Below are positions 1 through 64,000 of a stretch of 64,000 nucleotides of DNA, piece by piece (position 1 is the first letter of the stretch; the number at the start of each line of letters is the position of its first letter). The notes under the pieces were generated by a model. The model worked only from the letters and a program-made list of their open reading frames with translations, searched no databases and was not told where the DNA came from. A program made the position numbers and the translations under genes. The DNA lies in contig JAHDEJ010000012.1 in assembly GCA_020628865.1 (NCBI GenBank), positions 62,001 to 126,000 of the forward strand, read 5' to 3'. The DNA is from Acidimicrobiales bacterium (GTDB lineage: Bacteria > Actinomycetota > Acidimicrobiia > Acidimicrobiales > SHLQ01).

Positions 1-1
1 C

Positions 2-193
2 CCGAAGACCCCGCGGGCCGGGTTCGTGCATCGGCTGCTCTCGTGCGGCACCTGCATCGCGTGGCAGCTGCTGGTGTGGATCGGCCTTCCGGCCGGCGCC
101 ATCACGGCTGTCTTGACTGCTGATGTCTCCCTGCCATCGTTGCTCGCCGCTACCCCCGTCGCATTCGCCGCCGCACGGATGGTTGCCCGCTAA
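2..193 (+). CDS. C-terminal end of a small membrane protein (partial)
   Basis: The frame is open from the left edge to a TAA stop and encodes at least 63 residues; the start lies outside the window. A CGTC motif sits beside an aromatic/hydrophobic stretch (IAWQLLVWIGL), and two hydrophobic segments follow, ending in a basic MVAR tail. The CxxC next to a membrane helix recalls DUF1360-type phage membrane proteins, but this is a weak resemblance. The next gene starts 23 bp downstream behind its own AGAAAGGACCACC ribosome binding site. Function unknown. Confidence 0.55.
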   Translation, partial: PKTPRAGFVHRLLSCGTCIAWQLLVWIGLPAGAITAVLTADVSLPSLLAATPVAFAAARMVAR

Positions 194-216
194 CCCCACA
201 GAAAGGACCACCCAAC

Positions 217-549
217 ATGACCGCCCCGTCACCTGACGCGCCCCCGGCGTCGATCTATCGCGTGACCCTCACCGAGACCCGCGAATTCACCTACGAAGTC
301 GACGGCCGCAACGGCTCTGCGGCTGCAATCGATCGGGCCCGGGAAACCCATGCCGAGATCGGCAGCTACGACCACGGCAACATCACGGATCTGACCACCG
401 TCAACTGTGTCCCCGTGGCAACCCCCGGCCAGCTGCTCGACGCCCGCCTCACCGAACTTGCCGAGCGTCACGGCTCCGACGTCGACATCGATGCGGCCGT
501 CCACCGGTTCATCGCTGGCCTCGACGCTGCGCTTGAGGAGCGAGGGTGA
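217..549 (+). CDS. Small conserved phage protein, paralogue of the protein at 10.1 kb
   Basis: The 110-residue protein starts at an ATG 9 nt after AGAAAGGACCACC, the standard ribosome binding site of this genome. Its N-terminal part (IYRVTLTETREFTYEV) clearly resembles that of the 85-residue protein at 10.1 kb (EYHLTLTETVHFRYTV), so the two share a beta-strand-rich domain of about 50 residues. The C-terminal half is helical and acidic. It overlaps the start of the following HTH gene (GTGA). No catalytic motif is visible; function unknown. Confidence 0.75.
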   Translation: MTAPSPDAPPASIYRVTLTETREFTYEVDGRNGSAAAIDRARETHAEIGSYDHGNITDLTTVNCVPVATPGQLLDARLTELAERHGSDVDIDAAVHRFIAGLDAALEERG

Positions 550-1046
550 GCGTCGACCCGGTCGGCCTGATCGAGCTGTCGCGCCGCCGGCAGGTCGCCA
601 AGGCCACCGCGCACGAGTGGTTCCGCAACCATCGGCTCCCTGAGCCGACGTATCCGTCGGTGAACGACCAGCCCGCCTGGGAATGGGCTGTGCTGGCGCC
701 GCTGTTCGACGACGACGCTCCGGTCCCGACCGAGATCGAAACGTGCGAACCGTACGGGATCGTCGAGACCGCAGCCTTGTTCGGCCTGAAGACCCGGACC
801 GTGCACACCTGGAAGACGGCCCGCAAGATCATGCCGCCATGCGACCACGATTCGGTCGCTGGCACCGGCGCATGGGAGCTTGACACGCTCTTCGAGTTCG
901 CCAACAAGCACGGCCGCATCTGGATGCTGCCTGAGTGGGCCCGCAAACGGATGCTGGCCGAGCACTACAACCACCATCGCCGCCTGTCCGCCGATTTCCG
1001 TGAAGAAGCCGAGACCGGTGTGCGCAGTGTGAGGCGCAGGAAATGA
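546..1046 (+). CDS. Putative DNA-binding protein with two helix-turn-helix-like segments
   Basis: A 166-residue protein that starts at GTG overlapping the upstream stop. Residues near 10-35 (LSRRRQVAKATAHEWFRNHRLPEP) and 75-100 (ETAALFGLKTRTVHTWKTARKIMPP) both look like MerR/excisionase-type helix-turn-helix units, with a hydroxyl-rich turn followed by a W-containing recognition helix. The C-terminus is very basic (RSVRRRK). It lies immediately before two ParB-fold genes and overlaps the first, suggesting a DNA-binding or partition-type operon. It could be a regulator; no target site can be assigned. Confidence 0.6.
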   Translation: MSVDPVGLIELSRRRQVAKATAHEWFRNHRLPEPTYPSVNDQPAWEWAVLAPLFDDDAPVPTEIETCEPYGIVETAALFGLKTRTVHTWKTARKIMPPCDHDSVAGTGAWELDTLFEFANKHGRIWMLPEWARKRMLAEHYNHHRRLSADFREEAETGVRSVRRRK

Positions 1047-1957
1047 GCGACGACATCGCACGCCTCGCCGTCCACCAGATTGCGCCCGGCGACAACGACC
1101 GCACCGAATTCAAGCAGGGCGACATCGACAACCTCGCTGCGTCGATGGCTCGTGTCGGCCTCATCCAACCGATCTCGGTGTTCCCGCTCGCTGAGGTGTC
1201 GACGCTGAACGACACGGGCGTCCGGTTCCGGCTGATCGCCGGTGAGCGCCGTTGGCGGGCCGCCTGCCAGCTCAAGTGGGACTACATCTCGGCTCGGGTC
1301 GTGAACGCCCCGGACGAGAAGGCCGCCGAAATGATGCTGGCCGAGAACCTGCTGCGCGTTGAGCTGAACCCGATCGACGAAGCGGTCGCCTACAAGTCGC
1401 GCCTCGACTCGGGCCTCGACGCCTCCGAGCTGTCCGCCGCGATCGGCAAGCCGGTCACCCAGATCCGGCGGATGACGTCGCTGCTCGACCTCGACGACAA
1501 GATCCGCCATCTGGTGCGGACCGGTCAGATGCCGGTCGGGATCGGTGTGCTCATGGCGCCCCTCGACCGGAACCGGCAGCACATCGCGTTCGCTGCGTGG
1601 CAGTCCAAGACCGACGGCATGCGCCACTCGGCAATGAAGGCGTTGTGCGCGCATCTGCTGATGGAGCAGAACCAGGAGTCGCTGCTCGACGCAGACGACT
1701 TCTTGCAGAACGAAGACGCGCTCGATGACCTGATCGAGTCCGCTGAGGCCGTCCGCAAGCTTCACTCGTCCGACCTGGTCTGGCTGGTCGACGACCTCGC
1801 TTCGATCATCGTCCACGAGTCCGAAACGCAGGGCCTGTCCATGGAGTCGCTGTGGCTGTGGGAGCTGGCCCGTCCGCTCGTTGATCGCATGACCGAACAG
1901 CGGGCCGGTGCGCTCGCAAGAAAGCAAGGAGGCGCCCGGTATGGCCGGACCGAATGA
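1043..1957 (+). CDS. ParB/Spo0J-like protein
   Basis: A 304-residue protein with a ParB N-terminal nuclease-like/CTP-switch fold in residues 5-110. The diagnostic motif GERRWRAA and the segment ENLLRVELNPIDEA match ParB boxes. An HTH-like region follows (SELSAAIGKPVTQIRRM). It could bind DNA in partition, act as a regulator, or act as a ParB-domain nuclease, as is common in phages that carry DNA-modification genes. It overlaps the upstream gene by ATGA, and the next ParB-like gene begins inside its 3' end, so the three are probably one operon. Confidence 0.8.
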   Translation: MSDDIARLAVHQIAPGDNDRTEFKQGDIDNLAASMARVGLIQPISVFPLAEVSTLNDTGVRFRLIAGERRWRAACQLKWDYISARVVNAPDEKAAEMMLAENLLRVELNPIDEAVAYKSRLDSGLDASELSAAIGKPVTQIRRMTSLLDLDDKIRHLVRTGQMPVGIGVLMAPLDRNRQHIAFAAWQSKTDGMRHSAMKALCAHLLMEQNQESLLDADDFLQNEDALDDLIESAEAVRKLHSSDLVWLVDDLASIIVHESETQGLSMESLWLWELARPLVDRMTEQRAGALARKQGGARYGRTE

Positions 1958-2603
1958 GGAAATGAACGTCGAGCTGGTCGACATCGACAGTCTGGTGTTG
2001 GATCCGCGCAACGCCCGCCACAAGCACGACATCCCGGCGCTCGCCGATTCGTTGCGTGCCTTCGGGCAGCATCGCGCCGCGATCTGTCAGGTTTCGACTC
2101 GCAAGGTGATCGCCGGTAACGGCATGATCCTGGCCGCCCAGTCACTCGGCTGGACCACGATCAACGTGGTCTGGGTGGAGGACGACGACGAGAAGTCGAT
2201 CCGCCGCGGCATCGCCGACAACGCGACTGGCGATCAGTCGGCGTGGGACGACGACGTGTTGCGGTCGTTGCTCGACGAGGTCGGCATCGACATCCCTGGT
2301 GTCACCGACAAGATGATCGCCAGGCTCATGAAGGAAGAGGCGGACGAGGCCGAAGAGCCCCCGATCTATCCGCTGATCGCCCAACCCGGCGAGCGGTACA
2401 GCTACATGCTCGTCGTCGCGATGACGGAGATCGATGAGGTGTGGATGAAGTCGAACTTCGGTTTCCGCACCGAACAGGACCACAAGGCCGGAAAGAAGAT
2501 CGGGACGTGCCGCACGCTCACGATCGACCGTTTCCAGGGCCTGTTGGAAGAAATGGTTGAACGTCAGGTGCGGACGCGCCTGGCCGAACGAGAGGAAATC
2601 TGA
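1941..2603 (+). CDS. ParB-like nuclease-domain protein (short form)
   Basis: A 220-residue protein carrying only the ParB/sulfiredoxin-fold domain: VDIDSLVLDPRNARHKH, then VIAGNGMILAAQSLGW, then DNATGDQSAWD. This layout is typical of the ParB-like domains found next to DNA methylases in phages. ATG was chosen because AAGGAGG lies 8 nt upstream; the gene overlaps the previous ParB gene by 17 nt. Having two ParB-fold proteins in tandem, just before a dioxygenase and a glycosyltransferase, resembles the DNA-modification neighbourhoods described for TET/JBP phages. Confidence 0.75.
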   Translation: MAGPNEEMNVELVDIDSLVLDPRNARHKHDIPALADSLRAFGQHRAAICQVSTRKVIAGNGMILAAQSLGWTTINVVWVEDDDEKSIRRGIADNATGDQSAWDDDVLRSLLDEVGIDIPGVTDKMIARLMKEEADEAEEPPIYPLIAQPGERYSYMLVVAMTEIDEVWMKSNFGFRTEQDHKAGKKIGTCRTLTIDRFQGLLEEMVERQVRTRLAEREEI

Positions 2604-3106
2604 TGATCCCGTCCGAGCAACTTCGAGAACTGTTCGACGAACACCTTCCCGCCCAGCAAGCCAAGTGGCTTCGCGCCCGGCTCGATGAGGCCGACCGCAA
2701 CGAAGCCAAGGTCGCTGAGCTTGACAAGGTGGTGGAGCGGCTCACCGGTGAGGTGGAGGAGCTCCAGGAGGAAACCAGCCATCTGACTGTGCGCGCTGCG
2801 GAGAACAAGGCGAAGTACGACAACCTCGCCGACCGCGAAGCGGCCATCGCCAAGCAGGAAGCCGACCTCGCGCACCGAACCGAGATCGTCGACATCCGCG
2901 AGAAGCATGCGAAGGCCCGCGTCGAAGACCACCGGCACATGGTCGGCCTGGTGTTCCGCAACACCGAGCTCCGCCGCTCGATGACCGAGCCGCGCACCGT
3001 CCAGGACGCAGCGATCGTCTACAAGAACTCGGGCGATCAGGTGATGGAACCGGCCGGCGAGCACATCGAGTACGTGACCACCGAGACGGCCGAAGAGGCC
3101 AAGTGA
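2603..3106 (+). CDS. Coiled-coil protein of unknown function
   Basis: A 167-residue protein starting at the ATG of a TGATG junction. Residues 20-110 are a nearly uninterrupted heptad-rich, charged helix (EADRNEAKVAELDKVVERL), predicted to form a long coiled coil. The C-terminal third is less regular. No enzymatic motif is visible. Tight coupling to the ParB-like gene before it and to the dioxygenase gene after it suggests a scaffold or accessory subunit in the same operon. Confidence 0.65.
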   Translation: MIPSEQLRELFDEHLPAQQAKWLRARLDEADRNEAKVAELDKVVERLTGEVEELQEETSHLTVRAAENKAKYDNLADREAAIAKQEADLAHRTEIVDIREKHAKARVEDHRHMVGLVFRNTELRRSMTEPRTVQDAAIVYKNSGDQVMEPAGEHIEYVTTETAEEAK

Positions 3107-3780
3107 TGTTCCAGCTCGACCCGGTCGATCGGCCCGGCGTCCTGCCGATGCCCCGGATCGACGTCGACAGCATCGACTGGCGGGCCGAACACGGCGTTCA
3201 CTCGTGGAGCCTCGATCATGTCATCCGCAAAGGCACCCCGACGGTGGCCAGGATGGCGGCCGATCTGATCAACGTCCGCGACCGGTTCCGTGACCTTCAT
3301 CCGGGTCTGTTCGATGTCTGCGACGTTCGGGTCCAACGGCTGATGCCCGGCATGTTCCCGTCGATCCCCGGCTGGCATTGCGACGACGTCCCTCGTAATG
3401 GCTACCACTCGCAACCCGACCTGGGGGCGGCCCGCAACGGCGTCGGCCATGTTGTCGGCACTCTGTCGTCGAGCGGGGAAGGCGTGTCGCGCACCGAGTT
3501 CGTCGCCGAGGAGATGGCGTCGTTCCGGCCGATCACCGACGAACCGGTGTGGCGTCAGCTCCACCGGCACGTCGAAGAGGGCGAACCCGCCACCTGGCGG
3601 GCGCCGGATGGCTGGTGGGTGCCGATCACCTGGCGCACCCCACATCGGGCGACCCCGGCGGTGCGGCGTGGCTTCCGGATCTTCTTCCGCATGTCGATGC
3701 GGCCGAGGCCGGCCCACGACGAGCCCCAAGACCGAACCGTCGAGCAGGTCTACCTGCTCACCGAAGAGAACGGCTGGTGA
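3106..3780 (+). CDS. 2OG-Fe(II) dioxygenase, TET/JBP-like
   Basis: A 224-residue protein, with ATG used in a TGATG junction (a GTG 3 nt earlier is possible). It carries the metal-binding signature of 2-oxoglutarate/Fe(II) oxygenases: H91-C-D93 in GWHCDDVPR, a distal His180 in WRTPHRATPA and Arg191 eleven residues later in GFRIFFR, expected to hold 2OG. The surrounding LSSSGEGVSRTEFV and PHRATPAVRRGFR segments are as expected for phage TET/JBP-type enzymes that oxidise a methyl group on DNA bases. The glycosyltransferase two genes downstream and the C5-cytosine methyltransferase at 6.7 kb support a role in making hydroxymethylcytosine in phage DNA. Assignment to TET/JBP rather than another 2OG subfamily is inference. 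Confidence 0.65.
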   Translation: MFQLDPVDRPGVLPMPRIDVDSIDWRAEHGVHSWSLDHVIRKGTPTVARMAADLINVRDRFRDLHPGLFDVCDVRVQRLMPGMFPSIPGWHCDDVPRNGYHSQPDLGAARNGVGHVVGTLSSSGEGVSRTEFVAEEMASFRPITDEPVWRQLHRHVEEGEPATWRAPDGWWVPITWRTPHRATPAVRRGFRIFFRMSMRPRPAHDEPQDRTVEQVYLLTEENGW

Positions 3781-3782
3781 CC

Positions 3783-4100
3783 ATGGCGTTCAACGACCCT
3801 GACAAGCAGGTGCCGGTGTCCGAGCTGCTCGAGGACGGCATCGTCGCCGAGGTCAACCGGATCATGCTCCACCCGCTCGGCCTGGCCCTGTGGGTGAACG
3901 GCGAGACGGGCGAGCTCGGCATCTACAAGGACGACGACCCGGCCGGAATCATCTTCCAACCGGGCATGGATCTGTCGCGCCGGCATCAGGCCTACGACTC
4001 CCGGTACCTCGAAGCATCCAGGCATCGCAACGAAGCGCACGACTTCATCGTGCAACCCCGCAACCAACTGATTGGAGAAATTGATGCTGACCCCTCGTGA
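3783..4100 (+). CDS. Small hypothetical protein
   Basis: A 105-residue soluble acidic protein. It starts at ATG 3 nt after the upstream stop; a GTG two codons earlier overlaps that stop and is an alternative. The conserved-looking core is NRIMLHPLGLALWVNGETGELGIY. It has no signal peptide, membrane segment or metal motif. It lies between the dioxygenase and the glycosyltransferase genes, so it may belong to the modification operon, but nothing in the sequence shows a function. Confidence 0.65.
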   Translation: MAFNDPDKQVPVSELLEDGIVAEVNRIMLHPLGLALWVNGETGELGIYKDDDPAGIIFQPGMDLSRRHQAYDSRYLEASRHRNEAHDFIVQPRNQLIGEIDADPS

Positions 4101-4383
4101 AGCTGCCTGCTACCGGGCCGGAGCCGCTGCCGCCAAGGGCGACTACGACGAAGCGGCCGCTCTGATGCTCGACAACTTCGACGTCACCGAGGACGCTGAG
4201 CAGCCGGACCCGACCCTGGACCAGTACGACATCTACGTCGACATTCCCGCCGATCCGACCCTGATGCCGTGGGTGCACGCCATCAACCATGCGATGGGTG
4301 GCGCCGCTCCGACTGCGCTCGAGGCCGGCCACACCCGCTACCAGGTCACAGGCGTCAAGAAGATCTTCGAAAAGGAAGCCTGA
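4084..4383 (+). CDS. Small hypothetical protein
   Basis: A 99-residue protein. ATG is preferred to the upstream in-frame TTG because GGAGAA sits 7 nt before it. The N-terminus (TPREAACYRAGAAAAKGDYDEAAALML) is a helical hairpin reminiscent of a single TPR-like repeat. The remainder is acidic and ends in KKIFEKEA. It overlaps the preceding gene and shares a TGATG junction with the glycosyltransferase that follows. Function unknown. Confidence 0.65.
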   Translation: MLTPREAACYRAGAAAAKGDYDEAAALMLDNFDVTEDAEQPDPTLDQYDIYVDIPADPTLMPWVHAINHAMGGAAPTALEAGHTRYQVTGVKKIFEKEA

Positions 4384-5222
4384 TGGACCGCGACGACATC
4401 ACGGCACCCGAACCGATCCCCGAGGAGCTGCAGGGCGGCTGGGTCCCGGGCGAGACCTACTGCCAGGTGGTCGTCCCGTCGCATCATCGGCCCGACAAGG
4501 TCGACGTGCTCGACTCCGGGCTGCTGCGCCCCGACCAGATCATCCTGTGCGTCGCCGATGACCAGGTCGACCAGTACCGCGATAAGTACCCCGACGTCGA
4601 ATACTCGGTGCACCCCGCCGACATGATCGGCCTGTCGCTCAAGCGCGGCTGGATCATGGAGCGGCACGGCAACGTGTGCATGCTCGACGACGACGCCCGG
4701 GTCGCCGTGAACTTCGAGTCGTACGCGTCGAACCCGAACGGCTACCCGATCACCGACCCCGATGAGGTGATGATGCTGATCCAGCGTCACGCCGCCTCGA
4801 TGCTCGAGCTCGGCGTCTACCTGGGTGGCCTCTCGTCGTACAACGACGTCCGCTCGTACTGTTCGCTGCGGCCGTTCAAGCTCGTCGGCTACGTCCGCGG
4901 CACCCCGATGTTCATCATGGCCGGCTCGAAGATCACCTTCACCCCCCGCATCGTAGGAAAAACCGACTACTGGGCATCAGCTATGAACGCATTCCATCAT
5001 CGGATGACGTTCGTCGACCTCCGCTACACCATCCACTCCGATGGGGGAGCGTTCGTGAACGAGGGCGGCACGGCCGGCCACCGCACCACCGCGTCGGAGA
5101 ACCGCGACAACAAGATCCTCCGGCGCACCTTCGGGTCGGACACGTTCCAGAAGAAGAAGCCCAAGGAGTTCGCCGGCACCTTCAACCAGGAAGGCGTGAC
5201 GTTCCGCGTCCCCTGGGGATGA
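4383..5222 (+). CDS. GT-A-type glycosyltransferase, TET-associated glycosyltransferase (TAGT)-like
   Basis: A 279-residue protein. Residues 27-60 form a Rossmann-like N-terminal strand-helix unit with CQVVVPSHHRPDKV, followed by a GLSLKRGW segment and the metal-binding DxD-type motif LDDDARV near residues 101-107. The C-terminal part (RIVGKTDYWASAMNAFHH, YTIHSDGGAFVNEGG) fits a GT-A acceptor/metal site. Such enzymes occur in phages next to TET/JBP dioxygenases and transfer sugars to oxidised 5-methylpyrimidines. The ThyX gene overlaps by ATGA. The sugar donor cannot be read from the sequence; the dehydrogenase/deacetylase trio at 29-32 kb is a candidate supplier. Confidence 0.65.
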   Translation: MDRDDITAPEPIPEELQGGWVPGETYCQVVVPSHHRPDKVDVLDSGLLRPDQIILCVADDQVDQYRDKYPDVEYSVHPADMIGLSLKRGWIMERHGNVCMLDDDARVAVNFESYASNPNGYPITDPDEVMMLIQRHAASMLELGVYLGGLSSYNDVRSYCSLRPFKLVGYVRGTPMFIMAGSKITFTPRIVGKTDYWASAMNAFHHRMTFVDLRYTIHSDGGAFVNEGGTAGHRTTASENRDNKILRRTFGSDTFQKKKPKEFAGTFNQEGVTFRVPWG

Positions 5223-6079
5223 GCGAGTTCATCCGCCTCGACAACGGGACTCTCGACGTCGGCGCCATCTTCCACGACGGCACCGTCCGCACCTACCACG
5301 GCCCACCAGAGGACTTCCCCGAAGACTTCTGGCGCCCCAACGCTGAAAGGCACCCCATGCGCATTACCTCTGACCTCACGGTCGACCTGATCCAACATGT
5401 TGGCGGCGATGACGCCGTCCTCGACGCGATGCTCGTCTCCACGCTCACCGACCGGCTCGCCGGCAGCGACGCCGACCCTGGCCGTGACGCCGGCCGCATC
5501 AACTTCCTGATGGCCAACCGGCACGGCTCCCCGTTCGAGCACAACCTGATGACGTTCCGTGTCACCGCCCCGATCGCCGTGTTCCGCGAATGGCATCGGC
5601 ATCGCATCGGCTGGTCGTACAACGAACAGTCGGGCCGCTACACCAAGTTCGAACCGCACTTCTACCTTCCGGCAGCGAATAGGCCGATGGTCCAGGTCGG
5701 CAAACCGGGCGCCTACGAGTTCGAACCCATCGAGCAGGAGCACTACGACGCGATCGCTTCAGGGATGGTCGCCTCGTTCGCCGAGTCGTGGCGCAAGTAC
5801 GAGGAGCTGCTCGACATCGGCGCAGCGAAGGAGGTCGCCCGCGGTGTCCTCCCGGTCTATGTGATGTCGACGATGTATGCGACGTGCAACGCCCGGTCGT
5901 TGATGTCGTTCCTGTCGCTGCGCCGCAAGAAGAACCTCGAAGGCGGCCCGGAGCCGGTGTTCCCGTCGTTCCCGATGTGGGAGATCGACGAGTGCGCCGA
6001 GCAGTGCGAGCGCCTCTTCGCCGAGCTGTTCCCGCTCACCTACCAGGCGTACATCGCCAACGGCCGCGTCGCCCCCTGA
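5219..6079 (+). CDS. thyX: Flavin-dependent thymidylate synthase ThyX
   Basis: This enzyme makes dTMP from dUMP with FAD, NADPH and methylenetetrahydrofolate, without consuming folate to dihydrofolate. The ThyX signature RHR...SxNExSxRY is present as RHRIGWSYNEQSGRY at residues 127-141, preceded by RHGSPFEHNLMTF and followed by the C-terminal NARSLMSFLSLR helix. The first ATG overlaps the glycosyltransferase stop. The first 46 residues (ending NAERHP) are not typical of ThyX, and an in-frame ATG at 5357 has its own GAAAGG ribosome binding site, so a 240-residue form is likely made as well or instead. It supplies thymidine for replication, as in many phages. Confidence 0.92.
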   Translation: MSEFIRLDNGTLDVGAIFHDGTVRTYHGPPEDFPEDFWRPNAERHPMRITSDLTVDLIQHVGGDDAVLDAMLVSTLTDRLAGSDADPGRDAGRINFLMANRHGSPFEHNLMTFRVTAPIAVFREWHRHRIGWSYNEQSGRYTKFEPHFYLPAANRPMVQVGKPGAYEFEPIEQEHYDAIASGMVASFAESWRKYEELLDIGAAKEVARGVLPVYVMSTMYATCNARSLMSFLSLRRKKNLEGGPEPVFPSFPMWEIDECAEQCERLFAELFPLTYQAYIANGRVAP

Positions 6080-6102
6080 CGCCCGGAATGTGTGTCACGG
6101 CT

Positions 6103-6384
6103 CTAGGACGGTGCGCCCAGCAGCGGCCGCTTGAAGTAATAGGCCAACTGTGCGTTCGACCGCCCGCCCATGACGTTCGAGTTGGGGCGGTCGGTTACGG
6201 AGACGAGCTCCCATCCGAGCTGCCCGACGTAGTTCAGGATCTCGTGGATGTGGTCGAAGTCCTTGTCGTCGAGCACCCACTTCTGTTTCGGGATGTCCCA
6301 GCAGGTGGCTGGGATCAAGGTGAAGTACTTCCATTGCTGCGCGACGGCCATTGTGCCTGTCGCTTTGTCCGGTGTCTGGTCCAT
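6103..6384 (-). CDS. DUF4177-like small protein
   Basis: A single minus-strand gene of 93 residues between two plus-strand operons, starting at the ATG that follows CAGGGAG on the minus strand. The pattern QQWKYFTLIP, LNYVGQLGWELVSVTDR and a final AYYFKRPL matches small DUF4177-type proteins (Y-x3 strand, GWELV motif, YFKRP end). The biochemical function of this family is unknown. Its isolation and reversed orientation suggest independent regulation or a moron gene. Confidence 0.6.
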   Translation of the reverse strand: MDQTPDKATGTMAVAQQWKYFTLIPATCWDIPKQKWVLDDKDFDHIHEILNYVGQLGWELVSVTDRPNSNVMGGRSNAQLAYYFKRPLLGAPS

Positions 6385-6446
6385 GGGCTCCCTGTCTCGA
6401 CCTAGGCCTTCGACCCTATGAGATTCCGCTTCAGCACGCCCGGCTT

Positions 6447-6465
6447 GATACTTCGGGAGTATCTG
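6447..6465 (+). promoter_or_regulatory. Family 1 promoter/operator (GATAC-N7-GTATC)
   Basis: GATACTTCGGGAGTATC is an almost perfect dyad, with TATCTG as -10 candidate and CGGCTT-GATAC upstream. It lies about 35 bp before the gene at 6499 and is a member of the genome-wide GATAC-N7-GTATC family. Confidence 0.6.
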
Positions 6466-6498
6466 CCACGCTCCGTTGACCCAACGGAAAGGACCACC

Positions 6499-6699
6499 AT
6501 GAGATCCCAACTCGAGCTGCGCGAAATGGCAGCCGCGTACCAACCGCCAGAGGGCGAACCCCATGCTCCGGTGCACTGCGGAGTCGAGGCTGCGCTGCTG
6601 TGGGCGGCTGGCGACATCACCGTCGACGACCTCCACAACATCGTCGAGGACGCATGGCGAGACGCCAACACCGACGACTGGATGGCGGCCCAGCTATGA
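6499..6699 (+). CDS. Small hypothetical protein before the methyltransferase
   Basis: A 66-residue acidic helical protein that starts 6 nt after GGAAAGGACCACC and overlaps the methyltransferase start (ATGA). Its sequence (VHCGVEAALLWAAGDITVDDLHNIVEDAW) has no recognised motif. As the first gene of the methyltransferase operon it is probably translationally coupled to it. Confidence 0.65.
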   Translation: MRSQLELREMAAAYQPPEGEPHAPVHCGVEAALLWAAGDITVDDLHNIVEDAWRDANTDDWMAAQL

Positions 6700-8153
6700 G
6701 CATCACAGTCATGGATCTCTTCTGCGGCGCTGGAGGTTCCAGCCTTGGCGCCGAGCGGGTGGCCGGCGTCGAGTTGCGGCTCGCGATGAACCATTGGCAG
6801 AAGGCCATCGACGTTCATCAGCAGCACTTCCCCGATGCCGGCCATGACTGCGCCGACATCTCCCAAGCCGATCCGCGCCGGTATGAGCGCACCGACATCC
6901 TGCTGGCGTCGCCTGAGTGCACGAACCACAGCCAAGCGAAGGGTGTGTCTCGCAAGAAGCAGCAGCAGTCGTTGTTCGACAAACCTGATCCGTCGGCCGA
7001 GCGGTCGAGGGCGACGATGTGGGATGTGCCTCGGTTCGCCGAGCAGATGTTCTACGACGCGATCGTCGTCGAGAACGTGGTTGAGGCCACCAAGTGGGTC
7101 GGTTGGCGCGCCTGGTGCATGTCGATGGAGGACCTCGGCTATCAGCGGACGGTCCTGTCGCAGAACTCGATGTTCCATGGTGTGCCCCAGTCCCGTGACC
7201 GGATCTACGTCGTGTTCACCCGCAACGGGTTGAACCCGGATCTCGAGTTCACTCAGCTGGCCCACTGCCCGATCTGTCCTGGGTCTCGTCGGCGTCGGTG
7301 CCGTCAGGTGTTCAAGAACGCTCAGCGCATCGGCAAGTACAAGACGCAGTGGTTCTGGGCGTGCACCGGCTGCGGCGGGCAGGTGCATCCGGAGGTGAAC
7401 GGCGCCGAGCAGATCATCGACTGGTCGCTCGAAGCGCCCCGCATCGGTGACCGGAAGAAGCCGCTGAAGCCGAACACCAGGAAACGGATCCTGGCCGGCC
7501 TCCAGCGGCACGGCTGGGTTCCCGTGGTCACGGCCGGCGCGGGGAACACCCATGAGCGGACACCGGGCAATCGGGCCCGGCCTCTCGATCAGCCGTTGGC
7601 CACCCAGCAGACGACGGCCACCCACGCTCTGGCGACGCCGCCGAGCTCGTTTCTGTTCCAGACGGCGCACGGCGGCCGGTTCCATGAGCTCGACGCCCCG
7701 CATCCGACGATCTGCGCTTCCGATGATCGGCTGTCGCTCATCGAGCCGTCCGAGGACGCGCTGCTCGTGTCCATGCGGAGAAACGGCACCGCTCAACCGC
7801 TCTCCAAGCCCGCAGGGGCCTTCACCGCGGGCGGGAACAACCATGCCCTCCTGGTCCGCAACCAGCGGCTCACACAGGGAGACAACGGCTGGATGACGAC
7901 GTCGACCGATGATCCGGTGCACACGCTCACCGGGAAGCAGTCCCAGTCGGTGCTCGACCCGGCCGAGGTCGTCGACGACTGCGGGTTCCGGATGCTCGAA
8001 CCGTACGAAGCGGCGGCAGCGATGGCGTTCCCGACCGGCTACATCCCGCGGGACCTGGACAAGAAGGACCAGATGAGGCTGGCAGGCAATGCCGTCACCC
8101 CGCCGGTCATGACGCCCATCGTCCGCCGGATCGTCGAAGCGATGGCCGCATGA
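6696..8153 (+). CDS. C5-cytosine DNA methyltransferase
   Basis: A 485-residue enzyme predicted to transfer a methyl group from S-adenosylmethionine to cytosine C5 in DNA. Motif I is DLFCGAGGSSLG (residues 7-18), motif VI is ENV (126-128), motif VIII is QSRDR (165-169) and motif X is GNAVTPP near the C-terminus. Motif IV is unusual: the catalytic Cys75 lies in SPECTNHSQ rather than PPCQ. Residues 188-230 hold an inserted zinc-ribbon-like segment (CPIC and CTGC pairs), which may contribute to target recognition. It could supply 5-methylcytosine for the dioxygenase and glycosyltransferase encoded at 3-5 kb, or simply protect DNA from restriction. Confidence 0.9.
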   Translation: MSITVMDLFCGAGGSSLGAERVAGVELRLAMNHWQKAIDVHQQHFPDAGHDCADISQADPRRYERTDILLASPECTNHSQAKGVSRKKQQQSLFDKPDPSAERSRATMWDVPRFAEQMFYDAIVVENVVEATKWVGWRAWCMSMEDLGYQRTVLSQNSMFHGVPQSRDRIYVVFTRNGLNPDLEFTQLAHCPICPGSRRRRCRQVFKNAQRIGKYKTQWFWACTGCGGQVHPEVNGAEQIIDWSLEAPRIGDRKKPLKPNTRKRILAGLQRHGWVPVVTAGAGNTHERTPGNRARPLDQPLATQQTTATHALATPPSSFLFQTAHGGRFHELDAPHPTICASDDRLSLIEPSEDALLVSMRRNGTAQPLSKPAGAFTAGGNNHALLVRNQRLTQGDNGWMTTSTDDPVHTLTGKQSQSVLDPAEVVDDCGFRMLEPYEAAAAMAFPTGYIPRDLDKKDQMRLAGNAVTPPVMTPIVRRIVEAMAA

Positions 8154-8359
8154 CCCCGATCCCGCGTTGGCTTCGGTATGCGGCCCGGACGGTCGTGTGG
8201 TCGTACGCACTGTCGGCTGCGCTGGCCGTGCCGTCGTTGATCATTCGGCTCGCCGCCGGCGAAGGGCTCCTGGCTGCGGTGCAGGCCTTCAAGCTGGCCG
8301 GCGCTCTCTATGTGGCCGTTGTCGTTCACCTACTCACCGCCCATCAGGAGGCAACATGA
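8150..8359 (+). CDS. Small two-helix membrane protein
   Basis: A 69-residue protein whose start overlaps the methyltransferase stop. Two hydrophobic helices (residues 14-32 and 39-62) are linked by a short charged loop, with a basic N-terminus (RWLRYAARTVV) favouring the positive-inside orientation. Holin-like dimensions are possible, but there is no lysis gene next to it. Function unknown. Confidence 0.6.
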   Translation: MTPIPRWLRYAARTVVWSYALSAALAVPSLIIRLAAGEGLLAAVQAFKLAGALYVAVVVHLLTAHQEAT

Positions 8360-8823
8360 AGCTGAAGTGCAGACCAGAAGGCCGCCCTCGGGCGTTCCTC
8401 GTTGACCCGGCCGACCTGGCCGTGTACGCCGAATGGTGGTTCAAGGACCGGTTCGATGTCGTGCACAACGTGAAGGCGCCGGGCCAGTTCCGGCTCGGCG
8501 CCGACTGGAGACGCCAAACGTTCTTCGACTACCTGGAGCGGCCGTTGGCGGACGACGACATGGGTTGGGCGGTCGTGCTCGACCCGTCCGGGTCGATCCC
8601 GAACCACCATCTGGTGTGTGCCCGCAACGACACGGGCGTCGAAGCGTTCGACATGGGCATCCGATCCGAGGACCAGCTCGACATCGGCGTCCCGAACCCT
8701 GTCGCCGTGGTCACCGTCCAGATCGGCGGCCACGCCTGGCAGTTCGAGGGCCGCGGTGACGAGGCCGTCGAGTTCGTGAAGAACACGGTGACCATGCCGC
8801 TCGAGGAGCTGTGCGATGGCTGA
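8356..8823 (+). CDS. Hypothetical protein
   Basis: A 155-residue soluble protein. The start ATG follows CAGGAGG by 5 nt and overlaps the upstream stop. It is mixed alpha/beta (FDVVHNVKAPGQFRLGADWRRQTFFDYLERPL), with many aromatic residues and an acidic C-terminus. No family is recognised. Confidence 0.65.
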   Translation: MKLKCRPEGRPRAFLVDPADLAVYAEWWFKDRFDVVHNVKAPGQFRLGADWRRQTFFDYLERPLADDDMGWAVVLDPSGSIPNHHLVCARNDTGVEAFDMGIRSEDQLDIGVPNPVAVVTVQIGGHAWQFEGRGDEAVEFVKNTVTMPLEELCDG

Positions 8824-9067
8824 CCCGGCGCCGGCATGGCTCACCCGACCGGAGATGGACCGGCTCGAACGAAAGGGCCTGCTCCCGGAGGACGTCGATC
8901 GAGTGTGGGTGTCCTCCTCAGGCCATCAGGCCACCGTGTTCTGGCCGATCGGCCGAGAGCAGTGGGTGCGCGCCACCACCGACCCGTTCCGTGAGTCCGA
9001 CGGCGGCCCGATCTGGTGGGCTGCGCTCGAAGAGATGCTCGGCCGATTCGATTGGAAGAACGCATGA
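8816..9067 (+). CDS. Small hypothetical protein
   Basis: An 83-residue protein overlapping both neighbours by a few bases. WLTRPEMDRLERKGLLPEDVDRVWV looks like a helical N-terminal domain, followed by a strand-rich part (GHQATVFWPI, EQWVRATTDPF). No motif is recognised. Confidence 0.6.
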   Translation: MADPAPAWLTRPEMDRLERKGLLPEDVDRVWVSSSGHQATVFWPIGREQWVRATTDPFRESDGGPIWWAALEEMLGRFDWKNA

Positions 9068-9375
9068 ACCATCACTTCTGGACGATGATCGCCGGGCTGT
9101 TCATGTTCGCCGGGATCGAGAACTGGAACGAGGGCGACCCGATCGGCGGGATCGCGCTCACCACACTCGCGACGGTCGTGCTCGTGCTCACGATCATCGA
9201 CCTGCTACGTGAGGAGCGCCGGGACATGGACGGCTTCATGGCCGACGTGCGGGCCCGACGGGCAGCGTCGCGCGCCGCCGATCTGGACCCAAACACGGTC
9301 TCAGACGCTGAAATCGTGCCTGAAGCACCCCGATCCGTGATACCGATTCCGGAAACCAGGGGCCCAAACCCCTGA
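9064..9375 (+). CDS. Membrane protein with cytoplasmic tail
   Basis: A 103-residue protein with two N-terminal hydrophobic segments (WTMIAGLFMFAGI; IGGIALTTLATVVLVLTII), then a charged helical tail rich in R and E. It overlaps the preceding gene and ends the operon: the next gene is behind its own promoter. Function unknown. Confidence 0.6.
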   Translation: MNHHFWTMIAGLFMFAGIENWNEGDPIGGIALTTLATVVLVLTIIDLLREERRDMDGFMADVRARRAASRAADLDPNTVSDAEIVPEAPRSVIPIPETRGPNP

Positions 9376-9400
9376 CAATTTGATACGACAGAAGAATCAC
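9372..9400 (+). promoter_or_regulatory. Family 1 promoter
   Basis: CTGACA, a 17-bp spacer containing TTGATAC, then AATCAC. The GATAC-N7-GAATC pair fits the family. A further GATAC pair lies just downstream (CACGATACGG, TTCGATACTT), so this site may have several operators. It precedes the gene at 9438. Confidence 0.55.
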
Positions 9401-9437
9401 GATACGGTTGTTCGATACTTCACAACAGAAAGGACCA

Positions 9438-10103
9438 ATGCCCATGGGGTTTAGCTGGGGCTCGCAACGCACGATTCGAGGGTTCGCCCTCGGGGAAGTG
9501 TCGTCTGCGTTCCAGAAATCAGTTCGACGAGGCGAGGAGCAACAGGCAGTGTTCTGGGCCCTCGAAATGTCCCAATCCGGCCAAGCGCAGTACGTGTGGA
9601 ACCGGATCATGGTGATCGTCTCCGAGGACATCGGCATCGCCGAGCCCGGCGTCGCGACCGACGTTCGTGCCCTCTACGACAACTGGAAGGACACGATCAA
9701 GCGGAAGCCACCAGGGTTCTCCGAGCGGTTGATGCTCATCCACGCCACCCTGATCATCGTCCGGGCCCGCAAGTCCCGGCTGGTCGACAACATTCACTGG
9801 TCCATTTGCTCGGTCGAGGAGCCGCTCTTCGACGAGATCCCCGACTACGCGCTCGACGCTCACACGGCGCGAGGCCGACGGATGGGGCGCACCGGCAAGC
9901 CTGAGGACAAGGCGATCTCGTATCACCTCGAGAACGGCATCGGCGACGAGGACAACTGGGCCTATCAGCGCAAGGAAGCGATCGGCTACCAGGACGGCTG
10001 GCACAAGGCGCAGCAGGGCCGGGATGCCCGAGCGCAGGAGCCGCCGCGGACCACTCCGGTCGACGGCGCTCCCATCGAGGACGGGTTCGATTTCGATGGC
10101 TGA
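9438..10103 (+). CDS. RarA/MgsA C-terminal-domain-like protein
   Basis: A 221-residue protein that starts right after AGAAAGGACCA. Residues 12-65 (ALGEVSSAFQKSVRRGEEQQAVFWALEM, VWNRIMVIVSEDIGIAEPG) match the tetramerisation/SSB-binding C-terminal domain of RarA/MgsA AAA+ ATPases, including the hallmark SEDIG. The ATPase domain is absent. Such stand-alone versions occur in phages, where they may interfere with or borrow host replication-restart machinery. The C-terminal 60 residues are low-complexity and acidic. Confidence 0.65.
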   Translation: MPMGFSWGSQRTIRGFALGEVSSAFQKSVRRGEEQQAVFWALEMSQSGQAQYVWNRIMVIVSEDIGIAEPGVATDVRALYDNWKDTIKRKPPGFSERLMLIHATLIIVRARKSRLVDNIHWSICSVEEPLFDEIPDYALDAHTARGRRMGRTGKPEDKAISYHLENGIGDEDNWAYQRKEAIGYQDGWHKAQQGRDARAQEPPRTTPVDGAPIEDGFDFDG

Positions 10104-10353
10104 GCCGAAGGAATACCACCTCACCCTCACCGAGACCGTGCACTTCCGCTACACCGTCATGGCCTCCAACCCGGTAGAGGCCGAGGACATGGTCTACCGG
10201 ATGCACAACAGCAGGATCACCGACACCACCGTCGCTCACATTGAGCCGGAGGTTGGAGAGGCCAACACATGCCATCTATGCAACCGAATGGTCCACTCCG
10301 ATGGCACTTGCTACGACTGCATGGTTATAGGGTTGGATGAACCCGCCTACTGA
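10096..10353 (+). CDS. Small zinc-finger protein, paralogue of the gene at 0.2 kb
   Basis: An 85-residue protein whose N-terminal 50 residues (EYHLTLTETVHFRYTVMAS) resemble the protein at 0.2 kb. It ends with a zinc-finger-like CHLC-x9-CYDC segment that the paralogue lacks. It overlaps the upstream RarA-like gene. A small nucleic-acid-binding or protein-binding role is possible; function unknown. Confidence 0.65.
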   Translation: MAEPKEYHLTLTETVHFRYTVMASNPVEAEDMVYRMHNSRITDTTVAHIEPEVGEANTCHLCNRMVHSDGTCYDCMVIGLDEPAY

Positions 10354-10365
10354 CAGGAACTACTC

Positions 10366-10698
10366 ATGAGTGATACAACCAACGACGCCCCGCAGATCGA
10401 CCTCGAGTCCGGCGCACCCCCGGCCCCAGCGCGGGCCAGCGATGCCCGAGGCAAGTACGAGGACATCTTCGACGCTGCGCGCAAGGCCCCCGATTGGATC
10501 TCGGTGACCTTCGCCGGCTGGGAGATCGAGCGTCTTCGCACGTTCGCCCAGAACGTCCGATCGGGCGGCTACAAGGGCGCAGCGAAGGGCGAGTTCGAGA
10601 CCGCGACCCGCGCTGGCCACGACAAGATCTGGCTGCGCACCACGGTCGTCGACGCCGAGATCATCGAGGAGGACGATGACGATGGTGTCCCCTTCTGA
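10366..10698 (+). CDS. Hypothetical protein with SSB-like acidic tail
   Basis: A 110-residue protein with a central domain (KAPDWISVTFAGWEIERLRTFAQNVRSGGYKGAA) and an acidic end EEDDDDGVPF. That tail closely resembles the DDDxPF tip by which bacterial single-strand-binding proteins recruit partners, so this protein might bind or imitate the host SSB interactome. It has no obvious OB-fold motif and is shorter than SSB. The start follows a short, poorly matched ribosome binding site (CAGGAAC). Confidence 0.55.
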   Translation: MSDTTNDAPQIDLESGAPPAPARASDARGKYEDIFDAARKAPDWISVTFAGWEIERLRTFAQNVRSGGYKGAAKGEFETATRAGHDKIWLRTTVVDAEIIEEDDDDGVPF

Positions 10699-10852
10699 AC
10701 CGGCACCGAAGCGAGTGCGTGACGTGCTCAAGGATGCGGCCGCTCAGCCCTGCCATCGCCTGGCTGGCACCGGCGACTGCTCCGTGGAAACCACCTGTGA
10801 CCCGTGCTCGCTTCGAGCGATCATGGCCGACGAACGAGTGAGGCTCGTATGA
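10682..10852 (+). CDS. Small Cys-rich protein
   Basis: A 56-residue protein overlapping the previous gene. GAGGAGG lies about 9 nt before the chosen ATG; another in-frame ATG is two codons upstream. It contains four cysteines in PCHRLAGTGDCSVETTCDPC, which could form a zinc-binding knuckle, in a helical frame. Codon usage is GC3-rich like its neighbours, which supports a real gene. Confidence 0.5.
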   Translation: MVSPSEPAPKRVRDVLKDAAAQPCHRLAGTGDCSVETTCDPCSLRAIMADERVRLV

Positions 10853-10883
10853 CCCAAACCCGCACTATTTTGCTGAGCTGGTT

Positions 10884-10902
10884 GATACTTTTGGCGTATC
10901 TG
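10884..10902 (+). promoter_or_regulatory. Family 1 promoter/operator
   Basis: GATACTTTTGGCGTATC is a GATAC-N7-GTATC dyad with TATCTG as -10. It lies 24 bp before the ATG of the next gene, which also has a GGGGAGG ribosome binding site. Confidence 0.6.
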
Positions 10903-10925
10903 GTTGTGTTCTGGGGAGGTGCGGC

Positions 10926-11273
10926 ATGGCTGGTCCTGCGATGAAGACAGCTCGTGCCCGGAACAGCTGGCAGTGCGCTCGCATCGAGATCGCCAGGGCC
11001 AGCGCCCACATCTGGATCACCGACCAGCACGGCTTCGCTGCGGTGCATCACCGTCGTGTCGCCGCCGAGGTCGAACGGTCGCCGTCGACGGTCGCGCACC
11101 ATGCGTCGACCGACGAACTGCGGCGGATGGCTGCGCTCATCATCGTGGTCACGGTCGACGACGACCACATCGCCTACCGGGAAGCGGCCTGCTACCTGGA
11201 GCGGCGCAACGTGTCGATCGCCGACGCCCATCGGATCGCGGCGCTCGAGTTCCCCGGCATCGGCGATGGGTGA
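10926..11273 (+). CDS. Hypothetical protein
   Basis: A 115-residue protein preceded by GGGGAGG. It is helix-rich with several His pairs (VHHRRVAAEVERSPSTVAHHAS) and a DxH-type segment (VDDDHIAYREAACYLERRNVSIADAHRIAA). The second half looks like an HTH or small helical bundle. It is coupled by overlap to the coiled-coil gene that follows. Function unknown. Confidence 0.6.
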   Translation: MAGPAMKTARARNSWQCARIEIARASAHIWITDQHGFAAVHHRRVAAEVERSPSTVAHHASTDELRRMAALIIVVTVDDDHIAYREAACYLERRNVSIADAHRIAALEFPGIGDG

Positions 11274-11673
11274 GCTTCGCACCGTCGACCTTTCCGACGA
11301 AGCGCTCCAGGATCTGGAGATCTGGACGCCTGAGCAGGTGCGGCTCCGCTATCGGGCGGTCGCCGCTCGGCTGCTCGAGGTCGTGAACGAACGGCATCGG
11401 GCCGGCCGCGAGTATGCGCAGGCCCGGGCCGCTCACTCGAAAGCGGTCGCGATGTGCCGGATCGAACGGAAGAACAAGGCGCACAAGGAGGGCCACAAGC
11501 TCACCTCCGCCGACCTCGACGCCCTCGTCGACGCGCACACCAACGAGACGCTGCTGGCGATGGATCTGCTCGATGAGCAGCGGCGCGGCCTCGACTTGGA
11601 AGCCCGGGCGCTCGAATCGGTGCTCGGCATGCTCAGGAGTGTCGGCAAGGACGCCCGGCAGTTGGCGGGCTGA
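11266..11673 (+). CDS. Coiled-coil protein
   Basis: A 135-residue, almost entirely helical protein. After a short N-terminal segment (LQDLEIWTPEQVRLRYRAVAARLLEVV) come two long helices rich in A, R, E and K, ending LGMLRSVGKDARQLAG. It is probably a dimeric coiled coil or helical hairpin and overlaps both neighbouring genes. It could be a regulatory or recombination accessory factor, but the sequence does not say which. Confidence 0.6.
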   Translation: MGELRTVDLSDEALQDLEIWTPEQVRLRYRAVAARLLEVVNERHRAGREYAQARAAHSKAVAMCRIERKNKAHKEGHKLTSADLDALVDAHTNETLLAMDLLDEQRRGLDLEARALESVLGMLRSVGKDARQLAG

Positions 11674-11996
11674 TGCGGCTCACCGACCAGCAGGCCGACA
11701 AGGTCATCGCGAACATGGTGGCCGACTACAACTCGGACGCCCGCACCCTCTACCGGGCCCACGAGAAATGGTTCCGGCGTCGGGCCCGACAGCTTCAGGT
11801 CCACGACCCGGACGGCTTCTACAAGATCGTCGCCGGCCACGCCCTGCTGGTGTTCGGCACCCAGATCCGCCAGCAGGCAGCCAAAGAGCTCGGCGCCACA
11901 GACGACCGGCCATTCCTCGCCTACCGGGCGTTGCAGTTCGCGGCCCGCGATGTCCAAACCGCCCTGCACTCGCATCGGAACAGCCAGCTGGCTTGA
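11673..11996 (+). CDS. Hypothetical helical protein
   Basis: A 107-residue basic helical protein beginning at a TGATG junction. It carries WFRRRARQLQVHDPDGFYKIVAGHALLVF. It is the last gene before a new promoter and ribosome binding site. No recognised family. Confidence 0.55.
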   Translation: MRLTDQQADKVIANMVADYNSDARTLYRAHEKWFRRRARQLQVHDPDGFYKIVAGHALLVFGTQIRQQAAKELGATDDRPFLAYRALQFAARDVQTALHSHRNSQLA

Positions 11997-12020
11997 CCCG
12001 GCAGATAGGGACGATACGAA
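11993..12020 (+). promoter_or_regulatory. Family 2 promoter
   Basis: TTGACC, 16 bp, TACGAA, followed by GACGCTC. This is the same -10 region and following heptamer as the promoters at 24.1 and 25.2 kb. Here it overlaps the previous stop codon and drives a gene with a standard AGAAAGGACCACG leader. Confidence 0.5.
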
Positions 12021-12049
12021 GACGCTCGACCCCCACAGAAAGGACCACG

Positions 12050-12277
12050 ATGACCCTCATCGACACCCCCGAAACCACCCCGACCTCCGTCTGGGTCTGG
12101 ACGCCGCTCGCCGAGATCAAGGCGGGTGACGTCATCCTCAACTCCGATCATCAGCACGAGTTCGTCGAGTCGGTCGAGACGGCGATGGGCATGGTTCAGG
12201 TGTTCCTGACCAACGGCCTGTCGTACATGAACGACGCCGGCAAGAAGCTCCGCATCTTCACGAAGCGGGACGCCTGA
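12050..12277 (+). CDS. Small hypothetical protein
   Basis: A 75-residue protein that starts 5 nt after AGAAAGGACC. It is beta-rich (WVWTPLAEIKAGDVIL, HEFVESVETAMGMVQVFL, KLRIFTK), reminiscent of a small SH3-like or KOW-like barrel. It shares a TGATG junction with the next gene. Function unknown. Confidence 0.6.
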   Translation: MTLIDTPETTPTSVWVWTPLAEIKAGDVILNSDHQHEFVESVETAMGMVQVFLTNGLSYMNDAGKKLRIFTKRDA

Positions 12278-12867
12278 TGGGTTACTACTCCTATCTAGCT
12301 CCGATGGGCGAGTTCGTGATCTCGGATCCGTACGCTGCGCTCGCCGGGATCGAAGCGGACCGGAAGGCCGCCGAGGAGAAGTACCCGAACTCGACGTGGA
12401 TGTGGCCGCCGAAGATCGAAACGATCCAAGGCCTCAAGGACTTCCTGAGCGACAGCTGGCACTTCGGCGAGTGGGACTTCCCGCAGGAGGAAGGCCGGCC
12501 CGACGTGTGGGCCGAATGGGAGCACGGCGAGAACGCCAAGCTTCGCGACGAGATCGCGTTGCTCGACGCCATGGCACCCGGTGTCCGTGACGGTTCGGGC
12601 TACCAGTTCGACGGTGAGGACGGCGAAGACAACGGCCGCGCCTACTACAAGGGCGGCGAAGTCCGCACCGGCTACGCCAACCTGCCGACGATCGACGACC
12701 TGTTCCCACCAGACCCCGAACCGGCCCCACCGAACCCGTTGATCGGCCAGGAAGCGGTCGGCATCGATGGCGTCACTGCGCTGTTGGAGCAGGCGCTCGA
12801 GCAGCTCGGCCTGGTGCTGGTGATCGACCCGCGCGGCCAACGCAGCGTCGACGGCGGTGCAGCATGA
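12277..12867 (+). CDS. Conserved phage hypothetical protein
   Basis: A 196-residue acidic protein beginning MGYYSYLAPMGEFVISDP. It contains a tryptophan-rich middle (TWMWPPKIETI, SWHFGEWDFPQEEGRPDVWAEWEHGEN), an acidic loop and a Pro-rich linker before a C-terminal helix. The MGYYS start and W-rich region are typical of small actinophage proteins of unknown role. It overlaps the next gene by ATGA. Confidence 0.6.
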   Translation: MGYYSYLAPMGEFVISDPYAALAGIEADRKAAEEKYPNSTWMWPPKIETIQGLKDFLSDSWHFGEWDFPQEEGRPDVWAEWEHGENAKLRDEIALLDAMAPGVRDGSGYQFDGEDGEDNGRAYYKGGEVRTGYANLPTIDDLFPPDPEPAPPNPLIGQEAVGIDGVTALLEQALEQLGLVLVIDPRGQRSVDGGAA

Positions 12868-13148
12868 ACGTGCTCCAGCAGTACGACGGCGCTGGCGTCT
12901 ACGCGATCGTGCGCTGCGCGGCCTACACGGCCTCGTATGGCGGCATCATCGAGTGCGACGAGTTCGGTGTCTGGCTCCACGCCTCCGAGGAGGGCGACGG
13001 CACGCTCGACGTCTACCCGGCCGACCGACTCTTCTCCGACCGGCCGCAGAAGCTGCGTCACACCCGATCGATGTTCTTCCCGTGGCAGGCCGGCCCGATC
13101 ATCGTGCATCCCGGCGCCACCGACTGGCCCCCGGAGGTCCCCCAATGA
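12864..13148 (+). CDS. Hypothetical protein
   Basis: A 94-residue strand-rich protein (GAGVYAIVRCAAYTASYGGIIECDEFGVWLHA, then DVYPADRLF). The pattern looks like a small beta-barrel with a conserved-looking PADRLF. It overlaps its neighbours by ATGA. Function unknown. Confidence 0.6.
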   Translation: MNVLQQYDGAGVYAIVRCAAYTASYGGIIECDEFGVWLHASEEGDGTLDVYPADRLFSDRPQKLRHTRSMFFPWQAGPIIVHPGATDWPPEVPQ

Positions 13149-13408
13149 CCCAGCCCCACAACTCGACGGGCCTCGGCTTCGCCTATCCGACCAAGAAATC
13201 GGCCAGCTTCCCGCCTGGGTCGCCGATCGTCGACGTGTACGAAGTTGGCGGCAACACGCTCGTGTCGGTGAAGACCGGCCCGGCCGCTCATCAGATCTCC
13301 ACATTCGATCTCGAGTGCATCGTCCGCTCCGACGTCCCCGACGACCGGCGTGCGCTCGGTTGGGCCCACCAGCTGAACTGCCGCAACTGCGGAGCGCTCC
13401 AGCCATGA
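13145..13408 (+). CDS. Hypothetical protein with C-terminal CxxC
   Basis: An 87-residue protein with a strand-rich core (SPIVDVYEVGGNTLVSVKTG) and a C-terminal CRNC pair. It overlaps the next gene, which also carries a CxxC pair; the two could contribute to a shared zinc site or be remnants of one gene. Function unknown. Confidence 0.55.
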   Translation: MTQPHNSTGLGFAYPTKKSASFPPGSPIVDVYEVGGNTLVSVKTGPAAHQISTFDLECIVRSDVPDDRRALGWAHQLNCRNCGALQP

Positions 13409-13578
13409 CCGCCGTCTGCCCTACGGAGCGCCGCTGGCCGGTCGACATCGTCGGCTGCGGATCGGCCGACGTCGTCTGGGACCCCGACGAGCAGATGTTC
13501 GACTGCCGCGACTGCGGCCTGTTCTTCACGGTCGCCGGCCTCGACTCTCAACCCGAATCAGAAAGGACCAGTCCATGA
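13405..13578 (+). CDS. Small zinc-ribbon-like protein
   Basis: A 57-residue protein with an N-terminal Cys, a C-G-S segment and a CRDCGLFF knuckle, compatible with a small treble-clef or ribbon. It overlaps both neighbours by ATGA. The ribosome binding site of the next gene (AGAAAGGACCAG) lies inside its 3' end. Confidence 0.55.
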   Translation: MTAVCPTERRWPVDIVGCGSADVVWDPDEQMFDCRDCGLFFTVAGLDSQPESERTSP

Positions 13579-14111
13579 CCTTCCCCGACGATGACCTCAA
13601 GGAGGTGACCGCAACCGTGCTCGGCATTCCGGGCCCGACCGGCACCCCGAAGGAGATCGCCGAGTTCGTGCGCCGCACCGTCCGCAACGAAACCCCGGGT
13701 CTGATCCACGACCAGGGCACCTGGATGTCCGGTGTGTGGGTGCCGTCCCGCGAGGACGACCCGATCAACTGGTGCGGCACGGCCTGCTGTGTCGCTGGCG
13801 CGGCGGTGATCGCCGCCGGCGCCGTCCCGCACTTCAGCTCGGACCTGTGGGACGCCGCGTTGGCCAACCCCGGCTACTCGTATCAGGGCACGTCGCTCGA
13901 CGAGTGCGTCGACGTGCACGGCACACCCTGGTACATCCCCTACTACGCCGGCGTTGTGCTGGGCCTCGACGGATCGGACTCGCAGCTCGCCGAGCTGAAG
14001 GACACGCTGTTCTCCGAGTACACCGGCCGACCAGAAGTCCTCGATCTGTTGGACGAGCTGATCGCCTTGGATCTTCCATCGATGCTCGCCCCGCAGACGG
14101 TGATCGGCTGA
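13575..14111 (+). CDS. Conserved hypothetical protein
   Basis: A 178-residue protein beginning after AGAAAGGACCAGTCC. It has a distinctive CGTACCVAGAAVIAAG segment at residues 67-82, preceded by DDPINW, a pattern seen in phage proteins of unknown function that contain a conserved cysteine in CGTxxC. The rest is mixed alpha/beta and ends in a helical region. It shares a TGATG junction with the ASCH-type gene. Confidence 0.6.
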   Translation: MTFPDDDLKEVTATVLGIPGPTGTPKEIAEFVRRTVRNETPGLIHDQGTWMSGVWVPSREDDPINWCGTACCVAGAAVIAAGAVPHFSSDLWDAALANPGYSYQGTSLDECVDVHGTPWYIPYYAGVVLGLDGSDSQLAELKDTLFSEYTGRPEVLDLLDELIALDLPSMLAPQTVIG

Positions 14112-14641
14112 TGCGCGCGCTATCGGTGAAACCGCCGTGGGCCGCCGGGATCGCGTTCGCAGGCAAGCGGGTCGAGAACCGGCGCAAACCGTTCCCGTCC
14201 ACGGTGGAGCTCCCAGCCTGGGTGGCGTTGCATTCGTCGAAGGGCTACGACCATGCCGGGTTCGCCGAGATGCTGCCGTTGACGGTCGACAGCCCGTTGC
14301 CGCCGCACACGTTGCTGCTCGGCTCGTCAAACGATCCGGACACTCAGATGGCGGCAGGTCAGCCTCGCGGCCATCTGCTCGGCATCATGCGCATCACGGG
14401 CTGCCACCCCTCCACCTCCTGCATTGGTCGTGACGACGAAGGGCAGCTTGTGAACTGCTCGAAGTGGGCGCAGATCAACACCGAGGACGAGCGGGGCCTG
14501 TGGCATTGGGAGATCGACCAGGTGCGCCTGCTCGACGAAACGATCCCGGTGCGGGGTGCGCTCGGCTTGTGGCGGGTCCCTGATGAGCATGTCGAAGCCC
14601 TGAACAGTCTGATACCTGAGGAGGTTCCTGATGGCAAATGA
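14111..14641 (+). CDS. ASCH/PUA-like domain protein
   Basis: A 176-residue protein. The N-terminus RALSVKPPWAAGIAFAGKRVENRRKPFP is the classic beginning of an ASCH domain (S-x3-PWA-x7-GxKxVEnR). A later GHLLGIMRITGC and HWEIDQVRLLDETIPVRGALGLWRVP complete the PUA-like barrel. ASCH proteins bind RNA or modified nucleosides, and some are nucleases or hydrolases of modified cytidines. In a phage that seems to hypermodify cytosine, a reader of, or enzyme on, modified nucleotides is an attractive but unproven possibility. Confidence 0.75.
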   Translation: MRALSVKPPWAAGIAFAGKRVENRRKPFPSTVELPAWVALHSSKGYDHAGFAEMLPLTVDSPLPPHTLLLGSSNDPDTQMAAGQPRGHLLGIMRITGCHPSTSCIGRDDEGQLVNCSKWAQINTEDERGLWHWEIDQVRLLDETIPVRGALGLWRVPDEHVEALNSLIPEEVPDGK

Positions 14642-15008
14642 GATTGATCCGCGGCGGTCGTTGACCCGCGAACAGGTCGTGGAGATCTACACGACCGCGG
14701 TCCCGTCGGGTGTGCTCGCTGAGCGCTTCGGTGTGGCCGTGCACACGGTCAACGCAGTCCGGCACGACGACAGCTACCTCGACATCACGAAAGACCTCGA
14801 GCAGCCGCCGTTGATCGGCCACACCCGATACGGCCGCAAGGATGTCCAGTGGCGGACGGTCTGCACCGATCCCGACCATCCATCGACCCCGGCCGATGGC
14901 TGCACGGTGTGCCTGCTGTTGCATGACCGGGAGATCTCGGAGGGTTCCCGCCGGATCGTCGACGGTGTCCTTGCCCGCCGAAGCAGCCCTGCGGTGGTGA
15001 TGGCATGA
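14631..15008 (+). CDS. Helix-turn-helix protein
   Basis: A 125-residue protein whose start lies inside the previous gene and is preceded by GAGGAGG. Residues 10-45 (LTREQVVEIYTTAVPSGVLAERFGVAVHTVNAVRH) form a clear HTH of the type that recognises DNA through a VAVHTVNAV helix. A C-terminal CTDP-x11-CTVC segment may bind zinc. It is probably a transcription regulator or DNA-binding accessory, and is coupled to the nucleotidyltransferase downstream. Confidence 0.6.
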   Translation: MANEIDPRRSLTREQVVEIYTTAVPSGVLAERFGVAVHTVNAVRHDDSYLDITKDLEQPPLIGHTRYGRKDVQWRTVCTDPDHPSTPADGCTVCLLLHDREISEGSRRIVDGVLARRSSPAVVMA

Positions 15009-15712
15009 CGACGTTCGATCTGGGCGGCTCCGAGCTGCTCTGCCAGGGCATCGTCGGCTCGACCGCGTACGGGCTCGCCACCGAAGATTCCGACGTCGAC
15101 CGACTCGGCCTCTACATGGATCGACTGCCCGAGATCCTGGCGATGGGGTACAAGCCGCACAAGGCCTCGAAGGTGTTCCGGGACCCTGACGCCCAGTTCC
15201 ATGAGATCGGCAAGTTCTTGTCGCTGGTGTGCGGAGGGAACCCGACGGTCACCGAGCTGCTGTTCCTCGACGGCTGGGAACACCTCGACCCTCGACTGAG
15301 TCTGCTGGTCGACTCGAGGTTGAAGCTGCTGGGTGCCCGGCGGGTCCGCGACTCCTACATCGGGTATGCGACCGATCAGGCGAAACGGCTGCTGCGCCGC
15401 TCCCAATCGGGCGAGGACGGTTTCGACGTGAAGAAGAAGACCGGCAAGCATGGCCGGCATTGCTGGCGGCTGTTGCACCAAGGCGCCGATCTGTTGCGCA
15501 CCGGCAGCTTCGACGTGAACGTCGCCGAGCATCGCGACGAGATCTTCGCTGCCGGCCGCCTCGCTGAGGCTGACCCGCAGGACTTCTACGAGCTGTTCAA
15601 GATCAAACGGGCGATGCTCGATCAGATCGTTCCGGTGATCGACGACGAACCGGACTACCGGTGGGTGAACGACTGGCTGTTCGACCTGCGAATCGAAGCG
15701 TGGGGTGAGTGA
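15005..15712 (+). CDS. Nucleotidyltransferase (PF10127-like, DNA polymerase beta superfamily)
   Basis: A 235-residue protein with the minimal nucleotidyltransferase signature GSTAYGLATEDSDVD (GS followed by SDxD, residues 19-32). A strand then carries the third acidic residue region, followed by a helical C-terminal domain (KHGRHCWRLLHQGADLLRTG). This family is linked to RNA repair and nucleotide transfer. In phages it is found among small early genes. The substrate cannot be predicted; a tRNA, protein or modified-nucleotide target are all possible. Confidence 0.75.
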   Translation: MTTFDLGGSELLCQGIVGSTAYGLATEDSDVDRLGLYMDRLPEILAMGYKPHKASKVFRDPDAQFHEIGKFLSLVCGGNPTVTELLFLDGWEHLDPRLSLLVDSRLKLLGARRVRDSYIGYATDQAKRLLRRSQSGEDGFDVKKKTGKHGRHCWRLLHQGADLLRTGSFDVNVAEHRDEIFAAGRLAEADPQDFYELFKIKRAMLDQIVPVIDDEPDYRWVNDWLFDLRIEAWGE

Positions 15713-16059
15713 TGACCGACGTGCAGCTCCACCTGAGCTTGACGCTCCCGGTCGACACGGTCGAGCAGGTGTGGGCCGGCCAGCCCTTCGACGAGGAGAC
15801 GATCGACCGGATCGTCTCGTATGTGCACCTTGAGCTGATGCGCGCGGCGCCGAAACCGCCAGCGCATCGAGAGACCGTGCAGGCGCATTGGACGTGGCGG
15901 CGCACCAACCAGGACCGGGACTGTGCGATCTGCGGCCACACCATCTCGAAAGGCGACCGGTATGCCCGCTGCGACACGACGTTCGACGGCAAATGGCAGG
16001 GCACCGACTGCTTCCACATCGACTGCTCGCCACGAGCAGAAGGAGACACCGATGACTGA
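15712..16059 (+). CDS. Zinc-binding hypothetical protein
   Basis: A 115-residue protein beginning at a TGATG junction. The N-terminal half is helical. The C-terminal half contains CAICGHTISKGDRYARC and CFHIDC, a layout like small treble-clef fingers that hold one or two zinc ions (PARP-finger-like). Function unknown, but nucleic-acid or protein binding is likely. Confidence 0.6.
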   Translation: MTDVQLHLSLTLPVDTVEQVWAGQPFDEETIDRIVSYVHLELMRAAPKPPAHRETVQAHWTWRRTNQDRDCAICGHTISKGDRYARCDTTFDGKWQGTDCFHIDCSPRAEGDTDD

Positions 16060-16351
16060 CCTTCAGCCACCCCCGATCCCCGACGACGCAGCCTTCCGAG
16101 AGACAGCAGCAGCGTCAGGTTTCGATGCGTGGGGGCAACCCATCCCATCGAACCGGCGCGGCGCAGCCTATGAGTGGCTGCGCTCGATCGGCCTGACCCA
16201 GGAGGACGCCTGGTCGGTGACCGAAGCGTCGGTGCATGCGCTCGAGCAGGACCGGCCGTTGTCGGTGTTCGACGTGTGCCAGGGGAAGGTCGACCTGACC
16301 GGCGCGTATCGGCTTCTCGCGATCCTCTCGACGGAGCCGACCGATGCCTAG
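16052..16351 (+). CDS. Small hypothetical protein
   Basis: A 99-residue protein preceded by AAGGAGA. The central part (AAYEWLRSIGLTQEDAWSVTEASVHALEQDRPLSVF) is a helical bundle. It overlaps its neighbours. No motif recognised. Confidence 0.55.
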   Translation: MTDLQPPPIPDDAAFRETAAASGFDAWGQPIPSNRRGAAYEWLRSIGLTQEDAWSVTEASVHALEQDRPLSVFDVCQGKVDLTGAYRLLAILSTEPTDA

Positions 16352-16523
16352 GCCCGGACCTCGCGACCCTTCGAAGCTGTGTGCGGCGTCCAACACTCGC
16401 CCCGAGTGGGATCCGCCGGCGCGCCGTGGTCTCTGCCATGAGTGCGGCCGGGTGGTCGGCATGATCGGCCGCCGTGGCGCTGTGCCACGCATGTCGGTGC
16501 ACTACCGGCCGGAGGTCCTCTGA
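16344..16523 (+). CDS. Small Cys-containing basic protein
   Basis: A 59-residue protein, shorter than most gene finders report, overlapping the previous stop and sharing a TGATG junction with the next gene. It is basic, with CHEC in LCHECGRVVGMIGRRG and another Cys upstream, suggesting a zinc knuckle. Codon use is GC3-rich. Confidence 0.5.
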   Translation: MPRPGPRDPSKLCAASNTRPEWDPPARRGLCHECGRVVGMIGRRGAVPRMSVHYRPEVL

Positions 16524-16846
16524 TGGCCGGCCCGATCACAGGCAGCTGCCACTGCGTCGATGTCGAACCAGGCACGTACGACAACCAGGTGTCGATGCTG
16601 GACGCGAACGAGAAGTGGGTGTGCATCGACACGTGCATCGCCACAGCGATCGGTTGGCTCTGGCACCATGACGTCGTCACCTTGAACTCGTGCTGCGGCC
16701 ACGGCCGGATGAACCCGACTGTGATCGTCGCCGAGGAGTCCATAGCTCGAATGCTCGAGCTCGGCTTCGTCCACGATGACACGCCCTGCGTGGTGCCCGA
16801 TCAGCTATTCCGCCTCGACCGGCCGCGCTGCGAGTGCACCGCATGA
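16523..16846 (+). CDS. Cys-rich hypothetical protein
   Basis: A 107-residue protein with nine cysteines and several histidines (GSCHCVDV, CIDTCIATAIGWLWHH, NSCCGHGRMNP, RCECTA). The CCGHG motif and flanking pairs look like a metal-binding domain. It begins at a TGATG junction. Function unknown. Confidence 0.55.
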   Translation: MAGPITGSCHCVDVEPGTYDNQVSMLDANEKWVCIDTCIATAIGWLWHHDVVTLNSCCGHGRMNPTVIVAEESIARMLELGFVHDDTPCVVPDQLFRLDRPRCECTA

Positions 16847-17175
16847 TCCTCACGCTCGCAGATCTGGTCTCCGATATCGGACCCGCCGGTGATCCAGCTG
16901 AACGCTGGGTGTTGGTCATTACCCCTGACCCAGCCGGTCATCCCGACGCTCTCGGCTCACCCGAACCGGCGGCTACAGCGGTCGCCCTCTCTGGTAGCCG
17001 GCTCGCGGTTGTGTCGAACTCGATCGATCACTGCTACTCCGCTTCTCATGAGATCGCCGAGGACCTAGACGGCTGGCGCGGTCACACCGACGAGATGTGG
17101 TCGTTGCAGGCAAACATTCTGGAGCACTGGTGTCGGCGGCTGGCTCACGTGAGGGGCACGCATGGCGAAGGGTGA
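16843..17175 (+). CDS. Hypothetical protein
   Basis: A 110-residue protein overlapping the previous stop. It is mixed alpha/beta (MILTLADLVSDIG, RWVLVITPDPAG, GSRLAVVSNSIDHCY), with no recognised motif. An in-frame GTG three codons upstream is an alternative start. Confidence 0.55.
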   Translation: MILTLADLVSDIGPAGDPAERWVLVITPDPAGHPDALGSPEPAATAVALSGSRLAVVSNSIDHCYSASHEIAEDLDGWRGHTDEMWSLQANILEHWCRRLAHVRGTHGEG

Positions 17176-17632
17176 CATCCACTACGCGTGGTCGGGGTCG
17201 GTCGAAGCCGACGTCGGGATCACGTGGTGCCGTCTGCACTACAGACGGTTCCCGTTCTACGACGTCAGCCTGGTGTTCGGCGACACGGTCGATGGCGCGG
17301 ATCCGGTGTGCCGGTTCCTGTCCGATGGCCGTCGGCTCGCCGAGCACAACACCGCGAACCGGGCGTTGTGCCCGGAGTGCGAGAAGCGGCTCGACCTGTT
17401 GATCGATCCGGGCCTGCCGTTGCGCACGGCACGGCTCGCTGATGTGCACGGCGAGGAGTATCACCCTCACGGCCGGGTCCTGATCGGCTACCTGACCTGC
17501 TTCCTGAACGCCGAGCCCCATTGGCGCGGCTGGGTTCACGCCCCGGACTGGGGTGCGCTCATCCATCAGCCGTCGCAATGGGTGAAACGCTACAAGCTCC
17601 CGACAGTCGACAACGAGATAGTTCCGTTCTGA
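17162..17632 (+). CDS. Zinc-ribbon hypothetical protein
   Basis: A 156-residue protein. The N-terminal part is strand-rich with aromatic residues (HYAWSGSVEADVGITWCRLHYRRFPFYD). A CPEC pair near residue 70 with an upstream WC suggests zinc binding. The C-terminus contains a tryptophan-rich segment (WRGWVHAPDWGALIH). It is translationally coupled at both ends. Function unknown. Confidence 0.55.
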   Translation: MAKGDIHYAWSGSVEADVGITWCRLHYRRFPFYDVSLVFGDTVDGADPVCRFLSDGRRLAEHNTANRALCPECEKRLDLLIDPGLPLRTARLADVHGEEYHPHGRVLIGYLTCFLNAEPHWRGWVHAPDWGALIHQPSQWVKRYKLPTVDNEIVPF

Positions 17633-18318
17633 TGATGCATCCCGACACACCTTGGCCCCATGCCAACCACTTCCACGCAGAGCTCACGCTGCCATCCGGT
17701 TTCATGGAGGCCCGACCTGTTCCACCTCCGGACCGTTGGCTGCTGTGGGACGACATCCGTGCCGTCTACAACGAGGTCAGCCTTTCGATCGTCGACCTTC
17801 AGATCACGGGCGGGTTGGCTGACGTGATGCGCACCCGCCTCTTCCTCGAGATCGTGACGGAGGAGCATCTGCCGTTGGGCAACTACATGTGGTCGTTCGA
17901 GTTCAACCCGATCAAGGGCGTGATCATGGAGGCGGCGTACGTGCCGATCCCGGCGTTCCCGGCCGAGTGGCGGTTGCCGAACCGGATCGATCTGATCACC
18001 GGTGGGCGTGGGGTGGGCCGCAGCCGGCTGATCGTTCAGCATCTGGTCCGGCATGCGTTGCGCGCCGGCAAACCGGCTGTGCTGTTCGTCGGGTCGGCTG
18101 AACGGGCCCGATTCAAGCGGGCCGAGCTCGCCGACCAGGGGCTGGCCGATTGGGTGTGGGTGACGTCAACGGACGGCCATTTCACGCAGGACCAGGACTG
18201 GTCGCAGTTCTGTGTGGCTGGCCTCGACCTCTACAACCGGGTTGTGGAACCGGATCGGGTTCCGGTGCCGGTCGCGGTGATGACGGTGCAGACGTCGGGC
18301 CCGCTGGAAATCCGCTGA
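17632..18318 (+). CDS. P-loop-like protein of unknown function
   Basis: A 228-residue protein starting at a TGATG junction. After a beta-rich N-terminal half, residues 122-160 read DLITGGRGVGRSRLIVQHL and GKPAVLFVGSAERA, which resembles a Walker A loop (GxxGxGRS) followed by a strand ending in a small residue. The canonical Lys of the P-loop is replaced by Arg. It is the last gene before the non-coding structured region. ATPase activity is doubtful; a nucleotide-binding fold is plausible. Confidence 0.5.
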   Translation: MMHPDTPWPHANHFHAELTLPSGFMEARPVPPPDRWLLWDDIRAVYNEVSLSIVDLQITGGLADVMRTRLFLEIVTEEHLPLGNYMWSFEFNPIKGVIMEAAYVPIPAFPAEWRLPNRIDLITGGRGVGRSRLIVQHLVRHALRAGKPAVLFVGSAERARFKRAELADQGLADWVWVTSTDGHFTQDQDWSQFCVAGLDLYNRVVEPDRVPVPVAVMTVQTSGPLEIR

Positions 18319-18368
18319 TTTCTCATTCCAATACCGCGTTTGCCGTATCAAACTGCTATCGTACGCTG

Positions 18369-18550
18369 CTGTGTGTGGGGACACCCTGAGAGGTGCTCCC
18401 AAAGTGGGAGTCAACCGTATGCCTGGAGGCGTCCCGCATCTTGAACACACTGCTTGAATCGTCCGACTGAGAGCGGCTCGATCGCCAAGAACTCACTGCG
18501 TGGCCTACCCGCACAGTGATAGGGGGCTGCGCCGTTGTCCCCACACACAG
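18369..18550 (+). ncRNA. Candidate structured RNA with 15-bp terminal stem
   Basis: CTGTGTGTGGGGACA at the 5' end is perfectly complementary to TGTCCCCACACACAG at the 3' end, closing a 182-nt element. Inside are further hairpins: CTCCC-AAAGT-GGGAG, GGAGGCGTCC flanked by ATGC/GCAT, and CACTGCG paired with CGCACAGTG. A TATCGT promoter-like hexamer lies about 15 bp upstream. No open frame with coding character crosses it. The overall size and closing stem recall 6S-type RNAs, but homology cannot be judged by eye. Confidence 0.6.
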
Positions 18551-18660
18551 GAACACTTCGGCGCGCCCCCGACCCACCGTTGACTCGGCAGAGAGTACAT
18601 GCAACTCGCCGGTCGGAGGTGTCTCACCTGACGTCGGATACGTCCGGCTTTGGGGGAGAT

Positions 18661-18745
18661 AGGTGGCCTTCGGGTCTGTCCCTGCCATCAGGTAGGTGAG
18701 GGGTTCCCGCACGAAACCCATGGCAGGCCCGAAGGTTCACCACCT
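18661..18745 (+). other. Long imperfect hairpin in the leader of the Ltp-like gene
   Basis: AGGTGGCCTTCGGG plus CCTGCCAT pairs with ATGGCAGG and CCCGAAGGTTCACCACCT around a loop of about 30 nt, ending in TTTAAAATT. Smaller hairpins (AGGTG-TCT-CACCT) precede it. This lies between the RNA candidate above and the ribosome binding site of the Ltp-like gene, and may be a second domain of the RNA, an attenuator or a terminator. Confidence 0.5.
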
Positions 18746-18779
18746 TTAAAATTCCCGAATCAGAAAGGACCAAACCATC

Positions 18780-19721
18780 ATGAACAACCCGCCACCTCCG
18801 CCGCCGAATCCTTCGGCTGCGATCCCGCCTCCGGCTCCGACGCCGCCGTCGAAACCGGCTCGGCCGTTCTGGAAGAAGAAGCGGTTCGCGATCCCTGGGG
18901 CTGTTGTCGGCCTTGCCGTGATCGGAGGTGCGCTCGGGGGCGTCGAAGACCCGGAACCGGTCGACACGTCAGCGGCTCCGGTTGTCGAGGAAACCGCCAC
19001 CACGGTTCCGGCCGAGTCGGACGCCGAGATCGATACCGGCGCTGAAGCGGCCGAACCAGCGGAGACGACGACCACGACGACGGAACCGCCGGCCACGACC
19101 GAGGATCCGTTGGCCGGGTTCTCCGAGCAGGAGAAGAACGCGATCGAGACAGCCGACCGATATTTGAGCTCGGGCCTGTCGCAGTTCTCGGAACCGGGCC
19201 TGGTTCGCCAGCTCGAGTTCGAGGGCTACACGGCGGAGGACGCCGCGTTGGCGATCGGTTTCCTGCAACCGGATTGGGATGCGCAGGCTGCGGCTTCGGC
19301 GGACAGCTACTACACGTCGCCGATCCTGACGTTCTCCGAGGCCGGCCTGGTGAACCAGTTGGAGTTCGAAGGGTTCACTGATGAGCAGGTCGCGTTCGGG
19401 ATGGCGTCGCTGGCCGACCCAGATTGGAACGATCAGGCCGCCCGGACGGCCGAGAGCTATCTGGACTCGGACTTCTCGGCGTTCTCCGAGGAGAGTCTGG
19501 TCACCCAGCTCGAGTTCAAGGAGTTCACCGACGAGCAGGTGGCATTCGCCATGGCGTCGTTGGGTGACGTTGATTGGCTGGAGCAGGCAGTGAAGTCCGC
19601 CGAGCGGTATCTTGACTCGAGTTCGTTCTCGTGTTCTGGGCTTGTCGATCAGCTCGAGTTCGGTGGGTTCACCGCCGAGCAGGCCACACATGGTGCGACG
19701 GTGGTGGGCCTGTGCGAGTGA
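18780..19721 (+). CDS. Membrane-anchored Ltp-family repeat protein (putative superinfection exclusion)
   Basis: A 313-residue protein after AGAAAGGACCAAACC. It has a Pro-rich cytoplasmic N-terminus (residues 1-30), KKKR then a transmembrane helix (about 36-56), a Thr/Glu/Pro linker, and four tandem repeats of about 48 residues. Each repeat carries A-x-YL-x5-FS-x2-GLV-x-QLEFEGFT-x2-QA-type consensus. This repeat (PF07553-like) is that of phage Ltp lipoproteins, which sit on the host surface and block DNA entry by other phages. Here a transmembrane helix replaces the lipobox. It is followed by a lipoprotein gene, so the two may be co-expressed from a prophage. Confidence 0.75.
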   Translation: MNNPPPPPPNPSAAIPPPAPTPPSKPARPFWKKKRFAIPGAVVGLAVIGGALGGVEDPEPVDTSAAPVVEETATTVPAESDAEIDTGAEAAEPAETTTTTTEPPATTEDPLAGFSEQEKNAIETADRYLSSGLSQFSEPGLVRQLEFEGYTAEDAALAIGFLQPDWDAQAAASADSYYTSPILTFSEAGLVNQLEFEGFTDEQVAFGMASLADPDWNDQAARTAESYLDSDFSAFSEESLVTQLEFKEFTDEQVAFAMASLGDVDWLEQAVKSAERYLDSSSFSCSGLVDQLEFGGFTAEQATHGATVVGLCE

Positions 19722-19731
19722 GAGGAATTCG

Positions 19732-20343
19732 ATGAAACGTTGGATGGCCGTGTTCGCGGTCGTGTTGGCTGGCTGCGGCGGGGGGACGGCCGATCTGGCG
19801 CAGGTGAATTGCCCGGACGGCGAGGTGCTGCAGATCGTTCGTGACGGTCGCAGCGACAGTGACCTGGCGGCGTTCTGTCCGGGTGGTGCGGTCGCGATTG
19901 ACGATCCGGCTGACGGCCGGTCGGTCGGCGAGCAGACCGCGACCACCACGACGACGACGACGACCACGGAGCCGGAACGAACGCACATGGAGGAGGTGCT
20001 GTTCACGACTTGGGTGGAGCCGACGAACGGCCAGTTGATCACGGCCCACGACTTCGGGTTGGACAACGACTGGTTCGATGCCACGGACGGCGATTCGAGC
20101 GTCGAGTGGGAAGCGACCGATGACTTCTTGCAGGTCGAGTTCGTTCGGGGCGGGTTGGCGTTCATGTCGGACGCGGAGACGATCATGGCCGACTTCGGGT
20201 TCTCGCCGGCGGTGTGGGCTCGGATGGAACGGACCCGACCGCTCGATGGTTTCCAGACGGCTGATTCGCCGGACGGGTACACGGTCACCTGGTCGTTCTC
20301 AGGAATGGACGATTCGTTCGACATCATCGTCGAACGGACGTGA
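19732..20343 (+). CDS. Lipoprotein
   Basis: A 203-residue protein with a signal sequence MKRWMAVFAVVLAGCGGG. LAGC is a lipobox, so Cys15 would be lipidated after signal peptidase II cleavage. A Thr-rich linker follows (residues 70-80) and then an extracellular domain of about 110 residues with no recognised motif. It starts 10 bp after the Ltp-like gene and ends before a strong terminator, so both form one surface-protein operon. Confidence 0.7.
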   Translation: MKRWMAVFAVVLAGCGGGTADLAQVNCPDGEVLQIVRDGRSDSDLAAFCPGGAVAIDDPADGRSVGEQTATTTTTTTTTEPERTHMEEVLFTTWVEPTNGQLITAHDFGLDNDWFDATDGDSSVEWEATDDFLQVEFVRGGLAFMSDAETIMADFGFSPAVWARMERTRPLDGFQTADSPDGYTVTWSFSGMDDSFDIIVERT

Positions 20344-20384
20344 CCGTCTGGTAGTTGCCCGGCGCTCAGTGGAGCATGCCGGTT

Positions 20385-20423
20385 GAAGAGGCCCCTTCGA
20401 GTCGCCGCTCGAGGGGCTTCTTC
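20385..20423 (+). terminator. Hairpin terminator
   Basis: AGGCCCCTTCGAG pairs with CTCGAGGGGCTTC with a one-base bulge around a TCGCCG loop. It follows the lipoprotein operon. The T-tract is only CTTCTT, so efficiency is uncertain. Confidence 0.6.
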
Positions 20424-20486
20424 GCGTCGACTGTTATCGGCGGCAGGTATTGGGGGCAAGGGTAGCTGGCCGTCTACTATCGGGAC

Positions 20487-21158
20487 ATGGGCAAGTCGCG
20501 TGATGAGGCGGTCGACACGCTCCGTTCGGTGGCGGAGGAGCAGTGTGGGGTGTTGCGGACGGCGGCGATGGCGATCGAAGCCGAGATCAAGGACTATCCG
20601 TTCGAGTCCCGCCAGTTCTGGAACAACTACGTCGACCTGATGAGGGACGCGGCGGTCGAGTTGCACAAGGCGGCGTTCGCGGTGCAGCGGGCGTCGACGA
20701 AGAAGTGGCGGACGTTCGCGGGGGCGCTCGTCATTGCTGCGACGACGGGTGGCGCGGAGGGTGCGACGGGTGTGATCGGCGAGACGTTCTTCGAGCCGGG
20801 TACGCCGGTTGCCGAGTCGTTGGGTGCGGCAGCCATCGAGTTGGAGAGGCCGACCGAGGAGTTTCCGGCTGCGCCGCCGTTCCATCCGGAGCAGGAAATC
20901 GCTGTAAGCGAGCTGATCGATTTCTGGGATGCTGATATGGAAGGCGTCTTCCCCCCGAGGAAGATCACCCAGCTCGAGTTGGCTGACGCGGTGGTGGGCG
21001 AGCTGTCTTTGGATCAGGTTGAAGCCCTTCTTTCGGGTGAACTCTCGTATCCGAGCGTGAGCGAAGTGATTCAGCAAGGTTGGGTGGACGTCGGTCAGCT
21101 CTCGCTGGCGACCCTGGGCGACATCGAGCATCTGGTTGATCCCGACCCTGATGCTTAA
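20487..21158 (+). CDS. Hypothetical protein, probably leaderless
   Basis: A 223-residue protein. TACTAT lies 7 nt before the ATG and no Shine-Dalgarno sequence is visible, so the mRNA is probably leaderless. The N-terminal half is helical (DEAVDTLRSVAEEQCGVLRTAAMAIEAEI). A short hydrophobic, Gly/Ala-rich segment near residues 75-100 could be membrane-associated. The C-terminal 80 residues form helices rich in L and E (KITQLELADAVVGELSLDQVEALLSGEL). No family is recognised. It is followed by 1.3 kb without a clear gene. Confidence 0.55.
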   Translation: MGKSRDEAVDTLRSVAEEQCGVLRTAAMAIEAEIKDYPFESRQFWNNYVDLMRDAAVELHKAAFAVQRASTKKWRTFAGALVIAATTGGAEGATGVIGETFFEPGTPVAESLGAAAIELERPTEEFPAAPPFHPEQEIAVSELIDFWDADMEGVFPPRKITQLELADAVVGELSLDQVEALLSGELSYPSVSEVIQQGWVDVGQLSLATLGDIEHLVDPDPDA

Positions 21159-22435
21159 GGCGGTGGCTCAGGCAATAGGAGTTCCGGTGACTGCAGGCGA
21201 TAGGAGTTCGGTAGTCTCGCTTTCGACCGGTGCTGTTGGCGGCGACGGTACTGGTTCGACATAACCGTCGGTCTGCCCTGCTGTTCTGTCTTCGGTGGGG
21301 CAGACGGCGGCCATGTCGCCGCATGGTGGTGGCCGAGTGCTGGCATCCGCCGGCGCGATCCGGTGGTTCGGCCGGTGCATCCCGACTGCTCTCCGGTGGG
21401 GGAGCGGCATCCTTCCCGGAGACCCCGGTCGGCGCATCCTGGCGGCAGCAGCACTTGACTTCGGTGGGAGCAGGCTGTCGTCCCGGTAGCAGCAGGACGT
21501 CGGAGGTGGCTTTGTTGCTGCTGGTGGACGGTGGCTCCAGGGGAGGTCCAGGCTGATTCTCCAGGCTGGCTGAGCTCCAGGCGGTACGTCCCCCTTGACC
21601 CACCAGAATTCCGCTTCCGGCCGGGCCGCCCGCAGCTCCCAGTCCACGGGCCCCCTGTTGGAGTCAGCCCGCAGATCAAGGCCCAGCACAGCTAGATCCC
21701 GTGCAGAGCGCCCGGCCTCCTCCACCCACAAAGGGAACCCGACACACCCCGATGACAGGCCAGTTACTGCCAGTGCCAGCACCCGAAACCAGAAGAATCC
21801 GTCTGTGGGCCAAACAGCCCAGCACCCCGGCAAACAGGCTCGGCGCACCGTAGTAGACGCCTCCCAGACTCCCCCAGATCCCCCCATGGCAGCACACCCC
21901 GACACCTAGGGGGCTACACCCTCCCGGAGACCCACAGCGCTAGGCCAGGAATCAGTCCGGAGACCAGCGAAGATCCGAACACCGTCAGACTCCCCCTGAA
22001 ACTGCCAGAACCCCGACTTGCCACCAAACGATCCGATTCCCGTATCATGACCCAAACCCAGAAACGACCCCAAGGGCCCGTGCCGTGGATCTCAGAATCC
22101 TCTGAGTCCTTCTGGTTTGGCTCAGGTTGTGCGGAGAACGTTTCTGTGTGTTCGGATACTTTGAAGGGATTGGGATGGCTTAGAGGGGCAATGGTGGGGT
22201 CTCACAGGGTTCGTCCAGGCCGAACTTCCTGGTTTCTTCCTTGGAGGCGGTTTGACTTCTTGGAGAACGCCTGGGAGGCCTCAGGTCTGGGGTAGGGCAG
22301 GTTTCGGCCATCACGCGGCACCGATAGGGCTTACGGCCAACTCCCATTGGGTAGCCCAAGGCTCTAGGCAGGAGGCATTGGGAGTCCTCAGGGTTCACAT
22401 CCTGAGATTTCTTCTGGGATAAGGCTGTGGACCCA
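21159..22435. other. Gene-poor region with strand-composition switch
   Basis: No frame shows sustained coding character. The left 440 bp are G/T-rich on the plus strand and the next 440 bp are C/A-rich. Repeats such as ATAGGAGTTC (twice near the left end) and TCCAGG (four copies near 21.55 kb) occur. A minus-strand frame across the left 740 bp is open but reads as low-complexity (Pro, Ser and Trp-rich) and lacks a ribosome binding site. A GTATCATGAC motif near 22.04 kb could be a promoter on either strand. It may hold an untranslated RNA, an origin or an insertion scar. Confidence 0.4.
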
Positions 22436-22463
22436 TTGCATCCCCGGTAGGGGTAGCCACGTT
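22436..22463 (+). promoter_or_regulatory. Family 2 promoter (leaderless)
   Basis: TTGCAT, 16 bp ending GGTAGGGGTAGC, then CACGTT, and ATG 6 nt later. The same geometry recurs at 24.06, 24.58 and 25.20 kb. Confidence 0.6.
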
Positions 22464-22469
22464 GTTGTC

Positions 22470-22724
22470 ATGAGCAATATTCAACTGATCGCCCGGACCA
22501 CTATTCAGAACCAGTGCGGCCACACAGTGGTTGAACGGATTCGGCTGGCCACCCCCTCGGGTCCGGTCGTGTACGTGCAGGCCACTGATGAGGAGGACAT
22601 GGTTGAGACCCTGACCTTCCCGGGTCGTGCACCGGTCGACATCATGGACATGCGTCCCTCCGATCATTGGTGGGGTCTCATGGGCAGTGTGAAGGACTTC
22701 ATCTTCGAGGAAGTCTGGGCATAG
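22470..22724 (+). CDS. Small hypothetical protein, leaderless
   Basis: An 84-residue protein whose ATG is 6 nt after the -10 box of a family 2 promoter, with no ribosome binding site. The sequence is beta-rich (IQLIARTTIQNQCGHTVVERIRLATPSGPVVYVQA) and ends with an aromatic helix (DHWWGLMGSVKDFIFEEVWA). Codon use is less GC3-biased than the structural genes. It is the first gene of a block of very small proteins. Confidence 0.55.
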   Translation: MSNIQLIARTTIQNQCGHTVVERIRLATPSGPVVYVQATDEEDMVETLTFPGRAPVDIMDMRPSDHWWGLMGSVKDFIFEEVWA

Positions 22725-22759
22725 CCCGAGTCAGTAGTTCGGATAAGTAGTTATACCCA

Positions 22760-22787
22760 TTGCAACTCAGGTTGGGGCAGCCACGTT
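22760..22787 (+). promoter_or_regulatory. Family 2 promoter
   Basis: TTGCAA, 16 bp ending GGTTGGGGCAGC, CACGTT. Unlike the leaderless members, it is followed by a 31-nt leader with GGAAAGGACCAG. Confidence 0.55.
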
Positions 22788-22818
22788 GATGGTTGTACCC
22801 CAGGAAAGGACCAGATAG

Positions 22819-23049
22819 ATGACCCAGCACATTTCCGACCCCGTCAGCCAGCTGATGGCCGACGGCGACGTCTACGCGTTCGAGCTCGGCGAGTGGGAGA
22901 CCGACGAAGACGCCATCGACCAGATGGTGCACGACTGGATGCTCGACCAGATCTCGGACCGACGCATCGTGACGACGCGACTCGAGCGGTCGTACCTCGG
23001 GATTCCCGAAGAAGCCGCCGACCACCTCCCGAAGGCGGTGGCCCGATGA
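22819..23049 (+). CDS. Small acidic hypothetical protein
   Basis: A 76-residue acidic helical protein with GGAAAGGACC 9 nt upstream. It overlaps the next gene by ATGA. No motif is recognised. It lies in the small-gene block that uses family 2 promoters. Confidence 0.55.
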   Translation: MTQHISDPVSQLMADGDVYAFELGEWETDEDAIDQMVHDWMLDQISDRRIVTTRLERSYLGIPEEAADHLPKAVAR

Positions 23050-23252
23050 CGACGACGATGGAACTCGACCTCGATGAGCACCTCGAAATCATCGAAGCCA
23101 CGCTGAAGCTGGCCCGGTCGGAGCGTGAGGCCGGCCACGACATGGACGACCGCAAGCCGCTGTTCGAGCCGCTCTGGCAACACCTCCCCACCGAGCTGTA
23201 CGACACGGTGCACCAGATCTGGGAGACCGTGTGGCAAGCCGAAATGACCTGA
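23046..23252 (+). CDS. Small acidic hypothetical protein
   Basis: A 68-residue, mostly helical acidic protein (LDEHLEIIEATLKLARSERE). It is coupled to the gene before. No motif is recognised. Confidence 0.55.
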   Translation: MTTTMELDLDEHLEIIEATLKLARSEREAGHDMDDRKPLFEPLWQHLPTELYDTVHQIWETVWQAEMT

Positions 23253-23328
23253 GCTGATCCATTCAGCCCAGGACAGACCAGTCAGAACAGGTACGACGAC
23301 GCTCGTACCAAACGGAAAGGACCAGAAC

Positions 23329-23748
23329 ATGACGACAACGACTGCTGCTGAGGCTCGAGCTCGGGTGATCGGCTACGCCCGCACCTCGATCGATCGAGTG
23401 CTCGACGACAGCGAAGCCCGAAGCAAGATCGCCGACAGGATCCACGACGGCGGCTACCGGCTCGACAACCTGTGGGGACTCACCGATGACTTCACCAAGA
23501 TCGGTGAACGCGACGTGCTCCGCCAGTACGGATTCTCGTCCGGCCCGGCTGAGGCCGACGACGACTTCATCGCCCAGCTGACCGGCTGCCGCGACCGGAT
23601 CATGGAGAACCTGCTGGTGTACGGCACGTTCGACGGGAACTCGACGAACGTCCTGTCCCGAGCGTTCGAAGGTGTGGCCCGGGAGTCCGCTCGCCGGGTG
23701 CTGCGCCGCATCGAGTCGCTGCTCGCTTCGATCGACGAGGAGGGCTGA
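23329..23748 (+). CDS. Hypothetical helical protein
   Basis: A 139-residue protein after AAAGGACCAG. A family 2-like -10 (TACGAC-GACGCTC) lies about 35 bp upstream. It is predicted to be all-helical, with RVIGYARTSIDRVLDDSEARSKIADRI at the N-terminus. The phrase IGYART is reminiscent of serine resolvase starts, but the catalytic context and length do not fit a recombinase. Function unknown. Confidence 0.55.
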   Translation: MTTTTAAEARARVIGYARTSIDRVLDDSEARSKIADRIHDGGYRLDNLWGLTDDFTKIGERDVLRQYGFSSGPAEADDDFIAQLTGCRDRIMENLLVYGTFDGNSTNVLSRAFEGVARESARRVLRRIESLLASIDEEG

Positions 23749-24041
23749 TGCGAATCAAGACCGTGCACACGCTCTCGGCCTACACGCTCGCCTGCGCCTG
23801 CGTCCTCGAAGGGAGTCTTGACATCACGTGGGAGTCCGTCGACCGTGACGCCTCCGATCCGACCTGGAAGGCCGACCTGGCTGCCCTGACTCGGGGGCGG
23901 GTGAAGCGCATGGCCCGCTCGATGCTCCGGTATCGGGGCGAACAGTTCGACCAGACCGAACGCATCGAAGTCAACGACGACCTGGTGCAGCTGCTCGAAG
24001 ACCACATGCGTCGCATGTTCCCGGAGCTGGTCACCGGATAA
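23748..24041 (+). CDS. Hypothetical helical protein
   Basis: A 97-residue protein starting at a TGATG junction. HTLSAYTLACACVLEG is followed by amphipathic helices with many Arg residues (RGRVKRMARSMLRYRGEQFD). No motif is recognised. Confidence 0.5.
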   Translation: MRIKTVHTLSAYTLACACVLEGSLDITWESVDRDASDPTWKADLAALTRGRVKRMARSMLRYRGEQFDQTERIEVNDDLVQLLEDHMRRMFPELVTG

Positions 24042-24054
24042 GGCAGACAGCCCA

Positions 24055-24082
24055 TTGCCCCTCCGGTAGGGGCAGCTACGAA
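24055..24082 (+). promoter_or_regulatory. Family 2 promoter
   Basis: TTGCCC, 16 bp ending GGTAGGGGCAGC, TACGAA, GACGCTC, then ATG at 24090. The spacing to ATG is identical to that at 25.2 kb. Confidence 0.6.
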
Positions 24083-24089
24083 GACGCTC

Positions 24090-24296
24090 ATGACCTACGA
24101 AAGGACCAACCAGATGACACTCGAGGAAGCCACCGGCGCCAACAACCTGACCCGCCGCCAGCTCGAGGACGACGTCGTCCACGCCCGCCGGATGATCGCT
24201 CTCGCCGAACGGCGTGGCCATCCGATCGACGAGTGGGAAGACCGACTCCACGATGCGCTCGCCGAGCTGGCCGAGTTCCAGGAGCTCGCTCGATGA
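24090..24296 (+). CDS. Small helical protein with two possible starts
   Basis: The first ATG sits 7 nt after the -10 of a family 2 promoter, so a leaderless start is expected (68 residues). The short leader peptide MTYERTNQ is itself encoded by a GAAAGGACCAACC ribosome binding site for an in-frame ATG at 24114 (60 residues). The body is a helical hairpin (LTRRQLEDDVVHARRMIALAERRGHPIDEWEDRLHDALAELAEF). Overlap of leaderless and Shine-Dalgarno starts may give two products. Function unknown. Confidence 0.5.
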   Translation: MTYERTNQMTLEEATGANNLTRRQLEDDVVHARRMIALAERRGHPIDEWEDRLHDALAELAEFQELAR

Positions 24297-24472
24297 GCGA
24301 GGACACGTTCACCCTGTCGATCCTGCTTGGCTCGGAAGCGATGGCCGACGCGTCCGACGTCGCTGAAGCCCTCGAGCATGTGGCTGGCCAGCTTCGTGCC
24401 GGCAAGACGACCGGGAAGATCCTCGATTGGAACGGGAACATCCGCGGCAGCTTCGAGCTGCCTGAGCTCTGA
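24293..24472 (+). CDS. Very small hypothetical protein
   Basis: A 59-residue protein overlapping the previous stop. It has a short strand, a helix (DVAEALEHVAGQLRAGKTTGKI) and a C-terminal strand (DWNGNIRGSFELPE). A double hairpin terminator follows directly, so the operon ends here. Confidence 0.5.
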   Translation: MSEDTFTLSILLGSEAMADASDVAEALEHVAGQLRAGKTTGKILDWNGNIRGSFELPEL

Positions 24473-24502
24473 GCCCCTGACGGGTCATCGGTGGGCTCAT
24501 CA

Positions 24503-24531
24503 GCCTCGGCCCTGGCGGGTAGGGCCGAGGC
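24503..24531 (+). terminator. Strong hairpin terminator
   Basis: GCCTCGGCCCT and AGGGCCGAGGC form an 11-bp perfect stem with a 7-nt loop. A second hairpin (TGAGCCC...GGGCTCA) precedes it over the stop codon. No T-tract. Confidence 0.65.
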
Positions 24532-24549
24532 ACACCTCTCCCTCTATGG

Positions 24550-24568
24550 AATAAGCCAAATTACCTAG
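24550..24568 (+). repeat. 19-bp upstream element, copy 1
   Basis: AATAAGCCAAATTACCTAG, identical to the copy at 25.17 kb. Both copies end 9 bp before the TTGC box of a family 2 promoter, so this is probably an activator or UP-type site. Confidence 0.65.
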
Positions 24569-24577
24569 TAGTGCCTC

Positions 24578-24605
24578 TTGCAACTGATGGTTGGTACCGC
24601 ACCGT
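24578..24605 (+). promoter_or_regulatory. Family 2 promoter
   Basis: TTGCAA, 16 bp, CACCGT, then 7 nt to ATG. The 19-bp upstream element is 9 bp before it. Confidence 0.55.
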
Positions 24606-24612
24606 ACGTTGC

Positions 24613-24864
24613 ATGAGCAACCAGGACCTCCCCAACTGCATCCACTACCAGAACCACATGTTCTACCGGACCGGTGACGTGATGACCGGAGACCCGTACG
24701 GCCACTTCAAGGGCCGGGACTTCCTGAATCCCCTTGAGTGCAAGATGGCCGTCATTGACAGGATCTCGCGCACCAACCCCCTCCGAGCTCAGAACCTGCT
24801 TGAAGAGCTGCAAATGGTGGAGCGCACCCTCTCCAACCTGGAGAACCAGGGATCCCTCTTCTAG
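24613..24864 (+). CDS. Small hypothetical protein, leaderless
   Basis: An 83-residue protein. The ATG was chosen because it stands 7 nt after the family 2 -10 box; an in-frame upstream ATG lies inside the promoter. The sequence starts SNQDLPNCIHYQNHMFYRTGDVM and ends with a helix (LRAQNLLEELQMVERTLSNLENQGSLF). Function unknown. Confidence 0.5.
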   Translation: MSNQDLPNCIHYQNHMFYRTGDVMTGDPYGHFKGRDFLNPLECKMAVIDRISRTNPLRAQNLLEELQMVERTLSNLENQGSLF

Positions 24865-24909
24865 ATCTAAGGCTTCCAGCCTATTGCAACCAAGTCTCGG
24901 AAAGGAAGC

Positions 24910-25095
24910 ATGAAGACTATGGAGAACAACAACAACACCAACCCACTTCACCACACCAACACCATCGGTGACTCGGAACAGTGGGATCGAGTAGCAGCCG
25001 CCAGCCAGGGCGGAGACCGAGATAGGCGCCGAGCTGAGGCCGCCCACCGAAACGCCCGAATGTTCGGCACCGACCCAAGCTGGTACGGCTTCTAG
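24910..25095 (+). CDS. Small Asn-rich hypothetical protein
   Basis: A 61-residue protein behind GGAAAGGAAGC. The N-terminus is Asn/Thr-rich (MENNNNTNPLHHTN) and the C-terminus is charged (GDRDRRRAEAAHRNARMFGTDPSWYGF). A TTGCAA box lies about 20 bp upstream but the -10 is unclear. Likely disordered; function unknown. Confidence 0.5.
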   Translation: MKTMENNNNTNPLHHTNTIGDSEQWDRVAAASQGGDRDRRRAEAAHRNARMFGTDPSWYGF

Positions 25096-25171
25096 ATAGG
25101 CGAGGTGGCTCGGGCCTCAATCGGGGCCTGAGCTTTCACGCGTCCAGTACCCAAGACCAATAGGGGAGGCC

Positions 25172-25190
25172 AATAAGCCAAATTACCTAG
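25172..25190 (+). repeat. 19-bp upstream element, copy 2
   Basis: Identical to the element at 24.55 kb, with the same 9-bp distance to the TTGC box. Confidence 0.65.
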
Positions 25191-25199
25191 CAGACAGGG

Positions 25200-25227
25200 T
25201 TGCGCAAGGTGGAGGGGCAGCCACGTT
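25200..25227 (+). promoter_or_regulatory. Family 2 promoter
   Basis: TTGCGC, 16 bp ending GGAGGGGCAGC, CACGTT, GACGCTC, ATG at 25235. Confidence 0.6.
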
Positions 25228-25234
25228 GACGCTC

Positions 25235-25390
25235 ATGAACACAACCACCCCAACCACCGCCAGGGAGCGCATCGAAGCCCGCAGAGCAGAGCTCGGCCGG
25301 CCCACCCGCTTCATCCACACCCCGCCCTGCAAGGCCCGCTTCCACCCGTGCAGCTGCCACCGCTGCGACACGATCCGGACGAGCCGATGA
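25235..25390 (+). CDS. Very small Cys-rich protein, leaderless
   Basis: A 51-residue protein whose ATG is 7 nt after the promoter -10 box. It is basic with HPCSCHRC near the C-terminus, a possible zinc knuckle, preceded by RRAELGRPTRFIHTPP. It overlaps the next gene (ATGA). Too short for reliable family assignment, but promoter geometry and coupling support it. Confidence 0.5.
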   Translation: MNTTTPTTARERIEARRAELGRPTRFIHTPPCKARFHPCSCHRCDTIRTSR

Positions 25391-25542
25391 CCTGCCAGTG
25401 CCAAGAGCAGCCGCGCCGCCGACTCGCCGGCTGCCTGCCCGCCCCCGGCCGCCTGTTCTGGTCGCTCGTGATGATCATCGCCGCCGCTCGAGCGTGCGAA
25501 GGAACCGAAGCCGCCGAAGCCGCCCTCACCAGCCTCGGGTAA
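25387..25542 (+). CDS. Very small membrane-associated protein
   Basis: A 51-residue protein overlapping the previous gene. CQCQEQPRRRLAGCLPAPG precedes a hydrophobic helix (FWSLVMIIAAARA). Possibly a single-pass or peripheral membrane peptide. Function unknown. Confidence 0.45.
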   Translation: MTCQCQEQPRRRLAGCLPAPGRLFWSLVMIIAAARACEGTEAAEAALTSLG

Positions 25543-25554
25543 GGCAAACAGCTC

Positions 25555-25582
25555 AGGACAGCCCAGTACGGAAAGCCACGAT
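25555..25582 (+). promoter_or_regulatory. Family 2-like promoter (AGGACA variant)
   Basis: AGGACA, 16 bp, CACGAT, GACGCAC, ATG at 25590. The same AGGACA variant lies 16 bp before TACGAC near 23.27 kb. Confidence 0.45.
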
Positions 25583-25589
25583 GACGCAC

Positions 25590-25856
25590 ATGAACACAGC
25601 AACCACCGAAGACCACATCAACAAGCTCGAAGCCGACCTTTGGCGCCAGGAGCAGAAGCTGCGCACGGTCGAAGACGAACTCTGCGAGCTCGAAGCGATC
25701 ACCCGCGACCCCAGCATCGACCTGCCCGCCACGGAACGGGCCGCGATGCGCTCGAAGATCGACCGACTCGACTCCGAGGCCGACCGACTCGAGATGGTGA
25801 TCGAGTGCCTGCAAGACGACATCTGGCTCGAGCAGTCCGCCACGACGTTCGGCTGA
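25590..25856 (+). CDS. Coiled-coil protein, probably leaderless
   Basis: An 88-residue protein. The ATG chosen fits the 7-nt geometry of family 2 promoters; an ATG three codons upstream overlaps the -10. Nearly the whole protein is a coiled coil (DHINKLEADLWRQEQKLRTV, KIDRLDSEADRLEMVIECL). It shares a TGATG junction with the basic peptide gene. Function unknown. Confidence 0.55.
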   Translation: MNTATTEDHINKLEADLWRQEQKLRTVEDELCELEAITRDPSIDLPATERAAMRSKIDRLDSEADRLEMVIECLQDDIWLEQSATTFG

Positions 25857-26008
25857 TGGCAGGAGCACCCGGCTACCGCAGCCGCAAACGACCCCCGCAG
25901 CCGGGAGCCCGGCACGCACGCCGCCAGTTGAAGCGCACGAAGACCCGACTGAAGCCGAAGCCGTTCCGACGCCGGCGCGCACGCAAGATCCGACGCCTGT
26001 TCGGCTGA
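25856..26008 (+). CDS. Very basic small protein
   Basis: A 50-residue protein in which about 40 per cent of residues are Arg or Lys (ARHARRQLKRTKTRLKPKPF, RRRRARKIRRLFG). It resembles protamine-like or ribosomal-type peptides and probably binds nucleic acid. Start at a TGATG junction. Confidence 0.5.
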   Translation: MAGAPGYRSRKRPPQPGARHARRQLKRTKTRLKPKPFRRRRARKIRRLFG

Positions 26009-26076
26009 AGCCAGCCAGCCCGGTCTGATGCTGTCAGCCCATACCCACATCGACCGACGAAAGGCACGATGAAGAC

Positions 26077-26544
26077 ATGACCACAAAGCCCGCCACCGCC
26101 CTCACCATCATCCTCACCCTCCTGATCGGCCTCGCCGCCCCGGCAGCCGCCCAGAACGACGGCACCATGGCCGACCCGATCACCCCGAACCCGGCAGACG
26201 GCCACACGCTGATCATCGTCACCAACGCCAGCCAGTACCACGAGATGCTCGACACCCCGGGCACCCACTACTTCGAACTCCGCTCGAAGACCAAGGCCGA
26301 GCGCAAGGCCAACCGCCAGTACCGGCAGGCCCGCCGTGCGATCGCTCAAGCCCGCAGGGAAGGCGTGAAGCGCCCGATCATGCTTCAACTCGTCCGCACA
26401 CGCAACGCCTGGCGCACCGAAGTCCAATTCCACCAAGAAGCAGCCAAGCATGAGCGTTGGGCCAACACGGTCACCGGTGAGCCCTTCCGCATGATCTGCA
26501 CAGTCCACACCGATGGAGGCAACACCTGCCAGGGAGCCAACTAA
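26077..26544 (+). CDS. Secreted protein with signal peptide
   Basis: A 155-residue protein. Its ATG is 6 nt after CACGAT, in the family 2 geometry. The N-terminus TTKPATALTIILTLLIGLAAPAAAQ is a Sec signal peptide with a likely cleavage after AAA or AQ. The mature domain has a basic helix (KAERKANRQYRQARRAIAQARREG) and two C-terminal Cys residues that could form a disulphide. Exported, unknown function; last gene of the small-gene block. Confidence 0.6.
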   Translation: MTTKPATALTIILTLLIGLAAPAAAQNDGTMADPITPNPADGHTLIIVTNASQYHEMLDTPGTHYFELRSKTKAERKANRQYRQARRAIAQARREGVKRPIMLQLVRTRNAWRTEVQFHQEAAKHERWANTVTGEPFRMICTVHTDGGNTCQGAN

Positions 26545-26736
26545 CCACACCAGCAGCCGCAAGGCTCCGCCAGACCCCCGACAGGCCCAACACACGACAT
26601 CACCCCACACCACCACCACACGACCAGCCGACACCACAGGAAGACCCCGCAAGCCACACGCTGAACAGGAGTTTCAAACCCCCAACCCAGCCGGCCGGTC
26701 CGGCCCACCTATTCACGTTCGGTGGTTCGGAGTACC

Positions 26737-26745
26737 TTATCCACA
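26737..26745 (+). other. DnaA-box sequence TTATCCACA
   Basis: A perfect 9-bp match to the bacterial DnaA box consensus inside a gene-free, composition-switching region. A single 9-mer is weak evidence on its own. Confidence 0.4.
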
Positions 26746-26992
26746 GTGTGGTAGTCGTTTCCCTCCTTCCGTTCGGTAGTCAGTATGGGTATTGGGGTTG
26801 ATTGTCTACGCCACGACCAAGATGGATCCCTCGAGAGTCCGCCCGGCCCGATTTTTTCGCCGCTTTTTCCTGGTCCTCGCTTCACGGGTCCGCCCCGGCC
26901 CTCGCATCGGCTGCTGACCCCGCTTTTTGCGCCTGCGGCGCATTCAGGGCGTCTGCGCCTCGGGTCCGCCGGCCGTTCCGATTCGCCCTGCT

Positions 26993-27011
26993 GATACGTT
27001 TCGCGTATCAT
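26993..27011 (+). promoter_or_regulatory. Family 1 promoter/operator
   Basis: GATACGTTTCGCGTATC dyad, with 6-bp arms GATACG/CGTATC, and TATCAT as -10. It lies about 195 bp before the next gene. Confidence 0.6.
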
Positions 27012-27206
27012 GGCTGTGTCGGGGGCGGTGCGGACTGCCGGCCTCGAACCTTGCGGCTCCCTGCGCTGCAACGGATGGCACAGAGATTCGGGCCCGGGCT
27101 TCGCATCGTTTGTTGACCTGCGATTCGGATCTTCCGGCTCGGATCTCTTGCCTTCCCGGTAGCTCCTGCCACGCTGCCGCCGACCCCCTCAGAAAGGACC
27201 AACACC

Positions 27207-27494
27207 ATGAGCCAACTTCCCGACGATCTCGCCTTCCAGCTTCTCTGGGAGCAGGTGTGCGTCTCCGGCGCCAACGCCCGCGCGGCGATCCGTTCCCGCC
27301 GCAAGGACGACGTCAACCACGTCCACATGTTCGCCGTCTACGGATCCGCCCGCCTCAACGGCGAAGACATGACCTACGACCGGCTCATGGAACAGGCCGA
27401 GCTCGCCTCCGCCCAGACCGGCCGATCGGTCGACTCGTTCCTTCGCCACTACGACGCTGCTGCGTTCAAGCTCGCCGAACTGGTCGCCTCATGA
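27207..27494 (+). CDS. Small hypothetical protein
   Basis: A 95-residue helical protein behind AGAAAGGACCAACACC. The sequence FQLLWEQVCVSGANARAAIRSRRKDDVNHVHMFAVYGSAR has no recognised motif. It overlaps the next short gene by ATGA. Confidence 0.6.
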   Translation: MSQLPDDLAFQLLWEQVCVSGANARAAIRSRRKDDVNHVHMFAVYGSARLNGEDMTYDRLMEQAELASAQTGRSVDSFLRHYDAAAFKLAELVAS

Positions 27495-27610
27495 ACCGGC
27501 TCGGCACCTACAACCCGTGGCCGCCCCACCGGCCCCTCGACCCCGAACCGACACTGCGCACCGAACTGCGCCTGCTCGTCGAAGCGCTGCGCGCTCGCCT
27601 GAGCCGATGA
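27491..27610 (+). CDS. Very small protein
   Basis: A 39-residue frame linked by ATGA overlaps to both neighbours. It has a Pro-rich N-terminus (YNPWPPHRPLDPEP) and a C-terminal amphipathic helix (LRTELRLLVEALRARLSR). Support comes from coupling and GC3-rich codons only. Confidence 0.4.
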   Translation: MNRLGTYNPWPPHRPLDPEPTLRTELRLLVEALRARLSR

Positions 27611-27891
27611 CCTCCAGTACAATGGGGAACCCGCCGATGGGAGACACCATGAACGACAAGATCGCAGAGACCGCGACCGGTCAGGTAACCAACAGCGTCG
27701 TCTTCGAGTCCGAGATCGTCCCCGCGTCCGAAGCCGGCATCGAAGTCACCGACGAAATGCGCACCCGCATCGAAGCACGGGTGCATGAAGCCAACCACGA
27801 CATCAAGACGATCGCCCCCGAGGAACTCGTCGCATTCAGACTCCGGAACGCGCCCGAACAGCGCCGTCGCCGCGGCGGACCCGCCAGCTGA
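27607..27891 (+). CDS. Small hypothetical protein
   Basis: A 94-residue protein. The start overlaps the previous stop; an in-frame ATG at 27649 after GGGAGACACC is an alternative (80 residues) and gives a more natural N-terminus (MNDKIAETATGQV). It is acidic with a basic C-terminus (RNAPEQRRRRGGPAS). Function unknown. Confidence 0.55.
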   Translation: MTSSTMGNPPMGDTMNDKIAETATGQVTNSVVFESEIVPASEAGIEVTDEMRTRIEARVHEANHDIKTIAPEELVAFRLRNAPEQRRRRGGPAS

Positions 27892-28178
27892 TGCTCTCTC
27901 TCGACAACACGTCACGCAAGATCTGGCAGGACTGGGAATCCACGGCACGCGGCCCTGGAGGCTGCACCACGCTCACCGTGCTGGCTGTCGACACGGCGAT
28001 CCAACAGGCCCTCGTCAACTCGGACGCCACGCTCGCCATGGTCGCATCCGACCCTGACCTCGTCGGCACGATCCGCGTGTTTGGCACGAACGTCCGGATC
28101 ACGATCGCTGTCCGATCCCCGTGGCTGATCATCTTGGCCATCGACCCGCAACCGTTCTTCGTCCTCTCCGACTACTGA
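27891..28178 (+). CDS. Small hypothetical protein
   Basis: A 95-residue protein starting at a TGATG junction. The C-terminal third is hydrophobic (RITIAVRSPWLIILAIDPQPFFVL), possibly a buried strand or a membrane-associated segment. Function unknown. Confidence 0.5.
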   Translation: MLSLDNTSRKIWQDWESTARGPGGCTTLTVLAVDTAIQQALVNSDATLAMVASDPDLVGTIRVFGTNVRITIAVRSPWLIILAIDPQPFFVLSDY

Positions 28179-28237
28179 ACGGCCCACCGCACCGACATAA
28201 ATCTTTGGAATACCTCTTGCCTTCTACTGCAGAGCAA

Positions 28238-28256
28238 TATACGTAAGAAGTATCCA
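28238..28256 (+). promoter_or_regulatory. Family 1 promoter/operator
   Basis: TATACGTAAGAAGTATC keeps the ATAC-N7-GTATC spacing. It lies 52 bp upstream of the next ATG, which has a long leader with AGAAAGGACC. Confidence 0.5.
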
Positions 28257-28307
28257 AACACGGCCCCTGACCAAACGAAGGAGCCAACAGAAAGGACCAA
28301 CAACACC

Positions 28308-28637
28308 ATGAGCACCGCAACCGAAACCACCGACATGACCGACACCCCCGCCGCCGACAAGTGGAACCTCCTCGAGCTCGGCTTCGTCAAGCCCCGCAAC
28401 TACAAGGGCCTCCGCTCCGAGCGCATCGCCCTCAACTCGGGTGCGACCTGCCGCATCTCCGTCATGGTCGCCGCCGACGACACGGCCAACCACGAGATCA
28501 TCCTCGATGGCGTCTCCGCCGACGGCGAGAACCGGGAGGACATCGTCACGCTCCCCGGGACGCTCCCGATCTCCGCCCTCTACGTCACGACGAAAGCGCT
28601 GATGGGACGTCGGCGCGCGATCGCCCGCAACTGGTGA
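28308..28637 (+). CDS. Small hypothetical protein
   Basis: A 109-residue protein behind AGAAAGGACCAACAACACC. The core is beta-rich (NLLELGFVKPRNYKGLRSERIALNSGATCRISVMV). The C-terminus is basic. A hairpin terminator follows. Function unknown. Confidence 0.55.
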   Translation: MSTATETTDMTDTPAADKWNLLELGFVKPRNYKGLRSERIALNSGATCRISVMVAADDTANHEIILDGVSADGENREDIVTLPGTLPISALYVTTKALMGRRRAIARNW

Positions 28638-28645
28638 TCACAAGA

Positions 28646-28680
28646 ACCGGCCCACCCGCATTCGGGTGAGTCAAGGCCGG
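28646..28680 (+). terminator. Hairpin terminator
   Basis: CCGGCC pairs with GGCCGG, enclosing a CACCCG-CATT-CGGGTG hairpin, 8 bp after the stop codon. Confidence 0.55.
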
Positions 28681-28752
28681 GGATGGATGCAACAGTCCTC
28701 CCTCCGGCCGCCGATCTGACCGTCAATCCTGTCCGCCCAGGAGGTCAGAACC

Positions 28753-28836
28753 AGAAGCCCTCGGGCCCAGCAGAAATTCAACTTCACCTATCAATCCGCC
28801 GGGTGTAGTGGCTACCGCTGGAACCCGAGGGCTTCT
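28753..28836. terminator. Long-armed inverted repeat between convergent genes
   Basis: AGAAGCCCTCGGG and CCCGAGGGCTTCT form a perfect 13-bp stem; an inner CCAGC/GCTGG stem is nearby. It separates a plus-strand operon from the converging minus-strand ATP-grasp operon, so it may terminate both. The loop of about 58 nt is unusually long and may hold a small RNA. Confidence 0.5.
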
Positions 28837-29098
28837 ACGCGTCTCGCCCCCAATTCGGGTATTCGATCAGGCCCGCCGGCGCCGTCACCATCGGCAGCAT
28901 CTCGAGGAACGGTCGGGTCGATCGGCCTCGGACCTTCACGAACAGGCGCGGGTCGTCCCAGTGCTCGGCGCACTCCCACTCGATCTCGTCGGCGTCGACG
29001 TGTGCCGGGGCTCGGCCTTCGAGCCGTTCCCACATGAGCGGATCGTGCCCGTCCCACTCGGTGACCCGCCAGCAGACCGGGCACCAGCACTCACGCAT
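28835..29098 (-). CDS. Small hypothetical protein after the ATP-grasp gene
   Basis: An 87-residue protein overlapping the ATP-grasp stop by 8 nt. It has CWCPVCW near the N-terminus (possible metal site), then a W/E-rich acidic stretch (DADEIEWECAEHWDDP) and a C-terminal strand region. Co-transcribed with the ATP-grasp gene; function unknown. Confidence 0.55.
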   Translation of the reverse strand: MRECWCPVCWRVTEWDGHDPLMWERLEGRAPAHVDADEIEWECAEHWDDPRLFVKVRGRSTRPFLEMLPMVTAPAGLIEYPNWGRDA

Positions 29099-29996
29099 CA
29101 ACCGTGTCCCAGTTCTCCACGACCGTCCTGCGATAGCGGACACCGTCCGGCCACACCACCCCACCTGCGGGTGGTTTCGGCATGTCGGCGCCGGTTGCGA
29201 CGTCGATCGAGTGAGCGAACACCGGGATGCCGCACCGTTCGGCCATCGCGATCGACGGTGACATGCGCGGGTTGACCTCGGTGATCGTCACCTTCCCCGC
29301 TGGCGTGATGAACCCCTGCACGTTGTGCGGGCCGATCACCCGACACGCCTTCACGGCCCGGCCGGCCGCATCGGCGATGTTCGGATGGAACCTCGAAACG
29401 CCTTCGATGGTGAGGCCGCCGAGTGTGCGGCGCCGTTCGTAGGCGACCATGCACACGAGCTCGTGCTCGTCGTTGGCGAACCCCTCCGTGTTGAACTCGA
29501 CCCCCTCCGCGTGCGCTTGGATGAACGGGCCGCCGTTCGCCGGGCCGATCAGGTCGATCGCCGCGGTCGCCGCCGTCAAGCTCCGGCAGTAGAACACGTC
29601 CCGGCTTCCCCGGCCGTCATCGGGTTTGATCACGATCCGCTTCGCATCCCAGGCGTCCTGCCCCCACTTCGGTGACGGCACCTGGTGCTTGTCGAACTGG
29701 ACCGCCATCTTCGTCTTCGACCGGCAGATCTCGACCGCCCGCATGTTGAACGGCACCGACGGCAGACCCGCCTTCTCCACCGCCCACATCTCCTCGATCA
29801 TCCCCGGGATCACGACATCGGGTTTCCAGGCTTCCAACCATTGAGGGAGGGAGTGGTCACCGGCTTTCGGGATCTTCAGATCGCCGTCAAACGCATGGTC
29901 CACCCCGATGGGTCGGTGACCGTTGGCGGCGGCGACACGGCAGATCACCTCGCCTCCCATCGCAGCAGTGGTGACCAGGACACGGTGGCTTTGCAT
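29091..29996 (-). CDS. ATP-grasp ligase
   Basis: A 301-residue protein. Residues 1-60 form a Rossmann-like preATP-grasp domain (HRVLVTTAAMGGEVICRVA). Then come IVIKPDDGRGSRDVFY (ATP-binding hairpin and Lys), FIQAHAEGVEFNTEGF and GKVTITEVNPRMSPSIAMAERCG, where the ExNxR motif binds Mg-ATP. The family (carbamoyl-phosphate synthase L/biotin carboxylase-like) makes C-N bonds by activating a carboxylate as acyl phosphate. It is divergent from a nucleotide-sugar dehydrogenase and a deacetylase that could together make an amino-uronic acid, a suitable carboxylate or amine substrate. Start chosen at the first ATG after the intergenic dyad; no Shine-Dalgarno sequence is seen. Confidence 0.8.
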   Translation of the reverse strand: MQSHRVLVTTAAMGGEVICRVAAANGHRPIGVDHAFDGDLKIPKAGDHSLPQWLEAWKPDVVIPGMIEEMWAVEKAGLPSVPFNMRAVEICRSKTKMAVQFDKHQVPSPKWGQDAWDAKRIVIKPDDGRGSRDVFYCRSLTAATAAIDLIGPANGGPFIQAHAEGVEFNTEGFANDEHELVCMVAYERRRTLGGLTIEGVSRFHPNIADAAGRAVKACRVIGPHNVQGFITPAGKVTITEVNPRMSPSIAMAERCGIPVFAHSIDVATGADMPKPPAGGVVWPDGVRYRRTVVENWDTVDA

Positions 29997-30008
29997 AGGG
30001 CGCGATGC

Positions 30009-30022
30009 TATACCAGTATCAT
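30009..30022. promoter_or_regulatory. Divergent promoter region with TATACCAGTATCAT
   Basis: TATACCAGTATCAT lies between the divergent ATP-grasp and dehydrogenase genes. TATCAT is a -10 candidate for the plus strand, and the complementary strand offers TATAGC. The dyad spacing differs from the N7 family. Confidence 0.4.
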
Positions 30023-30046
30023 GATCCGCTCTTGTTGGAGGTGTTG

Positions 30047-31201
30047 GTGAAGGATCTGCGAATCGCTGTTGTTGGGCTCGGCTATGTCGGACTGCCGTTG
30101 CTGATCGGCCTGAAGAAGGCCGGATTCCGGAATCTCGTCGGCGTCGACGTCGACGAAGGCAAGATCGCCGACATCCGTGCTGGAGGCCGGCAGGGCTACG
30201 ACTCATTCGGCCGCGACGAAGACATGCAGGCCTACGTCCGAGGCGTCCAGAGCACGCCAGTTTCGACCCCCGCCGAGCTGGACCCGGTCGACATCGCGAT
30301 CATCTGCGTGCCAACGCCGCTCGAGAAGGGCTCCACATACCCGGACCACAGCTACGTGCTTGCTGCGGTCGAGTCGATGGCCAGCAAGGCCAACCTGATC
30401 ATCCTGGAATCGACCGTGGCCCCCGGGTTCACCGAGTCCCTGCAGGACATGTACCCGCTGGTGAAGTTCGCGTTCGCCCCCGAACGCGTCTCGCCGGGCA
30501 CCGGCCGGGACCCGAAGGAATGCGCCAAGGTCGTCTCGGCCACCGACCCCGTCGCCCTCGTCGCTGTCCAGGCCCTCTACGGCGAGCTGCATGAAGAGGT
30601 GCACGCCGCGTCGTCCACGACCGTGGCTGAGTTGACGAAGCTGCTCGAGAACTGCTTCCGAGCGGTGAACATCGCGTTCGCCAACGAGTTCGCCGACCTC
30701 GCCCGCTACACCGGCGTCGACCCCCGAGAAGTCGTCGAGCTCGCCTCCACGAAACCGTGGGGGTTCATGCCGTTCTGGCCGTCGGCCGGGCCGGGCGGAC
30801 ATTGCATTCCCGTCGACCCGTTCTTCGCGCTCTCCGCCGCCCCAGGCCGCAGTCTGATGCGGGTCCTCCACCAGGCCGTTGCCTCGAACCGCGACCGCGT
30901 CCACCAGATCGCCGAAATCGTCCTCGCCGCCTTCGACGCTCGACCCGAAGAGTTCGCCGAGAAGAACATCCTGATCGCCGGCATGGGCTACAAGCCCGGC
31001 GTCGACGACCGCCGCGAATCCCGAGGCGAAGCGCTCGCCGAGATCCTCCGAAACAAGGGCCTGCCGGTGGCGACGCTCGAGTTCGGTGACCGCGACCTGC
31101 ACGAACGGATCGGCGACGCCGCCGTGATCGTCGACATGCACGGTCAGGTCATCGGCTTCGACGAGCCCGGCTGGCCGGCGAAGGTGGATTGCACGGCGTG
31201 A
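30047..31201 (+). CDS. UDP-glucose/UDP-HexNAc 6-dehydrogenase family enzyme
   Basis: A 384-residue enzyme predicted to oxidise C6 of a UDP-sugar to a carboxylate with two NAD+. The N-terminal GLGYVGLPL is the NAD-binding loop, KLLENCFRAVNIAFANEFADL is the central helix, and FWPSAGPGGHCIPVDPFF has the catalytic Cys. The GGHCIPVDP form is typical of the UDP-N-acetylhexosamine (WecC/WbpA/VipA) branch rather than UDP-glucose dehydrogenase. The GTG is preferred because GGAGG is 5 nt upstream; a longer form from an ATG at 30005 is less likely. It is coupled to a PIG-L deacetylase. Confidence 0.85.
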   Translation: MKDLRIAVVGLGYVGLPLLIGLKKAGFRNLVGVDVDEGKIADIRAGGRQGYDSFGRDEDMQAYVRGVQSTPVSTPAELDPVDIAIICVPTPLEKGSTYPDHSYVLAAVESMASKANLIILESTVAPGFTESLQDMYPLVKFAFAPERVSPGTGRDPKECAKVVSATDPVALVAVQALYGELHEEVHAASSTTVAELTKLLENCFRAVNIAFANEFADLARYTGVDPREVVELASTKPWGFMPFWPSAGPGGHCIPVDPFFALSAAPGRSLMRVLHQAVASNRDRVHQIAEIVLAAFDARPEEFAEKNILIAGMGYKPGVDDRRESRGEALAEILRNKGLPVATLEFGDRDLHERIGDAAVIVDMHGQVIGFDEPGWPAKVDCTA

Positions 31202-31851
31202 ACGTCGACGGCGCCCGCCTTCTCGTTGTCGCCCCACATGCGGACGACGAATCGATCGGCTCCGGCGGTCTGATCGCGCGGGCGATCCGAACCGGCGGGT
31301 CGTGTCGGGTGTTCACGATGCGCATCGAGCACGACCGGCGCCGCGACGAACTCGGCGACGCCGCCCACCAGCTCGGCTTCCAATCGTGGATCTCGCAACG
31401 TTCCCGAACCCCGGTCGATGAACGCGACTCGTTCGAGATGGTCGCCGAAATCGAACAGGTCATCGGCGTCGACGAACCAGACATCGTCGTCATGCCCCAC
31501 TACGGGCACGCCCACCAGGAACATCGGGCGACCGCGAACGCGGTGTTGGCGGCGTGCCGCCCGAACAGCGGATCGGACCGGTTCCGTCCGCCGGTCGTGC
31601 TCGTCGCCGAACAACCGAACGACGTGTGGTCGTTGGGGGAGCGGCCCCGAATCCAATGGTCGATCGAGCTGACCCCCGAAGATCTCCAGGCGAAGATCGA
31701 CGCCGTACTCTGCCACTCGTCGCAGGTCCGGCCCGCCCCATCCGAACGGTCGATCGACGCAATCCGGTCGCTGGCTGCGCTGCGCGGCTCGCAGGTCGGT
31801 TCCCCGCTCGCCGAAGCGTACGAAGTGGTGCGCTGGCATCAGGCGGCCTGA
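31198..31851 (+). CDS. PIG-L/LmbE-family deacetylase
   Basis: A 217-residue zinc-dependent deacetylase. The signature APHADDESIGSGG (residues 10-22) and the later HYGHAHQEHRATANAVLAA supply the metal ligands. Family members remove N-acetyl groups from GlcNAc-type sugars. GTG overlaps the dehydrogenase stop (GTGA), so both are made together. Combined with the dehydrogenase it could convert a UDP-HexNAcA into an amino-uronic acid. It immediately precedes the terminase genes. Confidence 0.82.
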   Translation: MNVDGARLLVVAPHADDESIGSGGLIARAIRTGGSCRVFTMRIEHDRRRDELGDAAHQLGFQSWISQRSRTPVDERDSFEMVAEIEQVIGVDEPDIVVMPHYGHAHQEHRATANAVLAACRPNSGSDRFRPPVVLVAEQPNDVWSLGERPRIQWSIELTPEDLQAKIDAVLCHSSQVRPAPSERSIDAIRSLAALRGSQVGSPLAEAYEVVRWHQAA

Positions 31852-32529
31852 ATGCCGACCCCTGACGCACCCGGGAACACCGGGCAACGGCCGCCCGGCC
31901 ACAACCAGGGCACCAACCGCCGTACCGGTCCGGGCCGCGCCGCCATCTTGGAGAAGGGTTGGCTCGGCGTCGAAGCGTACGACCCCGAAATCGACGACTG
32001 GCCGTGGGACGAAGACTCGCCGGCCGAACGATTCCTGCGCGCGACCGTGGCGTCGAACCCGCGTCGGACGTGCTGTGCGTGGGCGGGGATCGCCATGTCG
32101 ACGTTGAAGTCGTGGCTGACCCGGGCCCGCACCGTGCTCGACAACGCCGGTCTCGACGAGCTGATGCCCCGCGAGATGGTGCCGTGGCATCTGATCCCCG
32201 CCGAAGACCACATCTACGTCGACTTCTACCTCGCCTACCTGAAAGCCATGGCGAGAGATGAGACGTCGCTGGTGCTCAACATTCGCAAAGCCGCCCGAGA
32301 CGACTGGAAGGCGTCGGCGTGGCTGTTGCAGCGTCGACATGGCGACGAATGGCAGGACCCCGACAAGCGGGTCACCGTCTCCGGTGATGCCGACAATCCG
32401 CTCGTTGTCGAGAAGCGCACCAAGTCGCTCGACGCGATGCTCGCCGAAGCAGCCACCGCCCAGGCTGAAATCGTCCCCTCGGCTCCCGAACTCGAACCAG
32501 CCGCAGAAAGCGATGTGCCTGACGGCTGA
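31852..32529 (+). CDS. terS: Terminase small subunit (putative)
   Basis: A 225-residue protein directly upstream of, and overlapping, the large terminase gene. A helix-turn-helix-like N-terminal section (ERFLRATVASNPRRTCCAWAGIAMSTLKSWLTRAR) is followed by a helical domain containing KASAWLLQRRHGDEWQDPDK, the usual W-LL-R-W signature of small terminases. It would recognise pac/cos DNA and load the large subunit. The C-terminus is acidic and low-complexity. Confidence 0.7.
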   Translation: MPTPDAPGNTGQRPPGHNQGTNRRTGPGRAAILEKGWLGVEAYDPEIDDWPWDEDSPAERFLRATVASNPRRTCCAWAGIAMSTLKSWLTRARTVLDNAGLDELMPREMVPWHLIPAEDHIYVDFYLAYLKAMARDETSLVLNIRKAARDDWKASAWLLQRRHGDEWQDPDKRVTVSGDADNPLVVEKRTKSLDAMLAEAATAQAEIVPSAPELEPAAESDVPDG

Positions 32530-35360
32530 TGTCACCCCGCAAACCACCCGGACTTGTACTTCCAGGTGATCAAGAACCCGAGCCGATCCCGCAGGTGTTG
32601 CGGCTCGAAGACGGAACCCTTCATCCGTCCTGCCCGGTCGCGGACGTGCTGCGCAACGAGCTCGCCGTGATGAACAAGATCGGTGTCGAGCTCGGCATCG
32701 GCTCCAACGAGTTCGTCACCAAACGGGCCGAGATCCTCCGCGCCGCGTTGGACATCGGCTGGTGGGAACTCTGGCTGAAAGGCATTGCGACGTCGTGGGT
32801 GTCGAAGCCGTTCGCCGGCTGGCACTACCGGCTGTGGCAGTGGGCGATGGCCATCGAACCCGGCGTCCGACCGTCCCCGCTCGTCGTGTGCGCGCCCCGT
32901 GGCTCCGGCAAGGCGTTGCCTCTCGACACGCCGATCCCGACACCGGACGGCTGGACCACGATGGGCGAACTCGCCGTCGGCGACCCGGTACTGGGACCAA
33001 ACGGGTGTTCGACTACGGTCAGTGCTGTGACCGAAACCATGCACCACCGCGTGTGGCGCGTCACGTTCGATGATGGCGCCGAGATCATCGCCGACAGCGA
33101 CCACCAGTGGACAGTCATCGACCAGGCCGCCGAGGACCGCGAATGGGCAGGCCGCACCAACGGCAAGGCCAACAAGCGCGCCCGGATCCGCAAGTGGGGG
33201 CCGCAATGGTGGGCGCACCCGGCAGCGCGCACCATGACCACCCTCGACCTCGTCGAAGCCGGCCTTCACTACGACGACAGGCCCGGCCATCGGGCCCGAC
33301 GATGGGGGATCGGCCTCGGAGTCCGCGACGGCGCTGAAGCCGACCTTCCGATCGACCCGTACCTGTTCGGCTACTGGCTCGGCGACGGCGACCGCAACGG
33401 GGCACGGATCACCGTCGGCGACGAAGACCTCGGCCCGCTCCAGGTGGCGCTATTCGCGTTAGACGAGCCGGTGTCGTCCACGTACACCGACCCTCGCACC
33501 GGCGCGCACACCCTGCAGCTCGGGCCCGGCCGCCGCGGGCCGGTCGCTGGCCGGTTCCGCACACGCCTTCGACATCTCGGCGTGCTCGGCGACAAGCGCA
33601 TCCCGGCCGCCTACCTGACGGCGTCGATCGAGCAACGCAAGGCGCTGTTGTCGGGGCTCGCCGATTCTGACGGCTCCCATGCCTCAGGTGCCTCCGTTGA
33701 GATCACGCAGATGAAGAAGGACCTGGCCGACGACATCGTGGAGCTCGCCGACGGGCTCGGCTACAAGACGACCATTTCGGCGTCCGACGCAAAGCTCAAC
33801 GGCCGTGTCGTCGGCACCCGCCATCGGATCCGGATCCGCTGCCAGGAGAACCCGTTCCGGCTCGAACGCAAGGCCGAACGGTGGTCGGCGCCGAAGTTCG
33901 GTGCGGCCCGGTTCATCGAGTCGATCGAACCGCTCGAGGACCCGATCGATGTGCGGTGCATCACGGTCGACAATGACGCCGAGCTGTATCAGGCTGGCCG
34001 CCGCCACATCGTCACCCACAACACCGCGATGCTCCAGCTCGTCACGTTGGCGCTCGCTGCCCGCCGGACCCGCAACTATGCGATCTACGTCGGCGCCACC
34101 CAATCCGCAGTGGAGGACAAGGTCGCCGGCATCGGCGAACTCATCCAATCCGAGGTGATGGCGCAGGCCTACCCGGAGGTCTCGAGGATCTACACGACCA
34201 ACACCGGATCCCGCCGCGACTGGCGCAAGTCCCGTATCCGCACCAACTCCGGGTTCACGCTCGACGCCTTCGGTCTCGATCAGGCGATTCGTGGTGCTCG
34301 TGTCGACGACGACCGTCCCGGCTTCATCTGCGCGGACGACATCGAATCGCAGACCGACACCGCCTACATGACGCAGAAACGGCAGGACGCGTTGACGAAG
34401 GCCGTCCTCCCGTCCGGCTCGGACGATGCGGCGATCGTGTTCATCCAGAACAAGATTCATCAGGCGTCGCTGATGGCGCAGCTCCTCGACGGGACCGCCG
34501 AGTTCATGGCCGACCGGGTCGCCATCGGCCCGATCCGCCAGGTCGACAACCTCACCTACGTCGAACGCGAACCGACCCCCGGCGACGGCCGACGGTACGT
34601 GATCACCGGCGGCACCCCCACCTGGGAAGGCTTGGACCTGAAGACGTCAGAGCAGGAGATGAACGACCTCGGCCTCTCCGCGTTCATGACCGAGAAGCAG
34701 CAGGAGGACTGGGAACCGGAAGGCAACATGTTCCCGTCCCGATACTGGCGACACGACACGACCGACCCGACCCGACGGCGCTGGCTGTCGATGTGTCGGG
34801 CATGGGACCTCGCCGGCACCGAAGCCAAGGACGCCGACTACACGGTCGGCGCGTTGATGGGGATCATCGATGTCAACGACGAGCTCCAGGTCCACGTCCT
34901 GCACGTCGAACGGTTCCAGCTCGAGGTCGCCGGCGTCGAGCAGATGGTGAAGCACACTGCCCAGCTCGACCGGCTCGACTTCGGCCGGCACATCCCGATC
35001 GTCCTCGAAGAACAGCCCGGCGCTGCGGGCAAGGCGTGGAAGCGGCAGTGGTCCAAGCACCTGTTCGGCCATTCCGTCTGGTTCGTCCCACCACAAGGGT
35101 CGAAGACGATTCGCGCCGAACCCGGCGCCTCGGTGCTCCAGCAGGGGCTGGCGTATCTGAACGGCGGGAAGTGGATGAACCGGTTCATGCGCGAGCTCGG
35201 CGCGTTCCCGACCGGCCGCAACGACGACCAGGTCGACGCCTACGCGCTTGGCTACAACTGGATGGCTGACCGGCTCGGCGTCAACAAGAAGGGTTCGCTG
35301 CACCGCAGGTCCGCCCAGGTTCGGGTCGAGCATCGTGCAGCGCTGCCGCCCGCCTCCTAA
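32529..35360 (+). CDS. terL: Terminase large subunit containing an intein
   Basis: A 943-residue precursor; the spliced protein would be 573 residues. The ATPase domain has Walker A RGSGK-T (split by the intein between K128 and T499) and the acidic Walker B region FICADDIE. The nuclease domain has CRAWDLAGTEA, LEEQPGAAGKAWKRQW and NDDQVDAYALG with the catalytic acidic residues. It packages DNA into the capsid in an ATP-dependent manner and cuts it. The unspliced form has a disrupted P-loop and should be inactive. Start overlaps the small subunit stop. Confidence 0.93.
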   Translation: MSPRKPPGLVLPGDQEPEPIPQVLRLEDGTLHPSCPVADVLRNELAVMNKIGVELGIGSNEFVTKRAEILRAALDIGWWELWLKGIATSWVSKPFAGWHYRLWQWAMAIEPGVRPSPLVVCAPRGSGKALPLDTPIPTPDGWTTMGELAVGDPVLGPNGCSTTVSAVTETMHHRVWRVTFDDGAEIIADSDHQWTVIDQAAEDREWAGRTNGKANKRARIRKWGPQWWAHPAARTMTTLDLVEAGLHYDDRPGHRARRWGIGLGVRDGAEADLPIDPYLFGYWLGDGDRNGARITVGDEDLGPLQVALFALDEPVSSTYTDPRTGAHTLQLGPGRRGPVAGRFRTRLRHLGVLGDKRIPAAYLTASIEQRKALLSGLADSDGSHASGASVEITQMKKDLADDIVELADGLGYKTTISASDAKLNGRVVGTRHRIRIRCQENPFRLERKAERWSAPKFGAARFIESIEPLEDPIDVRCITVDNDAELYQAGRRHIVTHNTAMLQLVTLALAARRTRNYAIYVGATQSAVEDKVAGIGELIQSEVMAQAYPEVSRIYTTNTGSRRDWRKSRIRTNSGFTLDAFGLDQAIRGARVDDDRPGFICADDIESQTDTAYMTQKRQDALTKAVLPSGSDDAAIVFIQNKIHQASLMAQLLDGTAEFMADRVAIGPIRQVDNLTYVEREPTPGDGRRYVITGGTPTWEGLDLKTSEQEMNDLGLSAFMTEKQQEDWEPEGNMFPSRYWRHDTTDPTRRRWLSMCRAWDLAGTEAKDADYTVGALMGIIDVNDELQVHVLHVERFQLEVAGVEQMVKHTAQLDRLDFGRHIPIVLEEQPGAAGKAWKRQWSKHLFGHSVWFVPPQGSKTIRAEPGASVLQQGLAYLNGGKWMNRFMRELGAFPTGRNDDQVDAYALGYNWMADRLGVNKKGSLHRRSAQVRVEHRAALPPAS
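32913..34022 (+). mobile_element. Class 3 intein with LAGLIDADG homing endonuclease, within terL
   Basis: The 370-residue element begins with Ala1 (ALPLDTPIPTPDGWTTMGEL) and ends THN before Thr+1. Block B reads ADSDHQWTV with His64 and Trp66 (B:12). Block F reads DVRCITVD with Cys349 at F:4. Block G is VTHN with Thr368 at G:5. Ala1 plus the W-C-T triplet is the hallmark of class 3 inteins, where the F-block Cys starts splicing. Two dodecapeptide motifs (YLFGYWLGDGDRNG and LLSGLADSDGS) indicate an apparently intact LAGLIDADG endonuclease. It sits in the P-loop codons, a favoured insertion site. Confidence 0.9.
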
Positions 35361-35416
35361 GCTGACGCACACAGGCGACTTGATACGAATGTCTGCTATC
35401 AGGCATACTTGAGGCC

Positions 35417-35616
35417 GTGTGTGGGGACGGTGAGTGACCCTTGGTGGGGAAGGCATATTCACCCCGAATGAGGACAACTGAACCGTGGGGAGATCCAGCA
35501 GCAGCGGGGCTGATCCTGTGCAGCCCCCTGGCCGGCACGTCAAGCCGGTTGATACGCGAGACGAGCTTTCCCGCGCGCGGATGCTCGGCTTGCGGTACTC
35601 ACTGAGTTCGGTCCCC
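35417..35616 (+). ncRNA. Candidate structured RNA starting GTGTGTGGGGAC
   Basis: The 200-nt element starts with the same 12 bases as the RNA candidate at 18.37 kb. GGGGAC pairs with GTCCCC, and GTGAGT-G-ACC pairs with GGTACTCAC, giving a two-part terminal stem. Internal hairpins are GGGGCTG/CAGCCCC (35506-35527) and CCGGC/GCCGG (35532-35548). A TTGATA-N18-CATACT promoter-like sequence and a GATAC motif lie just upstream. The short plus-strand frame crossing it has poor coding character. Confidence 0.55.
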
Positions 35617-35699
35617 CTCTTCGAGACGATCGGTAGACGGCACCGCTGCCTGTTCGTCAGCCTGGTCCTGACCCGGCTTTTTCGCCAGTGGGATGTGAA

Positions 35700-36554
35700 A
35701 TGAATGACCGCCGCGCTGACCTCATGAACTTCATGAACTGCACCAGGCTTGTAACCCTCGACACCCTCGGCGATTGGTTCTGCACTTCTTGGCCGACGTG
35801 GGAGCGGCTGGTCGCAGCCGTCATCTACTACGACGAGCAGCCCGTCTACATCGGGTCGGCCGCGATGCCAATCCTTGATGCCCAGCATCGGCTCGACCTC
35901 GTGGCCGCACCCAAGTTCGGGAGCCGACTCCCCCAGCTCAACGAGGACTACCCGCCGGGCTGGCAAACCTCAGGTCGCTGGGCGATGGCCTACCTGGGCG
36001 AGTTCGACTACCCGGTTCCGATTCAGCCTCTCACCGATGACGAGGCGCTCGCCCTGTTCCCCTCCGGCTACCAGCTCGCCCGCCTCATACTCACCGGCTG
36101 GGAAATGATCCTGCGATTCGGTCGGCAAATGTTCGTCAACTACCACCTGCCAACCGGCCGGTTCGGTCTCCAGCCCGAGCACACCGCTGTCGCATTGGGC
36201 TACGAACGCTGCGACTGGACGTGGTGGCCGGAGTCATGGCGGCAACCCTTTCCGTTCGGCCAATACCGCGAGGGCTTCCAGTCGGTTCACACCGCTGACG
36301 GGGAAGCGGTTTGGCTGCGGGCGGTCACCCTCCGTCTCGACGAGACCGCCAACGGCTACATGATCCAACCTTGGTTTGGGGATGTGCCCAACGATCTCGA
36401 CGGCCAAGGATTCCGGTTGATGACTGGCCGTCTCCTTGACTCGTCTCACCCGATCGACTCGACCCGTCCGACCTGGCTGGACGAGGTCAACCTCGTGTCG
36501 GGATTCCGGATGCGCGCCGTCTCGGCGGTCGTCTCGACCCGCATCCGTTCCTGA
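35700..36554 (+). CDS. Hypothetical protein with a DGQHR-like segment
   Basis: A 284-residue protein; ATG chosen, with an in-frame GTG four codons upstream possible. No good ribosome binding site is seen. The segment AAMPILDAQHRLDLVAAP resembles the DGQHR/ParB-type motif of DndB-like proteins (DAQHR instead of DGQHR), but the rest does not match clearly. It is rich in aromatic residues (CDWTWWPESWRQPFPFGQY). Codon use is less biased than its neighbours, which may mean recent acquisition. Function unknown. Confidence 0.5.
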   Translation: MNDRRADLMNFMNCTRLVTLDTLGDWFCTSWPTWERLVAAVIYYDEQPVYIGSAAMPILDAQHRLDLVAAPKFGSRLPQLNEDYPPGWQTSGRWAMAYLGEFDYPVPIQPLTDDEALALFPSGYQLARLILTGWEMILRFGRQMFVNYHLPTGRFGLQPEHTAVALGYERCDWTWWPESWRQPFPFGQYREGFQSVHTADGEAVWLRAVTLRLDETANGYMIQPWFGDVPNDLDGQGFRLMTGRLLDSSHPIDSTRPTWLDEVNLVSGFRMRAVSAVVSTRIRS

Positions 36555-36571
36555 CCGGAATCCGCAGAACC

Positions 36572-36590
36572 TATACGCGAGAAGTATCGT
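36572..36590 (+). promoter_or_regulatory. Family 1 promoter (leaderless)
   Basis: TATACGCGAGAAGTATCGT keeps ATAC-N7-GTATC and ends in TATCGT. The ATG of the next gene lies 7 nt downstream, so transcription should begin at or next to the start codon. Confidence 0.6.
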
Positions 36591-36597
36591 ATGTGAG

Positions 36598-36918
36598 ATG
36601 AAGTTGTGGCCGGCAATCCCGCTCGTCTTGTTCGTCGTCGCTGTCGTGTGGGTGGCCGCAGTTGTCGCTGCCAGCTGGATGGCAGGCCGGGCTCTCGGCC
36701 CGACGCCGACCGAGCCTGAGCCGGCACGCACCGGTCGCCCGTACGCCTTGGTGCCAATGGACATGAGCCGTCGAACCCGCACGTTCGCCAGCCTCGCCGC
36801 GGCACAGGCGGCACTCGATGCGGGTGAGCCCGGTGAGTACAAGGTCCTCTGGAACCGCCACGACCTGACCACCTACTGGCACTGCGACTCCGATGAAGGA
36901 ACAGAAACTCGGCTCTGA
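36598..36918 (+). CDS. Single-pass membrane protein, leaderless
   Basis: A 106-residue protein whose ATG is 7 nt after a TATCGT -10 box. An N-terminal transmembrane helix (PLVLFVVAVVWVAAVVAASWMAG) is followed by a cytoplasmic or periplasmic domain with ARTGRPYALVPMDM and a C-terminal YWHCDSDEG. Function unknown. Confidence 0.6.
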   Translation: MKLWPAIPLVLFVVAVVWVAAVVAASWMAGRALGPTPTEPEPARTGRPYALVPMDMSRRTRTFASLAAAQAALDAGEPGEYKVLWNRHDLTTYWHCDSDEGTETRL

Positions 36919-36935
36919 TACTTTCAAAGCATTCA
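36917..36935 (+). promoter_or_regulatory. Family 1 promoter-like site
   Basis: TGATACTTTCAAAGCATTC, an imperfect member of the family, over the stop of the previous gene and 24 bp before the next ATG. Confidence 0.45.
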
Positions 36936-36958
36936 GATCCGACAGGAAGTAGTAGAGA

Positions 36959-37462
36959 ATGAGCAGATTCGACCTCGGCAAGGTAGACGGCGAAGACGTC
37001 CTCAACGGGACGATCAAGGTCGGCAGCTTCGAGATCATCCAGCCGAAGAAGTACATGCACGGCGACAAGATCCAGATCACCCTCGAGGTCGAAGTCGACC
37101 CGAAGAAGGGGTTCTCGCACGTCGTCAAGGACTCGACGCTCACCCGAGTCCACCACGCCCGCGCGATCCGCGCCGCGGTCGTCGAAGAGGGTGACCTGAT
37201 GGACGCCGTCCTCGACTTCTGGCTGAACCGGCCCGACGAAGTCGGCACCGAACCCATGGAGTTCCCGGCCCACAACGACGAGGGCGAAGACGCCGAGATC
37301 GTCGACCTGTCCACCCACCTCGACGACATGCCGCCCCTCGAAACCACCGAAGACGTCGCCGAAGCCGAGGAGGCAGAAGTCGAAGCAGACGACGCCGAGG
37401 AAGCTCCGGCAGCTGAAGATGACGCCGAGTTCGTGATCAACGAAACCGACCATCCGTTCTGA
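36959..37462 (+). CDS. Acidic protein with SSB-like C-terminal tip (function unknown)
   Basis: A 167-residue protein behind AGGAAGT. The first 90 residues are strand-rich (GTIKVGSFEIIQPKKYMHGDKIQITLEVEV), compatible with a small barrel. Residues 100-160 are extremely acidic, and the protein ends DHPF, like the aromatic-proline tip of single-strand-binding proteins. It is coupled to the ParB-like gene downstream by a TGATG junction. A phage SSB-like or DNA-mimic role is possible; neither is shown. Confidence 0.55.
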   Translation: MSRFDLGKVDGEDVLNGTIKVGSFEIIQPKKYMHGDKIQITLEVEVDPKKGFSHVVKDSTLTRVHHARAIRAAVVEEGDLMDAVLDFWLNRPDEVGTEPMEFPAHNDEGEDAEIVDLSTHLDDMPPLETTEDVAEAEEAEVEADDAEEAPAAEDDAEFVINETDHPF

Positions 37463-38403
37463 TGACCGAACTGGACCCTGCGACCCGAACCCTCCTCGAC
37501 GCCACCGGCGTCACGTGGGAACTGTGGCCTTCCGAACCATTGGATCGGATCGACATCGACGGGTCGCAGGGATTCCAGGTTCGCCGCGACGGCGTGAACC
37601 GCGAGGTCGTCGACCGGTACGTCGCCGCCATGGAGAACGGCGACGTGTTCCCGCCGCTCATCGTCGCCCGACTCGACGACGACACCCGCATCGTGCTCGG
37701 CGGCAACCACCGGTATCACGCCGCCAACAAAGCCAACCTCGACGAGTTCGACCAGATCATCGTCGAAGCCCCGACGCCGGCCCAGTGCGCCCGCATCGCA
37801 TTCGGTGACAACGCCAACCACGGCGTCCCCACCACCGAACTCGAACGCATCGACCACGTCCTGTGGCTGTGCGACAACGACGGCATGACCCGGGCCGAAG
37901 CCTGCCGGCTCGTCGGCATCTCGACCGCGAAGGTCGCCCGCGAGCTCGAGACTCGCAACGCCCGCGACCGGGCCAAGTCGCTCGGCGTGGCCCCCAACAT
38001 GATGAGCGTCCTGAAAGCGACGACGATCTGGCGGGCCGCCGCGCTTTCCGACGACACCGTGTTCGTCGCCTACCTCGAGGCCGTCGCCACATGGGGCATC
38101 GCATCGAAGGTCGCGTTCGAACTCGTGTCGTCCCTGAACCGGCTCGACACCGTCGAAGAGCAGCTCGACCGAATCGAGCAGACCATCGAAACCCAGATGA
38201 TGTCGTCAGGGTCGTCCCGCTCCGGGCATCGCAGCGTCCTCGACAACCTGACGAACGCCCTGTTCGCCGTCGGCGACATGAAGGTTGAGGACTTCGTCAA
38301 GGCCGCGAACCCGGGCGACTTCGAGATCTGGGACCGGCGCCTCAAAGACGGTGCAAAGAAACTGTTCGCCCTCGCTCAAGCCGCCCCCCGGAGGCCCCAA
38401 TGA
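37462..38403 (+). CDS. ParB-like protein with HTH
   Basis: A 313-residue protein with a ParB/sulfiredoxin-fold N-terminal region (VVDRYVAAMENGDVFPPLIVARL and VLGGNHRYHAAN, the latter being the GGNHRxxA variant of the ParB motif). A helix-turn-helix follows (MTRAEACRLVGISTAKVARELETR), then a long helical C-terminal domain. This is the third ParB-fold protein of the window. It may be a DNA-binding regulator or nuclease. Confidence 0.72.
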   Translation: MTELDPATRTLLDATGVTWELWPSEPLDRIDIDGSQGFQVRRDGVNREVVDRYVAAMENGDVFPPLIVARLDDDTRIVLGGNHRYHAANKANLDEFDQIIVEAPTPAQCARIAFGDNANHGVPTTELERIDHVLWLCDNDGMTRAEACRLVGISTAKVARELETRNARDRAKSLGVAPNMMSVLKATTIWRAAALSDDTVFVAYLEAVATWGIASKVAFELVSSLNRLDTVEEQLDRIEQTIETQMMSSGSSRSGHRSVLDNLTNALFAVGDMKVEDFVKAANPGDFEIWDRRLKDGAKKLFALAQAAPRRPQ

Positions 38404-38555
38404 ACGGTGCTGTCACCGTCGCCGCGATCGACACGGCCATCGCCGCTGCCCGCAAACGGCGTGTCCTGAAGTCCGGAGAGGTCGTGGACATGCTCCTCGA
38501 CGTCCGCAACGCCGCCAAACCACCAATCAAGGAGAACGTCGATGACGCTTCGTGA
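38400..38555 (+). CDS. Very small hypothetical protein
   Basis: A 51-residue frame coupled by ATGA to the ParB-like gene and overlapping the next start. Composition is helical and basic (VAAIDTAIAAARKRRVLKSGEVVDMLLDVR). Support comes from coupling and codon bias. Confidence 0.5.
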   Translation: MNGAVTVAAIDTAIAAARKRRVLKSGEVVDMLLDVRNAAKPPIKENVDDAS

Positions 38556-39294
38556 CCTTCGCCAGATCGGCCGTTCCGGCCTCCTCGCCATCGCGCTCGC
38601 CCTCGGTGTGCTCGCCGTCGTCGCCGGCCAGGGCGACACCGACGACGCCATCGCGCAACGGCCCGAACCGTTGCGCGTCGCCGATCTCGGCTCGACATCG
38701 ATCTGTGTCGAATGGGACGGCGTCCGGCTCCTCGCCGAAACCGGCCGCGACTCGTCACCGTGGCAGCCGTTCAACCTTCCGGCCGGTCACTACGACTGGC
38801 AGGTCATCGCTGCGGACCCGGCCCACGCCGAACCGTCCGACATCCCCCAAGAGCACGAAGCGTTCCACCTCGTCGACGGCACCGGCCGGATCCTCGCAAC
38901 GTCGGACGAGCTGCCCGACGACGTCCTCGAGAACAAGGCGACCGGCAGCATCGTGGTCGGCGCCCCCGCCGAAGAGATCATGGCCCGCCACGTCGGACCG
39001 CTCGACACCGGCAACGCCCACTCGATCGACCCGCAGCAGGCATGTTTCACCCCGATCCCTCCTCCCTCGACCACCACCACGACGACGCAGGCACCGACGA
39101 CCACGACAACGGCGGATGCCACGACAACGACGACGCTGGTGGTGGTCGAAACCATTCCGTCAACATCGGTGCCTCAGCCCGCGATGCTGGCCGTCACCGG
39201 CCCCATCGATGACCAGTGGCGGGTCGTGCTCGCCGCCATCGCCGCCGTGATCCTCGGCGGGCTGGCCGTCACCCACCGGCCGCTCGAATCATGA
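38542..39294 (+). CDS. Cell-wall-anchored surface protein with LAxTG sorting signal
   Basis: A 250-residue protein preceded by AAGGAGA. It has an N-terminal hydrophobic export segment (SGLLAIALALGVLAVVAGQ), an ectodomain of about 130 residues, a Thr-rich linker (TTTTTTQAPTTTTTADATTTTT), then LAVTG, a hydrophobic helix (WRVVLAAIAAVILGGLAV) and a short tail THRPLES. LAxTG is the site for class E sortases of actinobacteria, so the host would attach it to peptidoglycan. It could change phage adsorption or host surface properties. Confidence 0.65.
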   Translation: MTLRDLRQIGRSGLLAIALALGVLAVVAGQGDTDDAIAQRPEPLRVADLGSTSICVEWDGVRLLAETGRDSSPWQPFNLPAGHYDWQVIAADPAHAEPSDIPQEHEAFHLVDGTGRILATSDELPDDVLENKATGSIVVGAPAEEIMARHVGPLDTGNAHSIDPQQACFTPIPPPSTTTTTTQAPTTTTTADATTTTTLVVVETIPSTSVPQPAMLAVTGPIDDQWRVVLAAIAAVILGGLAVTHRPLES

Positions 39295-39440
39295 ACCGCG
39301 CCGACGCCTCCGACAAGGCCGCCATGGGCTGCGCGTTCCTCGCCATTGCGGTGCTGGTCATCTTCGGTGCCGTCATCGGCATCCTCGCCGGCGCCTGGAT
39401 CGTCAAGGGCATCTGGTGGCTGTGGGGAGTGACGTTCTGA
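39291..39440 (+). CDS. Very small membrane protein
   Basis: A 49-residue protein overlapping the surface-protein stop. One long hydrophobic helix (GCAFLAIAVLVIFGAVIGILAG), possibly two passes with WIVKGIWWLWGV. Function unknown. Confidence 0.55.
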   Translation: MNRADASDKAAMGCAFLAIAVLVIFGAVIGILAGAWIVKGIWWLWGVTF

Positions 39441-39625
39441 TGGACGACCTGTTCTGCTGCTACATCCCCGAGTCCGGCCCAGATTGTGCGAACTATGCGC
39501 TCTACGAGCTGCGCTGGGGGCCGACGCCCGACGACTACACCCACAGCTGCGGCCGGCACCTGAACGAAATGGTCGACGCCGAGATCTCCGACGCCGAGGT
39601 CACGGTCAGCCTGGTGTCGACCTGA
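39440..39625 (+). CDS. Small Cys-containing protein
   Basis: A 61-residue protein from a TGATG junction. MDDLFCCYIPESGPDCANYALYELRWGPTPDDYTHSCGRHL has four cysteines and a histidine, a likely metal site. Function unknown. Confidence 0.5.
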   Translation: MDDLFCCYIPESGPDCANYALYELRWGPTPDDYTHSCGRHLNEMVDAEISDAEVTVSLVST

Positions 39626-39735
39626 TGGGGGAGCGCGGGCAGGACGCCATCGGTCTCGCGATCCTGGTTGCGATCAACGTCGCTCTGTGGCGGATGGGCC
39701 CCGCAATTTGGCAGAGCGTGATACTTCCAAAGTAA
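39625..39735 (+). CDS. Very small membrane peptide
   Basis: A 36-residue frame at a TGATG junction with a single hydrophobic helix (GLAILVAINVALWRM). The last codons overlap a family 1 site (GTGATACTTCCAAAG), so its end is constrained by regulation. Low confidence because of length. Confidence 0.4.
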   Translation: MGERGQDAIGLAILVAINVALWRMGPAIWQSVILPK

Positions 39736-39738
39736 TCT
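39720..39738 (+). promoter_or_regulatory. Family 1 promoter-like site
   Basis: GATACTTCCAAAGTAATCT with GATAC-N7-GTAAT spacing and TAATCT as -10, 34 bp before the next ATG. Confidence 0.45.
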
Positions 39739-39771
39739 GATTCTCTGCGCTCGAGTCTGGAGGTGAGAGCG

Positions 39772-40563
39772 ATGCTGGTACAACAGAACCCCGACGGCCG
39801 ATGGACTGCGTCGCAAACTCGCCGCCGTGCATCCGGCAAGAACGCCACCGTCGTGGCCACCGGACGCTCCCGCCACACCGCCGTGCTCGCCCTGCGCCTC
39901 ACCGTGCTCTTCGACCGCTGCGAGCGGGGCACCTGGCGCAACCAGCTCTCCATCATCGTTCTCTTGATCTTCGGTGCGTCAGCCATCGCTGCCGTCGCCT
40001 GGCCAGGGCAACTGCCCGCCGCACCGAATGTCGTGGTGACCGCCACCGAAGTCTCGCCGCCTCGCGCGGCGGTCGCCACGACCACCACTGCAGCACCAAC
40101 CACCACCACCGAGCCGTACGCGGACGTCGCTCCGTCTCTGGCTGCCCAGCTTGATACTTTCAACCCATCATCTTGGGCGGAGTTCCAATCGGTCGTCCCC
40201 GAACTCACACCGCTCGAAGAAGCCCAACAGCTGTGGGAACAGGGGTATCTCGACTCCGGCGCCGACCCCGAATGGCTCGACGCCTTCTGGCGGCCCGGCG
40301 GGATCGTCGAGTGCGAAACTAACTACCGCAACGTCCACTCCGACACCGGCGACTCAGGCTGGGCCCAGAACAACCAGATCCACCGCGAGTGGTTCAACAG
40401 CCTCACCGGCCAGAACCTCGCCTACTGGCCGTACCGCGAGCAGATGCTCGACACCTACTGGAACGGGTTTCTCGCCGGGCACCTTGTGAAGCGCCGCGAC
40501 GACCGCGGCTCCAACCCGTACGGCGACTGGTTCCGGTCGGGGCACTGCCATGGCCTCGCATAG
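39772..40563 (+). CDS. Membrane-anchored lysozyme-like protein
   Basis: A 263-residue protein with GGAGG 9 nt before ATG. The N-terminus is basic and cytoplasmic, a transmembrane helix lies near residues 62-82 (LSIIVLLIFGASAIAAVAW), and a Thr/Pro linker follows. The C-terminal 110 residues contain GGIVECETNYRNVHSDTGDSGWAQNNQIH, resembling the catalytic Glu region and the G-x-Q strand of lysozyme/transglycosylase domains. An anchored murein hydrolase could remodel the wall or help release. Classification is by motif resemblance only. Confidence 0.55.
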   Translation: MLVQQNPDGRWTASQTRRRASGKNATVVATGRSRHTAVLALRLTVLFDRCERGTWRNQLSIIVLLIFGASAIAAVAWPGQLPAAPNVVVTATEVSPPRAAVATTTTAAPTTTTEPYADVAPSLAAQLDTFNPSSWAEFQSVVPELTPLEEAQQLWEQGYLDSGADPEWLDAFWRPGGIVECETNYRNVHSDTGDSGWAQNNQIHREWFNSLTGQNLAYWPYREQMLDTYWNGFLAGHLVKRRDDRGSNPYGDWFRSGHCHGLA

Positions 40564-40807
40564 CAACAGCTGCCGATCGTGTGGCGCCGACATCGTGTGG
40601 GCGATCACCAAGGGCGGCAAGCGCATGCCCGTCGACGCCGAACCGAACCCGGCCGGCAACGTCGAGCTCACCGTCGGCCGCTCCGACTCGATCCCGTGGG
40701 CGACCGTCCACTCCCAGCCGCCCGGCATGTTCGACGACTGGGTCGACCGGGCGCACATGCCGCACTTCGCGACCTGCCCCGACGGCGAATCGTGGAGGAA
40801 GTCCTGA
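40550..40807 (+). CDS. Zinc-ribbon protein
   Basis: An 85-residue protein overlapping the previous gene. CRSCGADIVWAITKGGKRMPVDAEP is a typical one-knuckle zinc ribbon of phage and actinobacterial small proteins; a second metal pair is H-x3-C near the C-terminus (PHFATC). Function unknown. Confidence 0.6.
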   Translation: MASHSNSCRSCGADIVWAITKGGKRMPVDAEPNPAGNVELTVGRSDSIPWATVHSQPPGMFDDWVDRAHMPHFATCPDGESWRKS

Positions 40808-41307
40808 TGGCGACCTGCCCCGAATGCCTCGCCGACGACGTCCAGCTCGACCGCGACTGGGGATGGTGCTTCCTGTGCGTCCCCTGCTACTGCGGGCACG
40901 GCTGCGGCCTGTCTCCGACCGGCCTCGGGTCGCTCGGGATCCGCGAATGCGAGGAGCGCGTCTCGCAGCCGCGCATCGACCGTCGCAACACCGCTCGCCT
41001 GCGGGCGTTGCGCGAAGCAGAGGAGGCCCATGACGGCCGAAATCACCCGAATCCAGCTCGACCATCCGCACCACGGGCCCCTGAAGCTCGTGGCGTTGGA
41101 CTGGCCGGAAGCACCGATGAACGACCTGCTCGAGACCCTCAATGGCGTCGGTTCGGTATCGACGGATCGCTTCGCTCGAGTGACGGGCGGTCACAAATTG
41201 TCGACGCCCACATCGAAGACGCCGAGATCGTTTCGGTCGTCGAAGCCGAACAAGCGTGGCAAGGCCGGAGGCACCTCCGGGTCGTCACGGAAGGAGAAGC
41301 GTCGTGA
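40807..41307 (+). CDS. Cys-rich protein (3' part overlaps another frame)
   Basis: A 166-residue frame. The first 75 residues are a convincing Cys-rich domain (ATCPECLADD, CFLCVPCYCGHGCG, GIRECEE). From about 41035 to 41145 the codon pattern becomes poor while another frame, beginning at the ATG at 41030, is GC3-rich. After about 41145 the original frame looks coding again (SQIVDAHIEDAEIVSVVEAEQ). This suggests the two frames were exchanged by an indel, or that the true gene here ends near 41.03-41.18 kb. Confidence 0.45.
   Translation: MATCPECLADDVQLDRDWGWCFLCVPCYCGHGCGLSPTGLGSLGIRECEERVSQPRIDRRNTARLRALREAEEAHDGRNHPNPARPSAPRAPEARGVGLAGSTDERPARDPQWRRFGIDGSLRSSDGRSQIVDAHIEDAEIVSVVEAEQAWQGRRHLRVVTEGEAS
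41030..41307 (+). CDS. Hypothetical protein, apparently frameshifted
   Basis: An ATG behind AGAGGAGG opens a frame with good codon bias (MTAEITRIQLDHPHHGPLKL, ALDWPEAPMNDLLETL) that loses coding character after about 41145. Unshifted, the frame ends at 41320 in a Ser/Arg-rich stretch. A -1 shift near 41145 would join it to the frame ending at 41307, whose stop overlaps the next start (GTGA), exactly as elsewhere in this genome. A real indel, programmed frameshift or sequencing error are all possible. The joined product would be about 92 residues. Confidence 0.4.
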
Positions 41308-42134
41308 CCGACGGACCTGAGAAGAAGAACGAGCCGATGGGGACGCCGTTCGGTGACATCTGGAAGGGCCTCGATCGGAGCGGCGCGTTCTCGTTCGGCA
41401 TCGACCCGGGAACACCCCAGTACGAGGAGCTGATGAAGATGATCGCTCCGCCACCGCCGCCGGATCCGTCGACGGAAATGAACACCGAGATGCTCGTGTT
41501 CTGCGACCTCGAAACCACCGGCCTCGACCCGCGGCGTCACCAGATCCTCGAGATGTGCCTGCTGATCGTTGACGAGGACCTCACCGAGATCGACTGCAAG
41601 ACGTGGCTGATCGACGCCGGCATGATGCCTCGGTATCCGTCGATGCTCGACGCCGGCATGATGCCTCGGTATCCGTCGATGCTTGACCCGGTCGTCTACT
41701 ACATGCACTCCGAGAACGGCCTGTGGAGCGACCTCTCCAAGGACGGCCATCCACCCGTGCACGTCGTCGAACGTCAGGCCATGGAGTTCCTCGAAGGCCA
41801 CCAGGCGCTCGACACTCCGCTGTGCGGCAACGGCGTCCACTTCGACCGGGCGTTCATCCGGGCGCAGATGCCGAAGCTCCACGAGCTGTTCCACTACCGG
41901 AACTTCGACGTCTCGTCGGTGCACAACATGGCGTCGCTGTGGGCCCCGAACGCCCAAGCCCTGCTCCCGACCGACCCGAAGGTGCACCGAGCCACCGACG
42001 ACACGTACGCAGCACTGCACCGGCTCCGCTACTACCGGGACTCGCTGTTCAGCATCGCCGAGAACGCCATCCAGAACCGGTCCGATGCCATGCTGAGCCG
42101 CTTCGGCAAGAGAGGTGCCCGATGGGGAGCCTGA
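41304..42134 (+). CDS. DEDDh 3'-5' exonuclease (oligoribonuclease-like)
   Basis: A 276-residue protein starting at GTG after GGAAGGAGAAGCGTC; ATG at 41337 is an alternative. The exonuclease motifs are clear: FCDLETTGLDP (Exo I), CGNGVHFDRAFIRAQMP (Exo II) and HRATDDTYAALHRL (Exo III, DEDDh). It would degrade short RNAs or single-stranded DNA, as oligoribonuclease does. A 36-bp tandem duplication (DAGMMPRYPSML twice, 41613-41684) sits in the loop after the W-L strand. An N-terminal extension of 60 residues is not part of the fold. Confidence 0.8.
   Translation: MTDGPEKKNEPMGTPFGDIWKGLDRSGAFSFGIDPGTPQYEELMKMIAPPPPPDPSTEMNTEMLVFCDLETTGLDPRRHQILEMCLLIVDEDLTEIDCKTWLIDAGMMPRYPSMLDAGMMPRYPSMLDPVVYYMHSENGLWSDLSKDGHPPVHVVERQAMEFLEGHQALDTPLCGNGVHFDRAFIRAQMPKLHELFHYRNFDVSSVHNMASLWAPNAQALLPTDPKVHRATDDTYAALHRLRYYRDSLFSIAENAIQNRSDAMLSRFGKRGARWGA
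41613..41684 (+). repeat. 36-bp tandem duplication inside the exonuclease gene
   Basis: Two adjacent copies of a 36-bp unit differ at only the final base (CTC/CTT) and keep the frame, adding 12 residues. This is a very recent event. Confidence 0.9.
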
Positions 42135-42352
42135 ACCGACGTCTCCTCCGCGCCGCCGTCTGGCTCGGCCTGCCCGTCGCCGGCCTCGTCTACTTCCTGG
42201 TCAACCAGGACTCCGACGAAACCGCCGGCGACGGCCCCGCGAACGTGTTGAGCACCGGGTCGGGGGGCGGCCTGTACGCCGCGACCTTGACCGACGACGG
42301 CACCTTCCGGGGAGTCATCGATGCCGAAGCCCAGTGGGGGAGTCACCGATGA
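42122..42352 (+). CDS. Small membrane-anchored protein
   Basis: A 76-residue protein overlapping the exonuclease stop. A basic N-terminus and a hydrophobic helix (AAVWLGLPVAGLVYFLV) are followed by a Gly/Ser-rich exported tail. Function unknown. Confidence 0.55.
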   Translation: MGSLNRRLLRAAVWLGLPVAGLVYFLVNQDSDETAGDGPANVLSTGSGGGLYAATLTDDGTFRGVIDAEAQWGSHR

Positions 42353-42621
42353 GCGACACGACCATCGCTGTCCTGATCATGCTCGTCATCGTCGCCGCCG
42401 CGGCCGCCACGGTGGCCGTGATCCTGGCGTCGCGGCTGACCAAGCTCGAGGACCGGACCACCCGCATCGAACGGCGCATCACGCCGCCACCGGTGCCGAC
42501 GTATCAGCCGACCCGCTGGCAAGAACCCGACGAAGAAGACACCGACGACGACGTCGAAGAGGCCGAGGTGATCGAGATGCCCAAAGCCAAGACCGTCGAC
42601 TCCGATCGGTTCCGGCTGTGA
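42349..42621 (+). CDS. Membrane protein with acidic tail
   Basis: A 90-residue protein. A long N-terminal helix (IAVLIMLVIVAAAAATVAVILA) leads into a short coiled coil (SRLTKLEDRTTRIERRI), then a Pro-rich and acidic region. This topology is common in phage membrane proteins. Function unknown. Confidence 0.55.
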   Translation: MSDTTIAVLIMLVIVAAAAATVAVILASRLTKLEDRTTRIERRITPPPVPTYQPTRWQEPDEEDTDDDVEEAEVIEMPKAKTVDSDRFRL

Positions 42622-42842
42622 CCGTGTGGGGCGATGCCGTCACGCATCTCCTGACGGCCCCTCCCGGCACGCCAGTGCTGTTCCCGGCCGGGACCCTCTG
42701 GATCATCGCCGATGAGCTGCTCGTGTCCGCTGACGGCACTCAGGCGATCATGCTCGACGACGTCCAGCCAGTCCTGCCGGCTCCCGACCTGAACGTCGGT
42801 GAACGGGTGTGGTTGCAGCGCGAGATCCTGACGCTCGAGTGA
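42618..42842 (+). CDS. Small hypothetical protein
   Basis: A 74-residue protein starting at GTG overlapping the previous stop. It is strand-rich (TPVLFPAGTLWIIADELLVS), a likely small barrel. It overlaps the HNH endonuclease start. Function unknown. Confidence 0.55.
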   Translation: MTVWGDAVTHLLTAPPGTPVLFPAGTLWIIADELLVSADGTQAIMLDDVQPVLPAPDLNVGERVWLQREILTLE

Positions 42843-43330
42843 AACGGTCTGGCCCACCGAAACGAAAGACGCCTCTCAAGCCCGGCAACAAGGGCTTGAA
42901 GCGCACCGGACCTCTGCGTAACGCCAGTGCGCAGGGTGGGACCGGCCCGACCGGGAGCCCCAAGCCTTCAGCTTCCCGGTCGGGTCGGATCCGTCAACGC
43001 TCCGACAAGACCGCAGCCCGCGACCGCCTCTACAACGCCGTCCGCGAACGGTTCATGGCCGGCAAGCGGTGCGAGCTCGGCTGGGAGGGCTGCAAGGGCG
43101 AAGCCCACCAGTGCGACCACATCGTGAACCGGTCGTTGGCGCCCGAACTGGTCGTCGACCCCCGGAACTTCCAGGCCCTGTGCTGGTCGTGCCATGACCT
43201 CAAGACGAACGATCCCGGCCGTGCCCGGGCGGCTGGCGTGTACGGCCGGGAGCTGATTCCAGGTATCAAAGCGGCGCCGATGCCCCCCGGGTATGAGGAT
43301 CTGCTCCCCGACCTCTACTTGACACTTTGA
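42839..43330 (+). CDS. HNH endonuclease
   Basis: A 163-residue protein with a basic, low-complexity N-terminus (KRKTPLKPGNKGLKRTG) for DNA binding. The HNH core is CELGWEGCKGEAHQCDHIV, NFQALCWSCHDLKT, with metal-coordinating cysteines and the catalytic His in CDHI. HNH nucleases often assist packaging or act as homing nucleases in phages. Its stop overlaps the strong promoter at 43.32 kb. Confidence 0.85.
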   Translation: MKRSGPPKRKTPLKPGNKGLKRTGPLRNASAQGGTGPTGSPKPSASRSGRIRQRSDKTAARDRLYNAVRERFMAGKRCELGWEGCKGEAHQCDHIVNRSLAPELVVDPRNFQALCWSCHDLKTNDPGRARAAGVYGRELIPGIKAAPMPPGYEDLLPDLYLTL

Positions 43331-43347
43331 TACCTTAAATGTATCGT
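43319..43347 (+). promoter_or_regulatory. Family 1 promoter, best consensus
   Basis: TTGACA, 17 bp containing TTGATACC, then TATCGT, in textbook spacing. It overlaps the 3' end of the HNH gene and precedes an sRNA-like unit ending at a terminator. Confidence 0.75.
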
Positions 43348-43352
43348 CCGTA

Positions 43353-43440
43353 GCAGACGGCACCAGCCACAGCATCACCGCCACCGCCGTCTACGGGCAG
43401 CCACAGAGACCCCCGACCTACCCCCTTGGGTCGGGGTCTC
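43353..43440 (+). ncRNA. Candidate small RNA between a strong promoter and a terminator
   Basis: A transcript from the promoter at 43.32 kb would run about 88 nt to a terminator hairpin and contains no open frame of note. Its 5' half can fold with GCAGACGGC pairing to GCCGTCTAC. Its 3' end is the terminator stem. The next gene has its own TTGACA region downstream, so this unit may be independent. Confidence 0.55.
43406..43440 (+). terminator. Hairpin terminator
   Basis: GAGACCCCCGACC and GGTCGGGGTCTC form a 12-bp stem with one bulge and a 10-nt loop. No T-tract follows. Confidence 0.6.
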
Positions 43441-43450
43441 GCCTGCCCGG

Positions 43451-43481
43451 TTTGACACTCGCACGGTATCTGGAACCGTGC
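43451..43481 (+). promoter_or_regulatory. TTGACA box with dyad GCACGG/CCGTGC
   Basis: TTGACA is followed by GCACGG-TATCTGGAA-CCGTGC, a 6-bp-armed dyad. The TATCTG would be at 9 bp spacing, too close for a standard -10, so this may be an operator rather than a normal promoter. Confidence 0.4.
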
Positions 43482-43504
43482 GGATGACAGAAAGGACCAC
43501 CCCG

Positions 43505-43783
43505 ATGCAACTGCATTCCGACCACCCCAACTTCGACGTGCTCCCGACCCTGCTCGAGGAGTTCCCGATGGAGTTCCTCTCCGAGCGGGACTACGCCGTC
43601 GTCCGGACGGCCCGCCGGCTTGTCGCCGAACGCGACCCGGGCTTCGACTCCAGCCTCTGGTGCTACCACTGCGACACCGGCTGGCACATCCCCCGCGACT
43701 GTCCGACGCTCGCCGCCATCGACTCCGAAGCGGTCGCCGCGTTCTTCGGCATCCGAGGCGGCGAACTGCCGCTCGCCTCCTGA
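43505..43783 (+). CDS. Small hypothetical protein with Cys motif
   Basis: A 92-residue protein behind AGAAAGGACCACC. LWCYHCDTGWHIPRDCP resembles a zinc knuckle (C-x2-C-x4-H-x4-C). The N-terminus is helical and acidic. Function unknown. Confidence 0.6.
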   Translation: MQLHSDHPNFDVLPTLLEEFPMEFLSERDYAVVRTARRLVAERDPGFDSSLWCYHCDTGWHIPRDCPTLAAIDSEAVAAFFGIRGGELPLAS

Positions 43784-43812
43784 CCCTCAACAGAAAGGAC
43801 CACACCAACCCA

Positions 43813-44313
43813 ATGGACATCGACGAATATCTGCGCGAGGTCGACGACACCGTCGCCCTGCACGGCAGATTCCTTCAGGCGGTCTTCGACCCGTCCGGAG
43901 AGCTGCCACCGTTCACGTACACGGTCGGCGAAGCTGACCACGACCGGCGTGAGCTGATCACGCTCGGCGATCATCAGGCCGAGTGGCTCAACCAGGTCTG
44001 CTACCTGATCGAGAACAACCTGCTCGAACCCGGCCGGGCGTTCCCGCTCGGCGACAGCCTGGTCATCGCGCTCAAGCCGATCCCCCGAACGATCCCGCTC
44101 GACGACGACTTCATGACGTTCGCTCGCCGCCGGAACCCCGGCTACGAGGCGTACCTCGTGCACTTCGTCGGCCAGAACGGCCTGTGGATCTGGGAGCGCG
44201 AAGACCTCGCCCCGCAGGTCCGGGCCCGCTACGACTTCGGTGACCTCGAGTGGCGTCCCGAGATCCCGGCCGACGCTGCCGAAGCCATCGCCCGGATCAA
44301 GGAGCGGGCATGA
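43813..44313 (+). CDS. DUF4262-like protein
   Basis: A 166-residue protein with a long spacing (11 nt) after AGAAAGGACC. The N-terminal GRFLQAVFDPSGELPPFTYTVGEADHDRRELITLGD fits the DUF4262 pattern (PPF-YTVG, then E-L-G). This family is of unknown function. It overlaps the next gene by ATGA. Confidence 0.6.
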   Translation: MDIDEYLREVDDTVALHGRFLQAVFDPSGELPPFTYTVGEADHDRRELITLGDHQAEWLNQVCYLIENNLLEPGRAFPLGDSLVIALKPIPRTIPLDDDFMTFARRRNPGYEAYLVHFVGQNGLWIWEREDLAPQVRARYDFGDLEWRPEIPADAAEAIARIKERA

Positions 44314-44795
44314 GTCTCGACGTGTTCCCTGCCGAGTTCCCGTGCATCCGCGCGTGCACCAGCATCCCGACCCCGAACAACCCCGACGTCGTCAGCTGCA
44401 CGGCCACCCAGGCCGCGGGCGGCTGCCCGTGGAAGACGGCGGTCGAGAAGTCCCCGTTCGCTGACGGCCGCCTGATCGGCATGCTCGGCTCGCCGTGCTC
44501 GCTGCACCCCGACACCGAGTGGATCGAACGGCTCGAAGCCGAAACCGACGCCGTCTGCCCCGGCGGTTCGTTCCCGTTCTACGGCGACGACCCGCACCCG
44601 ACCGACGTCACCGGCTCCATCCGCCACGCCCATCGGCTGGCCGGCTTCATGGAAGACCACGCCGAGCTGTGGGCCAGTCTCGAACACGCCAAGCCCGAAG
44701 AGGCCATCGCCGAGTGGGGGTACGCCGCCTGGTGGCTCCGGTTCACCGCCGAGCACGGCCACGACGGCTGTGCGGCGTTCGTGGGGTCGTACTGA
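44310..44795 (+). CDS. Hypothetical protein
   Basis: A 161-residue protein with several cysteines in the N-terminal half (PCIRACTSIP, CTATQAAGGCPW) and an aromatic helical C-terminus (IAEWGYAAWWLRFTAEHGHDG). It overlaps the neighbouring genes. Function unknown. Confidence 0.55.
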   Translation: MSLDVFPAEFPCIRACTSIPTPNNPDVVSCTATQAAGGCPWKTAVEKSPFADGRLIGMLGSPCSLHPDTEWIERLEAETDAVCPGGSFPFYGDDPHPTDVTGSIRHAHRLAGFMEDHAELWASLEHAKPEEAIAEWGYAAWWLRFTAEHGHDGCAAFVGSY

Positions 44796-45091
44796 TGGCC
44801 GAATACCGAGTGTTCATCGGCTTCGTTGAGCAGGCCGACACCCCCGAGAAGGCGGCCATCCAAGGCATTGACGACATCCGCGACCTGCTCGCCGAGTCCG
44901 ACGAGATCCGTGTCGTCGTCTTCGGTGAAGGCAAGGGTGACGTGCTGACCATGTTCGACTCCGGCGCCCGCGCCGAGGACTGGTCGGCGGCGGGCGGCTT
45001 CGAGCTCGACCCGAACGACTGGATGGACAATCTGATACGTCCAAACGATGATGATGCTCACCCAACAGGAAGGACCACACCATGCCCATGA
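44795..45091 (+). CDS. Small hypothetical protein
   Basis: A 98-residue protein from a TGATG junction. EYRVFIGFVEQADTPEKAAIQGIDDIRDLL suggests a beta-alpha unit. Its 3' end contains the promoter and ribosome binding site of the following gene, so the last 25 residues are shaped by regulatory sequence. Confidence 0.55.
   Translation: MAEYRVFIGFVEQADTPEKAAIQGIDDIRDLLAESDEIRVVVFGEGKGDVLTMFDSGARAEDWSAAGGFELDPNDWMDNLIRPNDDDAHPTGRTTPCP
45024..45052 (+). promoter_or_regulatory. Family 1 promoter
   Basis: TGGACA, 17 bp containing TGATAC, then GATGAT. It lies in the 3' end of the preceding gene, 30 bp before the next ATG. Confidence 0.5.
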
Positions 45092-45285
45092 CCATCTACG
45101 ACGTCGTTGACAGCGACGGCGCCTATGTCACGACCCAGCGAGATCTCGGTGATGCCATCGGCTACCTCTCCGCCTTCCCCGGCGGGAAGGTGATCGAGCA
45201 GACCGTGAAGGTGCTCGCTGAACGCCAGGTGCATCCCGAGCCCGGCGCCGACATGCCCGACGACTTCGACGAGGACATGAACTGA
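45082..45285 (+). CDS. Small hypothetical protein
   Basis: A 67-residue acidic protein behind GGAAGGACCACACC. TIYDVVDSDGAYVTTQRDLGDAIGYL suggests a small alpha/beta fold. It shares a TGATG junction with the next gene. Confidence 0.55.
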   Translation: MPMTIYDVVDSDGAYVTTQRDLGDAIGYLSAFPGGKVIEQTVKVLAERQVHPEPGADMPDDFDEDMN

Positions 45286-45797
45286 TGGGCGCCGATTGGA
45301 TCTGCACGGTCGTCCCGTGCTGCGACGACGTCGACCCCGACCTGTTCAAGTCGCTGATCGACTGCAACGACTGGACCGACTTCCGCAAGAGCATCTGGAA
45401 CATCGAGTTCCCCGAGTTCATCGGCGCCGACGACCCCGAAGTCGATCAGCTGACCGATGAGCAGCTCGCCGCCTACGTCAAGGCGCTGTTCGCCAAGTTC
45501 AACGAAGGCGCGTTCGGCCGGTACACGCCGCCCGTGCACGAGATCGCCGGCCGCTCCTACTGGGTGATGGGCGAGCTCTCGCACGGCGACCTGACCCAAG
45601 AGCACCACGCCCTCTGCGAGCTGGTGCTCGTCGACGCCTTCTGGCACGACCCGATCATCGACCGGCGCGTCGGCTCCGGCGACGACGAACGCGACCTGCT
45701 CGCCGAGCTGCTCAACGACCGCGGCCTCGAACTCGAGTACGTCGATGGCGTCGGCGACGAACTGGTTCGCCCCAAAGACACCAAGGAGGCAGCGTGA
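45285..45797 (+). CDS. Hypothetical protein
   Basis: A 170-residue acidic protein with CTVVPCCDDVDPDLFKSLIDCNDWTDF at the N-terminus and helical acidic segments elsewhere (EHHALCELVLVDAFWHDPIID). Function unknown. Confidence 0.55.
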   Translation: MGADWICTVVPCCDDVDPDLFKSLIDCNDWTDFRKSIWNIEFPEFIGADDPEVDQLTDEQLAAYVKALFAKFNEGAFGRYTPPVHEIAGRSYWVMGELSHGDLTQEHHALCELVLVDAFWHDPIIDRRVGSGDDERDLLAELLNDRGLELEYVDGVGDELVRPKDTKEAA

Positions 45798-46060
45798 CCA
45801 CCGATACCCGACGGCGGGCCGAAACCCGATGGGACCCCACGATGAAGGGCGACGTGCTCTTCGTGAAGCCCGAACCCGAACAGGTCTGGTGGGCGAACGA
45901 CGGCAACATCGCCGTCATCGAACAGGGCAAGGAGTTCTTCCCCGTGCACCTCGCTGAGGTCACGCCGCGCCGATACGAACTGTCGGCCTCGTACCCGTTC
46001 GCCAGCTTCGACTCGTGTGTCCAGGCTGCTGTTGCTGCATGGGATCACCGATGGGCGTGA
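45794..46060 (+). CDS. Small hypothetical protein
   Basis: An 88-residue protein starting at GTG that overlaps the previous stop and is preceded by AAGGAGG. The middle, GDVLFVKPEPEQVWWANDGNIAVIEQGKEFF, is beta-rich. Function unknown. Confidence 0.55.
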   Translation: MTTDTRRRAETRWDPTMKGDVLFVKPEPEQVWWANDGNIAVIEQGKEFFPVHLAEVTPRRYELSASYPFASFDSCVQAAVAAWDHRWA

Positions 46061-46524
46061 GCGAAACCGAAATCGTCGACTCGATCACCAACGCCATGCT
46101 CGAAGCCCGCGACCGCGGCCTCGACGCCGAGAAGCTCCTCGAGATCGCGCACGAGACGTACCGCGAAGAGATCGAAGGCCCCGATTGGGCGATGCCCGAA
46201 TGGCAGGCGCATCCGTGCTCACCGGCCCCGACCACGACCGAACACCAGCCGATCGCCTCGTGGCGGCCTCGGCTGGCCATGGAGCTCGACGCCGCGGATC
46301 AGGCCACCGGCCGAATCTGGCTCGAAGACATCGTCGGCGAGATGTGCGAGGGCATTTGGCGTCCCGGCGCCGATGAGTTCGACCTCGGTGAGGATGCGCG
46401 CAACGCCATCGACGGCAGCGCCACGAAGGTGCTCGACCAGTTCCTGAAAGAGTTCGGGATGCGCCGCCGTCATGAGCAGATGCTGCCCTTGCGCGGCCTG
46501 TTCAGGGAGCACTCGTCAATTTGA
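46051..46524 (+). CDS. Hypothetical helical protein
   Basis: A 157-residue protein. The ATG overlaps the previous gene and an earlier in-frame start gives a Cys-rich leader that is probably not used. Two helical domains are joined by a Pro-rich linker (HPCSPAPTTTEHQP). The promoter of the next operon overlaps its 3' end. Confidence 0.55.
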   Translation: MGVSETEIVDSITNAMLEARDRGLDAEKLLEIAHETYREEIEGPDWAMPEWQAHPCSPAPTTTEHQPIASWRPRLAMELDAADQATGRIWLEDIVGEMCEGIWRPGADEFDLGEDARNAIDGSATKVLDQFLKEFGMRRRHEQMLPLRGLFREHSSI

Positions 46525-46549
46525 CAATCTGATACTGCAAACCCATCAT
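46521..46549 (+). promoter_or_regulatory. Family 1 promoter
   Basis: TTGACA, 17 bp containing TGATAC, then CATCAT. It overlaps the stop codon and precedes the gene at 46581. Confidence 0.65.
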
Positions 46550-46580
46550 GATGATGCAAACGGAAAGGACCAACTGAGAC

Positions 46581-47303
46581 ATGAGCGAAGAATCCGATCA
46601 GCGAATGATCGACAAGATCAAGGGGCTGCTCGCCAAGGCGAACGGCACCGACAACGAGAGCGAAGCCGCAGCGTTCCACGAGAAGGCCGGCGCTCTCATC
46701 GCCAAGCATCGCATCGACGAGTCCGAACTCGAAGACCAGCCCGACCTCGAAACCCGAGTCGTGATGGCCACCGAACTGTGGGGCAAGCGGCCCTACGGCA
46801 TGGCCCGCGTCGCCATGCTCGGCCAGATCGCCGAGACGTTCGGCGTGTTCACCTACTACCGGCCGGTGCCCCGCTCCCGGAAGCCGTACTCGATCACCAT
46901 GATCGGGGTCACGTCGTCGATCGACGCCGTCCTGGCCTCGTTCGCGCTGATCCAGGCGCAAGCCGATCGGGCTGCGCTCAACTCCCGCCCCAACGGCGGC
47001 TACACCGGCAAGCAGCTGCGCACGTACCGCCAGTCGGTGTTCATCGGGTTCGGTGACACCGTCGCTGAGCGGCTCCGTGCTGGCATCGCCGACGAAGAAC
47101 CGTCCGCCGGACTGATCCTGCTGTCGGACTTCGAAAAGGCCAAGGCCGAAGGCCCCGACAGGCTCACCAACAAATCGGTTGGCACGTCGAGCGCCGGTAT
47201 CGCTGCCGGCGCGCAGGCCGGCGAGCTGGCCGACCTCGGCCAGACCCGAGTCGGCGGCGACGCCCGCCCTTCCTCGAGCGCGCCCCGCGAGCTGAACGCA
47301 TGA
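46581..47303 (+). CDS. DUF2786-domain protein
   Basis: A 240-residue protein. The N-terminus (MIDKIKGLLAKANGTDNESEAAAFHEKAGALIAKHRID) is the DUF2786 pattern, found in phage and bacterial proteins that carry a downstream nuclease- or transposase-like domain. A second domain (GKRPYGMARVAMLGQIAETFG, SITMIGVTSSIDAVLASFALIQAQADRAAL) follows. The C-terminus is low-complexity. The biochemical role is unknown. Confidence 0.65.
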   Translation: MSEESDQRMIDKIKGLLAKANGTDNESEAAAFHEKAGALIAKHRIDESELEDQPDLETRVVMATELWGKRPYGMARVAMLGQIAETFGVFTYYRPVPRSRKPYSITMIGVTSSIDAVLASFALIQAQADRAALNSRPNGGYTGKQLRTYRQSVFIGFGDTVAERLRAGIADEEPSAGLILLSDFEKAKAEGPDRLTNKSVGTSSAGIAAGAQAGELADLGQTRVGGDARPSSSAPRELNA

Positions 47304-47746
47304 GCATCGTGCGAGCCGACGACAAACTCCTGATCGCCTACGCGATCCTGCACCGGGCCGGCGGTTGGATGTCCACCACCGAACTGCGCCGCTCGATGGG
47401 CATTTCGTCGTCCATCTGGACGCGGATCGCCCGTGACCTTGAAGCCGAACAGCTCCTCGAATGCGAGGGCAAGACTCGCAACCGTCGGGCCCGCCTCACC
47501 GCGGCCGGCTTCGCTCATCCGCTCGCCGCTCAGGCGTTGGAGCACACCGACTTCGGGGCGGCAACCCGCGCGCCTGTCCCGTTGGAGGGAGAGCCGGTGA
47601 CTGGGAACCCACCGTCCCAGTCGCCGGCTGAACCTGTCGTCGGTGTCGATGTCCCGGCGATGACCATCGAAGTGTTCAACGACCATGCCCGAATCAGTCA
47701 CGGTGACGCCGCGAACCTGCTGCGCGCCCTCGGAGGACCCTCATGA
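47300..47746 (+). CDS. Winged-helix DNA-binding protein
   Basis: A 148-residue protein. Residues 1-70 form a winged helix (LLIAYAILHRAGGWMSTTELRRSMGISSSIWTRIARDLEAEQLLE, then CEGKTRNRRARLTAAG as the wing), MarR/IclR-like. A Pro-rich linker and a short C-terminal domain follow. Probably a phage regulator and a candidate to bind the family 1 dyads, although no direct evidence links them. Confidence 0.65.
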   Translation: MSIVRADDKLLIAYAILHRAGGWMSTTELRRSMGISSSIWTRIARDLEAEQLLECEGKTRNRRARLTAAGFAHPLAAQALEHTDFGAATRAPVPLEGEPVTGNPPSQSPAEPVVGVDVPAMTIEVFNDHARISHGDAANLLRALGGPS

Positions 47747-48102
47747 GTGACCTGACCGTCAACTGGCTGTCGGAGATCCCGGCCGCCTACGTCCGCTGCC
47801 GCAGCCTCGGCCACGCCTGGATCGAAGGCGGAGACATGCGTTTCCGTCTCGCCCGCGGCCATGTCGGCCGGGCGCTCACCTGCGAACGCTGCCAGATGGT
47901 CCGAGTCGACCTGTACGACTCGAACAGCATGGAGCTGATCAAGCGCCGCTACTCCCGGCCGCTCGACTACGACAAGCCAAAGGGCCTCGAACGGCCGATG
48001 GGCGTCGAGATCACCGCCGAGTTCTTCGCTCGTGCTGCCACGGCGAAGGCCGCGGACCTGCCCGAAGTTCTCAAGCAGCTGTCGCTGGCCCAAGCCGCCT
48101 GA
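47743..48102 (+). CDS. Small hypothetical protein
   Basis: A 119-residue protein overlapping the previous gene. Two cysteines in CRSLGHAWIEGG and CERCQMVRVDLYDSN point to a zinc ribbon. The C-terminus is helical. Function unknown. Confidence 0.55.
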   Translation: MSDLTVNWLSEIPAAYVRCRSLGHAWIEGGDMRFRLARGHVGRALTCERCQMVRVDLYDSNSMELIKRRYSRPLDYDKPKGLERPMGVEITAEFFARAATAKAADLPEVLKQLSLAQAA

Positions 48103-48103
48103 C

Positions 48104-48316
48104 GTGCCCGCTCGACGCAAGCGTGTCGTCCGGTTGCCGACGCCGCCCTCGTGCTCGTGTGAACCGCCGCAACCCCCGCCCTCGAAGGGGCGGGAACACG
48201 CATGTCCGCACGGCCGAGTGTGGAAGGTGTTCAGGGTGAAGGGGCAGCCCCGGCACTGGGCCCAACTCTCCCATCCGGAAGCGCTGAGAGCGCTGAACAG
48301 GGGAATAGGGCAGTGA
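48104..48316 (+). CDS. Small basic Cys-containing protein
   Basis: A 70-residue protein from a GTG start one base after the previous stop. It has a Pro/Cys-rich N-terminus (PPSCSCEPPQPPPS) and a basic C-terminus. The lack of a good ribosome binding site makes the start uncertain. Confidence 0.45.
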   Translation: MPARRKRVVRLPTPPSCSCEPPQPPPSKGREHACPHGRVWKVFRVKGQPRHWAQLSHPEALRALNRGIGQ

Positions 48317-48552
48317 GCAAAGGTCCGCTGACCGTGCAACCCAAAGTCGTGCGGTCCATGACGGTCGACGCCTTCGACATGCTCAAGTCCGGCCGCTACA
48401 ACCGGCGCCACATCCTCACCTTCAACATGTCCGAAGCCGTCGCAGTTCGCGACGAAGCGCACAAGCTCGGCCTGTGGGCCCGAGTCGCCGAACACCCCGA
48501 GGGCGGCCAGATCGTCACCCTCACCCTCGACAGGAGCAAGAAATGCATGTGA
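48313..48552 (+). CDS. Small hypothetical protein
   Basis: A 79-residue protein starting at GTG overlapping the previous stop. RSMTVDAFDMLKSGRYNRRHILTFNMSEAVAVRDEAHKLGLWARV suggests an alpha/beta fold. It overlaps the next gene by 10 bases. Function unknown. Confidence 0.55.
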   Translation: MSKGPLTVQPKVVRSMTVDAFDMLKSGRYNRRHILTFNMSEAVAVRDEAHKLGLWARVAEHPEGGQIVTLTLDRSKKCM

Positions 48553-49151
48553 TCAACGAATCCCTCGCCCACTCCAAGGCGGCCGAGCTCGTCAAGGCGG
48601 TGACCAGCCTGGCCCACGACCTGAACGAGCGCGAGTCCGACATCGACGACCTGTCCCGGGCTGCGGTGATGGCGGGCGCCCACCAGGTCGACCCGATCTA
48701 CGTCGACTGGGACACGCTCGTCGCTGGCGACTACCCGATGGAAGACCCCGACATCCCCGCTGCGTTCGCCCAGATCACGAGCCTCGACCGGGCGGTCATC
48801 TCCCTCTCTGGTGACGCCCCGTTCTCCGGGATCGTCGCATGGCAGCCCCCCGAAGACTGGGCCCCGGAGATGGACGGCCCCGTGCTGCTGCTCCAAGCCT
48901 GGTTCGGGACTCCGCTCGAACCCATGCCGGCAGGGATCATCGGCTCGAACCGGCAGACCCACTGGGTCCCGAACGACGCCATCGACGAGGCCATGATGAA
49001 GCAGATCCTCGATGGCATGTCGACGATCCTGCTGGCCATGTCTCACGAAGGCCACACCCTCACCCCAGCGAAGCCGTCCCGGCAGATTCGCCGCTCCACT
49101 GCGCTCCCGGCCGACGTCACGGTGAACGTCTGGAGACCCCCGACCATTTGA
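48543..49151 (+). CDS. Hypothetical protein
   Basis: A 202-residue protein preceded by AGGAGC. The N-terminal half is helical (AHSKAAELVKAVTSLAHDLNERESDIDDL). The C-terminal half is mixed and contains AWQPPEDWAPEMDGPVLLLQAWF. The last codons overlap the strong promoter that follows. Confidence 0.55.
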   Translation: MHVINESLAHSKAAELVKAVTSLAHDLNERESDIDDLSRAAVMAGAHQVDPIYVDWDTLVAGDYPMEDPDIPAAFAQITSLDRAVISLSGDAPFSGIVAWQPPEDWAPEMDGPVLLLQAWFGTPLEPMPAGIIGSNRQTHWVPNDAIDEAMMKQILDGMSTILLAMSHEGHTLTPAKPSRQIRRSTALPADVTVNVWRPPTI

Positions 49152-49176
49152 CATCTTGATACGTGAAACGTATCGT
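49148..49176 (+). promoter_or_regulatory. Family 1 promoter with perfect dyad, leaderless
   Basis: TTGACA, 17-bp spacer, TATCGT. GATACGTGAAACGTATC is a perfect dyad with 7-bp arms. The ATG is 8 nt after the -10, so the mRNA should have almost no leader. Confidence 0.75.
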
Positions 49177-49184
49177 CCGATGTC

Positions 49185-49427
49185 ATGAAGGACCAGCACT
49201 CAGAACCAACCACCACCGAATCCGGCGCCGGGCAACTCGTCGCCGGTGACCATTGGGTCGAATGGCGTGTCACCTCCGGATTCGCCGGATGGGGCGTCGC
49301 CAACACGGATCTCCCCGCCATGAAGAAGCGGAGCGATGCCGTCAAGCAGCTCCTCCAGCTCGCCGACGAACAGGGCCTCGAGGTTCGGGTCGAAGACCCC
49401 CTCGATCTCCTTTCGCGCCCCGCCTGA
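49185..49427 (+). CDS. Small hypothetical protein, leaderless
   Basis: An 80-residue acidic protein 8 nt downstream of a consensus -10 box. VEWRVTSGFAGWGVANTDLPAMKKRSDAVKQLLQLADEQGLEV is a mixed alpha/beta domain. Function unknown. Confidence 0.6.
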   Translation: MKDQHSEPTTTESGAGQLVAGDHWVEWRVTSGFAGWGVANTDLPAMKKRSDAVKQLLQLADEQGLEVRVEDPLDLLSRPA

Positions 49428-49445
49428 TACTCAGAAAGGATCACC

Positions 49446-49862
49446 ATGCAGACCATGGAAATTCATCGGGACCTCGAAACCCGAATGGTCCCCTCCGCCG
49501 AACAGGAACGGCTCGTCACCGAAGCCTTCCAGGCGTTCCGAGCCGAACACGGCCGAGACCCCTACGGCATCTACGCCGGCCTCGCCCTCCCCGGCAAGGA
49601 GTACGGCATCTGGGAGTTCGGCCAGCCGGTCGAGCACAACCTCCAGCTCTACGTCGCCGCCACCGCCGCCGATCACGGCGACTGCACCCTCGGCGCCACC
49701 TACCAGGCCGCCCGCCAGCTCGGCGAACGGCCCGGCGTCACCGTCTGGGGCGTCTGGCATCAGCCCGGCCGCTGCGCCCTGTTCGAAGAAATCCTCGACC
49801 CGCTCACGCTCCTCGACTTCGGAGCACGACGGCTTGACACCATCGCCCGGCTCGCTACGTAG
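49446..49862 (+). CDS. Hypothetical protein
   Basis: A 138-residue protein behind AGAAAGGATCACC. VTEAFQAFRAEHGRDPYGIYAGLALPGKEYG is followed by a beta-rich region (PGVTVWGVWHQPGRCALFEEILDPLTL). No motif recognised. Confidence 0.6.
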   Translation: MQTMEIHRDLETRMVPSAEQERLVTEAFQAFRAEHGRDPYGIYAGLALPGKEYGIWEFGQPVEHNLQLYVAATAADHGDCTLGATYQAARQLGERPGVTVWGVWHQPGRCALFEEILDPLTLLDFGARRLDTIARLAT

Positions 49863-49895
49863 CCGACGAACACAAACCACAGAAAGGACCACCCC

Positions 49896-50357
49896 ATGCC
49901 CAAACAGATCGGAATCGTCGTCCATCACGACGACGTCGAATCCCACCGTCACGGCGACATCACGCTCCTGACGTTCAGCCCAGGACAGAGCCTCGCCGCG
50001 ATGCAGCACGTCGTCGGCGGCCTCGTCGAATGCGTGTCGCTCTACGACTCGTGGGTCTACGGCCAGCAGCCGTCGTCCGACTTCATCGCCGACGCCTGGT
50101 GCAACGAGGAAGGCCTGCTGCATCGGCTCCCGCCGAACGGCCGTGCCCGAGAGATCTTCGAGCTCCACGCCGGCTGGGCCCCGTTCCAGATCCCGGTCGG
50201 CAACGTCATCATCGCCGGCATGGATCCCGAATCGGGAGACACCAGCGGCGTCGACGTCCACACGCTCGACCGGCTGTTCTCCCGCTACTCGTTCCACGAG
50301 TCGCTGCGCACGCTGTTCATCGAGACCGAGCAGCGCCTCGCCAAGGAGGCCGCGTGA
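49896..50357 (+). CDS. DUF3846-like protein
   Basis: A 153-residue protein behind AGAAAGGACCACCCC. SLAAMQHVVGGLVECVSLYD, CNEEGLLHRLPPNGRAREI and IPVGNVIIAGMD fit the DUF3846 layout (Q-VGG-E, N-EG-P-N, G-V-I-G). The family is common in actinophage and plasmid genomes, function unknown. Confidence 0.65.
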   Translation: MPKQIGIVVHHDDVESHRHGDITLLTFSPGQSLAAMQHVVGGLVECVSLYDSWVYGQQPSSDFIADAWCNEEGLLHRLPPNGRAREIFELHAGWAPFQIPVGNVIIAGMDPESGDTSGVDVHTLDRLFSRYSFHESLRTLFIETEQRLAKEAA

Positions 50358-50767
50358 ACGCCGACACCTACGACGTCGACGAGTGGTATCTCGTCCGGAT
50401 CCAAGGCGACCACACGCCCGAGCACGAGCATCGCTACGAGTTCGATGCCGGGTCGATCGCCGAGGACCTGTTCGAAGCGAACCCGAGGCCCGACGGCTGG
50501 GATGACGAAGGCCCCCTGATCACGGCTCGGCCGGTGTCCGGGCTGAACCTGTACGTCATCGAGGTCACGGTCGGCCCTGAGATCCATCAGGACACCGGCA
50601 TCTGCTGGGCCCCGACCGGCGCCGCCGCCGTCACCTGGTGGACGAACGAGCAGCTCGCCGAGCAGTGGATGCGCGACGAGTGGACGGTCGCCGCCTTCCA
50701 GATCGATCACCGCCAATACGTGACCGAGACCGGTTCCGCTTCAGTATCGGCGCACCGCGATGGCTGA
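50354..50767 (+). CDS. Hypothetical protein
   Basis: A 137-residue acidic protein starting at GTG overlapping the previous stop, with AAGGAGG upstream. EWYLVRIQGDHTPEHEHRYEFDAG suggests a strand-rich start; the C-terminus ends VTETGSASVSAHRDG. Function unknown. Confidence 0.55.
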   Translation: MNADTYDVDEWYLVRIQGDHTPEHEHRYEFDAGSIAEDLFEANPRPDGWDDEGPLITARPVSGLNLYVIEVTVGPEIHQDTGICWAPTGAAAVTWWTNEQLAEQWMRDEWTVAAFQIDHRQYVTETGSASVSAHRDG

Positions 50768-51032
50768 ACCGAAGAAGCGCAAGGCGATCGAGCTGATCAT
50801 GGCCGTCGAGGTTCGTATCGACTCCGTCACCGGCGAACTGCTGCGAGCAGAACCGACCGCCGGCGGCCTGTTCTACGACGCCGAGGCCCGGGTCTGGGAC
50901 CCGCAGCGGTCCGAATGGCGCGACTGCGAGTCCGGCGAAGAACTCGAAGGCTGCCGCGAGGCCCGAGCCGAGTTCACCGACCTGATCCACGACTGGTCCA
51001 GCAACATCGGCGCCCGGCTGGTGACCGCATGA
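50760..51032 (+). CDS. Small hypothetical protein
   Basis: A 90-residue protein overlapping its neighbours. KKRKAIELIMAVEVRIDSVTGELLRAEPTAGGLFYDAEARVWDP is beta-rich and charged. Function unknown. Confidence 0.55.
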   Translation: MAEPKKRKAIELIMAVEVRIDSVTGELLRAEPTAGGLFYDAEARVWDPQRSEWRDCESGEELEGCREARAEFTDLIHDWSSNIGARLVTA

Positions 51033-51505
51033 ACGAACCCACACGAGGCAAGAACCTTGGTGTCGGCGAGCTGTGCGCAGCCTGCCCGTGGCGCACCACC
51101 AACCACGGCCGCCGCCATCCCGATGGCTGGTACACCAAAGCCAACCTGAAGCGGCTCTGGGCTGGTCTCCGCACCGGCGAAGCGACCGGCATGACGTGCC
51201 ATCCGACCGACCCGGTCAACCCGGCCCCCACCGGCCGGCCCTTGGCCAAGGCTCCCGACGGTGCCGACTTCTACGAGTGCGCAGGCGCGCACGCGATCCG
51301 CCAAGTCGAGATCCGGCTGCTCGAGGAGTGCGACTCGTTCGAGGAGTACCGGCGCAGGTCCCAGGCCCCGCCGATGACGCAGGAAGGCCTCTACATCTAC
51401 GTGATGGACACCCAGACGTCCGGCCCGGGCGCCGGCATCCTCGGCCTGTCACCGACCCAAATTCCCGACGTCACCCACCTGGCTCCGGAGGTGAGCCGAC
51501 CATGA
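51029..51505 (+). CDS. Hypothetical protein with Cys-rich N-terminus
   Basis: A 158-residue protein. LCAACPWRTTNHGRRHPDGWY followed by C and C-x10-spaced residues resembles a small metal-binding domain seen in actinophage proteins (CxxCPWR). The middle contains CHPTDP and ECAGAHAIRQVEIRLLEEC. Function unknown. Confidence 0.6.
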   Translation: MNEPTRGKNLGVGELCAACPWRTTNHGRRHPDGWYTKANLKRLWAGLRTGEATGMTCHPTDPVNPAPTGRPLAKAPDGADFYECAGAHAIRQVEIRLLEECDSFEEYRRRSQAPPMTQEGLYIYVMDTQTSGPGAGILGLSPTQIPDVTHLAPEVSRP

Positions 51506-51717
51506 ACGAAGTGATCAACGCTGCCGCGACCCATCGGGTCCGCCGCGCCCTCAACGCCGCCGCCGAAACCTCGGCCCAAGCCGAGGAGCCCGTGGCGAAT
51601 CGGTTCAATGACTTGCTGGTCGACATGATGCACTTCGCAGACGAGCAGTGCCTCGACTTCGATGCCGAACTCGAGCGGGCCCGGATGCATCACGGCGCCG
51701 AAAAGGTGGGTGACTGA
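51502..51717 (+). CDS. Small helical protein
   Basis: A 71-residue helical protein (AAATHRVRRALNAAAETSAQAEEP; VDMMHFADEQCLDFDAELERARMH). It shares a TGATG junction with the next gene. Function unknown. Confidence 0.5.
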   Translation: MNEVINAAATHRVRRALNAAAETSAQAEEPVANRFNDLLVDMMHFADEQCLDFDAELERARMHHGAEKVGD

Positions 51718-52049
51718 TGGGCCTCGACATCACCTCCGGGGACCTGTCGACCAAGATCGGCTACGGCGGCTACACGGTGTGGGCTGACCGGCTGATCGCC
51801 CTCGACGCTGATCTCGCCGGCCTCGCCCCAGTGTTCGACGCCGCGGCCTTCGATGGCGACGACATGGTTCTCCCGGGCGACCCCGGCGACATGGCGGCCC
51901 GCATCCGCAAGTGCCGGCCCACCGACCCGTCCGCTGACCCGGACTGGTTCGACGCCTCGGTCGGCCGCAGCTTCGACGGGTTCACCGACGAGATGCTCGC
52001 TCTGCTGGATCGCGCTCACACGAACAGCCACGACGTGCTGCTGTTCTGA
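51717..52049 (+). CDS. Small hypothetical protein
   Basis: A 110-residue protein beginning MGLDITSGDLSTKIGYGGYT, an often seen N-terminus of small phage proteins. The acidic, mixed-fold remainder has no recognised motif. Confidence 0.55.
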   Translation: MGLDITSGDLSTKIGYGGYTVWADRLIALDADLAGLAPVFDAAAFDGDDMVLPGDPGDMAARIRKCRPTDPSADPDWFDASVGRSFDGFTDEMLALLDRAHTNSHDVLLF

Positions 52050-52079
52050 CCCCCAACACCCTCTACAGAAAGGACCAAC

Positions 52080-52598
52080 ATGAACACGATTCTCGAATCG
52101 ACCCTGATGTATGTCTGCCACGAGTTCGACACCTGTCATCCTGACAACCTGCTCGAGTTCGCCAACCGGGCAGGCTCTGGCCACGGGGTCGGCTGCGACG
52201 TTGACGTCGAGCCGGGCTGGTGGGGGCTGCGCACGTTCAACGAGTGGACGGGCTGCGACTACCTCGTCGGCTCGTTCGCGACGATGGGTGAGCTGCTCGA
52301 ATCGTCCGCTGCGGAAGACGCTGGTGGCGCCGAAGATGGCCGGGTGCTCTGGATGGTGATCCACGTCGACGAGCGCTACGACCGCCGAGCATGGCCAAAC
52401 TCGAAATGGACCGAGATCACATGGAACGATGTGACGAGGGCGTTGTGGCACTCGATCCACACCGGCACCGCCGGCGAACTCGAGCTGGAAGCCGTCCGCA
52501 AGTGGACCGGCGAGAGCCCGGTCAACTACTTCGGCACCGCCCCCGACAACTGGCCCGGGTACATGCGCCACAGCCTCCGACAGAAAGGACTCCTCTGA
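52080..52598 (+). CDS. Hypothetical protein
   Basis: A 172-residue protein behind AGAAAGGACCAAC. It is rich in Trp and acidic residues (CDVDVEPGWWGLRTFNEWTGCDYLVGSFATMGELLESS). It shares a TGATG junction with the next gene, whose ribosome binding site lies inside its end. Confidence 0.55.
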   Translation: MNTILESTLMYVCHEFDTCHPDNLLEFANRAGSGHGVGCDVDVEPGWWGLRTFNEWTGCDYLVGSFATMGELLESSAAEDAGGAEDGRVLWMVIHVDERYDRRAWPNSKWTEITWNDVTRALWHSIHTGTAGELELEAVRKWTGESPVNYFGTAPDNWPGYMRHSLRQKGLL

Positions 52599-53275
52599 TG
52601 GGCTACTCCCACGGCATCCAGATCTTCCACGGCATCCCCGCGAATGTGATCGCCAAGACCGCCATGGACGCGCAGCAGATCGTCTCCGACTTCACTGCGC
52701 GCACCGGGCACAAGATCCACGACTGGGCCGGCATCCCCGAAGGCCACGTCGTCAAGGGGCATCCGTGGGGCCGCCACTGGGACGACCATGTGGGTGAAGC
52801 GTGGCTGACCGAGAAGGGGATCAACCTGAACGGCGACAGCCTCAACGAGCCCGACCTGTCTTGCGAGAACCTGCGCCTCGACCTCGACACGATCAACCTC
52901 GAGACCGCCGAAGACTACGAGCTGCCGCCGGTGCAGCCGGGCAACACCCGATACCGGCTGATGTACGTCAAGACCCGCCGGGAGCCCTACGACACGGTCG
53001 TGTGCGCGATCCTGCTCCGGTTCGTGCACCACGCCGCCGGGTTCGCCGAGATCCCGCGATCGGACGGCTCATGGGTCGTCGAGTGGAAGCACGGCGCGCA
53101 GGCGTGGACCCCCGATCTGATCAAGGCATCGGATCCGAACATGTCGCCTCGGCGCATCGTGCACCGGTTGTTCGACCAGGTCACCGACGATGACTTCCCG
53201 GTGATCGGCCAGGACCTGTCGTTCCTGCGCGGCACCCCTCCCACCATTGGACATTCTGATACTGGAAAATCATGA
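52598..53275 (+). CDS. Hypothetical protein
   Basis: A 225-residue protein preceded by AGAAAGGACTCC. N-terminal GYSHGIQIFHGIPANVIAKTAMDAQQIV, then an acidic middle and a C-terminal alpha/beta region with HRLFDQVTDDDFPVIGQDLSF. Its end overlaps the helicase promoter. Function unknown. Confidence 0.55.
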   Translation: MGYSHGIQIFHGIPANVIAKTAMDAQQIVSDFTARTGHKIHDWAGIPEGHVVKGHPWGRHWDDHVGEAWLTEKGINLNGDSLNEPDLSCENLRLDLDTINLETAEDYELPPVQPGNTRYRLMYVKTRREPYDTVVCAILLRFVHHAAGFAEIPRSDGSWVVEWKHGAQAWTPDLIKASDPNMSPRRIVHRLFDQVTDDDFPVIGQDLSFLRGTPPTIGHSDTGKS

Positions 53276-53276
53276 T
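53248..53276 (+). promoter_or_regulatory. Family 1 promoter
   Basis: TGGACA, 17 bp containing TGATAC, then CATGAT, over the end of the previous gene and 37 bp before the helicase ATG. Confidence 0.55.
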
Positions 53277-53279
53277 GAT

Positions 53280-53300
53280 GTTGTGCCGGAAGGGCACAAC
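53280..53300 (+). promoter_or_regulatory. Leader hairpin before the helicase ribosome binding site
   Basis: GTTGTGCC-GGAAG-GGCACAAC forms an 8-bp perfect stem that abuts AGAAAGGACC. It could stabilise the leader or bind a regulator of translation. Confidence 0.5.
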
Positions 53301-53312
53301 AGAAAGGACCAC

Positions 53313-54971
53313 ATGACTCTGAAACCAACCGCCGAGCAGGCTGAGGCCATCCGGCTCGCCCTCCTTGGCGACGACCTACGAATCGACGCAGCCGCGGGCT
53401 CTGGGAAGAGCTCGACGCTGAAGATGATCGCCGAGGAGATGACCGATCGCACCGGCATCTACACGGCGTTCAACTCGGCGATCGTCAAGGAGATCGCCGC
53501 TGAACTCCCCTCGAACTTCGACGGCCGCACCCTCCACAGCCTCGCGTTCCGCACCGAAGGCGCCCGGCTCAAGCACAAGCTCAACGGCCCCCGAATGAAG
53601 GGCCAGGAGATCGCCCGCAAGATGGGCGTCAAGGAGCTGACCGTCACCACCAAGAACGGCCGCCGCACGTTTGCTGCCGGCTGGTGCGCCTCGCAAGCTG
53701 TCGCGTCCATCCGGCGCTTCACCAACTCCGACCGGTCCGCCCCCGGCGCGTTCGACGTCCCGATTCCTCGGGCGGCCCAGTTCGACGAAGAGATGGCCGA
53801 GATGATGGACGAGATCCGCGACCACATCGCCCAGTACCTCCCGGCGTTCTGGGACGACCTGACCTCGGTCGATGGCGTCCTGCCGATGGACCACAACGTG
53901 TACCTCGCCTCGGCTGTGATCAACGGCCTCGTCGCCAACTCCGACGTCCTGATGATCGATGAGTGCCAAGACCTCACTCGTCGCACGATTCAGTTCTGCA
54001 TGCAGTCCCGAGCCGCAGGTTCTCAGATCATCGCTGTTGGCGACCAGAATCAGGCCATCTACGGCTGGATGGGGGCAACCAACCTCGCCCCGTACCTGCC
54101 CGACGCCAACGTCACCCAGCTGACCAACAGCTTCCGATTCGGCCCCCCAATCGCAGACGTCGCCAACTCGATCCTGACCAAGCTCGGCACCGACATGCGG
54201 ATCATCGGCGCAGGGGGACCTTCCGAAGTCCGGGCCGAGGCTGAGCCCGATTGCATCCTGTCACGCACCAACGCCACCGCCGTCCGCGGTGCGTTCGCTG
54301 CAATGGAACAGGGCCGCTCCTTCCACATCATCGGCGGAGCAGACGACGTTGTTCGGTTCTGCGAGGCCGCCCGCGAGCTGATGGCCGGCAAGACCGTCTT
54401 CCACCCAGACCTCGTCTGCTTCTCCAGCTGGCCCGAGGTTGAGCGGTACGTGAAGGAAGACCCGCTTGGCGGCGATCTCGCTCTGCTGGTTCGGCTGATC
54501 GCCGACTTCGGGATCGACAAGATCATTTCGGTCCTGCGTGATCAGGAACGCCAGGATCGAGCCGACGTCGTTCTGGCCACTGGCCACAAAACAAAGGGCC
54601 TTGCTTGGCCCAAGGTCCGACTCGCTCAGGACTTCTCCCGCCACCCCGACTCGTACGAAGACGGCGAAGCATCCCCCGAAGAGCTGCGCCTGCTGTATGT
54701 CGCCTGCACCCGAGCCAAGACCGTCCTCGACGTGTCGTTACTCGAGCAGTTCAGCACCCGATCCGGCGTCGCTTCCGCAACGGCCGAGGTCGTCGAGGCC
54801 CCGGTGCCCGAGCTCGCTCCGGCCCCGAAGGCGCTCCCGCAGGCCGATCTCGACGAAATGGCCGGGCCTGATCTCGATGAGATGGCGAAGCGCACGGACC
54901 GCGAAGGGTTCTACGCCCGGATCGCACGCGACAAAGCCAAGGCCGCTGCTGCGGCTGCTGAAGACCAGTGA
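53313..54971 (+). CDS. UvrD/Rep-like superfamily 1 helicase
   Basis: A 552-residue DNA helicase. The motifs in order are AAAGSGKSSTL (I), LHSLAF (Ic-like), LMIDECQDL (II, Walker B), AVGDQNQAIYGWMGA (III), NSFRFGPPIAD (IV), ATGHKTKGLAW (V) and LYVACTRAKTVL (VI). It is shorter than UvrD, lacking large 1B/2B domains, so it is probably a small SF1A helicase for replication, repair or recombination of phage DNA. The C-terminus is Ala/Glu/Pro-rich and basic. ATG follows AGAAAGGACCAC and a leader hairpin. Confidence 0.88.
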   Translation: MTLKPTAEQAEAIRLALLGDDLRIDAAAGSGKSSTLKMIAEEMTDRTGIYTAFNSAIVKEIAAELPSNFDGRTLHSLAFRTEGARLKHKLNGPRMKGQEIARKMGVKELTVTTKNGRRTFAAGWCASQAVASIRRFTNSDRSAPGAFDVPIPRAAQFDEEMAEMMDEIRDHIAQYLPAFWDDLTSVDGVLPMDHNVYLASAVINGLVANSDVLMIDECQDLTRRTIQFCMQSRAAGSQIIAVGDQNQAIYGWMGATNLAPYLPDANVTQLTNSFRFGPPIADVANSILTKLGTDMRIIGAGGPSEVRAEAEPDCILSRTNATAVRGAFAAMEQGRSFHIIGGADDVVRFCEAARELMAGKTVFHPDLVCFSSWPEVERYVKEDPLGGDLALLVRLIADFGIDKIISVLRDQERQDRADVVLATGHKTKGLAWPKVRLAQDFSRHPDSYEDGEASPEELRLLYVACTRAKTVLDVSLLEQFSTRSGVASATAEVVEAPVPELAPAPKALPQADLDEMAGPDLDEMAKRTDREGFYARIARDKAKAAAAAAEDQ

Positions 54972-54986
54972 TCAGGAGGATCATCG

Positions 54987-55208
54987 ATGACGCACTACGG
55001 CCCTTCCGGGAGCGAACAGTTCAGAGCGAAGAAACGCGAGCCGGTGACGGCCGCGCAGCGCCTCGCCCAACGCCAGCACGACCGCGAAATGCGGATGCAG
55101 CAAGCGCGGCCAACCCGCCCCGGCGCTCGGCCAGGGCCGGCCGGGTCGATGATCGACCAGGGGGTCCCGAAGAAGGCCGCTCCCAAGCCCAAGGACCGAA
55201 AATCATGA
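54987..55208 (+). CDS. Small basic protein
   Basis: A 73-residue, highly basic protein preceded by CAGGAGG. AAQRLAQRQHDREMRMQQARP and a Pro/Gly/Lys-rich C-terminus suggest a disordered DNA- or RNA-binding protein. It overlaps the next gene. Confidence 0.5.
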   Translation: MTHYGPSGSEQFRAKKREPVTAAQRLAQRQHDREMRMQQARPTRPGARPGPAGSMIDQGVPKKAAPKPKDRKS

Positions 55209-55525
55209 GCGGCTCCAAACATGGGCCCATCGGTCTGCTGGCACTGAAGTTTCCAGGTTGCGAGATCTGGGTCGACGAGGGAGATGCCGACATCATGCTT
55301 CTGGCTGTTGTCGGTTCCCAGACGGCCCGCGTGGTGGCGGTGAACAGGAAGGAGTGGTCGCCTGATGTCACCGCCGCCGCGATTCTTCAGGCCGGTCGCC
55401 TCTACTGGGGTGACGGCGAGTTCTGTGATGCGCTGGTCCGCCCGGACCCGCGTGAGCACTTCCCGACCATGCTCGCCGACCGTGCCGAAGCACCATTGAA
55501 GGGGCTGACCCGCCGCTACCTCTGA
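55205..55525 (+). CDS. Small hypothetical protein
   Basis: A 106-residue protein. LLALKFPGCEIWVDEGDADIMLLAVVGSQTARVVAVN is a beta-rich N-terminal part. No motif recognised. A longer upstream frame exists but its sequence reads as a shadow of the preceding gene. Confidence 0.5.
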   Translation: MSGSKHGPIGLLALKFPGCEIWVDEGDADIMLLAVVGSQTARVVAVNRKEWSPDVTAAAILQAGRLYWGDGEFCDALVRPDPREHFPTMLADRAEAPLKGLTRRYL

Positions 55526-55574
55526 ACCGGAAGAATCATTATGATACGCAATCGCGGTCTATGGTCCGGAGGGT

Positions 55575-57674
55575 ATGGCACGAGGCAAGCCCGAACAGTT
55601 CGCGCGTATCAACCACCACGGACACCGAACCGTGCACCACAACGCTGGAGCATTCCGGCGAGAAGAGTGGTGCAAGGAGGCGTACTACTACACCGACCGC
55701 ATCGGTGAACTCGGCTACATCGCTCACCTCGTCGCCAACACAGGGGCGCGAGGTGAGTTGCGCGTCCAGCGCATGGCCGAACTGGACGAGAACAACAACC
55801 CCAAGCCAAAGCTCATCTCCGGTGAACTGGCCGAGAACAAGAAGTACGGCTGGGTCAATTGCCATCGGCCAACAACCAAGAAGGCGATGCGCGAGTTCAC
55901 CGGCCGGACCGGTGGGCAGCGTGAGCTGAAGCGACGCGCGTTCCTCGGCCTGTTCATCGCCGGCGAAACGCATCTGGTCGGCATCCCCGACCCCAAGGAC
56001 GGCATCAAGAAAGACCGGATCTGGTACGAGTTCCTCTCGTCGATGGAGCTCGAGAAGGACTCCGAGACCGGAGGCCTCAAGCGGATCGGTGTCCGCAAGA
56101 AGCGGCAGGACGGCCTGCCCGAAGACCTCACCGGCTCCGGCGGCGAACCGCTCCCGAAGAAGGCGTTCCTGCAGCGGCTCCACCGGCCGCACCACGCCAT
56201 CTCCGGAGACCCGGACTCCCCGGTGCGCCGTGTCATCGACATCTGCAAGGAACTGCTGCTCCTCACCCAGATGATCGAAGCGCAGGCCAAGTCCCGCCTG
56301 TCGGCCGGGATCCTGTACGTCCCGCACGAGATCTCGTTCGGGCCCGACGACAAGTTCGAAGGCGGCGCCGGCAACGACGACGAACTCGACGAGGTCGAAG
56401 AAGCCCTCATCGAGCACATGTCGGCCCCGGTCCAGGACCGCACCTCGACGGCGGGAATGGTGCCGCTGGTGTTCCGCGGCCCCGCCGACCAGAAAGACAA
56501 CATCCACCTGATCGACGTGACCCGTCCGATCTCGGCCGAGACATCTGCCCTGCGCCAAGAGCTGCTTCAGCGGCTTGCGCAGGGCATTGACGTTCCGCCC
56601 GAGTACGTCAACGGCAAGGGCAACTCCAACCACTGGGGTCAGGTGTCGCTCGACAAGGACCTGATCCTCAAGCACGTCGTCCCGACCGGTGACCTGTTCG
56701 CCGACTTCGTGCTCGAGTCGTACTTCCAACCGGCGATCATCGCCGATGGTGTCACCCAGGCTGAAGCGGCCTGGTATCGGATCGTCTACGACGTTTCGAC
56801 CCTGATCGGCCGTGAAGACGCCGGCCCGTCGTCTCGTGCCCTGTTCGATCGCGACGCCCTCTCCGAGGAAGCGATGATGCGCGCCAACGGCTACGACCCC
56901 GAAGTCGACCTGGCCGACGAGGACGAAAAGCGCATCCGGTTCCGTCAGCGGCTCATTGAGCGCAAGACGGCCGACGATGCCCGCAAGGCGATCCTGCTCC
57001 TCGACGAGATGGGCTACTGGGAGGGCCTCGACCTGGAGATGCCTGAGCCGCTCCCCGAAGAGGAGAGCGACAACTCGGCGAAGAACGCGGTCGACGACTC
57101 GAACGAAGACATCGCCGATCGGGAGAAGGTCGACGGCGACCCGGCCGACGACACGCAGACCCGCGAAGAACCTGACCAGCCCGACACGACTGCGTCCATC
57201 GTGCTCGAGCAGCTCCATGCAGCCGCTGAAATGGCCATGGGTCAAGCCCTGGAGCGGGCGGCCAACCGGCTCTTCAGCCAGGCCGACAAAGCGAAGTACG
57301 AGGCCCGCGCCGGCTGGCGTCAGATGACATTCCCCGAAGCGCTCGCCGATTGCGGCCGAGCCGGCCTGGCTGACATGAACATCGACGGTGGCCGCCTCTT
57401 CGACGGCGCCTGGAACGAGCTGTCTCGCAAGGGCCGACGGTGGGTGCGCGACGTGCTCGAAGCGTCCGGCGTGGACCGAGTCACGGCCGACTCCGACGCC
57501 GTGTTCATCGTCAACGAGATCTGCATGAGCCTCGAAGTGTTGGCTCAAGCCGCCTTCGAGTCGCCCCTCAACGAAGACCCGGCAACCGGCTATCGGGTGC
57601 CGCGGGCACTGGTCGAGAACTCGCTTGGCGTCGCGAACGTCGGGCCGCTCACTGATCGGGGAGTGCTCCTGTGA
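55575..57674 (+). CDS. Portal protein
   Basis: A 699-residue protein in the portal position between terminase and capsid genes, with GGAGGGT before ATG. The N-terminal 250 residues are alpha/beta (HVTxxG-like clip region), the middle contains LTQMIEAQAKSRLSAGILYVP, and PPEYVNGKGNSNHWGQVSLDKDLI matches the conserved portal crown-tunnel area. The C-terminal 200 residues are acidic and helical, longer than in most portals. The MuF-protease gene overlaps by GTGA. Confidence 0.85.
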   Translation: MARGKPEQFARINHHGHRTVHHNAGAFRREEWCKEAYYYTDRIGELGYIAHLVANTGARGELRVQRMAELDENNNPKPKLISGELAENKKYGWVNCHRPTTKKAMREFTGRTGGQRELKRRAFLGLFIAGETHLVGIPDPKDGIKKDRIWYEFLSSMELEKDSETGGLKRIGVRKKRQDGLPEDLTGSGGEPLPKKAFLQRLHRPHHAISGDPDSPVRRVIDICKELLLLTQMIEAQAKSRLSAGILYVPHEISFGPDDKFEGGAGNDDELDEVEEALIEHMSAPVQDRTSTAGMVPLVFRGPADQKDNIHLIDVTRPISAETSALRQELLQRLAQGIDVPPEYVNGKGNSNHWGQVSLDKDLILKHVVPTGDLFADFVLESYFQPAIIADGVTQAEAAWYRIVYDVSTLIGREDAGPSSRALFDRDALSEEAMMRANGYDPEVDLADEDEKRIRFRQRLIERKTADDARKAILLLDEMGYWEGLDLEMPEPLPEEESDNSAKNAVDDSNEDIADREKVDGDPADDTQTREEPDQPDTTASIVLEQLHAAAEMAMGQALERAANRLFSQADKAKYEARAGWRQMTFPEALADCGRAGLADMNIDGGRLFDGAWNELSRKGRRWVRDVLEASGVDRVTADSDAVFIVNEICMSLEVLAQAAFESPLNEDPATGYRVPRALVENSLGVANVGPLTDRGVLL

Positions 57675-59833
57675 CGCTCCTCGAAGCCCTCAATGCTGCC
57701 GTCGACTCTGTGGTCGACGGCATTGTCGCGTCGGTCGACTCCGGCCATTCGCTCCTCATCGACGAGCGCGCCTTCGGCACCATGCTCGACCAGGTCGACG
57801 AGCTGAACCGCGAAATCATCACCGAAGCGGGCAACTTCTCCACCGAGGGCGACGACGTCGACTTCATGTTCGACACGGCGTCGGCGTTCCTGACTCCGTG
57901 GCAGAACTTCCTCGCCACGGTGCGCAAACACATCTTCGACACGATCACCGACCTCGAAGCTGAAACCGGCCAAGAGCTCGCCGCAGCGCTCCGCTCCGGT
58001 GTCCTATCGGCCGAGAACCTCGAAGCCTTCGTCGCCCGTGAAACCGTCGCGCTCGAACAGGGCGCCCAGTGGGCCCGAGCGTTCGCCGATGGCGAAGAGC
58101 TGACCTGGAACACGATCCTCGACGATCGGACCCGCGACGAGCACGCCGCGTCCCCACCGAACGGGCAGACCATCCGGCCCGCTGACGACGAGATGTTCGA
58201 CGTCGCCGGCCACCAGGCCCGCTTCCCCCTGGACCCGAACCTTCCGGTCGGGCTCCGGATCCACTGCCGCTGCTTCGTCGAGTCCTCGACCGAAGCGTCC
58301 ACGACCGCAACAGGCCTGCGGGCCGAACGAAAGGATCCAGAAATGGATGACACCATCACCGAGCCCGCGACCGACGGCAACACCCTCTCCGAGGGATCCG
58401 GCGGCCCGGTCGTCTCCGGGACCCTCGACGGCATCACGATCGACACGGCCGAGCTGGCCAAGCAGGTCGCTGCCGAGCTGAGCCAGACGGCCGAGTTCGC
58501 CGAGATCAAGGACTCCGCCGACGGCACCGGCCCGAACGAGGACTACGAATGGTCGGGCCCGATCGTCTACCAGGGCATCACGACCGGCGACGGCCGCATC
58601 ATCGACGACAACGCGCTCGGCTGGCGCGACCTGCCGATCACGTTGATGGCGTCGTTCCAGAACATGGGCGGCCACTACGGATCGGTCCCCGCCGGCAAGA
58701 TCACCCGACTCGAGCCGCGCACCGACGGTTCGGTGTGGGGATACGGCTACTTCGACTCGGGCACCAACGGTCAGGAAGCCAAGCGGATGCTCGCCGAGCA
58801 GACGATGCGCGGCATCTCGGTCGACCTGTCCGACGTCGAATACTCCTACGACTTCGAGGAGGGCCTGTTCCGGATCCACAAGGCCAAGATCATGGCGGCC
58901 ACCGTCACCCCGATGCCTGCGTTCGAGAAGGCGATCATCGACGTGCACAAGGGCGACGAAGCCCTCGCTGCGGCCGGTGCGCTCCGCTCGATCTCGGTGT
59001 CGTTCGGCATGCCCGTCGAGGCGGTCGAGGATGGCTGGCGCACCGTCCCGGTCGAAGAGGTGCCTGGTCTCGTGGCGTCGGGTGGCAAGGTCCGCTCGAT
59101 CTCGCCGTGGGATCTCAAGCCCGACCCGGAGGTGTTCGCCTGCAAGAACACGACCGAACCGTTCCGGGTCGACGAGAACGGTGTCCTGTCTGGTCTCGTG
59201 ACCACGTGGGATGCCGTGCACCTGTCGTTCATCGGTCAGCGCATCCATCCGCCCCGCTCGAAGACCAACTACGCGATGCTGCACGAGCCCGGCACGGTGC
59301 TGTGCTCGGACGGCTCGGTCGTGTCGGTCGGCCGAGTGTTCGGCGACATGGACCACGTCCCGACCGACGAGTACATCCCTCCGGCCGATGTCGCCGCCGC
59401 CTATGCGGACACGGGCAAGCTGCTCGCTGGCGCCCGGTTCTACGACACCGAGCACGGCATCGAGGTCGCCGGCATCATGGCGCCGGGCACCACCGAGGAA
59501 GACGCTGCCCGTCTCCGCATGTGCGACATCTCCCCGGACTGGCGCCCGATGGAGTCGCTGCCGTACGGCGACCAGCTCGAGTGCGTCGCCATGCTCGCTG
59601 TCAACATGTCGGGCTTCAACCTGGGCCTCGTCGCGTCGGGCGCACCGAAGGGCAACCTCAAGGTGTCGTGGGACGCCAACGGCAACATCGCGGCGATGAC
59701 CGGCCTGCCGGTCGCGACCCCGAAGGCCACGGCCGAGCACGCCGAGATGTCGGAGCTCCGCGAGATGGTCGACGTGCTGATGGCCGACTACACCGAGCGT
59801 CGCAAGGAAAAGGCGATGGCCGCGTTCTCCTGA
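57671..59833 (+). CDS. MuF-like head morphogenesis protein fused to a capsid maturation protease/scaffold domain
   Basis: A 720-residue protein starting at GTG overlapping the portal stop. Residues 1-215 are MuF/SPP1-gp7-like: a helical region, then WARAFADGEELTWNTILDDRTRDEHAAS and the Cys-rich LPVGLRIHCRCF end. From about residue 225 comes a second protein, with ATG at 58343 preceded by GAAAGGATC, so an independent product is probably made. That part (YQGITTGDGRII, TDYWGYGYFD-like turn, SIWGYF) resembles HK97-type prohead proteases joined to a C-terminal helical scaffold. It processes or shapes the prohead with the capsid protein. Confidence 0.75.
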   Translation: MTLLEALNAAVDSVVDGIVASVDSGHSLLIDERAFGTMLDQVDELNREIITEAGNFSTEGDDVDFMFDTASAFLTPWQNFLATVRKHIFDTITDLEAETGQELAAALRSGVLSAENLEAFVARETVALEQGAQWARAFADGEELTWNTILDDRTRDEHAASPPNGQTIRPADDEMFDVAGHQARFPLDPNLPVGLRIHCRCFVESSTEASTTATGLRAERKDPEMDDTITEPATDGNTLSEGSGGPVVSGTLDGITIDTAELAKQVAAELSQTAEFAEIKDSADGTGPNEDYEWSGPIVYQGITTGDGRIIDDNALGWRDLPITLMASFQNMGGHYGSVPAGKITRLEPRTDGSVWGYGYFDSGTNGQEAKRMLAEQTMRGISVDLSDVEYSYDFEEGLFRIHKAKIMAATVTPMPAFEKAIIDVHKGDEALAAAGALRSISVSFGMPVEAVEDGWRTVPVEEVPGLVASGGKVRSISPWDLKPDPEVFACKNTTEPFRVDENGVLSGLVTTWDAVHLSFIGQRIHPPRSKTNYAMLHEPGTVLCSDGSVVSVGRVFGDMDHVPTDEYIPPADVAAAYADTGKLLAGARFYDTEHGIEVAGIMAPGTTEEDAARLRMCDISPDWRPMESLPYGDQLECVAMLAVNMSGFNLGLVASGAPKGNLKVSWDANGNIAAMTGLPVATPKATAEHAEMSELREMVDVLMADYTERRKEKAMAAFS

Positions 59834-59847
59834 CGGGCGGTCAGGAC

Positions 59848-59889
59848 AGCCCCGGGCAGACCCCAATGCGGCGTGGGTCTCCCGGGGCT
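59848..59889 (+). terminator. Strong hairpin terminator
   Basis: AGCCCCGGG-C-AGACCC pairs with GGGTCT-CCCGGGGCT, about 15 bp, just after the protease gene. Confidence 0.65.
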
Positions 59890-59915
59890 CCTTCGCGTCC
59901 CGACTCGAACACTCT

Positions 59916-59934
59916 GATACGAACGCAGTATCTT
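59916..59934 (+). promoter_or_regulatory. Family 1 promoter (leaderless)
   Basis: GATACGAACGCAGTATC dyad with TATCTT as -10 and the ATG of the next gene 7 nt later. Confidence 0.6.
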
Positions 59935-59941
59935 GATCCGT

Positions 59942-60391
59942 ATGGATCGGAAGAACCGTTTCGGGCCCAGCGACGACGATGACGACCTGGCGATGCCGGT
60001 CGACGAACTCGACCTCGAAGCCGAGGCCGTCACCGCGATGCCCGAGCTCGACTGGGAAGCCCCGCTCGTCCTTCGGGAGATGGCACGGCTGATCGTTGAG
60101 CTGCCGCCCGGGTCGGTCGTCACGATCCTCGACAGCTGGACCGGCACCCGAGAGCTCGATCCGTTCACGACTCAGCTGTACGCCTGGATCTGGGACAAGT
60201 CCGAGACCGACGACCTCGCCCGCAAGGCATGGCACGCGATGGACGCCTACTGGGAGAACCGGATCCGGCATCACCGAGTCGCCGAGCAGCGCATGAACCG
60301 GCGGCCGGGAAAGAACCCGTGGCGCGCGTCGGGCGGCGATCTGAACGCCCGCTGGGCCACCCCAACCCCAGGAGAGACCCCTGATGGCTGA
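59942..60391 (+). CDS. Hypothetical protein, leaderless
   Basis: A 149-residue acidic protein 7 nt after a -10 box, so probably leaderless. DRKNRFGPSDDDDDLAMPVDELDLEAE is acidic; the rest is helical (LVLREMARLIVELPPGSVVTILDSWTGTRELD). It lies between the protease and capsid genes, which suggests a structural or assembly accessory role, unproven. It overlaps the next gene. Confidence 0.6.
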   Translation: MDRKNRFGPSDDDDDLAMPVDELDLEAEAVTAMPELDWEAPLVLREMARLIVELPPGSVVTILDSWTGTRELDPFTTQLYAWIWDKSETDDLARKAWHAMDAYWENRIRHHRVAEQRMNRRPGKNPWRASGGDLNARWATPTPGETPDG

Positions 60392-60839
60392 AGACCCACC
60401 GTGGTTCGTCGAAGACGACGTCCCCGAACTGGTTGGCCGCATCGGCCGCATGACCATGCACATCGAAGGCTCCCTGTCGGGGGTCGAAGCCAACCACAAC
60501 CTGTCGATCGAGGGCCGGCCGGTCGTCCCGGAGGACTTTGGGCTGATCCTGAAGTCCACGAAGGCCGCCCTGGACCCGTCCGACATTCTTGACGTCGAGT
60601 GGGACCATGACGCAGGCCATGTGCACGTGTCGACGGTCGTGTCGCTCGAGGTGCCGGTCGGGCTTCAGCCGATGATGGGCCGGTTCCGGCGCATCCGGCT
60701 CCCGCGCGAGGAGCTCGACAGTGGGGGAGAGGTGTCGGGGACGATCTCGTTCCCGGAGGAGTTCCTGTCGGCTCCGTACGCCCAGACCCGCTGGTTTCCG
60801 GGCTTCGTTGAGCTGTTGTGGTTCGAAAAGGTCCTCTGA
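60384..60839 (+). CDS. Hypothetical protein
   Basis: A 151-residue acidic, beta-rich protein (GRMTMHIEGSLSGVEANHNLSIEG; HVHVSTVVSLEVPVGLQPMMGRF). The long strands with few aromatics suggest a structural domain. Function unknown. Confidence 0.6.
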   Translation: MAEDPPWFVEDDVPELVGRIGRMTMHIEGSLSGVEANHNLSIEGRPVVPEDFGLILKSTKAALDPSDILDVEWDHDAGHVHVSTVVSLEVPVGLQPMMGRFRRIRLPREELDSGGEVSGTISFPEEFLSAPYAQTRWFPGFVELLWFEKVL

Positions 60840-61036
60840 TGCTCGGCACGATCACGTCCCGCCCCGAGGGTGGGATTACGTGGCGCTGCCGGCTGTGCGC
60901 CCGCAAGTTCGACGTCGCGCAGGTGTCTGCGAATGAGCTGAATCGGGTGTTCGTGCACTACTCGTCGATCCATCCGGTCGAGTGGGCCGAATCGATGCGC
61001 CGCGCCCGCGCCTCACGGAAGGCGGCCGGGCTGTGA
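60839..61036 (+). CDS. Small zinc-finger protein
   Basis: A 65-residue protein from a TGATG junction. CRLCARKFDVAQVSANELNRVFVHYSSIHP is a C2H2-like finger (C-x2-C-x-F-H-x4-H), a fold that fits DNA or RNA binding. It is coupled to the methyltransferase-like gene. Confidence 0.6.
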   Translation: MLGTITSRPEGGITWRCRLCARKFDVAQVSANELNRVFVHYSSIHPVEWAESMRRARASRKAAGL

Positions 61037-61635
61037 CGGATGTGCTCGCCGCTGGGGGCTGGCGCAACAACGCCGAGATGATCGCCGACATCGCCCGCCT
61101 CGGCTGGATCGACTCTCCGGTGCTCGACCTGACGTACGGGCTCGGCAAGTTCTGGGACAAGCATCGGCCGGCCGAGCTCGTGGCCAACGATCTCGACCCG
61201 AAGCGTGGCGATTTCACCGAGGACGCCCGTCAGCCGCCGCATCAGTGGTGGGACCGTTTCCAGGCAGTGGTCTACGACCCGCCCTACCGGCTCGCTGGTC
61301 GACGTGACCAGGGCTTCGATGACCGGTACGGGCTGCTCGAGCCGACGACCCGAGCGGAGATGCTGGAACTGATCGTGCGCGGCTCGCAGGGCGCTGCCCG
61401 CTGCACGGCGGTCGGTGGCCGCTGCTTCGTCAAGTGCCAGGCGATGATCAATGGCGGCACCTACACCGATCAGCCACGGATCGTGCAGGACGCCATCGAA
61501 GCATTGCCTGACGAGAAGTTCGTGCTCGAAGGCCGCTTCTACCTCATCACTCGACCCCGCAAGCAACCGGCTGGTCGGGTGCAACGGACGCCACGGAACA
61601 ACGTCTCTCAGCTCGTGGCATTCAGGAGAGTCTGA
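61033..61635 (+). CDS. DPPY-type DNA methyltransferase-like protein
   Basis: A 200-residue protein starting at GTG overlapping the previous stop. VLDLTYGLGKFW resembles the SAM-binding motif I (FxGxG class) and AVVYDPPYRLAGRR is the DPPY catalytic motif of adenine-N6 or cytosine-N4 methyltransferases. A C-terminal basic region (ITRPRKQPAGRVQRTPRN) may bind DNA. It is small and lies inside the structural module, so it may be a stand-alone methylase without restriction. Target sequence unknown. Confidence 0.7.
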   Translation: MTDVLAAGGWRNNAEMIADIARLGWIDSPVLDLTYGLGKFWDKHRPAELVANDLDPKRGDFTEDARQPPHQWWDRFQAVVYDPPYRLAGRRDQGFDDRYGLLEPTTRAEMLELIVRGSQGAARCTAVGGRCFVKCQAMINGGTYTDQPRIVQDAIEALPDEKFVLEGRFYLITRPRKQPAGRVQRTPRNNVSQLVAFRRV

Positions 61636-61654
61636 GCGAAGAAACACCATCGCT

Positions 61655-61673
61655 GATACTTTCGGCGTATGGT
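61655..61673 (+). promoter_or_regulatory. Family 1 promoter
   Basis: GATACTTTCGGCGTATG, dyad with N7 spacing, and TATGGT as -10. It lies 135 bp before the capsid gene start and probably drives it. Confidence 0.55.
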
Positions 61674-61724
61674 GACTCTGTCTACCGGTGTAGCTGGTGG
61701 AAAGCGGAACGGGTGGAGCCCACC

Positions 61725-61772
61725 GCGGAACAACACCTCATCCGTCGCGGCCCTGTGCGGCCGCTGTTCCGC
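61725..61772 (+). promoter_or_regulatory. Capsid-gene leader hairpin
   Basis: GCGGAACA pairs with TGTTCCGC (8 bp) around an inner GCGGCC/GGCCGC stem, immediately before AAAGGACTCC, the likely ribosome binding site. A structured leader is expected for a highly expressed capsid gene. Confidence 0.55.
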
Positions 61773-61789
61773 AAAGGACTCCACCAGCC

Positions 61790-63637
61790 ATGTTCGATCT
61801 TCCCGAACTCGATCAGTTCCCCACCGATTTCTCGGCCACCATGACCGACGCCCTCGCTTCGTGAGCCGACCAGATCCGCGAGCGGGCCGAAGGCCTCTCC
61901 GTCGACAACGACGACGAGCTCGCTGAGCTCGAAACCCTCGGCGGTCACCTGTCCGCCATCGAAACCGAACTCGCCGACCGCAAGGCCAAGGCCGAGGCCT
62001 CCGCCGAGCGCAAGGCCCGCGTCGCTGCCGCCTTCGAATCCAGCGAAGAGGAAGTCGCCGACGACGAGGCCGCCGACGACGCCGACGAGGAACTCTCCGA
62101 CGACGACGAAGCCGACGACGACGCCGACTTCAAGGGCAAGAAGAACAAGAAGAAGATGGCCGACGAGGACGCCGACGACGACAAGTCGGAGGCCTCCAAC
62201 GAGACCGACACCGTCGACGAAGACGTCGACACCGACGACGAGTCGCTCGGCGATCACGGCGACAAGGCCCACACGAGCCTCTCGGCCGCCCAGCGCGCCG
62301 CCCAGATGCAGGCCAATGCCCCCGGCGACCGCGACAACACCGGCAACGGTGGCGGTGCCGGCATCGACCACGTCAACTTCGTGGCCACCAACCAGATGCA
62401 GGGCTTCTCCGGTGGCGACATGCTCACCATCGACCAGCTCGCCGAAGGCCTCACCAAGACCCGCCTCGGCCTCTCCAAGATCAAGGCTGGCGGCGACGAC
62501 GTCGTGCTCGCCACGTCGACCATCGACGACGACTCGCTCCCGAGCCTCGGCGCCGACGAGTTCGCCAACTTCGAGACGCTGCTCAACCTGCAGCGTGAAG
62601 CCCAGGAAGCGCACAACGGCCCGACCGGCCTGATCGCATCCGGTGCGGTGTGTCTCCCCGAGACCACCGACTACAGCTTCTTCCGGCTCGCCAAGGCGCA
62701 CCGTCCGGTCGAAGCGAACCTGCCGCGTGTCTCTGCCCCGCAGGGTCAGATCCGCTACGTGGTCCCGCCGGACTGGGCGTACCTCTCCGGTGGCGTCAGC
62801 TCCCGCGACTGCGCTCAGGAAGCCGAGCCGTCGGCCACGTACCCGGACAAGGCCGTCATCGAGGTCACCTGCCCGGCGCTCGCCCAGTGCTGCGTGTCCT
62901 CGATCTCGAGGATCATCCAGTTCTCGAACCTCACCTACCGGGCATGGCCTGGTTTCACCCGCGAGGCGATCTACCAGCTCGGTGTTGCGTACACCGAGGC
63001 CAAGGAGATCATGTACCTCAACGACATCGATGCCGGCTCCACCGCGATCACCGGCATGGCTGCCGCCGACATCTTCTCGGCCCAGTCCGACATGGTGTCC
63101 CGGGTCCTCACCGCCGCGTACGGCTACCGCAAGCGCCATCGGATGAACATGGACGACCCGCTGACCTTCATGGTCAACGACGTCGTCCAGTACCTGAACG
63201 CGATCGACGCGTTCCGTGGTGGCGAGCGGCACTTCGGCCGTGACCCCGAAGGCGCTCTCCGTGCCGTCTTCGCGAAGCACCGGATCAACCTGGTGTTCTT
63301 CTACAACCTCCCGACCTCGGCCACCGTGGCCCAGGGTCAGGAGTCGGCACCTGGCGCCAACGACGGCATCTTCGGCCCGCAGGCCGCTGGTGCGCTCAAC
63401 GATCTCCCGACCGAGGTCGCTGGCTACCTGTTCGCACCGGGCACCTTCATCCGCCTCGACGGCGGAACCCTCGATCTCGGCATCGTCCGCGATTCGATCC
63501 TCAACACCAAGAACGACCTCCACATCTTTGCTGAGCAGTGGACCAAGGTCTGCAAGATCGGGTACGAGAGCGTCAAGCTCCCCATCGCTCAGTGCCCGCG
63601 TGGTGTCAAGGCCGGCGAAATCGTCCTCGCCTGCTAG
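61790..63637 (+). CDS. Major capsid protein with in-frame TGA near its N-terminus
   Basis: The HK97-fold major capsid protein. The shorter frame starts at 62156 (493 residues) but has no real ribosome binding site, while the same frame extends upstream with strong coding character to ATG 61790 behind AAAGGA. One TGA (61862-61864) interrupts it after MTDALAS; TGG there would give a smooth LASWADQIRERAE. The N-terminal 122 residues are acidic and coiled-coil, as in delta domains that act as scaffold. The body is rich in the expected strand pattern and includes FSGGDMLTIDQL and VFFYNLPTSATVA. Readthrough, reinitiation, a nonsense mutation or a sequencing error are all possible. Confidence 0.7.
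61862..61864 (+). other. In-frame TGA codon in the capsid gene
   Basis: TCG-TGA-GCC lies at codon 25 of the extended capsid frame. TGA is used as a normal stop throughout the rest of the window, so a global TGA-to-Trp code is unlikely. Confidence 0.8.
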
Positions 63638-63653
63638 CCGATCGGCGGCCGGT

Positions 63654-63699
63654 CGGGGGTCCTTCGGGGCCCCCGGTGGGTCCCAGCCTTCGGGCTGGG
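63654..63699 (+). terminator. Double hairpin terminator after the capsid gene
   Basis: GGGGGTCC-TTCG-GGGCCCCC is followed by CCCAGCC-TTCG-GGCTGGG, two stems with stable TTCG loops. No clear T-tract follows. Confidence 0.6.
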
Positions 63700-63810
63700 G
63701 TCTCGGCTCATCGGGGGTAGCAGGTGGTACTGCGTCCCAAGTCCCCGGCCGGCTCCGAACCCTCGTCCCTGCCCCTTCGATTCTCTCTTCCCTGACGCAC
63801 TGGAGCCGAA

Positions 63811-64000
63811 ATGCCCGCTGGTCCCGCTTTCCCAGTTGAAGCGCCACCCCTCATCCCGCGCAAGACCTCCCTGCTCCAGTCCCAGTTCAAGGCCGACTTC
63901 ACCAGCCCCGAGTGGCAGAACGCCGTCCAGTTCGTACCGAACCCGACGCACGACGCCCTCACCTACGCGATGCGCTGCGCGCCGAACGGCCCGGACAAAG
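63811..64000 (+). CDS. Start of a further structural-module protein (partial)
   Basis: An ATG 5 nt after TGGAG opens a frame of 63 codons to the window edge. It begins MPAGPAFPVEAPPLIPRKTS and continues with mixed polar sequence (QFKADFTSPEWQNAVQF). It lies right after the capsid gene, a position used for head-decoration or head-tail connector proteins, but no motif confirms either. Confidence 0.6.
   Translation, partial: MPAGPAFPVEAPPLIPRKTSLLQSQFKADFTSPEWQNAVQFVPNPTHDALTYAMRCAPNGPDK

Follow-up and report, generated by a model that had tools for sequence, protein, structure and literature searches.

Does the 461-bp gap that lies directly upstream of an Ltp-type superinfection exclusion gene in a bacterial prophage specify a functional RNA, and if so, would this RNA act on the adjacent gene or elsewhere? 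A first-pass annotation had described the gap (positions 18319-18779) as a large structured RNA. In this study, we analyzed its genomic setting, folding, possible transcription signals and relatives. Positions refer to the window, that is, the whole stretch of 64,000 nucleotides analyzed here (bases 62001-126000 of contig C73, 127,442 bp, in a draft genome of 5.36 Mb), unless a contig is named.

Genomic setting

Contig C73 reads like bacterial chromosome up to approximately 57.5 kb, and a prophage extends from approximately 57.9 kb to the contig end, its right end being absent from the contig. WhiB-like, RusA-like and repressor-like genes are located at the left end of the prophage and are followed by a long series of small plus-strand genes; the structural genes are listed with the other features in Table 1. 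The major capsid protein showed approximately 30% identity to those of large Gordonia, Arthrobacter and Microbacterium phages, and 31-35% identity to those of prophages in Acidimicrobiia records, which makes an actinobacterium of the Acidimicrobiia type the most likely host. A sister prophage of the same genome occupies positions 1 to approximately 62 kb (1-62200) of contig C51 in reversed orientation; the two major capsid proteins are 60% identical and left-end genes are held in common. Two prophages, both in this one genome, are known from the lineage, and no integrase was found on C73 or C51.

Several additional features of the two prophages were observed. First, the gene for the terminase large subunit (32646-35360) is split by a LAGLIDADG-type intein/homing endonuclease domain. 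Second, a promoter-like motif (TTGACA-N3-TGATAC-N8-TATCRT) recurs before many genes in both prophages, and its TGATAC box, placed between the -35 and the -10, may give this phage promoter an additional recognition element. Third, the reverse strand of C51 contains a further perfect 15-bp inverted repeat at 35195-35567 (CGTATCAAGATGTCC/GGACATCTTGATACG, 342 nt apart), the downstream arm of which overlaps the TGATAC promoter motif. Finally, a 1.3-kb stretch between phage genes (21159-22469) is of odd composition and has no good coding frame; it showed mild structure in its 5' part only, and was dropped as a candidate large RNA since this structure was not convincing.

Table 1. Features of the gap, the downstream cassette and the surrounding prophage (window positions)
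Feature	Position	Strand	Remarks
Promoter-like stretch	18345-18362	+	GTATCA (18345); TGC-TATCGT (18354-18362)
Stem A, 5' arm CTGTGTGTGGGGACA	18369-18383	+	15 perfect pairs with 18536-18550
Element interior	18384-18521	+	Predicted hairpins at ~18392-18416, 18419-18439, 18453-18489 and 18493-18519 (MFE)
Stem B, 5' arm GGGGGCTGCGCCG	18522-18534	+	12 G-C pairs, one bulged T, with 18559-18570
Stem A, 3' arm TGTCCCCACACACAG	18536-18550	+	Within the loop of stem B
Stem B, 3' arm CGGCGCGCCCCC	18559-18570	+	Pairs with 18522-18534
Two more predicted hairpins of the putative leader	18575-18659	+	~18575-18621 and 18622-18659
Long imperfect hairpin	18661-18745	+	-48.8 kcal/mol, z -4.5; followed by TTTAAAATT
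Unstructured tail with phage-type Shine-Dalgarno leader CAGAAAGGACCA	18754-18779	+	19 bases in common with 13552-13570
Ltp-type host-surface lipoprotein, superinfection exclusion	18780-19721	+	Lipoprotein_Ltp PF07553, phrog_15667/4980
Second small lipoprotein	19732-20343	+	Signal MKRWMAVFAVVLAGCGGG, from translation
Two-hairpin terminator-like element, closing the cassette	20351-20427	+	92% identical at C51 43754-43831
TTGACA-N3-TGATAC-N8-TATCRT sites	26992, 43328, 46530, 49157, 53257		Several also on the C51 reverse strand
Terminase	32646
Portal	55575
Major capsid protein	62156

Folding of the gap

When scored with a codon model of the phage itself, all ORFs and all six frames of the gap came out negative, which bears out the first-pass view that it is non-coding. 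The perfect 15-bp stem said to close 182 nt of the gap (stem A) was exact, with sharp ends and 152 nt between its arms, and the long imperfect hairpin reported before the Ltp-like gene proved to be strong. The 182-nt element was more stable than its dinucleotide shuffles (z -3.15, 1/200), the whole gap had a folding z of -3.6, and several adjoining stretches were likewise unusually stable. On the other hand, the reverse strand folded about equally well (z -3.5); thus, the strand is not fixed by folding.

The suggestion that such a stem is unlikely by chance was borne out only moderately for the stem alone: among 30,000 shuffles of the gap, just one contained a 15-bp repeat at 60-350 nt, but such repeats were present in 18 of 400 shuffles of window length (approximately 4.5%), and another 15-bp repeat is found in the window near 31326, inside a predicted gene. 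Stem A by itself is notable, not decisive.

A second, interleaved helix

Stem A did not persist when a longer RNA was folded. Its mean pairing probability was 0.98 for an RNA of 18369-18560, decreased to 0.07 once the RNA reached 18575, and was 0.001 in the full leader (18369-18779), from whose nested minimum-energy structure it is absent because an interleaved 12-bp GC helix (stem B) wins. This helix, GGGGGC(T)GCGCCG/CGGCGCGCCCCC, consists of G-C pairs throughout, and its two strands lie on either side of the 3' arm of stem A. Because that arm sits in the loop of stem B, the arms follow the order A5'-B5'-A3'-B3', with a junction of 1 nt and a loop of 8 nt, which is the layout of two interleaved helices in an H-type pseudoknot whose formation is predicted. 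Given such an arm, a helix of at least 12 pairs at this place arose in approximately 0.5% of shuffles, and the same proportion of real window positions (0.5%) had one at the equivalent place. A 15-bp stem accompanied by even a 9-bp interleaved partner occurred in none of 400 window-length shuffles.

Crude energies were -71.9 kcal/mol for A with the arms of B open, -26.0 kcal/mol for duplex B and -84.1 kcal/mol for B alone; as a crude sum, and before any pseudoknot penalty, these values make a pseudoknot of A and B energetically competitive. In nested folding, the model lets B displace stem A once position 18570 has been transcribed, and the two helices would be formed together only as a pseudoknot. 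Since the 8-nt loop is tight across a 15-bp helix, the full pseudoknot may need fraying to form, and partial fraying or mutually exclusive A and B states appear equally possible.

These frequencies also bear on the possibility that the gap has no function, the repeat and helix B being products of chance, or of gene replacement around the moron, in a degenerate spacer rich in GC. The rate of such repeats in window-length shuffles and the second repeat in the window would agree with this, as would the fact that the element is not conserved in the sister prophage. However, the rate observed for the gap has to be multiplied by that for helix B, and the unusual stability extends to the adjoining stretches. 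We consider a mere spacer quite improbable.

An explanation at the DNA level was also considered, in which recombination between the 15-bp repeats would invert the 152-bp segment and thereby turn the exclusion protein on or off, as in the cwpV switch of Clostridioides difficile. The repeats, perfect and sharply bounded, do lie in the long putative leader before the gene of a phage-exclusion surface protein, downstream of where a promoter would be placed, and helix B is available only in the present orientation; in silico inversion raised the pairing probability of stem A from 0.001 to 0.96. However, no tyrosine or serine recombinase was found on C73, where the right end of the prophage is missing, or on C51 (although RecV also works at a distance), the rest of the genome gave five tyrosine recombinase matches and zero serine ones, the arm motif has no other exact copy, and 15 bp is short. 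We regard an invertible segment as a serious rival explanation, although an improbable one.

Possible transcription signals

The TATCGT that the first-pass annotation noted upstream is present at 18357-18362, with TGC before it, and as a -10-like site it would predict transcription to start at 18368-18369, at the base of stem A. No -35 match precedes it, a consensus promoter scan found none, and the site differs from the recurrent phage promoter described above; the sequence gives a weak indication of a putative promoter at 18345-18362. At the other end of the gap, GAAAGGACC is one of 17 occurrences of this sequence in the window, most of which immediately precede an ATG (for example, at 201, 6487, 13561, 18763 and 53302). 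The longer Shine-Dalgarno leader CAGAAAGGACCA is near-constant before many genes of the C73 prophage, and the C51 prophage has it once, as GAAAGGACCC.

The long hairpin, which ends only 34 nt before the Ltp ATG, could be a leader stabiliser, a weak terminator or an attenuator. No canonical terminator was called in the gap region, including this hairpin and the TTTAAAATT that follows it, and Ltp could have a -10 of its own in TAAAAT (18747-18752). These signals would also suit an independent, trans-acting phage RNA of approximately 200-380 nt, to which Ltp would be no more than a neighbour and which would have host or phage RNAs or proteins as its targets. Such an RNA would have a promoter-like site of its own and a compact domain, and it keeps some plausibility because the strong hairpin with TTTAAAATT could end a transcript, leaving TAAAAT to serve Ltp. 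On the other hand, the lack of a canonical terminator, the short distance from the hairpin to the ATG and the absence of the conservation expected of a trans-acting class (see below) argue against it, and we regard it as rather unlikely.

Search for relatives

Rfam gave no match at the gathering threshold, and at E<=10 over 601 bases the only match was an irrelevant one to a snoRNA. No DNA relative of the element was found in 50,697 phage records, in plasmids or in 297 genomes of the order, nor at the genus or family level. A single-sequence covariance model searched against 396 genomes of the phylum, 30 related viral records and C51 recovered only the element itself; two genomes with partial or short matches at E 0.03-0.08 were attributed to chance. 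In IMG/VR, scans for the exact core revealed no contig with both arms, and a search for related loci with a portal/protease alignment yielded nothing. A descriptor of the two-helix layout matched approximately 5 Mb of sequence at the chance rate, the inspected matches being mostly in open frames or simple palindromes. A nested repeat at 46.1 kb of C73 was dropped, as it overlaps a predicted gene and folds no better than chance (z -1.3).

Thus, the proposed phage-specific RNA class cannot be claimed, because no second member was found in any set searched: strong folding and a perfect stem without conservation are no evidence for a phage RNA class. What is supported is a structured non-coding, probably transcribed element.

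The same searches bear on whether the gap holds an RNA of a known mobile element. Its long closing stem is retron-like, and both RNA-based replication origins (PMC7157519) and abiF RNAs are known to be prophage-borne. However, no Rfam family matched, and no reverse transcriptase was found on C73, from which the right end of the prophage is missing, the only one in the genome being on C44; a retron RNA and group I and II introns were rejected. Neither the RF03085 motif nor an Abi_2 or ToxN partner occurs among the neighbours, where Ltp is the only defence protein detected with PADLOC or Pfam, and an AbiF or type III antitoxin RNA was also rejected. The same applies to a replication-origin RNA, as the prophage is part of the chromosome and no parABS cassette adjoins the gap. 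Overall, a mobile-element RNA is very improbable.

The Ltp cassette and its putative leader

Downstream of the gap, the Ltp-type protein (313 aa, with four repeat stretches) is followed by the second lipoprotein, which has no family match, and by the terminator-like element. The sister prophage has a comparable arrangement: a promoter-like site, a 157-nt structured leader (z -5.0), a small lipoprotein gene and then the corresponding terminator-like element, whose alignment with the C73 copy contains one compensatory pair change. The leader on C51 has no sequence or covariance-model match to the C73 element. The terminator-like element was not found outside the two prophages; its two copies are 92% identical, compared with 30-60% for most of the proteins. 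The series of promoter-like site, structured leader, one or more surface lipoproteins and terminator gives both cassettes a moron-like appearance, and the one on C73 places a PF07553 lipoprotein in a prophage together with its own predicted control elements.

Based on the position of the gap, its Shine-Dalgarno sequence, the parallel leader in the C51 cassette and the precedent of RCd22-abiF (see below), we tentatively favor, at somewhat below even confidence, an orphan, fast-evolving, cis-acting structured 5' leader RNA of the prophage Ltp exclusion cassette. Neither this reading nor the interleaved helix was part of the first-pass annotation. Transcription would start at 18368-18369, which would make the base of the 15-bp helix the 5' end of the RNA. 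The first 202 nt (18369-18570) would then form the interleaved two-helix domain, either as a pseudoknot (A plus B) or as competing states in which A forms first and is replaced by B as RNA polymerase advances. Three more stable hairpins would follow on the 3' side, with the Shine-Dalgarno sequence in an open tail. Acting in cis, the leader would most likely protect the 5' end of the mRNA and set read-through, and hence the dose of exclusion protein in lysogens; we infer this effect on the Ltp level from the arrangement of the cassette.

Several observations count for a cis-acting leader. The spacing of the -10-like site would put the start of transcription at the base of stem A, the gap folds strongly, and interleaved stems such as the modelled A and B are rare in shuffles. 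By analogy, Ltp of phage TP-J34 is transcribed in the prophage and regarded as a moron (PMC3952083). Counting against it are the single sequence with no homologue found, the -10 without a -35 and unlike the phage's recurrent promoter, the about equal folding of both strands and the tight 8-nt loop. In addition, the long hairpin with TTTAAAATT could end a separate transcript and TAAAAT could serve Ltp, and the Ltp-type genes of three Gordonia phages have no such leader, their upstream gaps being 71-124 bp.

The cis-acting leader could be extended to a stronger proposal, in which the exclusion gene is under a co-transcriptional switch, with the 15-bp stem forming first and the 12-bp GC helix interleaving with or displacing it. 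If the repeats also recombine, the orientation of the segment would decide whether the GC helix can form, and the prophage would carry phase-variable phage exclusion. We consider this proposal quite improbable. Prophage control of the dose and timing of superinfection exclusion has been little studied beyond a few model phages, and a pseudoknot-capable or invertible long leader before Ltp, if true, would be a concrete and testable control device.

Comparison with known systems

The element resembles 6S RNA in its similar size and long closing stem, and the first-pass annotation had suggested that it could be 6S-like. This assignment was rejected: the fold is branched and lacks the single-rod shape in which a large central bubble mimics an open promoter, stem B pairs outside stem A, and no 6S family matched in Rfam even at E<=10. 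The RNA-based replication origins of the extrachromosomal mycobacteriophage prophages Alma, LadyBird and RedRock (PMC7157519) are likewise non-coding RNAs of actinobacterial prophages; in contrast, the prophage studied here is integrated, and its putative RNA lies 5' of Ltp and not beside parABS.

With regard to the protein, Ltp of Streptococcus thermophilus phage TP-J34 is also a prophage-borne PF07553 lipoprotein with presumed lysogenic expression and its own promoter and terminator. The protein found here is longer and paired with a second lipoprotein, and the passages of PMC3952083 considered here mention no structured leader RNA.

The invertible switches of C. difficile offer a parallel at the DNA level. 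The cwpV switch (195 bp) and the flagellar switch (154 bp) both have 21-bp repeats, and the cwpV product is a phage-resistance surface protein with superinfection-exclusion-like activity (PMC2784873, PMC5386303, PMC4737114). As in the gap, where the promoter is putative, a promoter is followed by inverted repeats 152-195 bp apart within a long leader. The repeats here are 15 bp and perfect instead of 21 bp and imperfect, no recombinase was found nearby, a GC helix is interleaved, and the segment is known from one assembled orientation.

Finally, RCd22-abiF of C. difficile prophages (Rfam RF03085) is a leader RNA with its own promoter, and it controls the phage-defence gene behind it in cis, through termination versus read-through (PMC12373285). 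The putative leader on C73 is longer (411 nt versus approximately 100 nt), lacks the abiF motif, an Abi_2 protein and a canonical terminator, and would act in cis only by our inference. What both systems have in common is a prophage-encoded structured RNA directly 5' of a phage-defence gene, with a promoter of its own that is putative in the present case.
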